This document shows, in pieces, positions 1-64,000 of a DNA stretch of 64,000 nucleotides. The notes beneath the pieces are model-generated. The model made no database searches. It worked only from the letters and a program-made list of their open reading frames with translations, and was not told where the DNA came from. Source of the stretch: Pelagibacteraceae bacterium AG-325-J13 (GTDB taxonomy: Bacteria; Pseudomonadota; Alphaproteobacteria; Pelagibacterales; Pelagibacteraceae); contig QBYL01000001.1 of NCBI GenBank assembly GCA_003282835.1, positions 186,001 through 250,000 on the forward strand, given 5' to 3'. The position numbers and the translations under genes are program-made. How positions within the stretch are numbered: the first letter of the stretch is position 1; every line of letters starts with the position of its first letter.

Positions 1-315
1 AGAAATAGATGTTCTTGGTGCTACTTTTCTATCTTGTCTTGCATAACCAAAATACGGAATCACTGCTGTTACATTTTTTGCAGAAGATCTTTTTAATGCA
101 TCTATTACTAATAAAAGTTCCATTAAATTATCATTCGCAGGATTAGAAGTAGATTGAATTACGAAAACACTATTTCCTCTTATGTTTTCATTTATTTCTA
201 TGTAGATTTCACCATCAGCAAATCTTCTTATATTAGTATTAACTAATTTAAGTTTTAATTTTTTAGAAATATCTTTGCTTAATTTAATGTTGCTAGTTCC
301 AGATAAAATTTTCAT
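1..315 (-). CDS. prs: Ribose-phosphate pyrophosphokinase (N-terminal part, cut by window edge)
   Basis: Makes PRPP from ribose 5-phosphate and ATP, the precursor for purines, pyrimidines, histidine and NAD. The first 105 codons are visible from the ATG at 315; the rest lies left of the window. The N-terminal family signature is clear: MKILSGTSN, then [10 protein letters not shown], an '[18 protein letters not shown]' block and '[13 protein letters not shown]', which holds the catalytic flexible-loop basic residues. There is no in-frame stop up to position 1. It follows pgeF on the same strand after a 145-base gap, so it probably has its own promoter there. Identification is secure from conserved blocks; completeness cannot be judged. 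Confidence 0.96.
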
Positions 316-391
316 GAAATGTAATTATTTATACAGTTATTTTTAAATGTTTTCAAACCAAATCCATTTTTATGTTGTTTAAGATTTATAC

Positions 392-407
392 GTTAAAGAG
401 CTTTAAC
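392..407. promoter_or_regulatory. 16-bp palindrome upstream of prs
   Basis: GTTAAAG-AG-CTTTAAC is a perfect inverted repeat with 7-bp arms in the 145-base gap between pgeF and prs. Neither side has a T-run, so a classical terminator is not supported. A protein-binding site for prs control is possible but unproven. The rest of the gap is AT-rich with nothing else recognised. Confidence 0.3.
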
Positions 408-460
408 AATTATTAATATAATAATTAATTTTGGCTAAACTTTGACATTTTTCGAATTAT

Positions 461-1219
461 TTAAGAAATTAGACTTATCACAGAAATACATCTTCCATAA
501 TCTTTTTCTTGTGATTTTTGAGATCTTCTATAGCTAAAAAAATTACTCTTTTCCTTAAAGGTATCACGATCAACATGATCGACTCTAATATTAAGTTTTG
601 TAAGCTTGTCATTAACAAATTTTCTTAAATTAAATAATTTCTTAATACTGCCTTTTTTTGAAAAATATATTCTATTTTTTTTTGATTTTAACATAAATTT
701 TTTATAGAAATCTTCATCTACTTCGTAACTTTTTTTCCCAATACAGGGCCCTATACTTGCAAAGATTTTATTCTTTGAATTTAGCTTTCTAAATTTTTTA
801 ATTGTATTTTCTACTATTCCAGATAGAGCTCCCTTCCATCCAGCATGAATACATCCAATTATTTGATTCTTGATATCATAGAGAATGATCGGAACACAGT
901 CTGCAGTTACAACTCCCAAAGAAACATCTTTCTCCTTAGTAATTAAAGCATCTGAGTTAAATCTTTTTAAATTTTTATTTCTTTTATTGATTATAATTGC
1001 TTTATTACTATGTGTTTGATGCATTAAGAATAATTTTTTAAGATTTATTTTCATTTTTTTTGAAACTAAATCTAAATTATTGTAAACATTTTTTTTCTTG
1101 TCTTTAGACCCTTTTCCACAGTTAAGACTTTGATAAATTCCTTTTGAAAATCCTCCTTTTCTAGAAAAAAAACAATGCTTAATGTTTTTAAATTCTTTAA
1201 ATTTTCTTGAGTAATACAT
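461..1219 (-). CDS. pgeF: Peptidoglycan editing factor / LACC1-family purine nucleoside enzyme
   Basis: A 252-aa YfiH/LACC1 (Cu-oxidase_4) family protein. Family members act on purine nucleosides, and PgeF in E. coli keeps mis-incorporated residues out of peptidoglycan. The metal-site motifs are all present: 'MHQTHS' near residue 66, 'VTADCVPI' near 103, 'HAGWKGA' near 124 and 'GPCIG' near 156. Full length for the family. Its start codon touches the stop of the MidA-type gene upstream (both at 1219), so the two are translationally coupled in an lgt-midA-pgeF operon, an order common in Alphaproteobacteria. The physiological substrate here is inferred from the family only. Confidence 0.9.
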   Translation of the reverse strand: MYYSRKFKEFKNIKHCFFSRKGGFSKGIYQSLNCGKGSKDKKKNVYNNLDLVSKKMKINLKKLFLMHQTHSNKAIIINKRNKNLKRFNSDALITKEKDVSLGVVTADCVPIILYDIKNQIIGCIHAGWKGALSGIVENTIKKFRKLNSKNKIFASIGPCIGKKSYEVDEDFYKKFMLKSKKNRIYFSKKGSIKKLFNLRKFVNDKLTKLNIRVDHVDRDTFKEKSNFFSYRRSQKSQEKDYGRCISVISLIS

Positions 1220-2283
1220 TATTCAAATCCTAAAAAGTTATCTTTTTTAGCTTTATATGTGAAAATAACCTTAAATAAATTACCCATCAATTTCTTGTCT
1301 AATAGTCTTCTTAATCTTAAATATAGATTAGACTGATCTTTGAAACTCATTTTTTGACTTAAATTATTAGCCCTCTCTATAATTCCCATTCTTTCCAAAA
1401 AAAATTTTTGAGTGACAATCTTTTTTACCTTTAAACTATTTTTAATAAAATATTCATTTAAAAGATTGAAATTAACTAATGAAGTTATATCAGCTTTGCC
1501 TAAATTATGTAACGGGTTATTTTTTTTATGATTTAAAAGTGATTGTAATGTGTTTCTATTTGCAGGTATTAAATATCCATAATCAATTAACAAAAGACCA
1601 CCCCCAAGCTTAGATATCTTTTTAATTATTTTTTCTAGCTCATAAAATCCCAACTTTGGGTATTCAATAAACTTTAGATTTTTTAAAACTTTAAATTTTT
1701 TAATCTGCAAAATATCTTTTTTAGTAGCTTTTTTGTATATTTCATCGATTTTATTTTTCTTATTAAGTGAAAAATGTTTTTCCATGAAAATATTTTTTTT
1801 TTGAGAAAATTGCTTAACTGGTATTGCGTCAAAAAACTCATTACCAAAAAAAATAACAGGTCCTTTTTTTAAACTAGTAAAATTTTTTATCCATTTAACC
1901 TTTGAATTATTTATTTTTTTTTTTTGTAAATTCTTTAATAAATTGCTTTTCTCATATAAATAAATATTGGTAGATTTATTAAACAAAGGAAATTTTTGAA
2001 ATGTATTGAGCAAAATTTTTGTTAAACTTCCATCACCAGGACCAAGCTCAACTATATTAAATCTTTTTGGCTTTCCTAAAGTGTTCCAAGCTGTAATAAG
2101 CCAAATACCAATCATTTCAGAGAATAAATTAGAAACTCCCGGAGCAGTTATAAAATCGCCAACTTTACCAAAAGGAATTTTTGATGAGTAATAACTTGAT
2201 TTTTTATTATAAAGAACGTTTTCAATAAATTTATCAACAGGAAGTATTTTTGAATTATTAAAAAATTTTTTATTTGATCTCAT
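1219..2283 (-). CDS. MidA/NDUFAF7-type class I SAM-dependent methyltransferase
   Basis: A 354-aa DUF185 protein. The mitochondrial relative NDUFAF7 (MidA) methylates an arginine of a complex I subunit; the bacterial role is presumed similar. The N-terminal signature 'GDFITAPGVSNLFSEMIG' and the SAM-binding 'IVELGPGDGSLTKILL' near residue 77 are clear, followed by 'FGNEFFDAIPVKQF' and 'LLIDYGY'. It overlaps the 3' end of lgt by 14 bases and abuts pgeF, so it is the middle gene of a three-gene operon. The family call is strong; target protein is inference. Confidence 0.9.
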   Translation of the reverse strand: MRSNKKFFNNSKILPVDKFIENVLYNKKSSYYSSKIPFGKVGDFITAPGVSNLFSEMIGIWLITAWNTLGKPKRFNIVELGPGDGSLTKILLNTFQKFPLFNKSTNIYLYEKSNLLKNLQKKKINNSKVKWIKNFTSLKKGPVIFFGNEFFDAIPVKQFSQKKNIFMEKHFSLNKKNKIDEIYKKATKKDILQIKKFKVLKNLKFIEYPKLGFYELEKIIKKISKLGGGLLLIDYGYLIPANRNTLQSLLNHKKNNPLHNLGKADITSLVNFNLLNEYFIKNSLKVKKIVTQKFFLERMGIIERANNLSQKMSFKDQSNLYLRLRRLLDKKLMGNLFKVIFTYKAKKDNFLGFE

Positions 2284-3058
2284 CTTTTTTGAAAAAAATA
2301 ATTACACCAGCTATTACCATTAAAATACTCAAAATCATTCCCATGCTTATTAAATTAAAAAAATACCCAACTTGTAAATCAGGTTCTCTAAAGAACTCAG
2401 AAAATATTCTAAAAATACCATAAAAAATTAAAAAAATATAAGAACAGGTTCCGCTCTTATAATTGTCTTTAAATAAAATAAAATTCATAATTATAAACAA
2501 AACTATACCTTCTAAAAAAGCTTCGTATAATTGAGAGGGGTGTCTCATATTATTATCAACACTTGGAAAAATAACCCCCCAAAAGACATCAGTTGTTTTA
2601 CCTACTAGCTCTCCATTAATAAAATTAGCTATACGTCCAAAAAAAATTCCTATTGGAGCAACAAAAGAAATTATATCTAGCAAGAAAAAGGTTGGTATTT
2701 TTTTCTTAACTGAAAACCAATAAGTGCCAAGAATAATTCCTGCCAGCGCTCCATGAAAAGACATACCTCCTTTCCAAATTTTTAGAATATCTAATGGATT
2801 TGACGCGTAATATTCAAGATTATAAAATAAAACATATCCAATTCTACCTCCTAGCAACATAAATATGATTATATATGTAATTAAGTTATCAAATTCTTTG
2901 ATGTCAAAATTAAAATTTAGATTTTGAAATTTTTTTACAATGATTATTTTACCTAGCCACCAGCCGATTAAAATTCCAAAAATGTAAGCAAGTGAATACC
3001 ATCTTATCGCCAAAAACCCAAAATCAAATAAAATAGGGTCTAAATTGTGGGTATACAT
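2270..3058 (-). CDS. lgt: Prolipoprotein diacylglyceryl transferase
   Basis: Transfers diacylglycerol from phosphatidylglycerol to the lipobox cysteine of prolipoproteins in the inner membrane. The 262-aa protein is polytopic with about seven hydrophobic segments. It carries the family signature 'GRIANFINGELVGK' near residue 141, 'HPSQLYEA' near 173 and 'GGRIGYVLFYN' near 70. Two lipoproteins in this window (BamD and the cassette protein at 61687) would be substrates. First gene of the lgt-midA-pgeF operon, divergent from the ubiK-like gene across only 51 bases, so both promoters lie in that gap. Confidence 0.96.
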   Translation of the reverse strand: MYTHNLDPILFDFGFLAIRWYSLAYIFGILIGWWLGKIIIVKKFQNLNFNFDIKEFDNLITYIIIFMLLGGRIGYVLFYNLEYYASNPLDILKIWKGGMSFHGALAGIILGTYWFSVKKKIPTFFLLDIISFVAPIGIFFGRIANFINGELVGKTTDVFWGVIFPSVDNNMRHPSQLYEAFLEGIVLFIIMNFILFKDNYKSGTCSYIFLIFYGIFRIFSEFFREPDLQVGYFFNLISMGMILSILMVIAGVIIFFKKDEIK

Positions 3059-3109
3059 AATTTCTTATATCATATTTGAAATTATTTTTTCTATCAAATA
3101 AGATCAATT

Positions 3110-3352
3110 ATGAGCAATTCTGAAAAATTATTAAAGACTTTATCTAGTTTAATTGAGAATAGTGTTTTAACCTCAAAAGATATTAAAAAAGAAATTTCAA
3201 CTGACCTAAAATTTACAAGAGACAAATTAATTAACAAATTTCAACTTGTTTCGAGAGAAGAATTTGAAATTTTGAAAAAAATGGTCCAAAAACAAGAAAT
3301 AGCTTTAAAGAAAATATCAAAAAAAAAATCTAAAAAGGCAAAGAAATCTTAA
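3110..3352 (+). CDS. ubiK: UbiK-like accessory factor (BMFP/YqiC family)
   Basis: An 80-aa helical, coiled-coil protein of the BMFP family. In E. coli UbiK assists ubiquinone biosynthesis with UbiJ and can bind membranes. 'SREEFEILKKMVQKQEIALKKI' is the conserved C-terminal coiled-coil with the typical 'R.EF' start, followed by a lysine-rich tail. Its last 23 bases overlap convergently with the end of the histidine kinase gene on the other strand. Length is normal for the family; the link to ubiquinone is from family knowledge. Confidence 0.75.
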   Translation: MSNSEKLLKTLSSLIENSVLTSKDIKKEISTDLKFTRDKLINKFQLVSREEFEILKKMVQKQEIALKKISKKKSKKAKKS

Positions 3353-4649
3353 CTAACAAACCGTTATATTTACTTTTTCCAAGTTGAATATTTCCCCCAT
3401 GAGAATTTATTATGTCTTCGACTATCGCTAACCCTAATCCAACTCCTGATTTATTTAAGTTTCTACTTTTATCAAGTCTAAAAAATGGTTTAAAAACATT
3501 TCTATACTGATCCTCTGAAATACCTGGCCCATCATCTTCAATACTAACAATAATTAAATTTAAACCTTTTTGAATTTTTACATAAACTTTTTTTCCATAA
3601 ACTAAACCATTTTGAATTACATTTTCAAAACATCTTGTTAATGCTAGCGGTCTTCCTTTTAAAAAGATTTCTTCAGAATTTAATAGACTTAAATTCTTAT
3701 TGTTAAAATTCCTTTCAATTTTAATTAATAATTCAGATACGTTAAAAGAAACTGTATTTTCTTGAGATTGTGTTTTAGCAAATTGTAAATAATCATTGAG
3801 CATACTTTCCATTTCATCGATATCTTTGGACATTTTTTCAGAAATATTTTTTTGCTCAATCATTGCTAATTGTAGCTTTAGTCTTGTTAAAGGTGTTCTA
3901 AGGTCATGACTAATACCAGACAGCATTTCAGATCTCTGATTAAGATGGCGATTTATTCTTTTAGCCATCCTATCAAATTCATACGCCGCCTTTCTAATCT
4001 CAGAAGCTCCTGATGGTCTAAAATCATTAACATAATCTCCTTTACCAAAGCGTTCAGCAGCTTTGGCCAATCTAACTAATGGTTTTGTTTGGTTCTTTAA
4101 GAATACTAGTGCAATTAAAATTAAAACTATTGAAGGAAGTGTTGTCCACAAAACAAATAGCCTCACAGAGGAAGGCGATATTGTTTCCTTTGGTACTAAA
4201 AATTCAATTACTTCATCGTTTTCTAATTTAATTTTTATTTCAACCGCATTTTTAAATTTTGAGGTATTAAACCAATAATTATTATTTCCGAAAGAAGATT
4301 TTAATTCTCGTCTTAGAGACCTATCCATTGGGCTAAATTTTCTTTCACCTGTCGTTTTTGGGAAAGGATCATTATTTATATCTATCTCAAAATTAAAATT
4401 ATTTTTGTAACTATCTGTAAAAAAATCCATATTTTCTTTATTGTTTAAATAAGCACTTTCAATTGTTTTAAGCTGTGAGACTAATGAGCGAGTTATATTT
4501 TTATTAGCTTTTATCCATATGCTATCATAGAAAACTATAGTGATAATTAATTGTAGTATTATTGTAGGAGCTGCCACAATAATTAAAGCTCTATAGAATA
4601 ATCTTTTTGGTAATATTATTTTTAAAAATTTATTCAACCCAGAGAACAT
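3330..4649 (-). CDS. EnvZ-type membrane sensor histidine kinase
   Basis: A 439-aa sensor kinase. It has a transmembrane segment near residues 20-42, a periplasmic domain of about 120 residues and a second membrane segment near 166-184. A HAMP domain follows ('NQTKPLVRLAKAAERFGKGDY'). The H-box 'GISHDLRTPLTRLKLQL' carries the phospho-accepting His near residue 250. The N box ('ENVIQNGLVYG'), 'DDGPGI' G1 box and 'GVGLGLAIV' G2 box complete an intact HATPase domain. It overlaps the response regulator upstream by 20 bases, so the pair is coupled. The signal it senses cannot be read from the sequence. Confidence 0.93.
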   Translation of the reverse strand: MFSGLNKFLKIILPKRLFYRALIIVAAPTIILQLIITIVFYDSIWIKANKNITRSLVSQLKTIESAYLNNKENMDFFTDSYKNNFNFEIDINNDPFPKTTGERKFSPMDRSLRRELKSSFGNNNYWFNTSKFKNAVEIKIKLENDEVIEFLVPKETISPSSVRLFVLWTTLPSIVLILIALVFLKNQTKPLVRLAKAAERFGKGDYVNDFRPSGASEIRKAAYEFDRMAKRINRHLNQRSEMLSGISHDLRTPLTRLKLQLAMIEQKNISEKMSKDIDEMESMLNDYLQFAKTQSQENTVSFNVSELLIKIERNFNNKNLSLLNSEEIFLKGRPLALTRCFENVIQNGLVYGKKVYVKIQKGLNLIIVSIEDDGPGISEDQYRNVFKPFFRLDKSRNLNKSGVGLGLAIVEDIINSHGGNIQLGKSKYNGLLVKISLPF

Positions 4650-5307
4650 ATCCCGTACCTCTTATTGTTTGTAAATATTTTGGATTTTTTGGATTACTTT
4701 CCAATTTTTGTCTAAGTCGGGTAATCATAACATCGATTGATCTTTCTTGAGTTATACCAGATATTTTACCTATCTCGTTACGCGTATAAGTTTTTCCAGG
4801 ATTTGCTAACATTTCAATTAGAACTTTTTTTTCTGACATATTTATTTTTCTTAATTTTTCCTTAAAAATTATATTCATTTTACTAAGATTGATTTTAGCT
4901 TTACCAACAAAATAACTAGAGTTTAAATCTAATTTATAATTATTTTTTACTATATTTTTGATCCTTAGCAAAAGTTCTTTAGGTTCAAATGGCTTTGAAA
5001 TATAGTCATCTGCTCCCAATTCTAACCCTCTAATTCTATTCTCTACTTCTCCTTTAGCAGTTAAAAGTATAATAGGTATATTATTATTTTTTTTAATTTC
5101 TTTTGTTAATTCATAACCATCTTGACCTGGCATCATTACATCTAAAATAATTATATCGAATTTAAAATAAGAAACTTTTAACTTAGCATTTTCAGCATTT
5201 TCCGAAGTTGAAATCAAATAACCATTATCACTTAGATATTCTTTAAGGAGATCCCTTATTCGGTTATCATCATCAACAATTAAAATATGCAATTTATTAT
5301 TTTCCAT
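4630..5307 (-). CDS. OmpR-family response regulator, PetR-like
   Basis: A 225-aa two-domain regulator. The receiver has the acidic pair 'VDDDNR', the phospho-acceptor Asp in 'IILDVMMPGQDG' near residue 55 and the conserved Lys in 'SKPFEPKEL'. A C-terminal winged helix follows, ending 'QTIRGTGYVLW'. It overlaps the MarR gene upstream by 11 bases and the sensor kinase downstream by 20. A MarR regulator directly before an OmpR regulator matches the petP-petR pair of Rhodobacter, which is needed for cytochrome bc1 expression there. Orthology is inferred from gene order and family, and no pet genes are in the window. Confidence 0.92.
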   Translation of the reverse strand: MENNKLHILIVDDDNRIRDLLKEYLSDNGYLISTSENAENAKLKVSYFKFDIIILDVMMPGQDGYELTKEIKKNNNIPIILLTAKGEVENRIRGLELGADDYISKPFEPKELLLRIKNIVKNNYKLDLNSSYFVGKAKINLSKMNIIFKEKLRKINMSEKKVLIEMLANPGKTYTRNEIGKISGITQERSIDVMITRLRQKLESNPKNPKYLQTIRGTGYVLWVE

Positions 5308-5737
5308 CTATAATTTTTTTAAGTACTTCTTTAAATTTGATTACTGACTCTGGATTTGAATTTTTTAAAGCATTAAAAATTCTTTTTTTTTGTTTATTAT
5401 ACACAGCTTCAAAAAAAATCCTTCCCTCTTTGTCTAAATATAAATTTTTTTTTCTTGTGTCGTTAGGACTTTTAATCTGTTTAATCATTTTTGATTTTAT
5501 CAAATCTCTTAATACTCTATTTAGACTTTGTTTTGTTATTTTCAACTTAAACATTAGTTCACCTAAATTGATACCGGGATTCCTCTCTATTAAGTTTAAT
5601 GATCTTAAATGAGCCGGACCAAAAAATTTTTTTTTTAAAACTTGTTTAGGGTCTGAAAATGTTTCTCTGTAAGCGTAAAACAAAAGTTGTATAAAGTCTT
5701 TAATTTGTTCATCTTTTAGGTAAAGTAATTCTTTCAT
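5297..5737 (-). CDS. MarR-family transcriptional regulator, PetP-like
   Basis: A 146-aa winged-helix protein. The DNA-binding core is 'HLRSLNLIERNPGINLGELMFKLKITKQSLNRVLRDLIKSKMI' in type, with the wing 'DTRKKNLYLDKEGR' near residues 98-111. It is first in the operon MarR-response regulator-histidine kinase, all overlapping. The gap to the divergent ilvE contains inverted repeats that could be its operator. Assignment to MarR is firm. The PetP identity rests on its position next to a PetR-like regulator. Confidence 0.88.
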   Translation of the reverse strand: MKELLYLKDEQIKDFIQLLFYAYRETFSDPKQVLKKKFFGPAHLRSLNLIERNPGINLGELMFKLKITKQSLNRVLRDLIKSKMIKQIKSPNDTRKKNLYLDKEGRIFFEAVYNKQKKRIFNALKNSNPESVIKFKEVLKKIIDGK

Positions 5738-5742
5738 AATGG

Positions 5743-5778
5743 TAAGTTATATTGACTTATCTTAATAAGAAATATACT
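5743..5778 (+). promoter_or_regulatory. Candidate MarR operator and ilvE promoter
   Basis: The 75-base gap between the MarR-type gene and ilvE holds two overlapping dyads. One is TAAGT-N7-ACTTA at 5743-5759; the other is CTTAT-CTTA-ATAAG at 5756-5769. A -35-like TTGACT (5752-5757) and a -10-like TATACT (5773-5778) are separated by 15 bases, slightly short. Autoregulation of the MarR gene and co-control of ilvE would fit, but this is inference from position. Confidence 0.4.
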
Positions 5779-5812
5779 TTTTTGAAATAAAAAAATCTAT
5801 ATATTTACTAAA

Positions 5813-6700
5813 ATGGAAAGCGTACCATACGATAAGAGATCTGGAAAAATTTGGTATAACGGTAAAACCTTAGACTGGGCTGATGCTAATATACATATTT
5901 TGAGTCATGGACTTCATTATGCTAGTTGTGTATTTGAGGGTGAACGTGTTTATGATGGTGAAATTTTTAAATTAGAAGAACACACTGAAAGACTTTTTTA
6001 TTCCGCAAAAAGAATGGGTATCGAAGTTCCGTATAGTCAAAGAGAAATTAATGAAGCTTGTAAGAAAATTGTTAACATCCAAAAAGTAAACAATGGTTAT
6101 GTCAGACCCGTAATTTGGAGAGGCAGTGAAATGATGGCTATTTCTGCTCAAAAAAATAAAATTCATGTGGCTATTGCAACTTGGGAATGGGGTTCATATT
6201 TTGATCCTAAGCTTAAATTAAAAGGTATAAAATTAAATATTTCTTCTTGGAGAAGACCTAACCCTAATTCAGTTCCATGGGATACTAAAGCATCTGGTTT
6301 ATACATGATTTGCACTCTTTCAAAGCATGAAGCTGAAAGCAAAGGCTTTACTGACTCTCTAATGTTGGATCACGAAGGTAATATTGCTGAAGCTACAGGA
6401 GCAAACATTTTTTTCAAAGATAAAAAAGGAGAAATACATACTCCTACACCAGACTCTTTTCTGGATGGTATTACACGGAGAGAGGTTATTAAAATTGCTA
6501 AAAAGAAAGGTATTAAAATTTTTGAAAGAAAAATAGCACCTGAAGAAATGAAAAACTTTGTTGGCTGTTTTTTAACAGGCACAGCAGCTGAAATTACACC
6601 AGTCTCACAAATAGAGGACTATAAATTTGAAGTTTGTAATATTATTTCCGATTTAATTGAAACTTATCAGTCTTTAGTTAGAAAAAAAACTGCTGCTTAA
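5813..6700 (+). CDS. ilvE: Branched-chain amino acid aminotransferase
   Basis: PLP-dependent class IV transaminase that makes or degrades Leu, Ile and Val with glutamate/2-oxoglutarate. 295 aa, full length. Visible family blocks are 'LSHGLHYASCVFEGERVY' near residue 28, the PLP-lysine region 'WDTKASGLYM', 'GFTDSLMLDHEGNIAEATGANIFF' and 'DGITRREVI'. It stands alone on the plus strand, divergent from the MarR operon and overlapping convergently by 4 bases with the methyltransferase downstream. D-amino-acid transaminases share the fold, but the residue blocks favour IlvE. Confidence 0.92.
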   Translation: MESVPYDKRSGKIWYNGKTLDWADANIHILSHGLHYASCVFEGERVYDGEIFKLEEHTERLFYSAKRMGIEVPYSQREINEACKKIVNIQKVNNGYVRPVIWRGSEMMAISAQKNKIHVAIATWEWGSYFDPKLKLKGIKLNISSWRRPNPNSVPWDTKASGLYMICTLSKHEAESKGFTDSLMLDHEGNIAEATGANIFFKDKKGEIHTPTPDSFLDGITRREVIKIAKKKGIKIFERKIAPEEMKNFVGCFLTGTAAEITPVSQIEDYKFEVCNIISDLIETYQSLVRKKTAA

Positions 6701-7440
6701 TTTTTAGCTGCTGTAATCAATACAGACCACGCAAATAACTTAAAAAAATTAAATTTAAACAATATTTGGTCCAATCTTGATAGTAGTTTGAATGTCTGTG
6801 ATTCTATTGGATCTTTATAAAAGGGAAAAAAAATTAAGGTCAAAAAACCGTAGTATTTAATTTTTGTGCTTGCGAATTTTCCTTTTATGTAATCAAAATC
6901 TTCTTTTATCAGAGGATGCTCATCTTTTGATCTAGAATTAGGCGTAAGTTTTCTGTAAATATTTATTAATGGGTTAGTGCCTAAAGGTTCAACAAAAACA
7001 ATACTTCCATTTGGTTTTAAAATTCTATGAATTTCATCTAAGCATTTATTAAATTGAAGATGATGCAAAATACCAGTACCATAAACAACATCGAAACTGT
7101 TATTGTCAAACTTTGTTTTCTCACAATTGTCCACACTAAAGTCAACATTAATTTTTAAATCATTTGCTTTAGTTTTTGCTTTATTAATTGAAACTTCTGA
7201 AATATCAATGCCATAAACTTTATTAGGTTTATAATTTATTATTTTTTCAACAAAAGTACCTATACCACAACCGTAATCTAAGACGTCCGATCCTTTAACC
7301 TTTTGTTTTAGAAATAAAAAAAAATCCTCATTTATATTATATATTGATTTATAAAATATATTTTCGAATCTCCCTTTTTTTTTAGATTGAAGCTTATTGT
7401 GAAAATCTTTTTCTCTTAAATTTATTTTAGATAAATCCAC
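6697..7440 (-). CDS. Class I SAM-dependent methyltransferase of unknown substrate
   Basis: A 247-aa methyltransferase (Methyltransf_11 type). Motif I is 'VLDYGCGIGTFVEKI' near residue 53, motif II 'VYGIDIS', and motif IV 'FDVVYGTGILHHL' is followed by 'ILKPNGSIVFVEPLG'. The C-terminal 80 residues contain hydrophobic, aromatic stretches that could sit on the membrane. Its start shares position 7440 with the pgsA stop, so it is the last gene of a uvrB-to-pgsA run on the minus strand. A lipid or quinone substrate would fit the neighbour pgsA, but the sequence does not settle it. Confidence 0.8.
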   Translation of the reverse strand: MDLSKINLREKDFHNKLQSKKKGRFENIFYKSIYNINEDFFLFLKQKVKGSDVLDYGCGIGTFVEKIINYKPNKVYGIDISEVSINKAKTKANDLKINVDFSVDNCEKTKFDNNSFDVVYGTGILHHLQFNKCLDEIHRILKPNGSIVFVEPLGTNPLINIYRKLTPNSRSKDEHPLIKEDFDYIKGKFASTKIKYYGFLTLIFFPFYKDPIESQTFKLLSRLDQILFKFNFFKLFAWSVLITAAKN

Positions 7441-8021
7441 TATATATCCTTGTTATCTTCATTAATAGCATGATCAATTCCTTTTCTCAAATAGTCGTAT
7501 CCTGTATATAATGTTAAAAAGGCAGCTAACCACAAAAGAATTATACCTATAACTTGCGCGTTATAATCTTGAAAATTAATTAGTTTGTTTCCACTTTCGC
7601 CTGTTAAAAGTATTGCTATAGAAAGCATTTGAATAAAAGTTTTCAATTTTGCTAAGCTTGTTACTTGCATAGATACTCTTCCTTTGGCCAAAAACTCTCT
7701 TAGTCCAGAAATAAGAATCTCCCTAGTAAGAATAATTATTGCAGCAATCACTTCGTAGTTTTTGATAGTCCCATTCATAACCAATAATATCAAAGCTGTT
7801 GCAATTAAAATTTTATCTGCGATAGGATCTAAAAGTTCACCTAGTTTAGACTCTTCTTTAAATAGCCTTGCTAAAAGCCCATCCAAATAATCTGTAAAAC
7901 TAGCCAATACAAATAAAAAAAACGGAATTAAATCACCAAAAAAACCTGGAATATAAAATGATACCACAAAAATAGGTACAATTATAATTCTGCCAATTGT
8001 TAAAATATTAGGTATCTTCAT
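7440..8021 (-). CDS. pgsA: CDP-diacylglycerol--glycerol-3-phosphate 3-phosphatidyltransferase
   Basis: Catalyses the committed step to phosphatidylglycerol in the inner membrane. 193 aa, polytopic. The CDP-alcohol phosphotransferase signature D-x2-DG-x2-AR-x8-G-x3-D-x3-D is complete near residues 43-68 (starts DYLDGLLAR, ends GELLDPIAD). The first residues 'MKIPNILTIGRI' are typical. It follows uvrC by 5 bases, the uvrC-pgsA order known from many proteobacteria. Confidence 0.95.
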   Translation of the reverse strand: MKIPNILTIGRIIIVPIFVVSFYIPGFFGDLIPFFLFVLASFTDYLDGLLARLFKEESKLGELLDPIADKILIATALILLVMNGTIKNYEVIAAIIILTREILISGLREFLAKGRVSMQVTSLAKLKTFIQMLSIAILLTGESGNKLINFQDYNAQVIGIILLWLAAFLTLYTGYDYLRKGIDHAINEDNKDI

Positions 8022-8026
8022 TTTTT

Positions 8027-9865
8027 TTATTCGTGAAAATAATTATATATTTTCTTTGCAATGCTGTCTTCAATTCCTTCCACTGATTTTAAATCATCTA
8101 GACTCGCCGACTCTACTGCTCTAGCAGAACCAAAGTGGTTAAGCAGAGCACGTTTTCTTTGACGGCCAATACCTTGAATTTGATCAAGCAAAGATCTACT
8201 TAAATTTTTTCTTCTTTTTGCTCTGTGTGTGCTGATAGCAAATCTATGAGCTTCATCTCTTAATCTCTGAATAAAAAATAACAAAGGATCATTTTTATTT
8301 AAATTAAATACTTTACCATTATGATAAATTTTTTCCTCACCGGCATTTCTCCTCTGTCCTTTTGCGATTGCTAGTATAGGGAGATCGTGAAGACCAAGCT
8401 CATTTAAAACTTCCCTTGAAACTGAATATTGACCTTTTCCACCATCGATCATTATTAGATCTGGTAAAGAAAGTGATCCAGTTTTCTCTTTAATAGCTTT
8501 AGAAAATCGTCTAAATAATACCTCTTTCATCATACCATAATCATCACCTTTAACTTTTTCGTTTTTGATATTGAATTTTCTGTACCTTTTTTTTATAAAC
8601 CCCTCATTCCCAAAGCAGATTAAAGCTCCGACAGAATCAGATCCTTGAATATGACTGTTATCATAAACCTCTATAAGATCAATATTGTTATTTATCCTGA
8701 ATTTTGCAGTTAGGTTTTCGATTAGATTATTGTTTGTATCTGATTGAATAATTTTTTGAGTTAAAGCTTGTTTTGCATTTTTTTCTGCAAGTTTAGAAAT
8801 ATTTATTTCATTTTTATTTTTTGCTAACTTAACTGTGATTTGTTTGTTCTCTTTTTCTGAAAATGTTTTTTCTAGCAAAACTTTTTCAGTTACATCAAAG
8901 TTAGTTAGAATTAAACTTGGCACTGTCTTATTTTCATAAAATTGGGATATAAATGATGATAGAATATCATTTACTGTGTTGTCCGGATCGTGTTTTGGAT
9001 AAAAAGCTTGATTGCCCCAATTTTGTTTGGATCTAAAAAAGAAAACTTGAACACAAGTTTTCCCTGTTTCTTTATAAATACTTATAACATCAGCTTCATT
9101 TAAATTAGTTTGATTAATTTTTTGAGATGTTTGTATTTGAGTTAAAGCTTTTATTCTATCTCTTGCAATTGCTGCCTTTTCATAGTCAAGCTCTTTACTT
9201 GCTTTCTCCATATCCTTTGAGAGATTTTTTTGAATTCTTCTAGATTTGCCTGAAATAAAGTCAATTGCATCATTAACTGTAGAAGAGTATTCCTTTTCAG
9301 TAATATGTCCTACGCAAGGACCTGAGCACCTTTTTATTTGATAAAGTATACATGGTCTTTCTCTGTTTTTAAAAACTGTATCGTCACAAACTCTTAATTG
9401 AAATATTTTTTGCAAAATTTTTATTGTCCAGTTTGCAGAACCTATTGACGCAAAAGGACCAAAATAATAACCAGATTTTGATTTTTTCCCTCTTAATTTT
9501 GTTAATTGAGGCCATTTGTCTTTATTACCGATATAAATGTATGGAAACGATTTGTCATCACGTAGGAGTATATTAAATCTGGGTTTATATTTTTTGATTA
9601 AATTAGCTTCTAAAAGTAAAGCTTCACTTTCATTGTTGGTTGTTGTTGTTTCAAGACTGTGAGTGAGCGAGAGCATTCTTTCAGTTCTTATCGGAAGATT
9701 GGACTCAGTGACGTAGTTCCTTAATCTATTTGGTATATTTTTTGCTTTTCCAATATAAAGAATTTCTCCAGAGGCACTTAGCATTTTATAAACACCTGGA
9801 TTATTGGTAATTAATGGTATTTTATCTTTAATAACTTTCTTTCCTTGTTCTAAACTATCCATCAT
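8027..9865 (-). CDS. uvrC: Excinuclease ABC subunit C
   Basis: Makes both incisions in nucleotide excision repair after UvrB loading. 612 aa. An N-terminal GIY-YIG domain ('NPGVYKML...[18 protein letters not shown]') comes first. A Cys-rich segment ('RVCDDT...[17 protein letters not shown]') follows, then a UVR motif near residues 200-235 and the RNase H-like endonuclease domain ('[21 protein letters not shown]', '[10 protein letters not shown]'). C-terminal HhH motifs close it ('[19 protein letters not shown]'). ATGATG at the start overlaps the folB stop. uvrB lies two genes upstream in the same run. Confidence 0.97.
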
Positions 9866-10248
9866 ATTTTTGTTTTAATAACCTCGATACCTACTGATTT
9901 TGTAGTTTTGATTATGTCTAATTTTTCAATTTTAAGCTTTATTTTCTTTACTTTTTTGTTTTTGAAAATCTCATCAAATATAGACTCTGATAAACTCTCA
10001 AGTAATTCAAAATGTTTTTTTTCAGCTACTTTTTTTATATCTTCTATTACTTTTTCGTAATTTACAATTGATTTTAATTCAGCTTTTAGGTTAGGATCAG
10101 TAGTTATTTCAATATTAAATTTTACTCTTTGCTTCTTAATTTTTTCGAAATGATGAATGCCTACAAATAAAGGTAAAACTAAGTCTTTGACAATAATTTT
10201 CTTATGATACTTGAATTTACGCTTATCTCTAAATTTTAAAATCTTCAT
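9862..10248 (-). CDS. folB: Dihydroneopterin aldolase-like protein
   Basis: A 128-aa FolB-domain protein, which in folate synthesis cleaves or epimerises dihydroneopterin. The signature '[19 protein letters not shown]...QRVKFNIEI' near residues 18-48 and '[12 protein letters not shown]...[12 protein letters not shown]' near 64-90 match the tunnel-fold family. The N-terminus has about 15 extra basic residues. It overlaps the SDR gene upstream by 4 bases and uvrC downstream by 4. Pairing with a pteridine-reductase-like SDR supports a pterin role. Confidence 0.82.
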
Positions 10249-11000
10249 TCTTTTGTGTTAATTATATCTGGTGTTTTCCAAGCTAAACGTTGTCCGCTAT
10301 CAACATTTATAATTTGACCTGTAATATTATCATTTTCTATTAAAAATTTCACAGCTGAACAAACATTTTTTGTTTCTACCTTTTTTTTTAAAATTGTGGA
10401 TTTCCATTGTTTTCTAAAGTGTTTTTCTGATTGTCTTTTATTTTTGAGAGTTGGTCCAGGTGATATAGCATTAACTCTTATATTTGGAGCAAGTTTCATA
10501 GCAGATGTTTTAGTAAGAGTTACTAGACTAGATTTACTTAATGTATATGAAAAGAAAAAAGGGGTTAATTTTTCCACCCTTTGATCAATTATATTTATAA
10601 TATTTCCATTATTGCCTTTAAAGAATTTAGCAAAATCTCTTGTTAAAATTGCTGGAGCTTTTAAATTAATATTAATATGTTTTAAAAAGCTTTTATCAGT
10701 AAAGTTCGTTAAATTGTCGTTTTCAAAAATCGATGCATTATTAATTAAACAATTTATACCACCCATTGCTCTATGAGCTGTTGGAATGATCTTTTGTATT
10801 TCTTTTAAATTATTCAAGTCAGCTTTAAGCAAATAAACAGTTGCGCCTAAATATTCTAAATCTTTTTTTAGTTTTTTTGCAGCGCTAATTGATTTTGAAT
10901 AATGAATAACAATTTTTGTATCATAATTAGATAATTCTAAAGCGATAGATTTTCCAATACGTGTCGCACAACCTGTTATTATTATTTTTTTGGTTTCCAT
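10245..11000 (-). CDS. SDR oxidoreductase, probable pteridine (dihydromonapterin/dihydrofolate) reductase
   Basis: A 251-aa short-chain dehydrogenase. The cofactor motif is '[15 protein letters not shown]' near residue 9. The TGxxxRIG form, with Arg in place of the usual Gly run, is typical of PTR1/FolM-type pteridine reductases that use NADPH. It also has 'LINNAS', the catalytic Tyr-x3-Lys in 'YTLSKSSL' near residue 152, and 'NAISPGPT'. It sits between uvrB (19-base overlap) and folB (4-base overlap). The FolM-like call is inferred from the motif and from folB next door; a general SDR of another pathway is not excluded. Confidence 0.78.
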
Positions 11001-13153
11001 TTTTTTATTGCTTTTCTAGGTTTTGTGCCCGGCATACCCATAGTTGATCTTCCTTTAGGGTATACTTTATTTTTTAATTTGTATTGACTAATTTTTGGAT
11101 TTAAAGTGATTTCTAACTCACTTGCTTCTAACTTTCTCATTTCATCCCTAATTTTAGCTGCTTCCTCAAATTCAAGATTTGAAGCTGCTTCCTTCATCTT
11201 TCTATTAAGTCCTTTTAAATGTTTTTTTAAATTGCCTCCAACATTAGACCCCTCAGATATTTTTACATAGTCTTTTTCGTATACAGACTCTAAAATATCA
11301 TTAATATCTTTCTTTATTGTCTCTGCTGTAATCTTATTCTTTTGATTATACTCTAACTGTTTGTTTCTTCTTCGATCTGTTTCTTTAATAGCTTTATCAA
11401 TACTTTTTGTTACCTTATCAGCATATAAAATTACTTTACCTTCAACATTTCTAGCTGCCCGACCAATAGTTTGAATTAAAGAAGTTTCAGATCTTAAAAA
11501 TCCCTCTTTGTCAGCATCTAAAATTGCAACTAATGCACACTCTGGGATATCTAATCCCTCTCTAAGTAAATTTATTCCGACAAGTATATCAAAAACTCCC
11601 ATTCTCAAGTCTCTGATGATTTCAATACGCTCGAGTGTGTCAATATCTGAGTGCATATACCTAACTTTCAATCCATTTTCATGAAGATACTCCGTTAAAT
11701 CTTCAGCCATTTTTTTTGTAAGAGTAGTTGCTAAAATTCTAAAACCTTTCTTTACAATACTAGCAGCTTCGTGCATCAAGTCGTCGACTTGAGTTTTCGC
11801 TGGTCTTATTTCCACCGGAGGATCAATCAAACCAGTTGGTCTTATTATTTGATCTATGTGTTGGTTTTTAGTTTGTTTTAATTCCCATGGCCCTGGTGTA
11901 GCTGAAACAAAAACAGTTTGAGTTCTCATCAAGTCCCACTCCTCAAATTTAAGAGGCCTATTGTCCATACAAGACGGAAGTCGAAAACCATATTCTGCTA
12001 ACGTTTTTTTCCTAGTATGATCTCCTTTATACATCCCATTTAATTGTGGAACAGTTACATGACTTTCATCCACAAAAATTATTGCATTATCTGGGAAGTA
12101 CTCAAAAAGAGTTGGGGGAGGTTCACCTGGTTTTCTTCCTGATAGAAATCTAGAATAATTTTCTATTCCCGCACATGTACCTGTTGCTTCAATCATTTCT
12201 AAATCAAATTTAGTTCTTTCTCTTAATCTTTGTTCTTCTAATAATTTATTATTCTCTCTATGTTTTTTTAATGTCTCTGCTAATTCAGATTTAATTTGCC
12301 GTATTGCCTGATCAATAGTTGGTTTAGGTGTAATATAGTGACTATTTGCGTAAATTTTAATTATTGAGTAATCATTGGTTTTCTCACCCGTTAGGGGATC
12401 AAATTCTTCAATTTTTTCTAATTTATTAAAATTAAAACTTATTCTCCATGCTCTATCCTCTAAATGTGATGGAAATATTTCTAAATTTTCACCTCTTACT
12501 CTAAAAGTCCCCCTGAAAAAGTTTTGATCATTTCTTTTATATTGTAAATTTACAAAAGCTTTTATTAATTGATCTCGATCGTAATCATAATTTTTTTTTA
12601 ATGTAATCGTCATTTTTGAGTAAGCTTCAACTGAACCAAGTCCGTAAATACAAGACACACTTGCAACAATAATTACATCATCTCTTTCTAACAACGATCT
12701 AGTTGCAGAATGTCTCATTCTATCTATCTGCTCATTTATTGATGCTTCTTTTTCAATGTAAGTGTCGGACCTTGGCACATATGCTTCTGGAGTGTAATAA
12801 TCATAGTAAGAGACAAAATATTCTACGGCATTATCTGGGAAGAAGCTTTTAAACTCACCGTACAATTGTGCAGCTAAAGTTTTGTTAGGTGCAAGGATCA
12901 AAGCAGGTCGATTTGCTTTTTCTATTACTTTAGCCATTGTAAATGTTTTACCTGATCCAGTGACACCTAGGAGAACCTGCTCATGTTTATTATCTTTAAG
13001 ATTTTTAAGCAATTTTTTTATAGCTTCTGGTTGGTCGCCATTAGGTTGAAAATTGCTTTTTATTTTAAATTTAATACCACCCTCAAGCTTAGGTTTATCG
13101 CTATGGTTATTAACTTCTAAATCTTCCATTTTTTCTTGATAAGTATTTTGCAT
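10982..13153 (-). CDS. uvrB: Excinuclease ABC subunit B
   Basis: ATP-dependent damage-verification helicase of nucleotide excision repair. 723 aa, about 50 longer than E. coli because of an N-terminal extension and a basic C-terminal tail ending '[11 protein letters not shown]'. Walker A '[15 protein letters not shown]' near residue 62, the beta-hairpin '[20 protein letters not shown]', DEAD-type '[11 protein letters not shown]', motif VI 'QTIGRAARN' and a C-terminal UVR motif ('[19 protein letters not shown]') are all present. A second Met at codon 9 could be the start. First gene of the uvrB-SDR-folB-uvrC-pgsA run and divergent from the aminotransferase gene across 41 bases. Confidence 0.97.
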
Positions 13154-13194
13154 TTTGTGTTAATAATAATTTAAAAAAAATATTATAAATTTCA

Positions 13195-14382
13195 ATGAGC
13201 ATAGTTTCCAATAGTTTAAAACGAATAAAACCATCACCTACTATGGCAGTGACCTCAAAAGCAAGGGAAATGAAGGCTGCTGGCAAAGATGTCATAGGTT
13301 TAGGGGCTGGGGAACCAGATTTTGACACACCTGATAATATTAAAGAAGCTGCGATAAGGGCTATTAAAAGCGGTGATACCAAATATACAGCAGTAGATGG
13401 TACACCTGTTTTGAAAAAAGCTATTCAAGCAAAATTTTTAAGGGAGAATAATTTAACATTTTCAATCGATCAAATAACAGTTGGCACTGGCGGTAAGCAA
13501 GTTTTGTATAATACGTTTATGGCAACTATTAACAAAGGTGACGAAGTAATTATTCCCGCTCCTTACTGGGTTTCTTACCCTGATATTATTTTGTTGGCTG
13601 GCGGCAAACCCAAAATAGTAAAATGTGATGAAAAGAATAGTTTTAAAATTACACCAGAGCAATTAAAAAAAGCTATATCAAAAAAAACAAAATGGGTAAT
13701 TTTAAACTCACCTTCGAATCCCACTGGTTCAGCTTATACTAAAAAAGAAATTGAAGGTCTTTCAAAAGTTTTAATGAAGCATAAGAAAGTTTTTATTCTA
13801 AGTGATGATATATATGAACATATTACTTATGATGATTTTAAATTCTATACAATAGCACAAATACAAGAACTAAAAGAAAGAACCTTAACCATGAACGGGG
13901 TAAGCAAATCTTACTCCATGACTGGTTGGAGAATAGGTTATGCCGCAGGTCCAAAAGAAATAATTAAAGCGATTGCAAAAATTCAATCTCAATCAACAAG
14001 TAATCCAACTTCTATAAGCCAAGCAGCAGCAGTAGAAGCTCTAAATGGCACTCAATCTTTTATAAAAGAACGTGCTGACTCATTTAAAAAGAGAAGAGAT
14101 TTCGTAGTTGATAGTTTAAATAAAATAGAAGGAATAAGTTGTTTAAGACCAGAGGGAGCTTTTTATGTTTTTCCTAATTGTAAAAAGTTGTTAGGAAAAA
14201 AAACAAAAGTAAAAAATGACAGAGATTTTGTAGAAAAATTACTTGTAAAATCCCAGGTAGCAGTCGTTCAAGGTTCTGCGTTTGGTTTAGACGGTTATTT
14301 TAGAATATCTTACGCAACCTCAACAGAGAATTTAAAAAAAGCGATGGAGAGAATAAAGAGTTTTTGTGGAAGTCTTACTTAA
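13195..14382 (+). CDS. aspC: Aspartate aminotransferase (class I, Ib subgroup)
   Basis: PLP enzyme that interconverts aspartate/2-oxoglutarate and oxaloacetate/glutamate. 395 aa. N-terminal 'LGAGEPDFDTPDNI' near residue 37, 'NSPSNPTGSAYT' near 173, 'LSDDIYEHITYD', the PLP-lysine 'NGVSKSYSMTGWRIGY' near 235-250 and 'GAFYVFPN' are all of the Ib subgroup common in alphaproteobacteria. It ends four bases inside the convergent trxB. Some members of this subgroup also use prephenate or aromatic acids, so substrate range is open. Confidence 0.9.
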   Translation: MSIVSNSLKRIKPSPTMAVTSKAREMKAAGKDVIGLGAGEPDFDTPDNIKEAAIRAIKSGDTKYTAVDGTPVLKKAIQAKFLRENNLTFSIDQITVGTGGKQVLYNTFMATINKGDEVIIPAPYWVSYPDIILLAGGKPKIVKCDEKNSFKITPEQLKKAISKKTKWVILNSPSNPTGSAYTKKEIEGLSKVLMKHKKVFILSDDIYEHITYDDFKFYTIAQIQELKERTLTMNGVSKSYSMTGWRIGYAAGPKEIIKAIAKIQSQSTSNPTSISQAAAVEALNGTQSFIKERADSFKKRRDFVVDSLNKIEGISCLRPEGAFYVFPNCKKLLGKKTKVKNDRDFVEKLLVKSQVAVVQGSAFGLDGYFRISYATSTENLKKAMERIKSFCGSLT

Positions 14383-15329
14383 TTAGTATTAGAAAGATAT
14401 TTTTCAGCTTCTAAAGCAGACATACATCCCATACCAGCCGCGGTTACTGCTTGTCTAAATACTTTATCTTTTACATCTCCTGCTGCAAAGACCCCTGGTA
14501 TATTTGTTTCGGTTGAGTCAGGTTTTGTAATTAGATATCCTTCATTATCCATTTTAAGCTGATCTTTAAATAATGAAGTTGCTGGGTCATGACCAATTGC
14601 GATAAATAAACCATCAACCTTCAATTCTTTAATTTTATTATCTTTAACATTTTTAATCTTAATTGCATTCATGCTTTTTGGTTTTCCATTACCCAAAACT
14701 TCAGTTACAACACTATCCCAGACAATTTCAACTTTTTTGTTCGCTTTTAATTTTTCTTGTAGCATTTTTTCTGCTCTTAATTTATTTCTTCTGTGTATTA
14801 GTTTAACTTTAGACGCGAACTTAGTTAAAAACATTGCTTCCTCGACTGCTGCATTTCCACCACCAACAACTGCAACTTCTTTATCTTTGAAAAAAAATCC
14901 ATCACAAGTCGCACATGCTGAAACTCCAAATCCACGAAAATTTTGTTCTGACTCTAAATTTAACCATCTTGCTTGAGCTCCAGTAGAAATTATAATTGAG
15001 TCCGCCGTGTAAACTTGTCCACTATCCCCAACAACTTTAAATGGTTTTTCAGACAAATCCACTTTATTGATATGATCTTGAATCATCTCAGTTCCAACTG
15101 CTTCGGCCTGACCTTTCATTTCCTCCATAAGCCATGGACCCTGAATTACTTTAGAATAACCAGGGTAATTTTCTACGTCAGTTGTAGTTGTTAATTGACC
15201 TCCTGGTTGAGAACCGTGAACTAAAATTGGCTTTAACATAGCTCTTGCGGCGTAAATAGCCGCAGTATAACCAGCTGGTCCTGACCCAAGTATTAACACT
15301 TTTGTATGTTTAGTTGATTTATTATTCAT
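14379..15329 (-). CDS. trxB: Thioredoxin reductase
   Basis: FAD/NADPH enzyme that reduces thioredoxin in the cytoplasm. 316 aa, typical length. N-terminal FAD motif 'LGSGPAGYTAAIYAARA' near residue 13, redox-active 'CATCDGFFF' near 140, NADPH-binding 'VVGGGNAAVEEA' near 156 and C-terminal 'VFAAGDVKDK..RQAVTAAGMG' are intact. It is divergent from the ELM1-family gene across 24 bases and convergent with aspC. Confidence 0.97.
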   Translation of the reverse strand: MNNKSTKHTKVLILGSGPAGYTAAIYAARAMLKPILVHGSQPGGQLTTTTDVENYPGYSKVIQGPWLMEEMKGQAEAVGTEMIQDHINKVDLSEKPFKVVGDSGQVYTADSIIISTGAQARWLNLESEQNFRGFGVSACATCDGFFFKDKEVAVVGGGNAAVEEAMFLTKFASKVKLIHRRNKLRAEKMLQEKLKANKKVEIVWDSVVTEVLGNGKPKSMNAIKIKNVKDNKIKELKVDGLFIAIGHDPATSLFKDQLKMDNEGYLITKPDSTETNIPGVFAAGDVKDKVFRQAVTAAGMGCMSALEAEKYLSNTN

Positions 15330-15353
15330 TATGATAGGTTTATATAGTAACTA

Positions 15354-16304
15354 ATGTTGGAATTAAAAGCACTTCTTTTAACGCAAGGTATGCATGGAAT
15401 GGTGAGCCAAGTAGAAGGCCTTGCAAAAGCTTTGAAAATTAATTTTAAGCACCAAAAAATTAAATTAAAACCGTTTTGGAATTTTATACCTCCAAAAATA
15501 ACTCCAATTTCAGAAAACTTACTAACAGAAAAATTCGTTTGTGATAGTAAAATTGTGATTTCATGTGGAAGAAAAAGCGTGATTCCCTCAATTGCATTGA
15601 AAAAAAGACTCGGTAAAGAGATATTTAATATTCATATTCAAGATCCCAAAGTGTCTTTTAAGCATTTTGATTTAATTATAAGTCCTGAACATGACGGAAT
15701 AAAAGGCGATAATGTTTTAACTACTCGTGGTTCGATACATTATTTAACAAAAAAAGAAATAATTGAAAACACAAATTACTTAAAATTTGAAAAAGGGAAA
15801 AAAAAGATCGTCACTTTTGTTATCGGAGGTCCAAATAAGTATTATGATTATTCAGATGAACAAATTCATTACATATTTAATAAAGTAAAAACTTTATTTA
15901 CTCCAGACAAATATAAGATCGTAGTTATACCATCGTATAGGACTCCAGCTGAAGTAATTAAAAAAGCGTATAATACATTTAGTGTAAATCATTATGTAGT
16001 AAAAACTATTGACAAAAAAGCATACTTAAGCTCGCTTTCAATAGCTGACTATATAATTGTAACATGTGATTCTACTTCCATGATTTCAGAGGCGGCTGTC
16101 ACAGGCAAACCAGTTTATATGGCTATGATGAAGCCAAAAAAAAGTATAAGAAGATTTAAAAGTTTTTATACTCAGTTTAAAGAACTTGGGATCGCTAAAG
16201 AATTGACAGAAAGCATTGACAATTGGAGTTATGATAAGTTAGATGAGGTAAATAGAATTGCACCTATAATTAAGGAAAGAATGAAATTAAATGGAATTAC
16301 TTAA
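15354..16304 (+). CDS. ELM1-family (DUF1022) putative glycosyltransferase-fold protein
   Basis: A 316-aa member of the ELM1 family. The plant homologue ELM1 recruits a dynamin to mitochondria; the bacterial function is unknown and the fold is predicted to be GT-B-like. Family blocks are 'LLLTQGMHGMVSQVEGLAKAL' in type at residues 8-28, 'VISCGRKSVIPSIALKK' near 63, 'HIQDPKVSFKHFDLII..HDG' near 93 and 'VTCDSTSMISEAAVTGKPVY' near 236. It has no signal peptide. It overlaps the next gene by 14 bases, so the two are probably made together. Confidence 0.8.
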   Translation: MLELKALLLTQGMHGMVSQVEGLAKALKINFKHQKIKLKPFWNFIPPKITPISENLLTEKFVCDSKIVISCGRKSVIPSIALKKRLGKEIFNIHIQDPKVSFKHFDLIISPEHDGIKGDNVLTTRGSIHYLTKKEIIENTNYLKFEKGKKKIVTFVIGGPNKYYDYSDEQIHYIFNKVKTLFTPDKYKIVVIPSYRTPAEVIKKAYNTFSVNHYVVKTIDKKAYLSSLSIADYIIVTCDSTSMISEAAVTGKPVYMAMMKPKKSIRRFKSFYTQFKELGIAKELTESIDNWSYDKLDEVNRIAPIIKERMKLNGIT

Positions 16305-16953
16305 ATCACTACAAACAAGGACCAAACTATATAGCGATCCTTTTAAACATTTTGAAATTAATCAACCTCTGACTGCTAAAGCGATTGATGAAATTTCTAT
16401 GGCAGAAATAACTGATCCTAGAAAAGAAAATCTTAATTACGATGGAACAAGGGCTTTGGATGGAGGTGAAGGTTCTTTTCGAGCTGGTATTAAAGATGGC
16501 GGAAAAGCAAAAAAAATTAGATGTTATGTTACTAAAGAAAACTCTAATCAATTTCCAAATTTAACAAAATTCATTGAAGAATTAAGATCGCCTGAAGTTT
16601 ATAAAAAAATTGGATCATTAATTGGAAAAGATTTAAGTAATTCTTATGTGAGACTTGAAGTGATTTGTGATCGAGAAGGTTTCTGGCTAAAACCACATTG
16701 TGATATAGAAGAAAAATTAATGTCTTCAATAGTTTTTGTCAATTTACACGACGAGTCAGAAAATCTTGGAACTGATTTTTATGACGCAAAATTAAATAAA
16801 GTCAAAACTGTTCCTTACAAGCATAATTACGGATATTTTTTTACAAGTGGCCCAAACACTTGGCATGGTATGGAAAAAAAAGAGATTAAAAAAGAACGTA
16901 GATGTATTCAGATCAACTATGTTACATTCGAGACTGATTGGAAAGTTAAGTAA
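16291..16953 (+). CDS. 2OG-Fe(II) oxygenase superfamily protein
   Basis: A 220-aa protein with the double-stranded beta-helix iron site. 'WLKPHCDIEEK' near residue 131 supplies His and Asp, 'NTWHGM' near 189 the distal His, and 'RRCIQINYV' near 203 the 2-oxoglutarate-binding Arg. The N-terminal half shows no motif I recognise. Its start lies inside the ELM1-family gene (14-base overlap), which suggests a shared pathway. The substrate is unknown; protein or small-molecule hydroxylation are both possible. Confidence 0.72.
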   Translation: MELLKSLQTRTKLYSDPFKHFEINQPLTAKAIDEISMAEITDPRKENLNYDGTRALDGGEGSFRAGIKDGGKAKKIRCYVTKENSNQFPNLTKFIEELRSPEVYKKIGSLIGKDLSNSYVRLEVICDREGFWLKPHCDIEEKLMSSIVFVNLHDESENLGTDFYDAKLNKVKTVPYKHNYGYFFTSGPNTWHGMEKKEIKKERRCIQINYVTFETDWKVK

Positions 16954-16970
16954 ATTAAACTTTACTCAAT

Positions 16971-19900
16971 TTAAATATCTTGAAGCGAAGTAACAGTAAT
17001 TTTTTTTGTTTTTAAAGATTTTATCCCTTCCAAACATACATAGGCAGTCGACATATTTGTACAATAAGGAACTTTATTTGCTAATGTAGCTCTTCTTAAT
17101 GCTAAAGCATCATTTAGTTGTTTTTCGCTATTACCACCACCGGTATTAATTACTAAAGCAATTTTTTTTGAATTTAATATATCGACTATATGAGGAGAAC
17201 CTTGGTTCACCTTATTTATTTTTTTACACTTAATTCCTTGCTGGCTCATATAGTTAGCAGTACCTTCAGTCCCGCAAATTTTAAAATTTAATTTAACCAA
17301 TTGTTTTGCTAATTCTACCCCCTCTTCTTTATGGCTATTTTTTAAAGAGATAAAGGCTAAACCCTTTTTTGGAAGAGAGTTAGAGGCTGCAATTTGGCTT
17401 TTTGCAAAAGCCATACCAAAATTTTTATCAAATCCCATAACTTCACCAGTGGATTTCATTTCTGGGCCAAGAAGCAAGTCGCTATTAGGAAACTTATTGA
17501 AGGGAAATACCGCCTCTTTGACAGCAAACATATTTTTAGTTTTACTTTTTAAATTGAACTTTGATAGTTTTTCTCCAGCCATCACTCTAGAAGCAATTTT
17601 AGCTAATGGTAAATTTTTTGCTTTCGAAACAAATGGGACTGTTCTACTGGCTCTTGGATTCACTTCAATTACAAAAATTTGATCTTTTTTGATAGCAAAT
17701 TGAATATTCATTAATCCTTTTACTTTCAATGCCAAAGCTAACTTTTTAGTTTGATTTTCAATTTCTTTTATTAAAAATGATTTTATAGATACCGGCGGTA
17801 AACTACATGCTGAGTCTCCAGAATGTATTCCAGCTTCTTCTATATGTTGCATAATACCTGCAACGAAAACATTTTTACCGTCAGAAATTGCATCGACGTC
17901 TACTTCCATCGCATTATCTATAAACTTATCAATTAATATTGGATTTTTTTCAGCTACTTTAAATGCCTCTTTGACAAAGTTTTTAAGTTGCTTTTTTTCA
18001 TGAACTATCTCCATTGCTCTTCCACCTAATACGTATGATGGCCTTACCATTAATGGTAAACCAATTTTTTCTGCGATTTTTATTGCTTGGGAAAAATTTT
18101 TTGCAATACCACTTTCAGCTTGTTTTAATTTTAGTTTATTTAAAAGCCTTCTAAATCTATCTCTATCTTCCGCAATATCAATCGATGAATATTGAGTTCC
18201 TAAAATTGGAAGTTTGTTTTTGTATAAGAATTTTGCGAGTTTAATTGGAGTTTGTCCACCAAATTGAGTGATTACTCCTTTTAAATTACCTTTAGACTTT
18301 TCCTTTTTTATAATATTGAAAACGTATTCTTCAATTAAAGGTTCGAAATATAATCTATCACTGGTATCATAATCTGTAGATACCGTTTCTGGATTACAAT
18401 TAACCATTATAGTTTCATACTTAACATCTTTAAGAGCAAAACTAGCTTGGCAACAACAGTAATCAAATTCTATACCTTGACCTATTCTGTTTGGACCTCC
18501 ACCAAGTATGATTATTTTTTTTTTATTAGATGGATCAGCCTCACACTCTGAGCTGATAGAAAAATTTCTTTGATAAGTTGAATACATATATGGTGTAAAT
18601 GATTTAAATTCTGCAGCACAAGTATCTACCTTTTTATAAACAGGATAGACTTTTAACGCTTCTCTCTTATTTCTAATTACTGTTTCTGAAGTTTTAGTAA
18701 GTTCTGATAATTTTTTATCTGAGAATCCAATTGATTTAACATAATTAAGTTCACTAAAGGTTTTTGGAAGACCATTCTTTTTGATTTTAATTTCACTATC
18801 TATAATTTCTTTAATTTGATTTAAAAACCAAGGATCTATTTTTGAGAGCTTATGTATTTTTGTTAAATTGATCTTTTTTCTAATAGCTTCTCCAACAAGC
18901 AAAATTTTGTTTGGAATATTTTCTTTTAGTTTTTTCTCAATTTGTTTTGCACTTAAATTAAATATTTGATCCAACCCTGTAAAACCAGTTTCAAGAGAGA
19001 CCAAAGCTTTTTGTAAAGATTCTTTAAAATTTCTTCCTATTGCCATAGCTTCACCAACAGATTTCATAGATGTTCCTAAAACTGCGGCTGAATTTGAGAA
19101 TTTTTCAAAGGTAAATCTAGGTATCTTAGTAACTACGTAGTCAATGGTTGGTTCAAAAGAAGCAGGAGTTACCTTTGTAATCTCATTTTTTAATTCATCT
19201 AAAGTGTACCCAACTGCTAACTTCGCCGCTACCTTCGCTATTGGAAAACCAGTTGCTTTAGATGCTAATGCTGAAGATCTTGAAACCCTAGGATTCATTT
19301 CTATAATCACCATTCTTCCATTTTTAGGATTTATTGCGAACTGTACGTTAGATCCACCTGTTTCCACACCAATTTTTCTTAAGCAAGCTATAGAGGCGTT
19401 TCTCATTACTTGATATTCTTTATCTGTTAAAGTTAGAGCTGGCGCTAAAGTAACAGAGTCTCCTGTGTGAATTCCCATAGGGTCTAAATTTTCAATTGAG
19501 CAAATGATAATACAGTTATCTTTTCTATCCCTAACCACTTCCATCTCAAATTCTTTCCAACCTTCTAAACATTCTTCGACTAGAACTTGATTTACTGGAG
19601 ATTCATGTAGACCATTTTTAATTATTTTAAAGAATTCTTTTTTAGACTTAGCTATACCACCTCCAAGACCTCCCAAAGTAAAAGCTGGCCTAATTATTGC
19701 TGGTAATCCAATTTGTTTTAAAGCTCCAGAAGATTGATTGAAATTATTTACAATCTTTGATTTAGGTAAATCTAAACCTATATCAATCATATTTTTTCTA
19801 AATTTTTTTCTATCTTCAGCATTAGAAATAGCTTTTGAATTAGCCCCAATGAGTTCAATTTTATATTTTTTTAGTATTCCTTCTTTTTCGGCCTCCATTG

Positions 19901-20195
19901 CTAAGTTTAATGCAGTTTGACCACCCATAGTTGGTAAGATCGCATGTGGTTTTTCTTTAATAAGAATTTTTTCAAGAACTTGTAATGTTATTGGCTCTAT
20001 ATAAGTTTTATCTGCTACGTTTGGATCAGTCATAATTGTAGCTGGGTTTGAATTTATTAAAACTACTTCGAAACCTTCATCTTTTAAAGCTTTACATGCT
20101 TGGGTGCCTGAGTAATCAAATTCACAAGCTTGCCCAATAATAATAGGTCCTGCTCCTACAACTAAAATTTTTTTAATATCTTTTCTTTTTGGCAT
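16971..20195 (-). CDS. carB: Carbamoyl-phosphate synthase large subunit
   Basis: Makes carbamoyl phosphate for arginine and pyrimidine synthesis using ammonia channelled from CarA. 1074 aa, full length. Two homologous ATP-grasp halves are seen: '[19 protein letters not shown]' near residue 12 and '[18 protein letters not shown]' near 560, with '[18 protein letters not shown]' and '[16 protein letters not shown]' closing each. The C-terminal methylglyoxal-synthase-like regulatory domain begins near residue 940. Its start overlaps the carA end by 23 bases. Confidence 0.98.
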
Positions 20196-21378
20196 TTTTC
20201 ATTCTACTCACAAATTTTCTAAATAAATAAACACTGTCTTGAGGCCCAGGATTAGACTCTGGGTGATATTGAACTGAAAAAACTGCTTTATTTTTTAATT
20301 CAATACCTTCAATACTATTATCAAATAAAGATTGGTGTGTAATTTTTATATTCTTAGGCAATCCTTTTTTAACAACTTCAAAGCCATGATTTTGACTGGT
20401 AATTTCAACGTTATCCTCAATCAAATTTTTTACTGGATGATTTGCACCTCTATGACCTAATTTCATTTTTTCTGTTTTTCCACCTAAAGCCAAAGCTAAT
20501 AATTGATGACCTAAACAAATTCCGAATATTGGTAATCTTTTTTTTATTAAATTTTGTATTATTGGAATGGCATATTTTCCAGTTGCAGCGGGATCACCTG
20601 GACCATTAGAAAGAAATATGCCGTTAGGTTTTAATTTTAAGATTTCCTCAGACTTTGTATTACAAGAAACGACAGTTACTTTACAATTGAAATCAGAAAA
20701 ATATCTCAAAATATTTTTTTTAATTCCATAATCAATTGCAACGACATGTAATAATTTTTTTTTATTTTTTAAAAAACCATCCTTCTTTGTCCAAGTTCTA
20801 AAATCTTGCCATACGTAATTTTTTTTAGTTGTTACTTTTTTTGCTAAATCTAAATTTTTTAGACCGCTCCATTTTTGAGTAATTTTCAAAATTTGACTAA
20901 TGTTTATTTTCCTTGTTTTATTAAATGATATAGATCCTTTAGGCGCACCTTTGTCTCTTATTAAACTTGTTAAACTTCTAGTATCAATTCCAGTTATACC
21001 TACAATCTTATTTTTTTTTAACCATAGATCTAAATGTTTTAAAGATCTGTAGTTAGACGGATCAGTAATTTCTGTATTAATTATCACTCCTTTAGTCCAT
21101 ATTTTATCTGACTCATGGTCCTCTTTATTAGTGCCAACGTTTCCAACATGTGGAAAAGTAAAATTAATAATTTGATCAGAATATGAAGGGTCGGAAATAA
21201 TTTCTTGATAACCAGTAATTGAAGTATTGAAACAAACTTCTCCTGTTATTGTGCCCTCGAAACCTAATCCAATCCCTTTGAAGAATTTGCCATTTTGTAA
21301 AATTAAAATAGCATTGGAATCGATCTTTTTAAGATTTTTTTTTGAGTTTATATTTTGAGAAGACAGCTTCAAATACAA
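20173..21378 (-). CDS. carA: Carbamoyl-phosphate synthase small subunit
   Basis: Glutamine amidotransferase that feeds ammonia to CarB. 401 aa. The N-terminal CPSase domain ('[24 protein letters not shown]' type, residues 46-70) precedes a class I GATase domain with nucleophile Cys in '[15 protein letters not shown]' near residue 286 and His/Glu in '[12 protein letters not shown]' near 370. The first 20 residues are poorly conserved, so a later start is possible. The 122-base gap to the divergent YqeY-like gene must hold both promoters; I see no riboswitch or PyrR-type structure in it. Confidence 0.96.
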
Positions 21379-21500
21379 CTCATAAGTTAAAGTAAAACAC
21401 TTATAAACATGATTTTGCGCAACATATGAAATAGTGTCAAAATCGTCAAGAAAGTTCTTTTTATTTTCTATAAGAATTGTGATTAAAATAATTAAATCTT

Positions 21501-21956
21501 ATGTCATTAAAAAAACAAATAGAAGAAAAGTTAAATATTGCATTAAAAGCTAAAGATAAAAACACTTACCCCACCTTAAGACTTATAGTCTCAGCTATCA
21601 AAGATGCTGAAATCGCGGGTCGGTCTAAGGGAAAAGAATCACTTGCAGAAAGTGATATTATTGGTCTTTTAAAGAAAATGATAAAACAAAGAAATGAATC
21701 ATGCGAGGTTTACAAAAAGGCAGGAAGAAAAGAGCTTTTAGAAAATGAGACAAAAGAAATTCAGGTAATAAATCAATTTTTACCAAAACAGTTAAGTGAC
21801 GAGGAAACTAAAAAAATTTGTGAAGACACGATAAAATCTGTTGGGGCGCAGTCAATGAAAGATATGGGTAAAGTAATGGGTGCTCTTAAGTCTAAAAATC
21901 TTGACTCTTTAGATTTTTCAAAAGTCAGTAATATTATAAAAGATTTATTAAAATAA
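21501..21956 (+). CDS. GatB/YqeY domain protein
   Basis: A 151-aa stand-alone YqeY protein, related to the C-terminal tRNA-binding domain of GatB. 'LRLIVSAIKDAEI' near residue 26, 'LKKMIKQRNESCEVYKKAGR' in type near 51-70, 'EIQVINQFLPKQLSDEE' and 'MGKVMGALKSK' match the family. Its stop overlaps the dnaG start by one base (TAATG). The yqeY-dnaG-rpoD order is a known macromolecular-synthesis-like cluster. The cellular role of the stand-alone form is unsettled. Confidence 0.9.
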   Translation: MSLKKQIEEKLNIALKAKDKNTYPTLRLIVSAIKDAEIAGRSKGKESLAESDIIGLLKKMIKQRNESCEVYKKAGRKELLENETKEIQVINQFLPKQLSDEETKKICEDTIKSVGAQSMKDMGKVMGALKSKNLDSLDFSKVSNIIKDLLK

Positions 21957-23749
21957 TGATGAAATATCCAAAAGAATATTTAGATGAAATTAAACTGAGA
22001 CTTAAAGTTTCCCAGGTTGTCGGTAAAACGGTACAATTAAAAAAAAGAGGTAAAGAATTTATAGGATTGTCTCCATTTAAAAATGAAAAGAGCCCCTCGT
22101 TTACTGTAAATGATGAAAAAGAATTTTATCATTGCTTCAGCAGTGGTGAGCACGGCAACATATTTGATTTTTTAATGAAAACTAGATCTATAGGATTTGG
22201 GGAGTCAGTAAGAATCTTGGCAGCAGAAGCAGGAATGCAACCTTTTAGATTTACTCCGTTAGATAAAAAAAAAGATTTAAGATATCAGACTTATAAAAAA
22301 ATTTATAAAGAGTATTCAGATCACTTTTTTAATCAACTAACTAATCAAAAAAATAAAGATGCAATTGACTACCTTGTTAAAAGAGGAATAAAGAAAAATA
22401 TTTTAGAAGAATTTAAATTGGGATACGTTCCTTGGCAAAATGATTTTTATGAAACTTTAAAAAGCAAATACTCCGAAGAAGATATTAGTTTGACAGGTTT
22501 ATACTACAAACATGATAAGACAGGAAAATTTATAGATAGATTTAATTCAAGAATAATTTTTCCAATAAACAATATTGCAGGCGAAACAATTGCTTTTGGT
22601 GGCAGAATAATTAGAGAAGGAAATTTAGCTAAATATATCAATTCACCCGAAACTGAATTTTACAAAAAAGGAAGTATAATTTTTAATCTAGATAAAGCTA
22701 AGTCATTAAGATCAGAAACAAAAGAGGTTGTAGTTGTAGAGGGTTACATGGATGTAGTAAGCGTCTATTCCTCAGGAATAAAAAACGTAATAGCAAATTC
22801 AGGAACAGCTCTTACTGAAAGACAAATTAATTTAATATGGAAGTTTTTCAACAATCCCATAATTTGTTTAGATGGTGACGCAAGTGGACAAAAGGCGGCT
22901 CTACGAATTGCAGAAAAACTTTTTCCAATAATTAATGAAGAAAATAAAATTTTTTTCTCTATAATGCCAGATGACTATGATCCTGATGACTTTATTAAAA
23001 AGAATGGAAAAGAAAAATTTATTGATTTTTTAAATAATAAAACAATTATTCAATCATACATATGGGATCACTATATCAAGGAAATAAATAGAAATAATCC
23101 GTTTGAAGTCTCTAAGTTTGAAAAACAAATTAAAAAGCTTTGTTATACTATCAAGGATGAAACTTTAAAAAAATATGTCTTAGAAAATTTTTTAGAGAAA
23201 ATTAGAAATTTAACTCCTATTCAAAGTTCGAAAAATATTAACAGAAATTTCAACAGATTTAATCAAAAACAAAATAGTTATATTTTAAGTGAAACTAAAG
23301 ATTTATATTTAAAAAAAAACCATTTTTCAAAAATACAGATTAAAGAGTTTTCTATATTGTATGTTATGTTAAATTTTTTAGAAATCGCAGCAAAAAAAAT
23401 TGAAATTTTATCAGAAATCAAATTTCTTTCTGAAAAAAATGAAAGTTTAAAAAAACTTATAATAAATTTATTGTTAGATAATAACAGCAATGAGTTAATA
23501 AAATCTAAGGTTAGTGAGAATTATCAAAAATTAATTGAAGAAATTCAAGAAAACTCAAGTATTCACATTATAACTAAAAATAAAAAGGAAGAACAAATTC
23601 TAGACTTATTAAATGATCTGTTAATTGAGCTAAAAGAGATATCCAGCTTACAAAAAATAGAATCCTTAGAGAAAGATTTGATTAACAATCTTGACGAGAG
23701 CTCCTATTCAGAATTTATCAAGCTTAAAAGCCAATTAAATGGGGAATAA
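21956..23749 (+). CDS. dnaG: DNA primase with degenerate zinc-ligand set
   Basis: Synthesises RNA primers at the replication fork. 597 aa. The N-terminal domain keeps the primase frame ('[19 protein letters not shown]', then '[17 protein letters not shown]') but of the four usual zinc ligands (Cys, His, Cys, Cys) only the third Cys remains; the others are Ser, Lys and Ser. The Toprim core is intact: '[16 protein letters not shown]' near residue 261, '[16 protein letters not shown]' near 310 and 'DDYDPDDFI'. The C-terminal helicase-binding domain is poorly conserved. I believe Ser-for-Cys changes occur in other alphaproteobacterial primases, so this is unlikely to be a pseudogene. Confidence 0.95.
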
Positions 23750-23811
23750 AAAAAGATAGATTTTTTCCATCTAGTGATTATATATATTCCACTATTCAAC
23801 AATATATATTA

Positions 23812-25677
23812 ATGGGCGAAAAAATAATTACAAAATCATTTGAGAGACTTCTAGATAAAGGGAAACATAGAGGTTTTGTAACATACGAGGAACTTGGAAA
23901 ATCTTTAGGTAAAAGAAACGGAACCTCAGAAAATATTGAAAAAGCTTTAATAATATTAGTTGATGAAAAAATTACCATAGTCGAAAAAAAATCCCAATTT
24001 CAGTCTAATAAAAAGAAAGAAGCAGCTAACACTGCTGAGGAAAAAACTTCTGACAAAAGTGATGATCCAATTAGAATGTATCTTAGAGAAATGGGCGGTG
24101 TCGAACTTTTATCCAGAGAAGGTGAAATAGCAATCGCAAAAAGAATTGAAGCAGGTAAAGATGTAATGATAAACGCACTGACGCAAAGCCCAATTGTCGG
24201 TAAAAAAATCTTTGAGTGGAAAGAACAAATTGAAAGTCAACAGCTTTTAGTTCGTGATATAATAGACATTGACTCCACCTATGAAGATTTTGAATCTTTA
24301 GAAGATGATGATGATTTAAAGATTAATAAAAAATCGAAGAGTAAAGAAAATAAAGAAGAAGCCAAAGATGAAAAGAAAGATGAAGAGGGAACCGACGCAG
24401 AACAAGATGAATTTAATGTTTCTCTTGCTAAAATGGAAGAGGAGATAAAACCAAAGATTTTAAATATATTAGACTCTTTAAATAAAAATTATTCAAAACT
24501 TCAAAAATATCAAAAAGAGAAATTAGAATGTTTATTGGCATCAAAAGAACTATCAATCTCTAAAAACAAAAATTTCAAAAAGATACAGTCAATTCTCGTT
24601 AATAATTTTAAAAATCTTCAGTTAGCACCACATATAGTTGAAGAGTTAGTGCAGTCACATTACAAAGAAAACAAAAAGATTGTTTCATTAGAGGGTGTTT
24701 TATTGAGACTGGCTATGGATAACAAAATATCAAGAGAGGAGTTTTTAAAATATTATATCGGAAATGAAATAAATCCTAAATTCGAAACGTTTTTAAAAGA
24801 GAATCCAACTTGGAAATCATTCTTTAAAAAATATAAGAAAGATTTTTCAGAAATCAGAGAAAGATTGGTTGAGTTTAGTAAAAAGATTGGTTTGTCTGTG
24901 GGAGAGTTTAAAAAATTAGTGAGCAGAATTCAAAAAGGCGAAAGAGAGTCAAGAATAGCTAAAAAAGAAATGGTAGAAGCTAATTTACGATTAGTTATTT
25001 CAATTGCAAAGAAATACACGAATAGAGGATTGCAATTTTTGGATCTTATACAAGAAGGTAATATTGGATTAATGAAAGCTGTAGATAAATTTGAATATAG
25101 AAGAGGTTATAAATTTTCTACCTATGCTACTTGGTGGATTAGACAAGCTATAACAAGATCAATAGCTGACCAAGCTAGAACAATAAGAATTCCGGTTCAT
25201 ATGATAGAAACGATTAATAAGATCGTCAGAACACAAAGACAAATTATGAGTGAATTTGGTCGAGAGCCAACGCCAGAAGAATTAGCAAAAAAATTAGCAA
25301 TGCCACTTGAGAAAGTTAGAAAAGTTTTAAAAATTGCTAAGGAGCCCGTATCGCTTGAAACTCCTGTAGGAGATGAGGAAGATAGTAGTTTAGGAGATTT
25401 TATAGAAGATAAAAATGCACTACAACCATTGGATACAGCAATTCAATCTAATTTGAGTGAGTCTACAACTAAAATTTTAGCTTCATTAACTCCTAGAGAG
25501 GAAAGAGTTCTTAGAATGCGATTTGGAATAGGAATGAATACTGATCATACTTTAGAAGAGGTAGGTCTTCAGTTTTCGGTGACTAGGGAGAGAATTAGAC
25601 AGATCGAAGCAAAAGCTTTAAGAAAACTTAAGCATCCAAGTAGATCAAAACAACTAAAAAGTTTCCTAGAAAAATAG
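23812..25677 (+). CDS. rpoD: RNA polymerase primary sigma factor (sigma-70)
   Basis: Housekeeping sigma factor. 621 aa. Region 1.1 occupies roughly residues 1-60, and an acidic/basic linker lies near 160-205. Region 1.2 is '[22 protein letters not shown]' in type at residues 84-105. Region 2 has '[28 protein letters not shown]' and '[22 protein letters not shown]'; region 3 and region 4.2 ('[28 protein letters not shown]') follow. It is 62 bases after dnaG. An upstream in-frame start is not needed; the ATG at 23812 fits the family start. Confidence 0.97.
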
Positions 25678-25705
25678 CTAATTGTGATATAAAGATATTG
25701 CTAAT

Positions 25706-25782
25706 GGGCCTGTAGCTCAGTTGGTTAGAGCAGTACACTCATAATGTATTGGTCCCAGGTTCGAGTCCTGGCGGGCCCACCA
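25706..25782 (+). tRNA. tRNA with CAU anticodon, probably tRNA-Ile2 (lysidine type)
   Basis: A 77-base cloverleaf with encoded CCA. The acceptor stem is GGGCCTG/CGGGCCC. The D-arm is TAGCTCAGTTGGTTAGAGCA, the anticodon loop CTCATAA and the T-loop TTCGAGT. CAU can be Met or, after lysidine modification by TilS, Ile for AUA codons. The acceptor pairs C4-G69 and C5-G68 are positive TilS determinants known from E. coli, and AUA is abundant in this AT-rich genome, so tRNA-Ile2 is favoured. It begins 28 bases after rpoD. Confidence 0.9.
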
Positions 25783-25808
25783 AATTTTTGAAAATTATTT
25801 AATCGCTA

Positions 25809-26411
25809 TTACTTACTTTTTAAGAATTCTTCAAGCTTTGTTATCAAAAGATTGATATCATTATTATTAGAACTTAATATTGAAGCAAATTCCTCTTTTT
25901 GTGTTCTTGCTAAACTCAGCCCTTCAACAATTAAATCCCTTATTAATGGCTTTTCAGGATTTTTGGTATAAATTCTCCAATCTATTTTTATTTCAGGATT
26001 TTTGTCATTTGCAACTATTTTTGATTTCACAATAGTATAGTTAGAGTTTTTTTTTTCAGCGTCAACTATTTCAAATTTATTATTAGAATAATCATTTAAT
26101 CTTGATGTTAAACTTTTCAAAAAGTATTTTTCAAAGACTTGCTGATATCTATCTAAATCTTTTTGATCAGTTGACTTTCTCAATTCTCCTAATGTGTAAA
26201 GACTTAAAGCATAAATATCTACGTTTTTAAGCGCAATTGCTGCAATATAATTAGATTTTTCGTCTTTTGTTAAGTCTTTATCTGAAAGTTTGCTAATTGC
26301 ATCATTCACAAGTTCAGACACAAATAATCTTGGGTTTGAGCTATAATCACTAGCCAAGGCAAAATTAATTACGAGAAAAAAAGAGATTAAAATATAACTT
26401 AACTTTTTCAT
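25809..26411 (-). CDS. mlaC: MlaC-type periplasmic phospholipid carrier
   Basis: Shuttles phospholipid between the outer-membrane MlaA complex and the inner-membrane MlaFEDB transporter. 200 aa with a signal peptide ('MKKLSYILISFFLVINFALA'). The body has the Ttg2D/MlaC pattern: 'DAISKLSDKDLTKDEK', 'LRKSTDQKDLDRYQQVFEKYFLKSL' in type near residues 85-110 and 'IDWRIYTKNPEKPLIRDLIVEGLSL' near 143-167. It lies 12 bases after mlaA on the same strand. The transporter genes are not in the window. Confidence 0.87.
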   Translation of the reverse strand: MKKLSYILISFFLVINFALASDYSSNPRLFVSELVNDAISKLSDKDLTKDEKSNYIAAIALKNVDIYALSLYTLGELRKSTDQKDLDRYQQVFEKYFLKSLTSRLNDYSNNKFEIVDAEKKNSNYTIVKSKIVANDKNPEIKIDWRIYTKNPEKPLIRDLIVEGLSLARTQKEEFASILSSNNNDINLLITKLEEFLKSK

Positions 26412-26423
26412 TTTAAAGTTGAA

Positions 26424-27158
26424 TTATTTATCTAAGCTTCCCCAGTCATCCTCATTTTCACTGGAATTGTTAATTTTGTTCTCTCTATTTTGCAGGTATA
26501 GACTTTTAAATGAGGCATACAAATCAACTGAATTCTTTTCTAAGCTATCAAGATTTAGCGCATTGTCCGCTCTAAAGTCAACAGCAGTTGTGCCTTTTAC
26601 AGTTAGATAGTCTAGTTGACTTCCAGAAATTCCTAGCATTTCTTTCTCTCTCCAAGTTATATGCGCAAATGGATCCACAAAAGAGTCAGCCACAATTCCT
26701 ATTGTATCTCGGGCTGTTGACGGACCTAATATAGGTAAAACGAGATAACAACCAGGCCCAAAACCATACGCCCCTAGAGTTTGTCCAACATCTTCTTGTT
26801 GAGCTTTGAAACCGAGTTTCTCTGCTGGATTAGCTAATCCTATAATACCAATGGTAGTATTTATTAGAAAGCTTGCAGTTGCATCACCAGCGCCTTTTAA
26901 ATTTCCCTGCACAATATGATTTGGAATTGAAAGTAGGGTAGCAATATTTGACGTAAAATTACTTGTGCCGTTTTTTATTGTCTGTGGTAATTTATTATAT
27001 CCTTTTGCTATTGGCTCAAGTATTGCACCATCAAAAGCCATATTGAACTTAAAAATTGCTCTACTAGTTTTTTCAAAGCACTCATCAGCTGCTTTGATCT
27101 CACTAGAAACCAATGCTAATACAGTTAGTCCTATTATTATGTATTTGTTAAAGTCCAT
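26424..27158 (-). CDS. mlaA: MlaA-type outer-membrane lipid asymmetry protein
   Basis: Removes mislocalised phospholipid from the outer leaflet of the outer membrane and hands it to MlaC. 244 aa. Family blocks are 'FEKTSRAIFKFNMAFDGAI' in type, 'NFTSNIATLLSIPNHIVQG', 'LGFKAQQEDVGQTLGAYGFGPGCYLVLPILGPSTARD' (residues ~110-147) and 'VADSFVDPF'. Unlike E. coli MlaA it shows no lipobox: the signal peptide ends 'SSEIKA-AD' with no Cys at +1, so it would be a non-lipidated protein. mlaC follows in the same operon. Confidence 0.9.
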   Translation of the reverse strand: MDFNKYIIIGLTVLALVSSEIKAADECFEKTSRAIFKFNMAFDGAILEPIAKGYNKLPQTIKNGTSNFTSNIATLLSIPNHIVQGNLKGAGDATASFLINTTIGIIGLANPAEKLGFKAQQEDVGQTLGAYGFGPGCYLVLPILGPSTARDTIGIVADSFVDPFAHITWREKEMLGISGSQLDYLTVKGTTAVDFRADNALNLDSLEKNSVDLYASFKSLYLQNRENKINNSSENEDDWGSLDK

Positions 27159-27268
27159 TATATCTATAAGTTATATATAGAATATTTTTACTTATGCTAG
27201 ATAAATTATCCTACAATTAAAGAGATTTTAAGGTTAAAATGTCTATGATTTATTAGCTGATTAATACT

Positions 27269-27982
27269 ATGATTATAAAAACTATTTTTTCACCAAATTG
27301 TTCTAAGAAAACAAGGAAAAACAAAGAAATAAAGTTTATAATTTTGCATTATACTGGAATGCAATCTGAGATTGTATCACTGAAAAGACTCTTGGACTCC
27401 AAATACAAAGTGAGCTGTCACTATTTAATAAATAGAAAAGGATCTATAATCAAATTAGTAAGTGAAAATAGAGTTGCTTGGCATGCGGGTAAATCAAGAT
27501 GGAAAAATTATAGAAACTTAAATAAAAATTCAATCGGTATCGAACTTGTAAATAAAGGACATAATTTTGGTTATCAAAAATTTACTACTCTACAAATTAA
27601 AAATTTAACAAAGCTTTGTTTAAGGTTAAAAAAAAAATATAATATTAAAAGATGTAATATTTTAGGTCACTCAGATATTGCCCCTTTACGCAAACAGGAT
27701 CCCGGTGAACTTTTTCCGTGGGATAAGATGTGCCAAAAAGGTCTTGGGTTAAGATTAAAAAGAACTACTACTTTTTTCTTAAAAACAGACACAAAAAGAT
27801 TAAGAAAATTTTTTTTTAGAAATCTATATAAAATTGGCTATAGATATTTTGATAAAAATAAAAAATCCAAAAAGGATAAATTTATTATAAAAGCTTTTCA
27901 AAGACGTTTTTTACCTAAAAATTTAACGGGTAAAATAGATCAAAAAACACACGAAATTAGCCATTTTCTTGCTAAGTCATAA
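27269..27982 (+). CDS. N-acetylmuramoyl-L-alanine amidase, AmiD type
   Basis: A 237-aa Amidase_2 (PGRP-fold) enzyme that cuts the bond between N-acetylmuramic acid and the stem peptide. Zinc ligands are visible as 'ILHYTGM' near residue 26, 'AWHAG' and 'ILGHSDIAPLRKQDPGELFPW' near 130-150. 'KVSCHYLINRKG' and 'NSIGIELVNKG' are also typical. The C-terminal 60 residues look like a small peptidoglycan-binding domain ('IKAFQRRFLPKNLTGKIDQKT'). No clear signal peptide is seen, so cytoplasmic (AmpD-like recycling) versus envelope location is open. Confidence 0.87.
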   Translation: MIIKTIFSPNCSKKTRKNKEIKFIILHYTGMQSEIVSLKRLLDSKYKVSCHYLINRKGSIIKLVSENRVAWHAGKSRWKNYRNLNKNSIGIELVNKGHNFGYQKFTTLQIKNLTKLCLRLKKKYNIKRCNILGHSDIAPLRKQDPGELFPWDKMCQKGLGLRLKRTTTFFLKTDTKRLRKFFFRNLYKIGYRYFDKNKKSKKDKFIIKAFQRRFLPKNLTGKIDQKTHEISHFLAKS

Positions 27983-27992
27983 AAAATTAAGG

Positions 27993-28020
27993 TTGATTTT
28001 TTTATTTAAATCTTTAAATA
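27993..28020 (+). promoter_or_regulatory. Candidate rnpB promoter
   Basis: TTGATT (27993-27998), 16 bases, then TAAATA (28015-28020), placed 6 bases before the first paired base of the RNase P RNA. The -35 is good, the -10 weak. Position is the main support. Confidence 0.45.
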
Positions 28021-28026
28021 AACAAT

Positions 28027-28382
28027 GCCAGATAATTGGACCGTCGCTATTAATTTTTTAATAGAGGAAAGTCCGGGCTCCGTAAAGACACAGTGCCAGT
28101 TAACCACTGGCGAGGGTGACTTCAGGGATAGTGCCACAGAAAATAAACCGCCTAATCGAGGCAAGGGTGAAACGGCGAGGTAAGAGCTCACCGGTTTTTT
28201 GGTAACAAAAAACGCACGGCAAACCCCACTGGGAGCAAGGTTAAATAGAGAAGACAATGCGCATTAGCGCTCAAAACCGTCTTTAGTTAGTCTTCTGGGT
28301 TAACCGCTTGAGCTTAAACGTGAGTTTAAGTCTAGAGAAATGACATCTTCAATGACAGAACCCGGCTTATAGATTATCTGGC
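28027..28382 (+). ncRNA. rnpB: RNase P RNA (class A)
   Basis: Catalytic RNA of RNase P, which trims tRNA 5' leaders and here would also process the tRNA and the two-piece tmRNA. The ends pair perfectly as helix P1 (GCCAGATAAT at 28027 with ATTATCTGGC at 28373). Conserved regions are present: 'GAGGAAAGTCCGGGCTCC' near 28064, 'AGGGTGAAACGGCGAGGTAA' near 28164, 'GAGCTCACCGG' and 'GACAGAACCCGGCTTATAG' near 28354. About 356 bases, a normal class A length. No protein gene is credible on either strand here. Confidence 0.96.
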
Positions 28383-28439
28383 ACGCAAAAAACCTTCTTA
28401 AACGTTCCCCGTTTGTACTTTTCATAAAAAACATAAATA

Positions 28440-28482
28440 TTGACTATTGATTAATAAGCCCATACTATCCCAAATAATCCCA
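28440..28482 (+). promoter_or_regulatory. mraZ promoter overlapped by three MraZ boxes
   Basis: TTGACT (28440-28445), 17 bases, TACTAT (28463-28468) is a near-ideal sigma-70 promoter. NCCCA occurs three times with exact 10-bp pitch at 28458, 28468 and 28478; on the minus strand this reads TGGGN-N5-TGGGN-N5-TGGGN, the published MraZ operator form. The boxes cover the -10 and the start region, so binding of MraZ should repress the whole division/cell-wall cluster. The promoter-box overlap is seen directly; autorepression is inferred from E. coli and Mycoplasma work. Confidence 0.85.
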
Positions 28483-28533
28483 TAATGGAGGGTGATTTGA
28501 AAAAATTAAAAAATTATAAGGTTTATTTACATA

Positions 28534-28995
28534 ATGTTTTTATCAAGTTACGAAAACAAACTAGACAAGAAAGGGAGAGTTTCAGTGCCTGCAACTTTTA
28601 GGTCACAATTAAATTCGATGGGCTACAACGGATTCATAACTTATCCCTCTTTTAATCATCTAGCTTTGGAGGCATGTTCTCAAGATAGAATTGAACTGCT
28701 TTCGGACACAATTGACTCATTAAATCCCTTTGAAGATAAAAGAGATTATTTTGCGACATCAGTTCTATCAGAAAGTGTAAATTTGCAATTCGATACTGAA
28801 GGCAGAATTTCACTAACTAAAAAATTACTAGATCACGCAAGAATTAAAAATAACATTTTATTTGTCGGTTTAGGAAAAACGTTTCAAATATGGGAGCCAA
28901 ATCAATTTGAAAAATTTAAAATTTTGGCGAGAAAAAATTCTTATAAAAATCGTTCAAATCTTAAATGGAACAATAAACAGAAAGGGGAGCAGTAA
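28534..28995 (+). CDS. mraZ: Transcriptional regulator MraZ
   Basis: DNA-binding regulator of the division and cell wall cluster. 153 aa with the two swapped-hairpin AbrB domains: 'NKLDKKGRVSVPATFRSQL' in type at residues 8-26 and 'LQFDTEGRISLTKKLLDHARI' at 85-105, each with the conserved DxxGR. Operator boxes lie 52-76 bases upstream of its start. Its stop overlaps the ftsZ start (TAATG), coupling the regulator directly to FtsZ instead of to rsmH as in most bacteria. Confidence 0.95.
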   Translation: MFLSSYENKLDKKGRVSVPATFRSQLNSMGYNGFITYPSFNHLALEACSQDRIELLSDTIDSLNPFEDKRDYFATSVLSESVNLQFDTEGRISLTKKLLDHARIKNNILFVGLGKTFQIWEPNQFEKFKILARKNSYKNRSNLKWNNKQKGEQ

Positions 28996-30488
28996 TGAGT
29001 ATAAATATTGGAGGTGGTGAACTAAAAGAATTGAAACCTAGAATTTTAGTTTTAGGTGTTGGTGGAGCAGGAGGTAATGCTATTAATGCGATGATAGATT
29101 CGGGCATGCAAGGTGTTGAGTTTGTTGCAGTTAATACTGATGCTCAAGATTTAAAGATGAGTAAAGCTCACGCAAAAATTCAAATTGGAATGAATTTAAC
29201 AAAAGGTTTAGGTGCTGGCGCTAAACATAATATTGGTCAAGCTGCAGCAGATGAGTCAATAGGTGAAATAGTAAACTACATGCAAGGAAGCAATATGATT
29301 TTTATAGCTGCAGGTATGGGTGGTGGAACTGGTACTGGCGCATCTCATGTAATTGCTAAAGCAGCGAAAGAATTAAATATTTTGACTGTAGGTGTGACTA
29401 CATTGCCATTCTCTTATGAAGGTCCTAAAAGAATGAGAAGAGCTTTAGAAGGTCTTGAAGCTTTGAAAAAATACTTAGACACAACAATAGTTGTCCCTAA
29501 TCAGAATCTTTTTAAAATAGCAAGTGAGTCAACAACTTTTGAAGAATCTTTTATTCTTTCTAATAACGTTTTGAAACATGGCGTTCAAAGTGTGACAGAT
29601 CTCATGGTAAGACCAGGAATGATTAATTTAGATTTTGCTGATGTAGAGACTGTAATGAGTTCAATGGGCAAAGCAATGATGGGAACAGGAGAAGCAGAAG
29701 GAGAAAACAGAGCTATGGCAGCTACGGAGATGGCATTGAACAATCCTTTAATTGATGAATATTCTCTTAAAGGTGCTAAGGGATTACTTATTAATATTAC
29801 CGGAGGATCTGACCTTACTTTATTTGAAGTTGATCAAACTGTTCAAAAAGTAAGAGATGAGGTAGATACAGATGCAGAATTAATTTTTGGAGCAATTAAA
29901 GATGACAGTATGAACGGGAAAATGCGTGTATCCATAGTAGCTACTGCATTAGATGGACATAAACCAGAAACTAAAACGGTATTAAACATGGTTTCGAGAT
30001 TACATAATAGAAATAATATGCAATCAGATAATTTGTTCTCACACAATCCAAAAATAGAGGGCGGGACTTATAATTCTATTGATGGAGCTACCGCATTGAA
30101 ATTAGATGAGAGTTTTGAAATTAAGGAAGATGAAAAAAACTCATCGATCAGTACAATTGAGCAAAATAATCCAAGTATAGTTAACAATGAAAATTTTAAT
30201 GACCAGACAGATGTTGTTATACCTAGTGGTGTATCGATGGAAAATGCTTCATACATGGAAGAAAGCATTCAGCCAAAAATATCGGATACAGAAGAGACTA
30301 ATTCTAATATCTCCAATAACCTCGATGGGGAATATACACCTAAACTTTTTTCTGAAGATGTAAAGAATCCTGCAGAAAATCATTTGGAAGAAAATGACAA
30401 TACACAAACAGATAAGCTTTTTGATCAAGATCTAAATGAAGAGGAAGATTTTGAAATTCCAGCTTTTCTAAGAAAACAAAAATTTTAA
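28995..30488 (+). CDS. ftsZ: Cell division protein FtsZ
   Basis: Tubulin-like GTPase that forms the division ring. 497 aa. GTP site: 'LGVGGAGGNAINAMI' near residue 20, the tubulin signature 'AGMGGGTGTGASH' near 107, T7 loop 'NLDFADVETVM' near 212. A variable acidic linker of about 150 residues follows and ends in the conserved C-terminal peptide 'FEIPAFLRKQKF' that binds FtsA and other partners. A strong Shine-Dalgarno (AAAGGGGAG) precedes the start. It is second in the operon, between mraZ and rsmH; the usual place is after ftsA. Confidence 0.98.
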   Translation: MSINIGGGELKELKPRILVLGVGGAGGNAINAMIDSGMQGVEFVAVNTDAQDLKMSKAHAKIQIGMNLTKGLGAGAKHNIGQAAADESIGEIVNYMQGSNMIFIAAGMGGGTGTGASHVIAKAAKELNILTVGVTTLPFSYEGPKRMRRALEGLEALKKYLDTTIVVPNQNLFKIASESTTFEESFILSNNVLKHGVQSVTDLMVRPGMINLDFADVETVMSSMGKAMMGTGEAEGENRAMAATEMALNNPLIDEYSLKGAKGLLINITGGSDLTLFEVDQTVQKVRDEVDTDAELIFGAIKDDSMNGKMRVSIVATALDGHKPETKTVLNMVSRLHNRNNMQSDNLFSHNPKIEGGTYNSIDGATALKLDESFEIKEDEKNSSISTIEQNNPSIVNNENFNDQTDVVIPSGVSMENASYMEESIQPKISDTEETNSNISNNLDGEYTPKLFSEDVKNPAENHLEENDNTQTDKLFDQDLNEEEDFEIPAFLRKQKF

Positions 30489-30507
30489 ATGGCTAAATTA
30501 TTTTATT

Positions 30508-31521
30508 ATGACCAATTCATTAGCATCACTGGAGTCTCCTCACTTTCCGGTGATGTTAGATGAGGTAATTTCGATCTGTTCTCCAAAAAATGGAGGCACG
30601 TTTGTAGATTGTACTTTTGGTGGAGGAGGATATTCAAAAACAATATTAAAATACTCAGGCACAAAAGTTATTGCTCTTGATAGAGATAAATTTGTTTTAA
30701 ATATAAGTAAAATTTTAGAAGAAAAATATCCTAGTCGCTTTTCTTTCCATAAAAGAAAATTTAGTGAAGTAGATAGGATAGTTTCAGAAAAAAAAGTTGA
30801 TGCAGTAATTTTTGATTTAGGATTATCTTCTATACAGTTAAATAATTTATCTAGAGGATTTTCATTTCACTCTAAAGAAAACTTGGACATGTCAATGGGC
30901 TTATCAACTCGTTCAGCAGAGTCAGTTGTAAATAATTTTAGTGAAGAAGACTTAAAAAAAATTATTAAGATTTTAGGTGAGGAAAAAGAAGCAGCAAGAA
31001 TAGCCAAAAATATAGTTAAGTTTCGAAATATAGAAAAAATTACAAAAGTTAATCAACTAGTAGAAATTATAAATAGAAGTAAAAAAAAAAATCACAAAAA
31101 AAAAATTAATCCTAGTACACAAACTTTTCAAGCGTTGAGAATTTTTGTAAATACAGAAATTACTGAATTAATCAAAGGCATTACAAATGCAACAAAAATT
31201 TTAAAACCAGGTGGAAAAATTCTTATTATAAGCTTTCATTCAATCGAGGATAAAATAATTAAATTTTTTTTTAAAAATTTTTCTCTCAACAGGTCAAGAC
31301 CTTCTAGGTACATCCCTGAAACTAATGATAAAAATATTTATTTATTTACTGAATATAAAAATAAAATACTAAAGCCTACTAAATTAGAGATTAGTAAAAA
31401 TTTTCCATCAAGATCGGCAAAATTACGATACGCTATAAGAAATAAAAACAACTACATATATCCCTCAGAATTATTAAAAAAATTTAAAAAATATTTAGAT
31501 ATAGAGGAAATACATGCATAG
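30508..31521 (+). CDS. rsmH: 16S rRNA m4C1402 methyltransferase
   Basis: RsmH (MraW) methylates N4 of C1402 in 16S rRNA. 337 aa. 'HFPVMLDEVISIC' near residue 12, SAM motif 'VDCTFGGGGYSKTIL' near 33, 'DAVIFDLGLSSIQLN' near 97, 'FQALRIFVNTEI' near 205 and 'ISFHSIEDKIIK' near 238 are diagnostic. The ATG lies 19 bases after ftsZ and the end overlaps ftsL by 8 bases. Confidence 0.97.
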   Translation: MTNSLASLESPHFPVMLDEVISICSPKNGGTFVDCTFGGGGYSKTILKYSGTKVIALDRDKFVLNISKILEEKYPSRFSFHKRKFSEVDRIVSEKKVDAVIFDLGLSSIQLNNLSRGFSFHSKENLDMSMGLSTRSAESVVNNFSEEDLKKIIKILGEEKEAARIAKNIVKFRNIEKITKVNQLVEIINRSKKKNHKKKINPSTQTFQALRIFVNTEITELIKGITNATKILKPGGKILIISFHSIEDKIIKFFFKNFSLNRSRPSRYIPETNDKNIYLFTEYKNKILKPTKLEISKNFPSRSAKLRYAIRNKNNYIYPSELLKKFKKYLDIEEIHA

Positions 31522-31846
31522 ATTCATTATAATTCTATCAATTTGCATATTCTCTTTTTTTCTTGGGTTAACTTCTGTAATTAAGAATCAAACTAGAATT
31601 ACAGAAAAAAAAATTGAAAAAATCACTCTAAAAATCTTCAATGTTAAAAAAGATCTCCGTGAAACGGAACTTGATTATTATTACCTATCTTCACCAAAAA
31701 ATTTATCAAAAAAAATTACAGAATTAAGCTTAATAGAGTATACACCAATTGAATTTTCGAAAATCTATTTAGATTATAAAGATTTCATTAATTCTAAAAA
31801 TAAATTAACTAATCTAAAAAAAATAAATGAGAAAAAAACAAAGTAA
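31514..31846 (+). CDS. ftsL: FtsL-like division protein
   Basis: A 110-aa bitopic protein: short N-terminus, one membrane segment (IIILSICIFSFFLGLTSVI, residues 5-23) and a periplasmic coiled coil. FtsL joins FtsB and FtsQ to activate FtsWI. Sequence conservation is weak, as usual for FtsL; the call rests on topology and its place between rsmH and ftsI, overlapping both (8 and 20 bases). Confidence 0.75.
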   Translation: MHRFIIILSICIFSFFLGLTSVIKNQTRITEKKIEKITLKIFNVKKDLRETELDYYYLSSPKNLSKKITELSLIEYTPIEFSKIYLDYKDFINSKNKLTNLKKINEKKTK

Positions 31847-33548
31847 GAGAGAAAATATAAATCAAACAAGTTTTTATTTTGAGGATTATTTAGAAACCAA
31901 TCAAAAGAAGAAGGAAGATAAAAATTTTAATATTGTTCAAGATAGAATTTATCTTTTATTCTTTTTATTTTTGTCTTTAATTATTATTTTTTCAATAAAG
32001 ATTACTCTGGTTTCTTTAAAAACACCAAAATTAAGTATTTTAGAAAATAATTCTATTTTTCAAAAATCTTTACGTCGAGATATAGTAGATCGTAATGGCA
32101 TTTTAGTATCTAGAAATATAAAATCTTTTCACGCAGCAGTAAATCCCAAATTGATAAAAGATAAAGAAAACTTTTTAATTAAAATTAGAATAAATTTTCC
32201 AGATTTACTGATAGATAAGATTGAAAAAAAACTTAATGAGGGCAAGTATTTTTATATTAAAAAAAGACTCGACCAAAGTGATAAAGAAAAACTTTGGTCC
32301 TTAGGTGAAAAGGGATTAATTTTTGAACCTTTCCAATCTAGAATTTATACTCATGCAAATTTATACAGTCATATTTTAGGTCAAGTAGATTATGATAACT
32401 ATGGTGTTTCTGGGGTAGAAAAATATTTTGATAAAGAGTTAAAAAATTTACAAATAATGGACACGCCCCTTAAACTAACTTTAGATACAAATATTCAACA
32501 TATTATAGATGAAGAATTAAATGGAGCGCTGAAAACTTTTAAATCTACAGGGGCTGCTGCATTACTTATGAATATTCATAATGGTGAGATTTTATCTCTT
32601 TCATCGCTACCTAATTATAATATTAATATTAGAGAAAATATTATAGATAAAAAATTTACTAATAAAATCACTAAGGGAGTTTACGAGTTAGGATCTATAT
32701 TTAAAACTTTTACAATAGCGCTAGCGCTTGAAAAAAAACTTGTCACACCTAAAACGGTTATTACAGATATTCCTAGAAAAATAAAATGCTCAGTTCATCA
32801 AATTTCAGATGTAAAAGAATTTCCAAAAAATTTGTCTGTTGAAGATATTCTTATAAGATCTTCTAATATTGGTACATTAATGTTGGCACAAAAAATTGGA
32901 GAAAATGACTATAAGGAATTTATAAAAAAAACAAATCTATTAAATGCACCCAATTTACAAATTGAGGAAATCGGTAAACCTTTAAATTTTACTTGGAATA
33001 AATGCAAGTTAGAAACAATTTCATTTGGGCATGGTATAGCAGTCACACCTCTCCAAGCCGCATCAACTTACGCAGCTATTTCAAATGGAGGTTATTTAAT
33101 TCAACCCACTTTAATTGCTAATGAGGGCGAACAGAAAAAAATCAAAATCATTTCTGAGAGTACTAGCAAACAAATTAATAAAATTTTAAGAAAAGTAGTT
33201 ACAGACAAAGAGGGTACTGCAAGCTTAGCAGATATTTATGGTTATGATGTAGGAGGTAAGACAGGCACTTCACAAATGTATAATGACCATAATCAAAACC
33301 TGAATACATTTATTTCAATTTTTCCCTCAAAAAAACCAAAATATGTACTACTCGTTATGTTAGAAAATCCAAAGGTAGCAAGCAATTTAATTTATAATTA
33401 TAGAGGTATGAGGATTAAAGGAACTAGAAATGAAGCTGGGTGGAACTCTGTTTATATATCCGGCAAAATTATAAAAAAAATTGGACCTATTTTAGCCATA
33501 AAAAACGACGAATTTTATAACAAAAATGTTGTTAAAAAATTTAATTAA
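31827..33548 (+). CDS. ftsI: Septal peptidoglycan transpeptidase FtsI (PBP3)
   Basis: Class B penicillin-binding protein that crosslinks septal peptidoglycan with FtsW. 573 aa. One membrane segment near residues 46-66, a pedestal domain ('RRDIVDRNGILVSRN' near 88), and a transpeptidase domain. The domain has SxxK in 'GSIFKTFTIA' near 289, SxN in 'RSSNIGTLM' and KTG in 'VGGKTGTSQMY' near 477. It overlaps ftsL at the start and murEF at the end (23 bases). Confidence 0.95.
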   Translation: MRKKQSKRENINQTSFYFEDYLETNQKKKEDKNFNIVQDRIYLLFFLFLSLIIIFSIKITLVSLKTPKLSILENNSIFQKSLRRDIVDRNGILVSRNIKSFHAAVNPKLIKDKENFLIKIRINFPDLLIDKIEKKLNEGKYFYIKKRLDQSDKEKLWSLGEKGLIFEPFQSRIYTHANLYSHILGQVDYDNYGVSGVEKYFDKELKNLQIMDTPLKLTLDTNIQHIIDEELNGALKTFKSTGAAALLMNIHNGEILSLSSLPNYNINIRENIIDKKFTNKITKGVYELGSIFKTFTIALALEKKLVTPKTVITDIPRKIKCSVHQISDVKEFPKNLSVEDILIRSSNIGTLMLAQKIGENDYKEFIKKTNLLNAPNLQIEEIGKPLNFTWNKCKLETISFGHGIAVTPLQAASTYAAISNGGYLIQPTLIANEGEQKKIKIISESTSKQINKILRKVVTDKEGTASLADIYGYDVGGKTGTSQMYNDHNQNLNTFISIFPSKKPKYVLLVMLENPKVASNLIYNYRGMRIKGTRNEAGWNSVYISGKIIKKIGPILAIKNDEFYNKNVVKKFN

Positions 33549-36288
33549 AAAAATTCCAAATAATTTTAAAAATTTAGATGTTCGGGGAGCAGCACTAAAT
33601 AGCAAAGAAGTTAAAAAAGGATTTATTTTTTTTGCATTAAAAGGCAGCAAACTCAACGGTGAACATTATATACAAGATGCGATTAATCATGGAGCAATTG
33701 TTATTGTTTGTTCTAAAGCATGTAAATTCAAAAGTGATAAAATACTTATAATAAAAACGAGTAATGTACGAGAGTATTTGTCAAATTTTTTGAAAAAATT
33801 TTATAAATTTAAGCCAAAAAATATTATTGCAGTTACAGGCACTAACGGAAAAACATCTGTTGCAGAATTTTTTTATCAAATATTAAATTTAAATAATATT
33901 TCAGTTGCAACTATTGGTACATTCGGCATCAAAACTAGAAAAAAAAATTACAAAACTAATTTAACTTCTCCAGATATTGTAACCTTGCATAGAAATCTTG
34001 AAAAATTGAAAAAGGATAAAATTGATAATGTCATAATAGAGGCATCGAGTCATGGCTTAGATCAAAAAAGACTAGATGGTTTAAAAATTAAGATTGGTAT
34101 ATTTACAAACTTTAGCCAAGATCATCTAGATTATCATAAGACCATGAAAGATTATTTAAATGCTAAGCTCTCTCTCTTTAATCGAATTTTACCATCTGGA
34201 AGTTGTGTAATTACTGATAAGTCCTTGAAGGTTTATCAAAGATTGAAAAAAATTTGTAAAAATAAAAAACTAAAACTATTTAATATTAAAACGGATAAGA
34301 TTGATCTTATTAATACAAATTCCAAAATAATTGGAACATTTCAAACAAAAAATTTAGCTATGGCTTTATCTGCGATAAAGATATGTAACCTAAAAATTTC
34401 TAGCCCATTAAAATTAATGAAAAAAATAAAAAATGTTAATGGCAGATTAGAACTAGTAAAAACATTTTCAAACAATACAAAAGTATTTGTTGATTACGCG
34501 CATACACCTGATGCACTTAATGAAGTTTTGAAATCATTAAAAAAAAAATTTAATCAGAATATTATACTAGTATTTGGATGCGGGGGTGATAGAGATTTTA
34601 AAAAAAGACCACTTATGGCTAAAATTGCTAAAAAATTTTGTAAAGAAGTTTACGTAACAGATGACAACCCACGTTATGAAAATCCACAAAAAATTAGACT
34701 TCAAATTATAAAAAATTTAAGGGGAGTCAATTTTCATAATATTGGGAACAGATCAAAAGCAATTAAACAAGCGATTTTAAAATCAAGACCAAATGATATA
34801 ATTTTAGTAGCTGGAAAAGGGCATGAGAATACCCAAGATTACGGAAATAAAACTTATCTTATTTCAGATAAGAAGATAATTAAAAATATAAGATTTTATA
34901 AAAAGAGATTAAATTACAAGCAATTAAACTATAAGGTTAATTCTGAAATTTTGAATGAAATAACAAAAAACAAAAAAAATTATAAATTTGATGGATTAGC
35001 TATCGACTCCAGAGATATCAAAAAAGGAAATATTTTTTTAGCACATAAAGGTAAAAATAATGATGGAAATGATTTTATTTTTAAAGCAATCAAAAAAGGA
35101 GCAAGTTACGTTATCACAACAAAAAACAACAAAAAATTAAGTAAACAAATTATAAAAGTTGATAATCCAATAAGTTTTTTAAATAAATTCGCTAGTTTTA
35201 AAAGAGAAAAAAGTAAAGCTAAAATCCTAGCAATTACTGGAAGTGCCGGCAAAACATCTCTAAAAAATATGTTGAAAGATTTATTAAAAGAGCATGATTA
35301 TACTCATGCATCACCAAAATCCTTTAATAATCATTATGGAGTACCTTTAAGTGTAGCAAATCTTAATATGAGACATAAATTCGGAATATTTGAAGTAGGA
35401 ATGAGTAAGGCCGGTGAAATTGATAATTTATCTAAAATGATCAAACCTGATTTGGCAATCATTACAAATATTGCTGAAGCTCACATAGAAAATTTTAGAA
35501 GTGTAAAAGAAATTGCTAAAGCTAAAGGTGAAATAATTGATAATTTACAAAAAAATGGAACTATTATTTTAAATCGCGATAGTCAATACTTTGGGTATCT
35601 AAGTCATAAAGCTAAACAAAAAAAAATTAAGATTGTTACTTTCGGCAAGTCTAAGAATTCAGACATTAGACTAATTAAAATTAATTACAAAGATGAAAAA
35701 AAGAAATTAATTATATTGATAGAAGGCAAAGTCTTTAATTTAGAAGTAAATTTTATTAATGAATACAATATTCTTGCATCATTAGCTGTATTAAACGAAC
35801 TTAAGCTGGATTTACAAAACTTTAAAAAAGTATTTGAAAATTTTGAACCAACTGAAGGCAGAGGTAAGATTCATAGTATTAAAAGATATAATAAAAGATT
35901 TAAACTAATCGATGAAAGTTATAATGCTAATCCGTTATCAGTTAAAATTGCGATCAATAATTTTACAAAATTAAAAAAGAATAATTCAAAAAAGTATTTA
36001 CTATTAGGCGATATGCTTGAATTGGGTAAAAAATCTAAAATTTATCATAATGACATTTCAAAACTTATTAACAGATCTGACATTGATAAAGTTTTTATAA
36101 CAGGTTCTAAGACATTTTTTACCTATAAAAATCTTAAAAAAGATAAACAAGGAAATATTTTTCAGTATAATCAAGATGTAGATTTGATCTTAAAAAATAT
36201 AATCAGTAATAATGACTATTTAATGATAAAAGGATCTAATGCAACCGGCTTGAACCATATTAGTAATGCCATGATAAAAGGAATTTAA
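33526..36288 (+). CDS. murEF: Fused MurE-MurF ligase (UDP-MurNAc-tripeptide and -pentapeptide synthetase)
   Basis: One 920-aa reading frame with two complete Mur ligases. Residues 1-~455 are MurE: ATP motif 'AVTGTNGKTSVAEFFYQ' near 102, 'FTNFSQDHLDYHKTM' near 197 and 'DDNPRYENP' near 382, where DNPR marks meso-diaminopimelate as substrate. Residues ~480-920 are MurF: 'FDGLAIDSRDIKKGNIFLA', ATP motif 'AITGSAGKTSLKNML' near 570, 'NNHYGVPL', 'SYNANPLS' and 'LGDMLELG'. The linker near residue 455-480 is short and basic. murE and murF are normally separate adjacent genes; here no stop separates them. It overlaps ftsI by 23 bases and abuts mraY. Confidence 0.95.
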   Translation: MLLKNLIKKIPNNFKNLDVRGAALNSKEVKKGFIFFALKGSKLNGEHYIQDAINHGAIVIVCSKACKFKSDKILIIKTSNVREYLSNFLKKFYKFKPKNIIAVTGTNGKTSVAEFFYQILNLNNISVATIGTFGIKTRKKNYKTNLTSPDIVTLHRNLEKLKKDKIDNVIIEASSHGLDQKRLDGLKIKIGIFTNFSQDHLDYHKTMKDYLNAKLSLFNRILPSGSCVITDKSLKVYQRLKKICKNKKLKLFNIKTDKIDLINTNSKIIGTFQTKNLAMALSAIKICNLKISSPLKLMKKIKNVNGRLELVKTFSNNTKVFVDYAHTPDALNEVLKSLKKKFNQNIILVFGCGGDRDFKKRPLMAKIAKKFCKEVYVTDDNPRYENPQKIRLQIIKNLRGVNFHNIGNRSKAIKQAILKSRPNDIILVAGKGHENTQDYGNKTYLISDKKIIKNIRFYKKRLNYKQLNYKVNSEILNEITKNKKNYKFDGLAIDSRDIKKGNIFLAHKGKNNDGNDFIFKAIKKGASYVITTKNNKKLSKQIIKVDNPISFLNKFASFKREKSKAKILAITGSAGKTSLKNMLKDLLKEHDYTHASPKSFNNHYGVPLSVANLNMRHKFGIFEVGMSKAGEIDNLSKMIKPDLAIITNIAEAHIENFRSVKEIAKAKGEIIDNLQKNGTIILNRDSQYFGYLSHKAKQKKIKIVTFGKSKNSDIRLIKINYKDEKKKLIILIEGKVFNLEVNFINEYNILASLAVLNELKLDLQNFKKVFENFEPTEGRGKIHSIKRYNKRFKLIDESYNANPLSVKIAINNFTKLKKNNSKKYLLLGDMLELGKKSKIYHNDISKLINRSDIDKVFITGSKTFFTYKNLKKDKQGNIFQYNQDVDLILKNIISNNDYLMIKGSNATGLNHISNAMIKGI

Positions 36289-37373
36289 TGCTCTTTAACT
36301 TGCTTACATCTTTAGTCGATCAATACTCTTTTTTAAATGTTTTTAGATATTTAACTTTTAGAACAGGATTATCTGTAATGACATCGTTAATAGTAGTATT
36401 TGTAATCGGTGGTCCTTTAATAAGACTATTCTCAGAAAATATGATTTCTGGGCCGATAAGACAAGATGGACCTATTGATCATATAATAAAAAAAACAGGT
36501 ACGCCGACAATGGGGGGAGTAATAATAATTATTGGTATGCTTTCCAGTACATTATTATGGGCAGACCTTAATAATATTTATATCTGGACACTCATTTTTG
36601 TCTCTTTATCATTAGGAGTCCTAGGTTTTACGGATGATTTATTAAAGATTAAACACAAAAATTCGAGAGGGTTAAATTCAAAATTAAAATTTTTTGGGCA
36701 ATTAATTATTGCATCTTTCTCTTTGTGGATATTAATCCAATTTTCCAACCACGACTATTTATATAATCTATATTTCCCATTTTTTAAAAATTTAATTTGG
36801 CAGATGGGAATTTTCTTTATCCCTTTCGGTTTATTTGTAATTATTGGTTCTTCAAACGCTGTTAATTTAACAGACGGTCTTGATGGACTCGCAACAGTGC
36901 CTGTAATGTTGGTCGCTCTTTCGTTTACATTAATTTCATACATTGTTGGAAATACAATTTTTTCAGATTATCTTCAGTTACAATATATTCCTGATGTTGG
37001 TGAACTTTCAATTTTTTGTGGCTCTATCGTCGGATCGTGTCTAGGATTTTTGTGGTACAACGCTCCTCCAGCAAAGATTTTTATGGGAGACACTGGATCA
37101 TTGTCACTTGGGGGATCATTAGCGGCTGTAGCCATTATTGCAAAACATGAAATCGTTTTAGCAATAATTGGCGGGCTATTCGTGTTAGAAACAGTTTCAG
37201 TAATTATACAGGTAATCTCTTTCAAACTTACAGGAAAAAGAATTTTTAAAATGGCACCTATCCACCACCACTTTGAGCAAAAGGGATGGGCCGAATCAAC
37301 AATTGTTATCCGATTTTGGATAATTGCTATAATTTTAGCTTTAATTGGATTAGCGACATTAAAATTACGTTAA
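36288..37373 (+). CDS. mraY: Phospho-N-acetylmuramoyl-pentapeptide transferase
   Basis: Attaches the UDP-MurNAc-pentapeptide to undecaprenyl phosphate to form lipid I. 361 aa, about ten membrane segments. 'GTPTMGGVIII' near residue 71, 'LGFTDDLLKI' near 112, 'NAVNLTDGLDGLA' near 190, 'FMGDTGSLSLGG' near 263 and the 'MAPIHHHFEQKGW' signature near 322 are all present. Its start shares a base with the murEF stop; murD follows 3 bases later. Confidence 0.98.
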   Translation: MLFNLLTSLVDQYSFLNVFRYLTFRTGLSVMTSLIVVFVIGGPLIRLFSENMISGPIRQDGPIDHIIKKTGTPTMGGVIIIIGMLSSTLLWADLNNIYIWTLIFVSLSLGVLGFTDDLLKIKHKNSRGLNSKLKFFGQLIIASFSLWILIQFSNHDYLYNLYFPFFKNLIWQMGIFFIPFGLFVIIGSSNAVNLTDGLDGLATVPVMLVALSFTLISYIVGNTIFSDYLQLQYIPDVGELSIFCGSIVGSCLGFLWYNAPPAKIFMGDTGSLSLGGSLAAVAIIAKHEIVLAIIGGLFVLETVSVIIQVISFKLTGKRIFKMAPIHHHFEQKGWAESTIVIRFWIIAIILALIGLATLKLR

Positions 37374-37376
37374 TGG

Positions 37377-38666
37377 ATGCCACACACACTTAACTTAAAA
37401 AATTTTTCGTTTTTAATTTATGGATTAGGCGTCTCTGGAAAATCAACTTTAAGCTATTTAAAAAAGAGAAAAGCAAAAAATCTATTTATATGGGACGATG
37501 ATAAATATACTAGAAAAAGATTTAAAATTAAAAATAAAAGACTAAAGAACGAATTTAAAAATGCCCACTACATAGTCTTAAGCCCTGGGGTAAATATTAA
37601 AAATGCTAAATTTAGTAATGAGTTAAAAAAATATAGAAAAAAGATAATTACAGACTTAGACTTACTTTATTTATCTAACAATAAATTTAAATCTATTGTT
37701 ATAACTGGAACCAATGGTAAATCTACGACTTCAAAAATTATTGCACATTTACTCAAAAAAAATAAATTTAAAGTTGAATTGGGTGGAAATATTGGAACCC
37801 CAGTATTAAATCTTAATACAAGACAAGACACATTCTTTATAATTGAGGCATCTTCATTTCAATTATCGTATTCTAAATTTATACACCCTAACTATGCATT
37901 GTTGCTAAATATAACTAATGATCACTTGGATTGGCACGGGTCAAAGCAAAATTATATTAATTCGAAATTTAGAATATTTAACTTACAAAATAAAAATGAT
38001 TATGCTTTGATAAATAATAATTTGGCTAAGATTTATAAAAGAAAAAGATACTTAGGTAAAAGGATCAATTTAAAAATAAAAGATTATTTAAAGATAAAAT
38101 CAAAAATTAATAATGATTATTTAAATTTAAAAATTAATGACGAAAATATGGGTTTTGTTTTAAGTATTTCAAAAATACTAAAGATTAAACAAAAATTATT
38201 TATTAAGTCTTTAAAAAGTTTCAAAGGTTTACCGCACAGATATGAAATTTTTTTAAAAAGAAAAAACGTAACTTTTATCAATGACTCCAAAGCAACGACT
38301 TTAGAAGCAGCAAAATTTGCATTAAATAATAGTAAAAATATTTATTGGATAGTTGGTGGATTACCAAAATATAGAGATAAAATTAGCTTAATTAGAAATA
38401 AAAAAGATATAATGAGATGCTACATTATTGGAAAAAATCTTAATTTTTTTAAAAAACAATTTAAAAATAAAATTAAATTTTCTATTACTAGAACGTTAAG
38501 AGGGTCAATTTTAAAGATATTTAAAGACATCAAATCTTCTAAGGAAAAGAAAGTAACAATTTTACTAAGTCCTGGAGCTGCATCTTTTGATCAATTTAAC
38601 AATTTTGAAAATAGAGGCAATATATTTAAAAAATTATGTAGATTTTATGCTAAAAAATTTATTTAA
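37377..38666 (+). CDS. murD: UDP-N-acetylmuramoylalanine--D-glutamate ligase
   Basis: Adds D-Glu to UDP-MurNAc-L-Ala. 429 aa. N-terminal 'IYGLGVSGKSTLSYL' near residue 13, ATP motif 'ITGTNGKSTTSKIIAHLL' near 109, 'LLNITNDHLDWHGS' near 176, 'RYEIF...NDSKATTLEAAKFAL' near 285-310 and 'LLSPGAASFDQF' near 392. Short and lysine-rich compared with E. coli MurD, but all catalytic blocks are kept. The end overlaps the ftsW start by 20 bases. Confidence 0.96.
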   Translation: MPHTLNLKNFSFLIYGLGVSGKSTLSYLKKRKAKNLFIWDDDKYTRKRFKIKNKRLKNEFKNAHYIVLSPGVNIKNAKFSNELKKYRKKIITDLDLLYLSNNKFKSIVITGTNGKSTTSKIIAHLLKKNKFKVELGGNIGTPVLNLNTRQDTFFIIEASSFQLSYSKFIHPNYALLLNITNDHLDWHGSKQNYINSKFRIFNLQNKNDYALINNNLAKIYKRKRYLGKRINLKIKDYLKIKSKINNDYLNLKINDENMGFVLSISKILKIKQKLFIKSLKSFKGLPHRYEIFLKRKNVTFINDSKATTLEAAKFALNNSKNIYWIVGGLPKYRDKISLIRNKKDIMRCYIIGKNLNFFKKQFKNKIKFSITRTLRGSILKIFKDIKSSKEKKVTILLSPGAASFDQFNNFENRGNIFKKLCRFYAKKFI

Positions 38667-39765
38667 ATTTGAATTTAATAATTACTGGAGGAATATTGAT
38701 AAAAATATTCTGTTCGGTTTCTTAATCTTATTTTTTTTAGGGCTTTTTTTTTCTTTCTCATCTACATCTTCATTAGCAGGCGAAAGATTAAATAAAACAT
38801 ACTACTTTTTTTTTACTAAACACTTGCTTTTTACCTTTGTTGCGCTTTCAATTATGATAATCATTTCTGCTATAGAGACTAATTTTTTGAAAAAAATAAT
38901 TTTACCTTGTTTTATATTATTTTTTTTATTATTAATTTTGGTTCCTATTATCGGCATCGAAGTTAAAGGTGCTAAAAGGTGGTTGAATTTTTATTTGTTT
39001 AGATTGCAGCCAGTAGAACTTTTAAAACCTTTCTTTATCTTAGCAACAGTAAGAATTTTAACTTTTGAAAAATTCAAAAATGATAAAATAAGATATTTAT
39101 TTAGTTTTTTTTTATTAACATCTATAATATTACTTTTAATAGATCAGCCAGATTTAGGTCAAACTATCTTAATCATAGGTAGCTGGATATCTGTTGTATT
39201 CGTTTCAGGCATAAGTTTGAGTTATATATTTGGCTTTTTTCTTATATTTCTAATATTTATATTTTGTATTTTATTTTTAATGCCTGACAAATTTGGATAT
39301 ATTTACAACCGATTGATAACTTTTCTAGACCCTACTAAAGGAGACAACTTTCAATCAACCAAAGCATTGGAGGCAATTAAACAAGGCGGTTTAAAAGGAC
39401 AGGGTATGGGAGAAGGAATATTAAAGGATAGTGTTCCCGAAGCCCATACTGATTACATAATTGCTGTAGTTTCTGAGGAATATGGTTCAATAATATCGAT
39501 ACTTATTATAACTATCTTTTTATATATTTCTTTTAGAATAATCAAAAATTGTGTTTCTAAAAAAGATGAATTTTTGAAATTAGCTTTGTGTGGACTTTCA
39601 TCTTTACTAATTTTTCAAACCTTTATACACGTTGGAGTAAATACTAGTTTGCTACCCACCACTGGAATGACCTTGCCCTTTTTAAGTTATGGAGGGTCTT
39701 CTTTATTTGGAAGCGCCATATTGGCTGGCATGATTTTGAATTACACAAAAATTAAAATTAACTAA
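38647..39765 (+). CDS. ftsW: Septal peptidoglycan glycosyltransferase FtsW
   Basis: SEDS-family polymerase that works with FtsI. About 372 aa from the ATG at 38647 ('MLKNLFKFEFNNYWRN'). An in-frame ATG at 38587 would add 20 residues and lengthen the overlap with murD, which is less likely. Ten or so membrane segments; 'KGAKRWLNFYLFRLQPVELLKPF' in type near residues 95-118, 'DQPDLGQTILI', 'GQGMGEGILKDSVPEAHTDYIIAVVSEE' region and the C-terminal 'TTGMTLPFLSYGGSSL' are diagnostic. Confidence 0.95.
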   Translation: MLKNLFKFEFNNYWRNIDKNILFGFLILFFLGLFFSFSSTSSLAGERLNKTYYFFFTKHLLFTFVALSIMIIISAIETNFLKKIILPCFILFFLLLILVPIIGIEVKGAKRWLNFYLFRLQPVELLKPFFILATVRILTFEKFKNDKIRYLFSFFLLTSIILLLIDQPDLGQTILIIGSWISVVFVSGISLSYIFGFFLIFLIFIFCILFLMPDKFGYIYNRLITFLDPTKGDNFQSTKALEAIKQGGLKGQGMGEGILKDSVPEAHTDYIIAVVSEEYGSIISILIITIFLYISFRIIKNCVSKKDEFLKLALCGLSSLLIFQTFIHVGVNTSLLPTTGMTLPFLSYGGSSLFGSAILAGMILNYTKIKIN

Positions 39766-39767
39766 TA

Positions 39768-40868
39768 ATGATAACAACAAAAAAAATAATTATTGCAACA
39801 GGTGGCACTGGGGGTCATGTGCTCCCAGCATATAGTTTAGCTAAGTATTTAGATCAAAAAAAAATTAAAATAAAAATGACTTCTGATAAAAGGGGTATAA
39901 AGTACTTAAAAGACAACCATGATATTGAAATTATAAATATTATCTCCTCAACAATTTTTAAAAATAGTTTATTAAAATCATTTATTTCTTTATTTATTAT
40001 TTTTTATTCAATTATTAGGTCTTCTTTTATTTTATTTTTTGAAAAACCAAATTTAGTCATTGGTATGGGTGGATATTCTTCATTTCCGGTTTGTCTAGCA
40101 TCAAAATTACTCGGAATCCCACTGATAATTTATGAAAACAACCTTTTTATAGGTAAAGCTAATAAATATTTATTACCATTTGTAGAAAAAGTTTTGGTGT
40201 CTAACAGAGAATTAGAGGGTATTCCAAAAAAATATGAAAAAAAAGTACATCAAGTCGGAAATTTAATTAGACAAGAAATAATGAATTTTAATTCAACTCT
40301 AAGTTATAATGAAAAAAAAGACAATCTCAGAATATTAATTTTAGGTGGAAGCCAAGCTGCAAAAATTTTTGCGGAAAAATTACCATTGATATTTAAAAGG
40401 TGCGTTGAAAGCAACATACGTTTACAAATTTTTCAACAATGTTTACCTGAGCAAAATTCAATTTTGAATTCTTTATATAATAATTTAAAGATAAAATTTG
40501 AAATATTCAATTTTAGCAACAATATAATTAGCTATTTTTCACAAATTGATTTAGCAATTACTCGAGCAGGATCATCCATGCTAGCAGAATTGAGTAATGC
40601 CAATATTCCTTTTATTTCTGTTCCATTGCCTTCATCAGCTGATAATCATCAGTTAAAAAATGCTATGTATTATAAAAAAAACGGCTATAGCTATTTAGTA
40701 GAGGAAAAAGATATAGACAATAAAATGTTTAATTTAATTGAAAATATTAGTAAAAACTCAAATTTATTAAATGAGATTAAAAAAAAACAAAATACATACT
40801 CTGATAAGTCAGTATATGACAATATAAATAATCTAATATCGAAAGTTATAAACTATGAAAAGCATTAG
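39768..40868 (+). CDS. murG: Lipid II synthase MurG
   Basis: Adds GlcNAc to lipid I at the inner face of the inner membrane. 366 aa GT-B enzyme. 'IATGGTGGHVLPAYSLAKYL' at residues 9-28, 'VIGMGGYSSFPVCLASKLLGIPLIIYENN' region near 95-123, 'ILILGGSQAAKIF' near 190 and 'AITRAGSSMLAELSNANIPFISVPLP' region near 262-287. It starts 2 bases after ftsW and overlaps murC by 14. Confidence 0.97.
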   Translation: MITTKKIIIATGGTGGHVLPAYSLAKYLDQKKIKIKMTSDKRGIKYLKDNHDIEIINIISSTIFKNSLLKSFISLFIIFYSIIRSSFILFFEKPNLVIGMGGYSSFPVCLASKLLGIPLIIYENNLFIGKANKYLLPFVEKVLVSNRELEGIPKKYEKKVHQVGNLIRQEIMNFNSTLSYNEKKDNLRILILGGSQAAKIFAEKLPLIFKRCVESNIRLQIFQQCLPEQNSILNSLYNNLKIKFEIFNFSNNIISYFSQIDLAITRAGSSMLAELSNANIPFISVPLPSSADNHQLKNAMYYKKNGYSYLVEEKDIDNKMFNLIENISKNSNLLNEIKKKQNTYSDKSVYDNINNLISKVINYEKH

Positions 40869-42252
40869 AATTGCTCAAAAAGAAATTATACATTTTATCG
40901 GCATAGGTGGAATTGGAATGAGTGGTTTAGCCCAGGTGATGAAGACAATGGGTTTTAAAATACAAGGTAGTGATCAACAAAAAAATAAAAATATTTCTCA
41001 GTGCACAAAAAAAGGTATCAAAATATTTATTGGGCATGTAAAAAAAAATCTTAAAAATGTTACCATTGTAGTTAAATCTTCAGCCATTAAAAACAATAAT
41101 TCAGAAATAAAAGAAGCCAAAAAAAAAAAAATTCCAATCTATTCTAGAGCAGAAATGTTAGCTAATGTTGTCTCTTTAAAAAAGAATATTATCATAACTG
41201 GCTCACATGGAAAAACTACGACAACTTCACTAGTAGCAAAGATATTATCAGATCAAAAACTTGATCCTACGATAATTAATGGAGGAGTAATTAACTCATT
41301 CAATAATAATGCCAAGTTAGGTAAAGGAGATTGGGCAATTTTAGAGGCAGATGAGTCAGATGGTAGCTTTTTAAAATTGCCAATAAACTATTCAATTGTG
41401 ACTAACTTAGATCACGAACATCTTGATTATTATAAAAATTATAAAAATTTAGAAAAAGCTTTCATAGAATTTATAAACAAAACTCCACCAATAGGAAAAT
41501 CTATAATTTGTACAGATGATAAAAATATTAAAAATATTTTATTTAAAATTAAGAATAAGAATATTTTAACTTATGGTTTCAATAAAAAAGCTAATTTTAA
41601 AATTAGTAATGTTAAATATAGATTAAACTATTCTTTATTTGATTTAAATTACAAAGATTTAAAGAATCGTAATATTAGAATTAAGAATATTAATGTAAGG
41701 TTAATTGGGAAACATAATGTTTTAAACTCAGCAGCAGCAACAGCAGTTTGCATTAACCTGGGTGTAAAGATAAATATAATAAAAAAAGCATTAAGAAATT
41801 TTTCTGGCGTCCAAAGAAGAATGACTAAAGTATTCAGTAAAAATAAAAATCAATTTTTTGATGATTATGCCCATCATCCAACTGAAATTTCTGCTATTCT
41901 AGAGGGTATAGACCAAGTTTATAAGAAAAGAAGAATAATCAGTGTATTTGAACCGCATCGTTATTCCAGAGTCTTGTCACTAATGAAATCTTTTTCTAAT
42001 TCTTTTATTAAATCCGATTTAGTTTTACTTTGTCCTATTTATGCAGCTGGAGAAAAAAAGAATTCAAAATTTAATATTATTAGCTTTGGTAAGTTAATTT
42101 CAAAAAAATCAAAGACACAGGTAATACTAGTTAGAAACTTAAAAGAATTATCTAACTATCTGAAAAGAAATTTAATAAGTGATGAAATTATTATTGGTAT
42201 GGGAGCAGGTAAAATTTCTCAATGGATGAGAGAGTTGAAACTAATCTTATGA
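40855..42252 (+). CDS. murC: UDP-N-acetylmuramate--L-alanine ligase
   Basis: First amino-acid ligase of peptidoglycan synthesis. 465 aa. N-terminal 'IHFIGIGGIGMSGLAQVM' near residue 13, ATP motif 'ITGSHGKTTTTSLVAKIL' near 119, 'LEADESDGSFLKL' near 163, 'VTNLDHEHLDYY' near 183, 'DDYAHHPTEISAIL' near 336 and 'FEPHRYSR' near 365. Overlaps murG (14 bases) and ends in an ATGA junction with murB. Confidence 0.97.
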   Translation: MKSIRIAQKEIIHFIGIGGIGMSGLAQVMKTMGFKIQGSDQQKNKNISQCTKKGIKIFIGHVKKNLKNVTIVVKSSAIKNNNSEIKEAKKKKIPIYSRAEMLANVVSLKKNIIITGSHGKTTTTSLVAKILSDQKLDPTIINGGVINSFNNNAKLGKGDWAILEADESDGSFLKLPINYSIVTNLDHEHLDYYKNYKNLEKAFIEFINKTPPIGKSIICTDDKNIKNILFKIKNKNILTYGFNKKANFKISNVKYRLNYSLFDLNYKDLKNRNIRIKNINVRLIGKHNVLNSAAATAVCINLGVKINIIKKALRNFSGVQRRMTKVFSKNKNQFFDDYAHHPTEISAILEGIDQVYKKRRIISVFEPHRYSRVLSLMKSFSNSFIKSDLVLLCPIYAAGEKKNSKFNIISFGKLISKKSKTQVILVRNLKELSNYLKRNLISDEIIIGMGAGKISQWMRELKLIL

Positions 42253-43157
42253 ATTCTGATACTGAAAATTTATTACAAAAATTTGAAAAAAATCTCATAC
42301 TTAAAGAAGATTTATCAAAATATAATTGGTTTAATTTGGGTGGTCCAGCTGACATTTTTTTTAAACCTGAGAACAAAGAGCAGTTAAAAAATTTTTTAAA
42401 AGAAATAAAACAAAAAAGTTACAATATATATATTTTGGGTGCAGGCTCTAACACTTTAATCAGAGATTCTGGCATTAAAGGAGTAGTAATAAAACTAGGT
42501 TCAAAGTTTTCTGACATTAAATTATTAGAAAAAGACACTATCGAGGTTGGCGCAGGCATACTTGATAGAAAAGTTGCAGATTTTGCGCAAAATAATTGTA
42601 TAAGTAACTTGGAGTTTTTATCATGCATTCCTGGATCAATAGGTGGAGCGGTTATAATGAACAGTGGTTGCTATGGTACTGATATTTCTAAAATCTTATT
42701 ATCAATTAAAGTTATAGATGAAAAAGGGGAAGAAAAAGAAATTCCCAACAAAGATATAAATTTTTGTTATAGGGGATCTGCTATCCCTAAAAATTATATT
42801 ATTCTGTCTGCTATTTTGAAGGGTTCTAATTCTCCTAAAAATTCAATCGAAAAGAAACAGAGGGAATTAATCCAAAGAAAAAAAGACTCTCAACCAAGCC
42901 AAGTTAAAACAGGGGGTAGTACGTTTAAAAATGATAATACTAAAAAGGCATGGCAACTTATTAAAGAATCCGGATGTGAAAAATTTTCTGTTGGAGATGC
43001 AAAAATTTCAGAAAAACATTGTAATTTTTTTATCAATAACGGAAATGCAAAAACTTCTGATATCGAGGCGTTAATTACAAAAGTTAAAAATCAAGTTAAG
43101 TCTAAAACTGGCATAAACCTTGAATTAGAGATAAAAATTATTGGTGATGAAAAATAA
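42249..43157 (+). CDS. murB: UDP-N-acetylenolpyruvoylglucosamine reductase
   Basis: FAD enzyme making UDP-MurNAc. About 302 aa from the ATG at 42249, which forms a classic ATGA overlap with the murC stop; an in-frame upstream start at 42222 exists but is less likely. 'YNWFNLGGPADIFFKP' near residue 26, 'LGAGSNTLIRDSGIKGVVI' near 65, 'LEFLSCIPGSIGGAVIMNSGCYG' region, 'CYRGSAIP' and the catalytic Ser in 'TGGSTFKN' near 220 are present. Confidence 0.95.
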   Translation: MNSDTENLLQKFEKNLILKEDLSKYNWFNLGGPADIFFKPENKEQLKNFLKEIKQKSYNIYILGAGSNTLIRDSGIKGVVIKLGSKFSDIKLLEKDTIEVGAGILDRKVADFAQNNCISNLEFLSCIPGSIGGAVIMNSGCYGTDISKILLSIKVIDEKGEEKEIPNKDINFCYRGSAIPKNYIILSAILKGSNSPKNSIEKKQRELIQRKKDSQPSQVKTGGSTFKNDNTKKAWQLIKESGCEKFSVGDAKISEKHCNFFINNGNAKTSDIEALITKVKNQVKSKTGINLELEIKIIGDEK

Positions 43158-44076
43158 AAAAGTTTTGGTTGTTCTAGGCGGCACATCTGGTGAAAGAGCA
43201 GTGAGTCTTGAAAGTGGAAACTCCTGTGCAAAGGCCTTAAAAAAAAAAGGATATAAAGTATCAATTTTTGATCCTAAAAAAAAATTATTTAATTTAATTG
43301 ATAGAAATAAAGTCGATATAATATTTAATGCATTACACGGCAAAGATGGTGAAGATGGCATTGCTCAAAGTTATTTTGAATATTTAAGAATTCCATACAC
43401 ACATTCTGGCGTCATTAGCTCTCACAACGCTATGAATAAAGTAATTTCTAAAAAAATTTTTGAAATAAATAAGATTAAAACACCAAAATACTTTGTAATA
43501 AATAGAAAGAATTTTAACAAGAAAAATATCAATGTAACGATCAAAAGAAAAAAAATTAAGTTTCCTATAGTAGTTAAACCAATAAACGAAGGATCAAGTC
43601 TTGGTGTTTATATCTGTAAAAATCTAAATGAAATTAATAAATCAACGAAATCGCTTTATAAGAAATATGAGGAGATAATGTTTGAACCTTATATTGGAGG
43701 ACAGGAAATACAGGTTGCTGTAATAAATGGAAAACCTCTAGGTGCTATAGAGTTGAGACCAAAAAGAAAGTTTTATGATTATAAAGCAAAATATTCAAAA
43801 AAGGCTAAAACAGAACATATAATGCCAGCCAATTTGAAAAAAAATAGATATTCAGAAGTTTTAAAAATTGCAAAAAAAGCACACGATGCATTAGAATGCA
43901 AGGGTGTGACAAGATCAGATTTTAAGTTTTATAAAAACAAATTTTATCTTTTAGAGTTAAATACACAACCAGGCATGACTAGCTTATCTTTAGTGCCTGA
44001 AATTGCAAATTATAAAGGTATTAGTTTTGAAAATTTGGTTGAAAAAATATTATTAAATGCAAGTTTAAATAGATGA
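43147..44076 (+). CDS. ddl: D-alanine--D-alanine ligase
   Basis: ATP-grasp ligase that makes D-Ala-D-Ala for MurF. About 309 aa from the ATG at 43147, overlapping murB by 11 bases. 'VLGGTSGERAVSLESG' near residue 10, 'NALHGKDGEDG' near 62, 'VKPINEGSSLGVYIC' near 140, 'TRSDFKFYKNKFYLLELNTQPGMT' region near 258-282. The overall length matches DdlB. Ends in an ATGA overlap with ftsQ. Confidence 0.96.
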   Translation: MKNKKVLVVLGGTSGERAVSLESGNSCAKALKKKGYKVSIFDPKKKLFNLIDRNKVDIIFNALHGKDGEDGIAQSYFEYLRIPYTHSGVISSHNAMNKVISKKIFEINKIKTPKYFVINRKNFNKKNINVTIKRKKIKFPIVVKPINEGSSLGVYICKNLNEINKSTKSLYKKYEEIMFEPYIGGQEIQVAVINGKPLGAIELRPKRKFYDYKAKYSKKAKTEHIMPANLKKNRYSEVLKIAKKAHDALECKGVTRSDFKFYKNKFYLLELNTQPGMTSLSLVPEIANYKGISFENLVEKILLNASLNR

Positions 44077-44732
44077 AAAAATCATATGTTGGATTGATTG
44101 TAATTTTTTTTTTATTAACTACGTATAGTCCAAAATTTGACTTTCAATCTGGTATAAATTTTAACATAAAGAAAATTATAATTTTAGATAATGATATCCT
44201 TGATGATAGAGAGATCAAAAAAAGTTTAGTATTTTTATATGAAAAAAACTTATTTTTTTTAAATGAAGAAGATATTAAAAAAGCTCTTATAGACAAACCA
44301 TTTTTAGAAAGTTTTAGTTTAAAAAAGATTTATCCATTTACCATCAAACTAAATATTGAAGAAAAAAAACCAATTGCTATTTTACATATAAAAAAGCAAA
44401 AATTTTATATTTCCGATAAAGGAGATTTAATAAATTATAAAGAAACCGAAAGATTCGAAAAATTACCTAATGTGTTTGGAAATGGGAAAAATTTCTATTT
44501 ATTTTATAAAGATCTCCAAAATATAGATTTTCCAATAAAAACTGTAAAAAATTTTTATTTCTTCGAGTCAGGTAGATGGGATTTAGTTTTACGAGATAAA
44601 AAAATAATTAAGCTACCAAATAAAGATTATTTATTAAGCTTAGAAAATTTTATGCTTTCAAAAGAAAATAAAAGTTTTAGTAATTATAAGATATTTGACT
44701 ATAGAATTAAAAATCAACTAATTTTAAATTAG
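44073..44732 (+). CDS. ftsQ: Divergent FtsQ (POTRA) division protein
   Basis: A 219-aa bitopic protein: membrane segment at residues 5-18 and a periplasmic part with a POTRA-like domain ('FNIKKIIILDNDILDDREIKKSL', then 'FLESFSLKKIYPFTIKLNIEEKKPIAI' region) followed by the FtsQ beta-domain. FtsQ recruits FtsL/FtsB to the septum. It is short for the family (typically 250-300 aa), mainly at the N-terminus. The call rests on the POTRA pattern and the ddl-ftsQ-ftsA position. Confidence 0.82.
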   Translation: MKKSYVGLIVIFFLLTTYSPKFDFQSGINFNIKKIIILDNDILDDREIKKSLVFLYEKNLFFLNEEDIKKALIDKPFLESFSLKKIYPFTIKLNIEEKKPIAILHIKKQKFYISDKGDLINYKETERFEKLPNVFGNGKNFYLFYKDLQNIDFPIKTVKNFYFFESGRWDLVLRDKKIIKLPNKDYLLSLENFMLSKENKSFSNYKIFDYRIKNQLILN

Positions 44733-44735
44733 ACA

Positions 44736-45935
44736 ATGAAAACTAACACTTTCGATTTATTCGTAGAAATAAATGATAAAAACTTCATTTTTGTTGTTGG
44801 ATCATATGATGAAATACATAATCTAAGAATAATTGAAAAAAAAATTGTAGAAAATGAGTTCTTTAAAAAAAAGATTAAATCTGATTTACTAAATACTCAA
44901 CAGTTATTAAAAAATACTATTCAAAATCTAGAGGAAAAATTAGATTGTATTTTTAAAGAAGTAGTAGTCATCTTAGAAAATTTCGATTTTTCTTGTATCA
45001 ATATTTCAGGTTTTAAAAAACTTAATGGTTCACAAGTTTTAAGAGAAAATATTTCTTATATACTCAATTCATTGAAGTTAGCTATTACCGAAACTGAAAA
45101 AGAAGAAGCTATAATACATATATTTAATTCTCAAAGTTTATTGGACAGAACATCTTACGAAAACTTGCCTATCGGTCTTTATGGAAATTTTTTTCAACAC
45201 GAACTTAGTTTTTTTCTTATGAATAATCAAGAACTTAAAAAGATTAGAAAAGTTTTTGGTGTAAATAATTTAAAAATTAAAAAAATTTTAATTAAAGATT
45301 ATATTGAAGGGGTAAAATTGATTGATAAGAAAAAAAATGATGGAACCTTTTTTATGATTAAATTTAATAAAGATAATATAAATTTAATTTATTTTGAAAA
45401 ATCCTCTTTTAAGTATACACAAAATTTTAAATTTGGAACTAATTTAATTCTTAATGATATTGAAAAAGTTTGTGAAATAAGTCGAAGTACGATTGAAAAA
45501 ATTTTGCATGATAGATATTTTGAAAAAAAAGATTTTGAAGAAAATGAATTTTTAGAAGTAGAATATTTTAGAAATGAGAAATTTAAAAAGGTAAAAAAAC
45601 AGTTGATCGCAGATGTCTCGGTTGCAAGGATTGAAGAATTTATAAGTCTCATATTTAATAATAATAAAAATTTACAGTTATATAAAAAAGAAAATAATTT
45701 AATATATTTTTTAATAGAAGATCAAAATATAAAAAATAATTTTGATAATAATTTTAATTATCACTTTTCCAAAAAAATTCCGTCACAATCGTCATTAATA
45801 AATAGTTTTGATTTAGACACATTATTTATTAAAGCTGCAAATATTTCTATTTTTGGATGGAAAAAAGAAGCTGTTCCAATTATCCATACTAAGAAATCAT
45901 TTATAACAAGGATTTTTAAGTCTTTATTTGGGTAA
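44736..45935 (+). CDS. ftsA: Highly divergent FtsA-like protein lacking recognisable ATP-binding motifs
   Basis: A 399-aa gene in the ftsA position. FtsA is an actin-like protein that anchors FtsZ to the membrane. Residual similarity: 'CINISGFKKLNGSQVLRENI' near residues 88-107 resembles the IAG..I...G.V.I..I block, and 'FGTNLILNDIEKVCEI' near 230 resembles GG..IT.DIA. The Phosphate-1 motif (usual xxDIGTTK) reads VEINDKN. The Phosphate-2 motif (DIGGGTTD) reads KFNKDNIN, and the adenosine LTGG block is not found. The C-terminal amphipathic membrane helix is kept ('SFITRIFKSLFG'). Full length and in frame, so probably functional as an anchor without ATP binding; that is inference. Confidence 0.75.
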   Translation: MKTNTFDLFVEINDKNFIFVVGSYDEIHNLRIIEKKIVENEFFKKKIKSDLLNTQQLLKNTIQNLEEKLDCIFKEVVVILENFDFSCINISGFKKLNGSQVLRENISYILNSLKLAITETEKEEAIIHIFNSQSLLDRTSYENLPIGLYGNFFQHELSFFLMNNQELKKIRKVFGVNNLKIKKILIKDYIEGVKLIDKKKNDGTFFMIKFNKDNINLIYFEKSSFKYTQNFKFGTNLILNDIEKVCEISRSTIEKILHDRYFEKKDFEENEFLEVEYFRNEKFKKVKKQLIADVSVARIEEFISLIFNNNKNLQLYKKENNLIYFLIEDQNIKNNFDNNFNYHFSKKIPSQSSLINSFDLDTLFIKAANISIFGWKKEAVPIIHTKKSFITRIFKSLFG

Positions 45936-46000
45936 TTTTGTTTTTTTTTGAAACATTTGTTGTTTTAATCTGGCGTTGTAAAATCTATATATAATTCGAA

Positions 46001-46927
46001 ATGTTAAATTTTAATCAAAAAACTTTAAAAGATACAATTAAGCTAAATGGAATAGGACTTCACAATGGTGTTAATGTTAACTTAACCATTAAACCAGCTA
46101 AAGAAAATTTCGGTATAAAGTTTTGTAGGATCGATATTGAAAAAAATAATTTGATTGAAGCAAACTATAAAAATGTAACCGAACCAATACTATGCACTAA
46201 GATTAAAAATAATAATGGTGTTACAGTTTCTACTGTAGAACATTTAATGGCTGCTTTTTTTGGTGAAGGTATTGATAATGCTTTAGTGGAAATAGATGCT
46301 GCAGAGGTACCAATATTGGATGGTTCAGCAATTGAATTTGTTGAAGCTATAAGATCTGTTGGAATAAAAGAACAAAATGAACAAAGAAAATTTATTTCAG
46401 TAAAAAAAAAAGTTGAGATTAAAGAAGGAAATAAGTTTATGTCTATAGAGCCCTTGAATAATGATTTAGTTGTAGACTTTGAAATAGTTTACAAAAATCC
46501 TTTAATCAGAACCAGAAGAAAAGAGTTCAAGTTAAGTGAAGGAAATTTAACTAATATTTATAATTCTAGAACATTCTGCTTATATGAAGATATTGATTTT
46601 ATCAAAAGTCAAGGTTTGGCAAAGGGCGGATCTCTGGAAAATGCTATCGTAGTGAGAGAAAATGAAATATTAAATGATGATGGGCTAAGAAATAGACATG
46701 AGTTTATTTACCATAAAATTTTAGATTGTTTGGGTGATCTAATGTTGACTGGATATAGGATTTTAGGATTCGTGAAAACTTCCCAAGGAGGTCATGCTTT
46801 AACAAACAAATTACTTTTAAAATTTTTATCAGACCAATCAAATTGGTCGCTTGACAGTTCAGAATCTGTCAAAAAAAAAAATCTTATCGAAGATTCTAAC
46901 AAAAAAACACTTTCAGCGAGTTTATAG
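46001..46927 (+). CDS. lpxC: UDP-3-O-acyl-N-acetylglucosamine deacetylase
   Basis: Committed step of lipid A synthesis; zinc enzyme and regulated drug target. 308 aa. 'GIGLHNGVNVNLTIKPA' near residue 16, zinc His in 'STVEHLMAAFFG' near 77, 'EVPILDGSAIEFVEAI' near 103, and 'RHEFIYHKILDCLGDLMLTG' near 231-250 with the second His and the Asp. A TATAAT sits at 45990-45995, only 5 bases before the ATG, with no good -35. It starts 65 bases after ftsA. Its presence shows a lipid A-bearing outer membrane. Confidence 0.96.
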   Translation: MLNFNQKTLKDTIKLNGIGLHNGVNVNLTIKPAKENFGIKFCRIDIEKNNLIEANYKNVTEPILCTKIKNNNGVTVSTVEHLMAAFFGEGIDNALVEIDAAEVPILDGSAIEFVEAIRSVGIKEQNEQRKFISVKKKVEIKEGNKFMSIEPLNNDLVVDFEIVYKNPLIRTRRKEFKLSEGNLTNIYNSRTFCLYEDIDFIKSQGLAKGGSLENAIVVRENEILNDDGLRNRHEFIYHKILDCLGDLMLTGYRILGFVKTSQGGHALTNKLLLKFLSDQSNWSLDSSESVKKKNLIEDSNKKTLSASL

Positions 46928-46973
46928 TAAATCTTAATTTTACCTAATATTAATTTTTTGGTATGTATTTTAG

Positions 46974-51521
<4,548 letters not shown>

Positions 51522-51534
<13 letters not shown>

Positions 51535-53564
51535 TTAAGTAATTTATTTTTTTTAAATCTATCCCAGCCTGGACTTCTATATCCTTCATCGAATTCGATT
51601 GAACTATCTTGATTAAACTCGAAATCCTCTACTGAGTCTAAGTTGATTTCATTTTTTTCAACACTTTCTTCTGGGATTTCATTAATAAATCTAGATGGTA
51701 ACGCATCCATCCAATCACCATGATAAGCTCTTTTCATCGCAAACGACAAATAAGCTTCTTTTTTTGCTCTCGTAATACCAACATATGCTAATCGTCTTTC
51801 CTCCTCTAAAGCAAAATCACCTTTTTCCTCTAATGATTTTTGATGAGGAAATAGACCCTCTTCCCAACCAGGTAGAAAAACTACATCAAACTCTAAACCT
51901 TTAGCTGCATGCATTGTCATCAAGTTTACTTTAGCACCTTCCCAATCTTGATCTATTGATGTTGCAAGTGCCACATGTTCGAGAAAACTTTGTAAATTGT
52001 CGTAATCTCGCATGGCTCTTAAAAGCTCCTTCAAATTTTCTAATTTATTTTCATTTTCTAAATCCTTTTTATTCTTCAGCATTTCAGAATAACCTGATTC
52101 ATCTAATATTAGTTTTAATAAATCGTAGTGTTTCATTTCAGAAGAATTTTTTCGCCATTTGTCAATCATTTTTAAAAGTTGGACTAGAGCAGCTTTAATT
52201 TTTGGTTTTAATGACCCATCTTCAATTAGCTTATAAATTGAGTCTTCTAAACATAACTTATTTGTTTTCCCAAATAGGTAAATTTGATTTAGTGTACTTT
52301 CACCTACGCCTCGTTTAGGAGCTCCAATTACTCTTTCTAAAGCTAAATCGTCAAATTTTTGATTAATAATTCTTAAGTATGAGACTGCATCTTTAATTTC
52401 TGCTCTTTCATAAAATTTAATACCACCTAAAACTCGATAACCTATTCCAACTTGTAAAAACCGTTCTTCAAATTCTCTAGTTTGGTAAATTGCTCTTACT
52501 AAAATTGAAACATGATTAAGAGAATATTTTTTCTTAATATTTTCAATAATATCACTTACACCTTGAGCTTCATCTTTTCCAGTTCTGTAACAATTTAGTT
52601 TGACGAGTTCACCTTGACTAGCGGATGACCATAATTTTTTTCCTACTCTACTAGTATTATTAGATATCAAGGATGATGCAGTTTCTAAAATATTTTTAGT
52701 AGATCGATAATTTTGTTCTAATTTAAATATCTTACAATCTTTATAAATTTGATCAAAAGTCAAAAAATTTTTTATTTCAGCACCTCTCCAACTATATATA
52801 GACTGGTCATCATCACCAACACAACAAATATTTTTTTTTTCATTTACCAAAAGGTTTAACCATTTATTTTGGATAAAATTTGTATCCTGAAATTCATCAA
52901 CTAAAATATACTTAAAGTTATTCTGATATATACTTTTAATATCTTCATGTTCTTCAAAAAGTTTGACACAAAATAATATTAAATCACCAAAATCAAATGC
53001 GTTTAAATCTTTTGTCTTATTTTGATAAATTTCATATACTTTCAAAATTGATCTAAGAATTGATCCTGATTTATTTAATTTTACATCCTTTGGTAAAAAA
53101 CCTTTGTTTTTCCATTGATCAATATGATACAAAATTAATTGTGGAGAAAATTTTTTTGCATCTAACTCCTCACCTTTCACGATATTTCTAATTAATTTTT
53201 TTTGATCATCTGTATCTAATATTGTAAAATTACTTTTATAACCAAGCGCTTCGGCATGTCGTCTTAAAAATTTCACACTTATGGAATGAAAAGTCCCTAG
53301 CCAAGGTATAGAATTAGAACTTCCTTTGAGGTACTGCAAAACTCTATTTTGCATTTCTTTCGCCGCCTTATTTGTAAAAGTCACACATAAAATTTGGTTT
53401 GGCCAAGCTTTTTTTTGATTTATAATATGTATTAATCTTGTTGTTAATACTCTTGTCTTCCCTGAGCCAGCACCAGCAACAATCAAATTTGGTCCTTCGG
53501 TATTAAGAACTGCTTCCTTTTGTTCTTTGTTAAGGTTTTCAATTAAGTTATCTATGTTATTCAT
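51522..53564 (-). CDS. uvrD: UvrD/PcrA-type DNA helicase
   Basis: Superfamily 1A 3'-5' helicase of excision and mismatch repair. 680 aa. Motif I 'VAGAGSGKTRVLTTRL' near residue 30, Ia 'VTFTNKAAKEM', II 'ILVDEFQDTN' near 220, III 'GDDDQSIYSWRGAE' near 250, IV 'QNYRST', V 'MTMHAAKGLEFDVVFL' and VI 'VGITRAKK'. The C-terminus is acidic with a basic end. It sits between pepP (overlap) and the divergent AsmA-like gene. It complements uvrB and uvrC elsewhere in the window. Confidence 0.95.
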
Positions 53565-53608
53565 AATTAGGAATTTTCATTTATATACTAGATATAAAAA
53601 TAAAAAAA

Positions 53609-55012
53609 ATGATAAATAAAATTAACAAATTAATTCACAACAAAAATTCGCTTTTTTTAAAATTTTTATTCAAGTTAAGATATGTTGGTGGAATTTTTTT
53701 CATCTCAATGGTTCTATTTTTATTGATTCCAAATCTTCTTGACTATAAAAAAAAAGAAGCTGTTATCAGTAATTATTTATTAAAAAATTATGGAATTGAA
53801 CTTAATAGTATTAAAAGCATAGACTACAAAGTTCTACCTACTCCTAATTTAGAAGTTACGGGGGTAGTAGCAAATTTGAATATAACATCTCAGATAATTA
53901 AGACGAAGAAAGTAAGATTATTTATCCCATTAAAAAATATTTATAATTTTGAAAGTTTTGAAATAAAGTCGATTATTTTAGAAGATAGCGAGCTAGACAT
54001 AAGTCTAAGTAAACTAAAAAATTTCTACGAATTTTTTAAAGATTTAAATAAAAGAATTATTTTTAGAAATTTAAAACTAAAAATTAATGACGGCAATAAC
54101 AAACTTTTAGACGTATCAAATATTAATTTTTCTAATCATGGATTTAAAAAAGATAGATTAATTGGAGAAGTTTTTAATAGAAAGTTTAAAATAATAATTA
54201 AAGATAATTTTGATTTAATAAACATACTCTTAACCGATGTTGGATTGTCAGCGACAATTGATATAAATAAAACGAGTGTAGTTACCCCAATTTCAGGTAA
54301 CGTAAAAGTAAAATTAATTCAAACAAATTTAAAATTCAATTTTGAATATGATAACGAAAAGATAAAGATCACAGAAGCATACTTTAGAAATAAAAATTTG
54401 TCCTTTGATAACAAAAGTGTAATTAACTATAATCCTTTTTTTAATATTGACTCAGATTACTTTATTAAAGAGATAAATTCTAAGATTTTTGAAAATTTAG
54501 ATGTAAATAAACTTTTAGGGTTTAAAGATTTAATTAAAAAGATCAATAGCAACAATCAGATTAATTATAAGTCAAAAAAATTTAGCACAAACTTAATTGA
54601 TAAACTAAAAGTTAATTTAAATTTTACTTATGGAAGATTGACATTTCTCAAGAATTTTTCAATATCAAAAAGTAATTTTATTTGTAAAGGTAATGTCAAT
54701 TTATTAGATGAGTATCCAATAGTTTTTTTTGATTGCTTTTTAGACACAAAAAATAAAAAAAAATTGCTTAAAACTTTTTTAACTAAATCTATTCAGTCCG
54801 ACAAAATATTACAGCTTAAGGTAATAGGTAGATTAAATTTGTTAAATAATAAAATTTATTTTTCAAGTATTCAAATTGGGGAAGATAAAAAATTAAAAGA
54901 TAAAGATTTAAATTATTTAAAAGAAGTTTTTGAACAAATTTTATTTGATAAAGATTTTATAGGAATATTTGATTTTAATAAAATTAAATTATTTATTACT
55001 GAAATTTCTTAG
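53609..55012 (+). CDS. AsmA-like inner-membrane-anchored protein
   Basis: A 467-aa protein with one N-terminal membrane segment (residues ~27-45) and a long periplasmic part rich in beta strands. 'IKSIDYKVLPTPNLEVTGV' near residue 69 resembles the AsmA N-terminal block (I..i.yk.lP.p.l.i..v), and similar beta-alternating motifs run to the end. AsmA-type proteins are implicated in bridging lipid transport to the outer membrane. Weak conservation makes the family call moderate. It is divergent from uvrD (44 bases) and convergent with fumC (1-base gap). Confidence 0.6.
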   Translation: MINKINKLIHNKNSLFLKFLFKLRYVGGIFFISMVLFLLIPNLLDYKKKEAVISNYLLKNYGIELNSIKSIDYKVLPTPNLEVTGVVANLNITSQIIKTKKVRLFIPLKNIYNFESFEIKSIILEDSELDISLSKLKNFYEFFKDLNKRIIFRNLKLKINDGNNKLLDVSNINFSNHGFKKDRLIGEVFNRKFKIIIKDNFDLINILLTDVGLSATIDINKTSVVTPISGNVKVKLIQTNLKFNFEYDNEKIKITEAYFRNKNLSFDNKSVINYNPFFNIDSDYFIKEINSKIFENLDVNKLLGFKDLIKKINSNNQINYKSKKFSTNLIDKLKVNLNFTYGRLTFLKNFSISKSNFICKGNVNLLDEYPIVFFDCFLDTKNKKKLLKTFLTKSIQSDKILQLKVIGRLNLLNNKIYFSSIQIGEDKKLKDKDLNYLKEVFEQILFDKDFIGIFDFNKIKLFITEIS

Positions 55013-55013
55013 T

Positions 55014-56402
55014 TTATTTTGGTTTAGTCATCTTGATAGGGTTCATGACCTTATCGTATTCTTTTTGATCAATTAAACCTGCTTTAATTACTTCTTGTTT
55101 CAAAGTAGTTCCATTTTTGTATGCTGATTTTGCGATTTGAGCTGCCTTGTCGTAACCAATTTTCGGGGCTAGGGCTGTTACTAACATTAATGAATTATCT
55201 AAAAGATATTTTATTCTCTTTTTGTCTGCTTTTATTCCTCTTACACAGTACAAAGAAAAAGTTTTTGCAGAATCACTCATAATGTTAATTGATTGCAAAA
55301 TATTATGTATTATCAATGGCTTGAAAACATTTAGTTCGAAATGTCCATGAGATCCTGCCATAGTTATACCATTATGATTTCCAATTACTTTCACACAAAC
55401 CATTGTAACTGCTTCTGATTGAGTAGGATTTATTTTACCTGGCATAATAGATGATCCTGGTTCGTTAGATGGAAGAATTAATTCTCCATAACCAGCTCTT
55501 GGTCCAGACCCTAAAAATCTTATATCGTTAGCAATTTTCATCAAACACACTGCTGTGGTATTTAATGTTCCAGAAAAATTTACTATTTCATCATGAGCAG
55601 CTAAAGCTGCAAATTTATTAGACGAAGGTTTAAAAGGGAATTTAGTAATTCTACTTATTTCTCTAATTATCTTTTTATCAAAGTTTTTTCTAGTATTTAA
55701 GCCTGTTCCAACTGCTGTACCTCCTTGAGCCAAAAAATATATTTCTTTAAGTGCATTTTCTATTCTAACAATGCACTTTTTTAATTGAGATTGATATCCA
55801 GAAAATTCTTGCCCTAAAGTTAAAGGGGTCGCATCTTGTAAATGTGTTCTACCGACTTTAACAATATTTTTAAATTCTTTCGATTTTTTTGCTAAATCTT
55901 TTTCTAACAATTTTAGAGACGGAAGAAGATTATCTCTAGTTAAATAAGCTATGGCAATATGCATTGCTGTCGGAAATACATCATTCGTAGATTGTGATTT
56001 ATTTACATGGTCATTTGGGTGAACAGGTTTTTTCGTACCCATTTTACCCCCCATCATTTGGATTGCTCTATTTGCAATTACTTCATTGACATTCATATTT
56101 GTTTGCGTTCCTGACCCTGTCTGCCAAACTTTTAACGGGAAATGTTTGTTAAGTTTTCCTTTAATAACTTCATCTGCGGCTTTAATTATGTATCTACTTA
56201 TTTTAGGATCTAGATCCTTATTCTTAGTATTAATTATTGCAGCTGCTTTTTTTATTATAGCGATTGAACTTATAACAATAGGTCTTACTAAAAAATCACC
56301 TATATCAAAATACTTATTTGATCTCTCAGTAGATGCACCCCAATACTTATCACCAGGGACTTTAATTTTACCGATACTATCAAATTCAGTTCTATATTTC
56401 AT
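55014..56402 (-). CDS. fumC: Class II fumarate hydratase
   Basis: Converts fumarate to malate in the TCA cycle; oxygen-stable, iron-free. 462 aa. 'YWGASTERS' near residue 20, '[18 protein letters not shown]' near 96, '[17 protein letters not shown]' with the active His near 183, and the signature '[17 protein letters not shown]' near 316. Its 60-base upstream gap is shared with the divergent MazG-like gene. Confidence 0.97.
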
Positions 56403-56462
56403 ATGCGATTCTTATTATAATACACCCAATTTGATTATATATAAATTAGAATCGGAGAAAAA

Positions 56463-56831
56463 ATGAGTAATTTTGAAAAAGTTAAAAAATTTATGCAAAC
56501 ATTTGGCCAAGAGGTAAAGAATGAACCATCTTTTCCAAACGATAAAATTGTAAAATTAAGATACGGATTAATACAAGAAGAGTTGTCGGAGTTAAAATTA
56601 GCTATGCAGCAAAGAAATATTGCTGAAATAGCTGATGCTTTGACTGACATTTTATATGTTACTTATGGCGCAGGACACGCTTATGGTATAAATTTAGATA
56701 AGTGCTTCGAAGAGGTACAAAAATCTAATATGAGTAAATTAGGAGATAACGGAAAACCAATTTATAATGAAAATGGCAAAGTAATGAAAGGACCTAATTA
56801 TTTTAAACCCAACCTGAAAAAATTTTTATGA
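56463..56831 (+). CDS. MazG-like nucleotide pyrophosphohydrolase
   Basis: A 122-aa all-alpha NTP-PPase domain protein. 'GLIQEELSELKLAM' near residue 35 and 'AEIADALTDILYVTYGAG' near 54 give the ExxE and ExxD metal motifs. The C-terminal 'GPNYFKPNLKKFL' type is known from stand-alone members. Such enzymes hydrolyse NTPs or dNTPs to NMP and pyrophosphate for pool cleaning; the substrate here is unknown. A Shine-Dalgarno (GGAGAAAA) precedes the ATG. The stop overlaps a 26-codon reading frame. Confidence 0.8.
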   Translation: MSNFEKVKKFMQTFGQEVKNEPSFPNDKIVKLRYGLIQEELSELKLAMQQRNIAEIADALTDILYVTYGAGHAYGINLDKCFEEVQKSNMSKLGDNGKPIYNENGKVMKGPNYFKPNLKKFL

Positions 56832-56908
56832 AAGAAAGCTTGTATTGGATAAGTATTGGTATTGCTTTGGCTATGCTGCTTTATTTAAGCGATAAATATA
56901 TTTTATAG
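56828..56908 (+). CDS. 26-aa single-pass membrane peptide, hypothetical
   Basis: ATGA overlap with the MazG-like stop, then 26 codons encoding MKESLYWISIGIALAMLLYL and a short basic/polar end. It would span the membrane once. Coupling by ATGA is the same arrangement seen between real genes in this genome, which supports translation. No family is recognised. Confidence 0.5.
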   Translation: MKESLYWISIGIALAMLLYLSDKYIL

Positions 56909-56925
56909 TTAGTTGCTTGATATTC

Positions 56926-57294
56926 TTAGCGTTTAAGTTTTATTGGTTTACCGTATTTATTTTTCTTTTTCTCACCTTCTGTACACCAAATAACAATTAA
57001 AATTATTGCAGCTATTAACCCAACATAAGGAATATAAGCTGTTAACTGCCACCATCCGGATTTACCCGTATCATGCAATCGTCTTTCTGTTACAGCTAAT
57101 GCAGGATCCAAAATTATAAAACCGAAAATCACACCAAGCGCGAAAAATAATGGCATTTGTATACCCAAAATTATAGAACCATAAGTACCAAGCATAGAAA
57201 ATAGATAAAAGTACCAAAACTCTGATCTAGATGCTCTTCCTTTAAAATCAGAAAACTTTTGAAAACATGTTTTTAATGATGTTAAAAAATTCAT
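56926..57294 (-). CDS. DUF805 membrane protein
   Basis: A 122-aa protein with the DUF805 signature: 'KFSDFKGRASRSEFWYFYLF' near residues 13-32, three to four membrane segments, and 'RRLHDTGKSGWWQL' near 91-104. The lysine-rich C-terminus is cytoplasmic. Function of the family is unknown; members are often near envelope or mobile genes. It marks the last recognisable gene before the repeat array. Confidence 0.88.
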   Translation of the reverse strand: MNFLTSLKTCFQKFSDFKGRASRSEFWYFYLFSMLGTYGSIILGIQMPLFFALGVIFGFIILDPALAVTERRLHDTGKSGWWQLTAYIPYVGLIAAIILIVIWCTEGEKKKNKYGKPIKLKR

Positions 57295-57398
57295 AATATC
57301 TTTTAAACTAAAAGTAATGAATTTAAAAAGGGTGTTTCGTATTTCTGAAGATCAAATTTAAACTTCTAAACAGTTTTAAATAACAAAACACTTGGAAA

Positions 57399-57423
57399 GG
57401 GGCATTCTGTTATTAGGTGCCCC
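57399..57423. repeat. R1: diverged copy of the tmRNA-tail repeat
   Basis: 25 bases with GGGGCA/TGCCCC ends pairing as a hairpin, and interior differing from the tmRNA tail at a few positions (ATTCTGTTATTAGG where the others have GTTCTGTTGCCAGG). The conserved leader found after R2-R4 is missing here. It may be a decayed attachment site left of the array, or serve as a hairpin terminator for the small gene whose stop is at 57436. The rest of 57295-57435 is AT-rich with nothing recognised. Confidence 0.6.
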
Positions 57424-57435
57424 AACCCAAATCAC

Positions 57436-57642
57436 TTAACTTTTAAATAGTTCTAACGCTTTTTTTAACAGTTCTTCTGATTTTGCATGATCACCACTTG
57501 AATGAGCTTTCATTCCTTGATCATGAAGATTTTTTGCTGCTTCAATTTTGGAAGCAACTTTTCCAGCTAACATAGGGCATGAGCCTGCGTACGCTGAGCT
57601 AGAAAATAAAATAATACTAATAACTACTAAAATATTTTTCAT
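57436..57642 (-). CDS. Small secreted protein, hypothetical
   Basis: 68 aa from the ATG at 57642, chosen because AAAGGAAAAAA lies just before it; an upstream in-frame ATG (57678) would add 12 polar residues before the signal peptide. The signal peptide is 'MKNILVVISIILFSSSAYA'. The mature ~49 residues are helical ('GKVASKIEAAKNLHDQGMKAHSSGDHAKSEELLKKALELF' region) and look like one TPR-like or coiled helix pair. Lies between R1 and R2 on the opposite strand to the cassette cargo. No function recognised. Confidence 0.75.
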   Translation of the reverse strand: MKNILVVISIILFSSSAYAGSCPMLAGKVASKIEAAKNLHDQGMKAHSSGDHAKSEELLKKALELFKS

Positions 57643-57656
57643 TTTTTTTCCTTTTG

Positions 57657-57779
57657 TTAAAAACCCATATTTGACCAATTGTCTTTATCCTCAAACTTTT
57701 TAAGCTCTTTTTTTGTGATAGGCCTAAAAAGAATATAAGCAATGACTATTGCCAGCGATATAAGTATAATTGTTTTCAC
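57657..57779 (-). CDS. 40-aa membrane peptide, hypothetical (GTG start)
   Basis: A GTG-started frame: one membrane segment (KTIILISLAIVIAYILF) followed by a charged tail (KKELKKFEDKDNW). Its stop is 15 bases before the start of the small secreted protein gene on the same strand, which suggests co-transcription. There is no clear Shine-Dalgarno, so translation is uncertain. Confidence 0.42.
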   Translation of the reverse strand: MKTIILISLAIVIAYILFRPITKKELKKFEDKDNWSNMGF

Positions 57780-57822
57780 AAGACAATATTACTCAAATTA
57801 TTTTTGATTTCACTGCGACAAG

Positions 57823-57953
57823 GGGGCGTTCTGTTGCCAGGTGCCGTAAACCTTTTTACGTTATACAACAATTCTAGATCATAAAAAACGGCTATTTCTT
57901 TGCTGGGTGAGTCCATATTGTGTACAACGGTGTGACGGGTTATGCTGTGTCCA
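57823..57953 (+). repeat. R2: tmRNA-tail repeat plus conserved leader (left end of cassette array)
   Basis: The core GTTCTGTTGCCAGGTGCC with leading GGGGC is identical to the tmRNA 3' tail. The leader from 57858 to 57914 (57 bases) differs at only two sites among R2, R3 and R4. The hydrolase ATG is exactly 131 bases after the repeat start. Repeat pair GAGTCC/GTGTAC at 57909/57920 has 11-bp pitch. No such pair precedes this copy, as expected for the outer edge of an array. Confidence 0.88.
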
Positions 57954-58910
57954 ATGAAAAAACTTTTAGCGATCGTGGTTCTGGGTTTGTTGTGGAGTGA
58001 GAATACTTTTGCAAATGATAATCGAAAATGTATAAATGAGACTGGATTTGTTAGCGATAAATTTAACTTTAGCAAAACTATAAAGTTTGAAGATCCAGAA
58101 AATACTTTAATTTTCATGTATCATCACGGCGGAGCCGCTGAAGAGGCACGTACTTCTGACTGTGTCTTTAATGAAGAAAATATAAAAAATGCAATTAAAC
58201 TAACAAAAGAAGATTTTGGAACAAAATACAGGTATCTTTATGTAGTAAATACAAAACCATTGTATGGTGACGCTTATAAAGATAGGAAAAATAAAACTAA
58301 ATGGAAAGCTTTTCCAGTAGGTGAATATCCTGGAAAAACAAAAATAGAAAAAAAAATCGATTTAATAAATGAAATTAACGAAAATTTTTATTCACAAGGC
58401 ATCAAACCTGAAAACATAATCATGACAGGACATTCTAATGGAGGTTATGCATCTCTTTTGTATACAGCAAGACATCCTGATAAAGTTAGAGGTGCTATTG
58501 CTTATCATCCAGCCTGTTGTGGCAAGTTAACAAAGTCTGATATTGCAACAGAGAAAGGAAGAAAAAAATGGCTTAAAGATGAAAATTGGAAATGTCCTAT
58601 TAAAGAAAAAGGTAAGTACCCTTGTGCTGAAGCATTCTGGACATTTAGATCAAAAATCATTGATGAAATTCTAAGTAATAATAATCTTAAAGCTGTAGTG
58701 ATACATAACAATGATGACCCTTATGACGGAGAGCATAGTGAATGGTTAAAACAAATAAAAACTGTCAAATTTATTGAAACACCAGGAAAAAAGGACAAGT
58801 GGAAAATAAATGGAAAATCTTGCAAAAGTTGGAAGCCTTTTGGACATAATGTACACGCAAGTCCATGTATGAGTGAATATTTTCCAGAAATTACAGCATA
58901 TTTCAAATGA
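57954..58910 (+). CDS. Exported alpha/beta hydrolase (cassette 1 cargo)
   Basis: 318 aa with a signal peptide 'MKKLLAIVVLGLLWSENTFA'. Nucleophile elbow G-H-S-N-G in 'IMTGHSNGGYASLLYTARHP' near residues 160-179; an Asp in 'NNDDPYDGEHSEW' and a His in 'FGHNVHASPC' near the end could complete the triad. Several Cys may form periplasmic disulfides. It resembles polyhydroxyalkanoate-depolymerase/dienelactone-type esterases in layout, but the substrate is unknown. The start at 57954 is preferred by the signal peptide; an in-frame ATG lies 12 bases upstream. Its first 35 bases are identical to those of the lipoprotein gene at 61687. Confidence 0.82.
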   Translation: MKKLLAIVVLGLLWSENTFANDNRKCINETGFVSDKFNFSKTIKFEDPENTLIFMYHHGGAAEEARTSDCVFNEENIKNAIKLTKEDFGTKYRYLYVVNTKPLYGDAYKDRKNKTKWKAFPVGEYPGKTKIEKKIDLINEINENFYSQGIKPENIIMTGHSNGGYASLLYTARHPDKVRGAIAYHPACCGKLTKSDIATEKGRKKWLKDENWKCPIKEKGKYPCAEAFWTFRSKIIDEILSNNNLKAVVIHNNDDPYDGEHSEWLKQIKTVKFIETPGKKDKWKINGKSCKSWKPFGHNVHASPCMSEYFPEITAYFK

Positions 58911-58917
58911 GTAAATA

Positions 58918-58986
58918 ATGAAAAAACTTTATTTTGAAGAAAAAAAAATAAAACCTTAAAGTGGGCTCTACGTCTATATTGCGTCT
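58918..58986 (+). other. Leader remnant and 11-bp-pitch repeat pair
   Basis: At 58918 ATGAAAAAACTTTA repeats the start of the shared signal-peptide sequence but stops after 13 codons. At 58970 and 58981 ACGTCT and GCGTCT form a direct-repeat pair with 11-bp pitch like those before R3-R5, though no tmRNA-tail core follows. I read it as debris of an earlier cassette boundary. The whole gap 58911-59034 holds nothing else recognised. Confidence 0.45.
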
Positions 58987-59034
58987 TAAAAATTTATGGT
59001 ATGGAGATAAAATTAATCTAAAAATCAGGATTGT

Positions 59035-60852
59035 ATGAGTCAAATTTTAAAAAATTTTATCTTTTTTCTTTTTTCATGTTTTTTAATTATAAGGCCAGCT
59101 TACTCAGTGAACATAACAGGAGCTAATACAATTAATAGCGACTCAACAGCTCAACAAGTTTATAATGCAGACGATACATCATTAACAATTACAAATTCTT
59201 CGACTTTGTCAAGAACTGGACAAGCACCAGTTAATATAAATGAAAAGGATGATGGAACTCTAACAATAAACTCTGGTTCGTCAATTACAGCGACTTCTCA
59301 TAATACCGTTCAAGGAAAAGACCAGACGGGATTAACTGTCACTAATTCAGGAACTATTAGCTCTGGTGGATCGAAAGCAATTAATTTATTAAACGCTCAG
59401 GATACTACTGTAACAAATAATTCTGGAGGAATAATAAAAAGTAATACTAACACTGTTACTCTTACAGAAAATTCAGGAACGGGTAATAATGTAACAATTA
59501 ATAACTCAGGACAGATATTTTCTGAAGCTGTTAGCTCAGGCACAACTAATAATAATGCCGTTAAGTCTGAAGATGATACTAATAATATGACTTTAACGAA
59601 TAATGTAGGTGGTCATATATATAATAATAATTCCTCCGCAACTGCACTACAACAAGCAACAGTTTTTATTGCTGCCGAAGATACCGCAACCTTGACTAAC
59701 AGTGGAACAATAGAAAATAAAGCAGGTCCAGAAAATTGGGCCATTGGATTAGCAGGTACCGGTGTCACAGTGACTTTAAAAGATAAAGGAAAAGTAATAG
59801 GAAAAATTAATTCAGGGGGTTCAGGAGGACATACAATTAAACTACAACACGGTGCAGGACAAGGTTATTACTATGACATAACTGGGAGCGGATCCTATAC
59901 TTTACAAGATCTAGATGGGAATCCTGTTGTCAAAGGTTCAGCAGGATCTGTGGGTCAAGGTGGAAATGAAATGGTAGATGAGGAACTAGGATATAAATCA
60001 TTAAGTATGAAAAATTCTCTTGCAAGATATAATCAAAGCGATGAATACTTAGAAAGAGAAAAGGGATGGGGTGAAATCACAACTTCTTTTTTAAAAAGAG
60101 AGGGAGACAAGAATACTTTAGCACTCGATAATGAAAAAATAGGTATAGGTGCAAATATCTTTGAACCAATCTCAAATAATAAAACTCTAATTTTTTCTTT
60201 TGAAACTAGCTTGCAAAATATTTCCGCTAACCACGATATTGATAAATTTAGCTTTTTAACAGGTATAAACTTTGATGAAATTGGAATTAGTGACGGAATA
60301 AATTCAGAAATATATGTTTTAGGTGGAGCTAGTTTTAATAAAAGTGAAAGAAATATTTTAACAAATACTACATCGACTGGATTGCTAGACATATCTGATG
60401 AATATATGAGTTATGAAATTTTAATTGGAAACAAATTAAAATTTAACAACTTATTACCTGATTTAAGTTTTAATTTTGGTTACTCGCATACGCCATCTCA
60501 TGAAGAAAGCAAATATTACAAATGGGAAGAGAGAGATGTTTATAATGGATCTGTGGCCTTAAGTAATGAAAATCAAATTTTAAAAGATAAAAAAAAGAAT
60601 TTATATTTTTCTTGGATAGCTGATGCTAGAACAGTAATTGATGATAATGTTCAAGTTTTTTATGTAAATGGAACAAAAGGATCTTATTCTCAGAACAATG
60701 ATTTAAAGACTGAATTTAGTTTATCCGCTGGATTAAATTTTGATTATAATTTTAATAATAATAATAAATTCTCAATTGCTCTAGAAGGTCTCCAAACAAG
60801 TCAAGACACAAGCGGAGTTCAAGCAAACTTAAAATACACAAATAAATTTTAA
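59035..60852 (+). CDS. Autotransporter-like outer-membrane protein (cassette 1 cargo)
   Basis: 605 aa. Signal peptide at residues 1-25 ('...PAYS-VNITG'). Residues ~26-310 are a Thr/Asn/Ser/Gly-rich passenger with repeated 'TNSGTI', 'TITNSS', 'TNNSGG' strands typical of a beta-helix. Residues ~335-605 form an autotransporter-type barrel of alternating aromatic strands ending in Phe ('NLKYTNKF'), the usual BAM recognition end. Cys-free. The passenger is short for the class. It probably displays a surface domain; adhesion or phage/grazer interaction is speculation. No conserved protease or cleavage motif is seen. Confidence 0.75.
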   Translation: MSQILKNFIFFLFSCFLIIRPAYSVNITGANTINSDSTAQQVYNADDTSLTITNSSTLSRTGQAPVNINEKDDGTLTINSGSSITATSHNTVQGKDQTGLTVTNSGTISSGGSKAINLLNAQDTTVTNNSGGIIKSNTNTVTLTENSGTGNNVTINNSGQIFSEAVSSGTTNNNAVKSEDDTNNMTLTNNVGGHIYNNNSSATALQQATVFIAAEDTATLTNSGTIENKAGPENWAIGLAGTGVTVTLKDKGKVIGKINSGGSGGHTIKLQHGAGQGYYYDITGSGSYTLQDLDGNPVVKGSAGSVGQGGNEMVDEELGYKSLSMKNSLARYNQSDEYLEREKGWGEITTSFLKREGDKNTLALDNEKIGIGANIFEPISNNKTLIFSFETSLQNISANHDIDKFSFLTGINFDEIGISDGINSEIYVLGGASFNKSERNILTNTTSTGLLDISDEYMSYEILIGNKLKFNNLLPDLSFNFGYSHTPSHEESKYYKWEERDVYNGSVALSNENQILKDKKKNLYFSWIADARTVIDDNVQVFYVNGTKGSYSQNNDLKTEFSLSAGLNFDYNFNNNNKFSIALEGLQTSQDTSGVQANLKYTNKF

Positions 60853-60859
60853 TTAAATT

Positions 60860-60876
60860 ACGTCCAGTAAACGTCC
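60860..60876 (+). repeat. Arm-type direct-repeat pair before R3
   Basis: ACGTCC at 60860 and again at 60871, pitch 11 bp, starting 74 bases before the R3 core. Likely integrase arm-binding pair; inferred from the matching pairs before R4 and R5. Confidence 0.5.
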
Positions 60877-60933
60877 TAGCGAGTTGTACCAATCAATTAT
60901 CTTTACGTATTTTAATAAATTCAGAAGTTGTTA

Positions 60934-61064
60934 GGGGCGTTCTGTTGCCAGGTGCCCTTAACCTGTTAACGTTATACAACAATTCTAGATCATAAAAAAC
61001 GGTTATTTCTTTGCTGGGTGAGTCCGTATTGTGTCCGCCAGTGAGTCCGGATATGTTGAGTCTA
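60934..61064 (+). repeat. R3: tmRNA-tail repeat plus conserved leader
   Basis: 24-base core identical to the tmRNA tail, then the conserved leader with GAGTCC/GTGTCC at 61020/61031 (11-bp pitch, 86 bases after the core start, same as R2 and R4). The next gene starts exactly 131 bases after the repeat start. Together with the pair at 60860 this junction has arm-core-arm layout, like an attP or the internal junction of tandem integrated elements. Confidence 0.9.
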
Positions 61065-61337
61065 ATGAAAAAAAAATTAGATTATGATGATATTGAAAAA
61101 TTTAGAACTAAATATTGTTTAGATAATCCTATTTATAATTTAACCAAAAATGTAGGGCGTGGCGAAGCATCAGTTGCTATGTTATTTATAATCGGTATTC
61201 CAGCCCAATTAATTGGAGCTGGACAGGCTGGTGTTCTATTAGCATTTGCTTTTGCAATTTTCACTTGGTTTTATACAAAACATCTTGAAAAAGAGTTTGA
61301 AAAAGCATGGAGAAAGCATTTTGAGCAGAAAGAATAA
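61065..61337 (+). CDS. Small membrane protein, hypothetical (cassette 2 cargo)
   Basis: 90 aa from the ATG at 61065, which sits at the same distance from R3 as the starts after R2 and R4; an in-frame ATG lies 12 bases upstream. A polar N-terminus of ~35 residues is followed by two hydrophobic segments (ASVAMLFIIGIPAQLIGAG and GVLLAFAFAIFTWFY) and a charged helix (KHLEKEFEKAWRKHFEQKE). No family recognised. Its stop overlaps the next gene (TAATG). Confidence 0.68.
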   Translation: MKKKLDYDDIEKFRTKYCLDNPIYNLTKNVGRGEASVAMLFIIGIPAQLIGAGQAGVLLAFAFAIFTWFYTKHLEKEFEKAWRKHFEQKE

Positions 61338-61687
61338 TGAAAAACTTTTTAAATAAAATATTTGGAAAAAAAAACGAAAACTTGGTGAACGATGTTCATC
61401 TAGGCAAAATAGCCTGGACCGTAGCTTGTTGGATGCATGTAGTATTAGATAAAGAAAAGAATATAAATATAAAAAAATATAATCAAAAAGTTGAAAAATT
61501 TTCTAAATTATTTTTAAAACAAGAAAAAAAAAGAGGATATATAGAAGATTTTAACGATTTAGACGTTAGAATATTAACCACATTGTCTATTTCTTGCGAT
61601 CCAATTGCAGCAATTGAATTAAGCAAACGTAACAGTTTCGATTATAAAAAAGCTAAAGCTTTTGAGAAAGAGATTGGATACAAATAA
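61337..61687 (+). CDS. Hypothetical cytoplasmic protein (cassette 2 cargo)
   Basis: 116 aa, mostly helical, basic, no signal peptide or membrane segment. 'KIAWTVACWMHVVLDKEKN' near residues 24-42 and 'LDVRILTTLSISCDPIAAIEL' near 76-96 are its most conserved-looking parts. TAATG overlaps at both ends join it to the membrane protein before and the lipoprotein after. I do not recognise a family. Confidence 0.65.
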   Translation: MKNFLNKIFGKKNENLVNDVHLGKIAWTVACWMHVVLDKEKNINIKKYNQKVEKFSKLFLKQEKKRGYIEDFNDLDVRILTTLSISCDPIAAIELSKRNSFDYKKAKAFEKEIGYK

Positions 61688-62373
61688 TGAAAAAACTTTT
61701 AGCGATCGTGGTTCTGGGTTTTTTATTAGTTAGCTGTGTTCAAAATATTTCAGATTTCAATAAAAAAAGTTGGCAGACTAGAATAGCTATTATTGATAGT
61801 AGAGATGTGCAAACTAATCTTTTTGATAATGATAAATTTAATATTTATCTAGGTACCAATGCTGATTGGGACGAAAAATATCAGAATTATGCTTATGAAA
61901 TTAATCCTTCAAATCCCAACAACAATCCGCTTAAAGTAGTAGCAAAAGAGCAATGCAAAAGAATTTTTAACTCTGATAATCCAAAAAAAATTGAAGTATA
62001 TGAACCGACAAGAAAAGTTATCAAAGAAAAAAAGTTTTATTATAAAAGATACACAAAATTTAAATGTGAAAATCCTCAACCAAGATCTGTGAAAAAAGAT
62101 AACAAATCTTCATCTGTAGCTGTATCGAATAATACTTTATCAAGAACTTTCAATTGTTCTTATTCAGGTGGAACATCAAAAATAAAAATAAGAGGAGCCA
62201 CTGCTGCCGAAACTACCTCAGCAGGCGTTCTGATAACTTATTCTAATGTGAACTTGAGTGATAAAGGTGCATTTTCTTTAAGTGGATCTTCTAAAGATAC
62301 ACGGGCATGGTTTATTGGTGCAGCATCCTTTCTATTATTAGATATTCAAACAATACCAGCTCGGTGTGATTAA
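61687..62373 (+). CDS. Lipoprotein, hypothetical (cassette 2 cargo)
   Basis: 228 aa. Signal peptide 'MKKLLAIVVLGFLLVS' ends at lipobox LVS-C with Cys17, so Lgt would modify it. The body has no recognised domain; the last ~85 residues ('RTFNCSYSGGTSKIKIRGATAAETTSAG' region) are beta-rich with Cys near residues 160 and 227. It is the third of three genes joined by TAATG overlaps, a tight operon. The first 35 bases match those of the hydrolase gene at 57954 exactly, including synonymous sites. Confidence 0.7.
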   Translation: MKKLLAIVVLGFLLVSCVQNISDFNKKSWQTRIAIIDSRDVQTNLFDNDKFNIYLGTNADWDEKYQNYAYEINPSNPNNNPLKVVAKEQCKRIFNSDNPKKIEVYEPTRKVIKEKKFYYKRYTKFKCENPQPRSVKKDNKSSSVAVSNNTLSRTFNCSYSGGTSKIKIRGATAAETTSAGVLITYSNVNLSDKGAFSLSGSSKDTRAWFIGAASFLLLDIQTIPARCD

Positions 62374-62387
62374 TTTTCTTTTCTCAC

Positions 62388-62404
62388 TGTGCCCTATGTG
62401 TGCC
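62388..62404 (+). repeat. Arm-type direct-repeat pair before R4
   Basis: TGTGCC at 62388 and at 62399 (11-bp pitch), starting exactly 64 bases before the R4 core, the same distance as the pair before R5. Confidence 0.55.
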
Positions 62405-62451
62405 CAAAATAAAAAAAATTGTGAATTAATAAGTGTTAACGCCAATACGCA

Positions 62452-62582
62452 GGGGCGTTCTGTTGCCAGGTGCCCTTAACCTTATAACGTTATACAACAA
62501 TTCTAGATCATAAAAAACCGCTATTTCTTTGCTGGGTGAGTCCGTATTGTGTCCAACAATATTGCGAGTTATGATGAGTCCA
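62452..62582 (+). repeat. R4: tmRNA-tail repeat plus conserved leader
   Basis: 24-base core identical to R3 and the tmRNA tail; leader with GAGTCC/GTGTCC at 62538/62549. The next ATG is again 131 bases from the repeat start. It separates cassette 2 from cassette 3 and has arm pairs on both sides. Confidence 0.9.
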
Positions 62583-63119
62583 ATGAATGAAGAATTTTAT
62601 CCTTTTATAGCTTTTTTTTTAATTATTTTAGGTTGGATATTTTATTTAAATTTGGGAAATAAATATACTAATAATCAAAAGTTTTTTAAAAAGGGTCAAA
62701 ACTTTAAAGATGATTTTGGTGAATACTTTGTTGAAGATATAAAAAAACTAGTCAAGCACGTTGAAATGTTACCAAAAAAAAACCAGATTAATATTTATGA
62801 ATATGTATTAGCAGAACTAGGTAGGTATACAAAAGAAACAGCTAAGCTAAGTTCAGCTAGAAAAGCTGACAAAGTCTATAAAAAGTATCTTTTAGATGCA
62901 GGAAAATTAAGAAGAAAAAATACAGATTTTGATTTAACGTATAAAAATCCAAAATGGCTATCCGTCACCATTTTTGAAAGTTTGTTAAGATCAGAGTCAA
63001 ACAAAATGTCATTTAATAATGGAGCTAAAATAAGAAAATATCTATTTTTAAAAATGAAAAACCTAATTCCTAATAATCATAACTTAAAAATTTTTTTAAG
63101 AATCAACAATATTAAATAA
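62583..63119 (+). CDS. Hypothetical membrane-anchored protein (cassette 3 cargo)
   Basis: 178 aa from the ATG at 62583, at the fixed position after R4; an in-frame ATG lies 12 bases upstream. One N-terminal membrane segment (YPFIAFFLIILGWIFYLNL) and a basic helical cytoplasmic domain ('EYFVEDIKKLVKHVEMLPKKNQINIYEYVLAELG' region near residues 47-80). No family recognised; very lysine-rich. Confidence 0.65.
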   Translation: MNEEFYPFIAFFLIILGWIFYLNLGNKYTNNQKFFKKGQNFKDDFGEYFVEDIKKLVKHVEMLPKKNQINIYEYVLAELGRYTKETAKLSSARKADKVYKKYLLDAGKLRRKNTDFDLTYKNPKWLSVTIFESLLRSESNKMSFNNGAKIRKYLFLKMKNLIPNNHNLKIFLRINNIK

Positions 63120-63156
63120 AAAAACTTTTAGTGAAAGTTAAAAATTTAAACTAAAT

Positions 63157-63173
63157 TGTGCCACTAACGTGCC
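63157..63173 (+). repeat. Arm-type direct-repeat pair without a core
   Basis: TGTGCC at 63157 and CGTGCC at 63168, 11-bp pitch. No tmRNA-tail core follows within 100 bases. Upstream, 63120-63133 reads AAAAAACTTTTAG, matching the shared signal-peptide start. Probably a fossil cassette junction. Confidence 0.4.
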
Positions 63174-63208
63174 ATGAAATAGACCCTAATAAATTCAATG
63201 ATAGATGA

Positions 63209-63580
63209 GTGAAAAGAATCCTCTTATTAATTTTAATATTATTTCCATCAATAGTTTATGCAGATTTGGGATTAAATATTTATTGTCTTAATATTAAAAC
63301 AGTTTTAGGAGAAAAGCATGAACCGCTTCATTTTAAACTTGATGTGGTTTCTTTCCAGTATTTTGATAAAAATAAGAATAAATTTCAAACAATAGGCGTG
63401 GATAAATTAGAAGTTGGCAAAGATTATTTTTTTGCAAGACTTCCAGATTATGAATTAGGTTTTCAAACTACCAAGTTTGATGGAGTAGACGCTAGAATGA
63501 TGATGTCTAAATATGATTATAAGAATGATAAATTTTTAGATCATTATGCGTGCACTCCTCAAAAAGGCTATATAGATTAA
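63209..63580 (+). CDS. Small secreted protein, hypothetical (cassette 3 cargo)
   Basis: 123 aa with GTG start at 63209; no better start fits the signal peptide 'MKRILLLILILFPSIVYA'. The mature part begins DLGLNIYCLNIKT and has Cys at both ends ('IYCLN', 'YACTPQ'), which could form a disulfide. No family recognised. Confidence 0.65.
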   Translation: MKRILLLILILFPSIVYADLGLNIYCLNIKTVLGEKHEPLHFKLDVVSFQYFDKNKNKFQTIGVDKLEVGKDYFFARLPDYELGFQTTKFDGVDARMMMSKYDYKNDKFLDHYACTPQKGYID

Positions 63581-63589
63581 AAACAACCA

Positions 63590-63688
63590 GTGATAAAATT
63601 AATTAAAAGCTTTTTCTTATCAATTTTTCTCTCAATTTTTATTGGATTTATTTTAGCTTTTATCCTCTTCACTGTGACACCAGTGTGA
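63590..63688 (+). CDS. 32-aa hydrophobic peptide, hypothetical (GTG start)
   Basis: A GTG-started frame encoding one long hydrophobic stretch (FFLSIFLSIFIGFILAFILF). Its 3' end is made of the arm-type repeats at 63673/63684, so it may be an accident of AT-rich sequence. No Shine-Dalgarno. Confidence 0.3.
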   Translation: MIKLIKSFFLSIFLSIFIGFILAFILFTVTPV

Positions 63689-63689
63689 C
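63673..63689 (+). repeat. Arm-type direct-repeat pair before the tmRNA tail
   Basis: TGTGAC at 63673 and 63684 (11-bp pitch), starting 64 bases before the tmRNA-tail core, the same distance as the pair before R4. Confidence 0.55.
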
Positions 63690-63736
63690 CACTTTTTTAA
63701 AAATTATTGTTTAACCGGAGTTTTGAGTCTTTTGAA

Positions 63737-63761
63737 GGGGCGTTCTGTTGCCAGGTGCCCC
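63737..63761. repeat. R5: tmRNA 3'-tail core (presumed attachment site)
   Basis: The 3' end of the tmRNA coding piece itself. GGGGC...GCCCC ends can pair. It is copied at 57823, 60934 and 62452, so it is the likely attB core of elements integrating in ssrA. Confidence 0.85.
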
Positions 63762-64000
63762 AAACCCCGTTACTTAATTAACAAAGTTAATTAAGCTGCA
63801 AGTGCATAACTTTCGTTAGCATTTGTGAATTGGCCCGTTACGTCGGAACCATCTCGTACGAAAGAATAGCTTTTAGACACCCGTCGATCCTAATTCACCC
63901 CCAAAAATTTTAATGGTGGAGGTGGTGGGTACTGCCCCCACGTCCGTGATGTTTATTACGAAATTCGTTTATCGTCATAGCTGGTAAAACCAACAATTCA
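63737..64000 (-). ncRNA. ssrA: Two-piece (permuted) tmRNA, acceptor piece at window edge
   Basis: Rescues stalled ribosomes by adding a degradation tag. Read on the minus strand, the acceptor piece ends at 63914 with CCA, an 11-base loop (63903-63913) is removed, and the coding piece starts at 63902. The two pieces pair as GGGGGTG/CACCTCC with the G3-U70 alanine identity pair. The T-arm is GTGGG-GGCAGTA-CCCAC, as in other alphaproteobacterial tmRNAs. The tag frame is 63820-63791 and reads ANESYALAA-stop; its stop lies in a perfect 10-bp hairpin (63773-63795). The coding piece ends near 63737. The 5' end of the acceptor piece is at or beyond the window edge. Confidence 0.94.

Follow-up and report, generated by a model that had tools for sequence, protein, structure and literature searches.

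A degenerate FtsA of a Pelagibacteraceae clade lacks the residues of the nucleotide site and may serve as an ATP-independent adaptor of FtsZ

Anchoring of the cell-division ring by FtsA usually depends on ATP, and which property of the protein is essential (ATP binding, hydrolysis or filaments) has been debated mainly on the basis of point mutations in a handful of model species. A gene of a Pelagibacteraceae bacterium, a member of the SAR11 group that is among the most abundant bacteria in the sea, raises the question of whether FtsZ can be tethered without the nucleotide. The gene lies in the window, i.e., the whole stretch of 64,000 nucleotides that was analysed, and the sequence-only reading took its product for an FtsA homologue that has lost all three nucleotide motifs, keeps its C-terminal membrane helix and may be an ATP-independent anchor for FtsZ.

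The open reading frame is present as claimed. Its product matches the FtsA family model TIGR01174 with an E-value of 4.3e-26, at 91.9 bits, which is under the curated cut-off of 175.85; at E <= 1e-3, the model matches all 60 orthologues scanned. The FtsA chains 7q6d, 7q6g and 7q6f are the sole confident sequence matches of the window protein among solved structures. An AlphaFold2 model of the protein, built on 60 orthologues, has a mean pLDDT of 81.6 and a pTM of 0.82, with low pLDDT over the final 20 residues and at residues 144-150, which belong to the IC domain. The 17 top PDB chains retrieved by Foldseek all belong to FtsA entries (three carry no more than the title “cell division protein”) with TM-scores of about 0.5-0.6, and the 11 top entries in VIA-align are all FtsA, with Z from 19.9 to 21.7 and an rmsd of 4.9-6.0 A across 340-357 residues; PilM comes next. 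Superposition of the whole predicted protein on FtsA is loose (TM about 0.6 at the same rmsd). The SHS2_FTSA model matches 56 of the 60 orthologues at E <= 1 and the window protein at an E-value of 0.056, under its cut-off. The predicted fold is that of FtsA with its SHS2/IC domain (Z about 21), and not one unrelated to actin, which would have refuted the assignment. The amphipathic membrane helix at the C-terminus was also recovered, in the sequence and as a predicted helix of low confidence at residues 389-398, without membrane-binding data. On the strength of the family match, the confident matches to solved structures and the predicted fold, the window protein is an FtsA by descent and fold and, by its sequence, not an actin-type nucleotide binder. 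Directly in front of the membrane helix, at residues 374-381 (window 45855-45878), there is a Gly-Trp-x-x-Glu-Ala-x-Pro stretch, in which Gly374 and Trp375 do not vary among the 109 sequences compared.

The features of the locus are collected in Table 1.

Table 1. Features of the window discussed in the text. Residue numbers are those of the window protein unless E. coli is named.
Feature	Position	Strand	Remark
Degenerate ftsA, 399 aa, ATG start	44736..45935	+	between ftsQ and lpxC
ftsQ	44073..44732	+	upstream neighbour of ftsA
lpxC	46001..46927	+	downstream neighbour; recognised from its own sequence; synteny marker
ftsZ	28995..30488	+	between ORFs recognised as mraZ and rsmH
FtsZ C-terminal peptide, EDFEIPAFLRKQKF	30444..30485	+	conserved
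Phosphate-1 equivalent VEINDKN, residues 10-16	44763..44783	+	Gly and Ser/Thr gone, acid Glu11 kept; alignment to E. coli FtsA
Glu11 (E. coli Glu14)	44766..44768	+	proposed ion-pair partner; Glu in 97/109
IC (SHS2) domain, limits approximate	44979..45209	+	strongly conserved within genus
Lys187 (E. coli Ala188)	45294..45296	+	new Lys at old metal site; Lys 100/109, Arg 3/109
Phosphate-2 equivalent KFNKDNIN, residues 209-216	45360..45383	+	Asp and Gly gone; alignment to E. coli FtsA
Helix carrying Arg298 and Glu301 (E. coli Arg300, Glu303)	45597..45659	+	both kept in 51/51 and 14/14
Adenosine-motif equivalent, residues 322-330	45699..45725	+	Gly-Gly gone; alignment to E. coli FtsA
C-terminal amphipathic helix, KKSFITRIFKSLFG	45891..45932	+	alignment, conservation, predicted helix 389-398 (low pLDDT)

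In the family comparison, the window's genus is labelled g1 and Pelagibacter proper g4. The gene order around ftsA is constant: ftsQ is upstream and lpxC downstream at all 51 g1-labelled loci (the window's own locus being counted twice), and lpxC, not ftsZ, is found 3′ of ftsA at 109 of the 110 family loci, the remaining locus stopping at a contig end. The ftsZ gene of the window is found elsewhere, between the ORFs recognised as mraZ and rsmH (28534-31521). We considered whether loss of the ATP site is linked to the relocation of ftsZ and rejected this, since genera that keep the site also have lpxC after ftsA. The window further contains a single 920-aa ORF with two tandem Mur ligase modules (33526-36288), each Mur ligase domain being matched in two stretches; it is likely a MurE-MurF fusion.

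Alignment with E. coli FtsA reveals VEINDKN in place of LEIGTAK at phosphate-1, MIKFNKDNIN in place of VVDIGGGTMD at phosphate-2 and IYFLIEDQN in place of IVLTGGAAQ at the adenosine motif. The claim that all three motifs are replaced holds for the Gly and Ser of phosphate-1, the Asp and Gly of phosphate-2 and the adenosine Gly-Gly, but not for the phosphate-1 acid (E. coli Glu14), which stays as Glu11. The pattern extends to 51 sequences of the window's genus and 14 of its sister genus: the adenosine Gly336 is kept in 0/65 and the phosphate-1 Gly16 in 2/64, and the phosphate-1 acid in 58/64, which makes it the best-retained residue of the site. Of the 65 sequences, 51 have none of the three phosphate/adenosine glycines and the other 14 keep at most one; a Ser or Thr is found at 215/216 in 57. 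By this sequence comparison, the window protein is without actin-type nucleotide motifs.

For comparison with other bacteria, five key residues (acid14, G16, acid210, G212 and G336) were scored in a single alignment of 179 FtsA sequences. FtsA alignments left out L113, which is identical to the window, and L195, whose genome is shared with L084; L103, a contig in a g9-labelled genome with 6% contamination, was counted as g1. All five residues are present in each of 30 high-scoring FtsA sequences of other alphaproteobacteria and in 8 of 13 low-scoring ones, the other five keeping one to four. In the window's genus, three residues are kept in one sequence and two or fewer in the remaining 50 of 51; two or fewer are likewise kept in 14/14 of the sister genus (one sequence being without its N-terminus). 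Elsewhere in the family, five of five are found in g7, g9 and g12 (13/13), in g6, g10 and g11 (5/5) and in 10 of 12 sequences of g5, where the remaining two are shortened frames. Phosphate-2 of the site-keeping members mostly reads D-x-G-x-x-K-T/S instead of D-x-G-G-G-T. Partly eroded genera are g3 (all five residues in 5/9) and g4 (3/5), together with g8, whose single sequence (L068, genome G068) keeps one of five; it falls outside the window clade in both the FtsA and the FtsZ tree, with a weakly supported placement. The window's genus and its sister genus group together with support of 0.987 in the FtsA tree and 0.995 in the FtsZ tree, so one loss suffices for both.

Erosion is also seen farther away. 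In a second family of the order (L196-L198 and L200-L221), FtsA is without Gly16 (mostly Arg) and without Gly212 in 24 of 25 sequences each and keeps the phosphate-2 acid and the adenosine Gly in 25/25, which is a separate partial erosion of the nucleotide site. In two small alphaproteobacterial genomes, G256 and G381, with contigs of some 0.6 Mb, FtsA (L257 and L258) retains little of the nucleotide motifs and is without the Arg/Glu pair at the FtsZ-contact positions as well.

What remains conserved in the window clade are the parts expected to face partners. The equivalents of E. coli Arg300 and Glu303, which we take to be contacts for the FtsZ tail, are present in all 65 sequences. Mean column identity within the window's genus is 0.73 in the IC domain and 0.73 in the FtsZ helix, compared with 0.57 for the protein and 0.51-0.53 for the three motif regions; in four site-keeping genera, the motif regions reach 0.76-0.84 vs. 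a protein mean of 0.60. When only those columns were considered whose conservation in canonical FtsA reaches 80%, no motif-specific loss was detected (2/17 motif columns kept vs. 23/134 others, P 0.74). As judged from these alignments, the protein of the window clade has diverged everywhere, and it is within-group conservation only that separates motif loss from general drift. The retention of the FtsA-binding tail of FtsZ, also claimed earlier, was borne out: the window FtsZ ends in EDFEIPAFLRKQKF, and the tail is kept in 51/51 sequences read, 14 from the window's genus and 12 from its sister genus (99 of the 117 family genomes gave an FtsZ match). The FtsZ tail also binds other proteins. SepF and ZipA were found in 0/26 genomes of the genus, four of them at least 90% complete, with models that matched 7 and 1 of 14 controls, respectively.

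The degenerate gene is regularly retained. A profile search in relatives, proposed as a check, detected ftsA in 116 of 169 genomes of the genus, with no internal stop among those listed, and the degenerate form in all 14 genomes with a completeness of 90% or more, the copy of G078 being cut by a contig end. The dN/dS of close pairs is 0.05-0.34 (25 of 37 pairs). Judged by these sequence data, the window gene is open and under selection, and we rejected a pseudogene or an assembly error on account of the 14 near-complete genomes, the syntenic locus and dN/dS well below 1. A better FtsA elsewhere, which would have refuted the proposal, did not turn up: in the source genome (assembly 80.8% complete), the one other FtsA-family match listed is an actin homologue recognised as MreB, and no second FtsA was found. 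FtsA above the TIGR01174 cut-off was found in 0/21 genomes of the genus.

The retained acid has a possible partner. In E. coli FtsA, Glu14, Ser84, Ala188, Asp210 and Tyr375 lie within 2-8 A of Mg2+ (PMC10213515). The residue at the position of Ala188 in the window protein is Lys187. We examined 109 distinct sequences of the two genera, those identical over most of their length having been dropped beforehand. Positions 11 and 187 are Glu/Lys in 93 of them, an acid with Lys or Arg in 97 and swapped (Lys/Asp) in 2; Ile12 is, as Glu11 and Lys187 are, near-invariant while the ATP motifs drift. When charge covariation is considered, position 187 is the top-ranking partner of 11, and 11 is the second-ranking partner of 187; with all letters, the ranks are third and first. 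Among all 79003 pairs, 11-187 ranks 383 (charge) and 1557 (all letters), which is good but not outstanding. The coupled acid/Lys changes are confined to one subclade of seven and so amount to roughly one episode, and uncompensated single changes (G/K, I/K, V/K and E/S) are also seen. A Glu11-Lys187 ion pair probably holds the old Mg2+ site, an inference made without coordinates for the distance. In favour of the pair, FtsA(E14R), into which a positive charge is introduced, binds phospholipid/membrane without ATP (PMC10213515). Against an ATP-free FtsA, the same work reports that ATP promotes polymerisation of E. coli FtsA, that E14R does not polymerise, and that E14R, S84L, A188V and D210A do not complement in E. 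coli (PMC10213515).

With a probability of about 0.7, we consider the window gene to encode a working nucleotide-free FtsA, an adaptor between FtsZ and the membrane; that it does not bind ATP, that it binds and tethers FtsZ, and that an ion pair locks it are inferred. The ATP-independent anchor suggested earlier is supported to this extent, being the natural reading of a protein whose site residues are gone and whose FtsZ tail partner, membrane helix and IC domain are conserved. The sequences establish that the loss is clade-wide, that the other parts are conserved, that the frame is open and under selection, and that acid and Lys go together as described; “ATP-independent” goes beyond them, there being no binding data, and leaves room for some remaining or altered ligand. 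The window FtsA would keep the two-domain actin fold, the IC domain, the Arg/Glu helix and the membrane helix, and would act as a constitutive adaptor, with the FtsZ tail on one side and the membrane helix on the other, without a nucleotide cycle. The IC domain would contact division partners, i.e., other divisome proteins, and provide lateral self-contact. We propose a locked, ATP-free tether because the phosphate-1 acid stays and is paired with a near-invariant Lys at the Mg2+ site: the ion pair may fix the cleft in the membrane-binding state, the built-in positive charge substituting for Mg-ATP and further changes compensating for what E14R misses in E. coli.

The strongest rival, still unlikely, is that this is a fast-evolving FtsA that binds ATP or another nucleotide through other residues, its motifs having changed beyond recognition. 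Divergence is indeed global across the protein, some ligand site may remain since the phosphate-1 acid and the Ser/Thr at 215/216 are mostly kept, and the partly changed sites of the second family of the order, with their phosphate-2 acid and adenosine Gly intact, indicate that partial change is tolerated. However, no sequence of the clade keeps more than one of the three glycines, the motif regions drift within the genus, which is not expected of a binding site, and a Lys sits at the metal position.

Pelagibacter presents a further reduction. In many g4 genomes, family searches gave MreB-range matches only. A search model made from four full-length g4 FtsA sequences matched 13 of 14 genomes tried, G086 included; in six, the match came in two pieces, at about model positions 1-190 and 340-387. 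Ten of the 14 genomes have frames of 222-245 aa, all between ftsQ and lpxC, four of them in single-contig genomes (G063, G077, G095 and G120). All ten aligned mini-FtsA sequences are without about E. coli residues 195-369, i.e., phosphate-2, the adenosine motif and the FtsZ-binding helix, a stretch taken to be actin domain II. Profile comparison of their N-terminal part gave a probability of 99.8 with full g4 FtsA and of 98.8 (E 8e-17, window residues 5-191) with the window clade. TIGR01174 matches seven of the ten at E <= 1 (best 6e-13), and the Pfam SHS2_FTSA cut-off is reached by one of five mini forms scanned.

A mini-FtsA model was compared with 217 g4 genomes of 85% completeness or more and matched 192 of them, full-length forms included. 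The best 150 of these 192 matches comprise 108 complete mini forms (220-248 aa), 20 full-length forms (370-395 aa), 19 with the 3′ part only and 3 others. The 108/217 is a lower bound, and the figure for full forms is too low, as full-length sequences score lower on the mini model. Mini-FtsA loci are L335-L343, L345 and L353-L382; at L344 (G134, a single-contig genome), stops interrupt even the mini frame, leaving a 175-aa stretch open. The FtsZ tail is kept in the mini-form genomes G077, G095, G120 and G149. No mini form was found in viral contigs.

In V. maritimus FtsA, filaments are joined lengthwise through IIA-IIB, whereas lateral contact and the binding of FtsN are functions of the IC domain (PMC7613929). 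With domain II missing, the mini form is therefore left with the IC domain and the membrane helix and is without a known filament or FtsZ surface. It may be that SAR11 is dismantling the actin machine of FtsA, the window clade by swapping Mg-ATP for a Glu-Lys pair and Pelagibacter, in many species, by cutting out domain II, so that a half-FtsA of IA part, IC domain and membrane helix remains, with neither a nucleotide cleft nor the longitudinal contact; we judge the chances of this to be even.

The Pelagibacter data bear on two further explanations. The pocket could have been taken over by another small ligand, e.g., a growth-signalling metabolite, sensed by the region of Glu11 and Lys187. The near-invariance of these residues and of Ile12 amid drifting ATP motifs would suit such a role, but no new strongly conserved cluster is seen at the tabulated phosphate-2 or adenosine positions, and at least 108 of 217 Pelagibacter genomes are without the second half of the cleft, which makes this very improbable. 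Least probable of all is a gene decaying towards loss, with FtsZ tethered otherwise, since, for all that domain II is missing in many Pelagibacter, that stops enter even the mini form in one single-contig genome and that other reduced genomes likewise show an eroded FtsA, the near-complete genomes of the window's genus all carry the gene, dN/dS is well below 1, the FtsZ-contact and IC residues are invariant, and neither SepF nor ZipA was found in the 26 genus genomes searched.

Should the nucleotide-free adaptor and the mini form each remain functional in division, one could dispense with ATP, with filaments of FtsA and even with its known contact to FtsZ, and the irreducible role of FtsA would be that of an IC domain held at the membrane. 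Natural FtsAs without an ATP site, and others without the filament-forming and FtsZ-binding domain, allow direct tests of what is essential in FtsA: whether such a protein can tether FtsZ in the absence of ATP, whether it assembles into filaments, and how the ring is kept in place where Pelagibacter has only half an FtsA. Annotation is also affected, as the window protein and the scanned mini forms score below the FtsA family cut-off. In the literature searched, with little coverage of subscription journals and mostly through titles and the beginnings of abstracts, we recognised no report of an FtsA orthologue without the ATP site or without domain II; the passages of PMC2877005 on Pelagibacter or FtsA treat neither form.

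Compared with canonical FtsA (E. coli, T. maritima and V. maritimus), the window protein has the fold, IC domain, Arg/Glu helix, amphipathic helix and FtsZ tail in common, and its locus shares the ftsQ-ftsA order of E. coli; it differs in the replaced site residues, the new Lys at the metal site and lpxC instead of ftsZ downstream. Arp7/Arp9 and Ssz1, actin/Hsp70-fold proteins that have lost ATPase function, are among the structural matches, but they are eukaryotic and their roles are unrelated. The cytoplasmic domain of EpsL/GspL from type II secretion (1yf5 and 4pht_Y among the structural matches) is an actin-like relative of FtsA and PilM that is not known to have a nucleotide site and that links a cytoplasmic machine to the membrane; unlike the window protein, it belongs to another machine, has only part of the fold and involves no FtsZ. 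An FtsA without ATPase activity is known already: D. radiodurans FtsA is reported to lack this activity, but it interacts with ATP and depends on the nucleotide to polymerise in an ordered manner (PMC4281207), whereas the window protein is without the binding residues.
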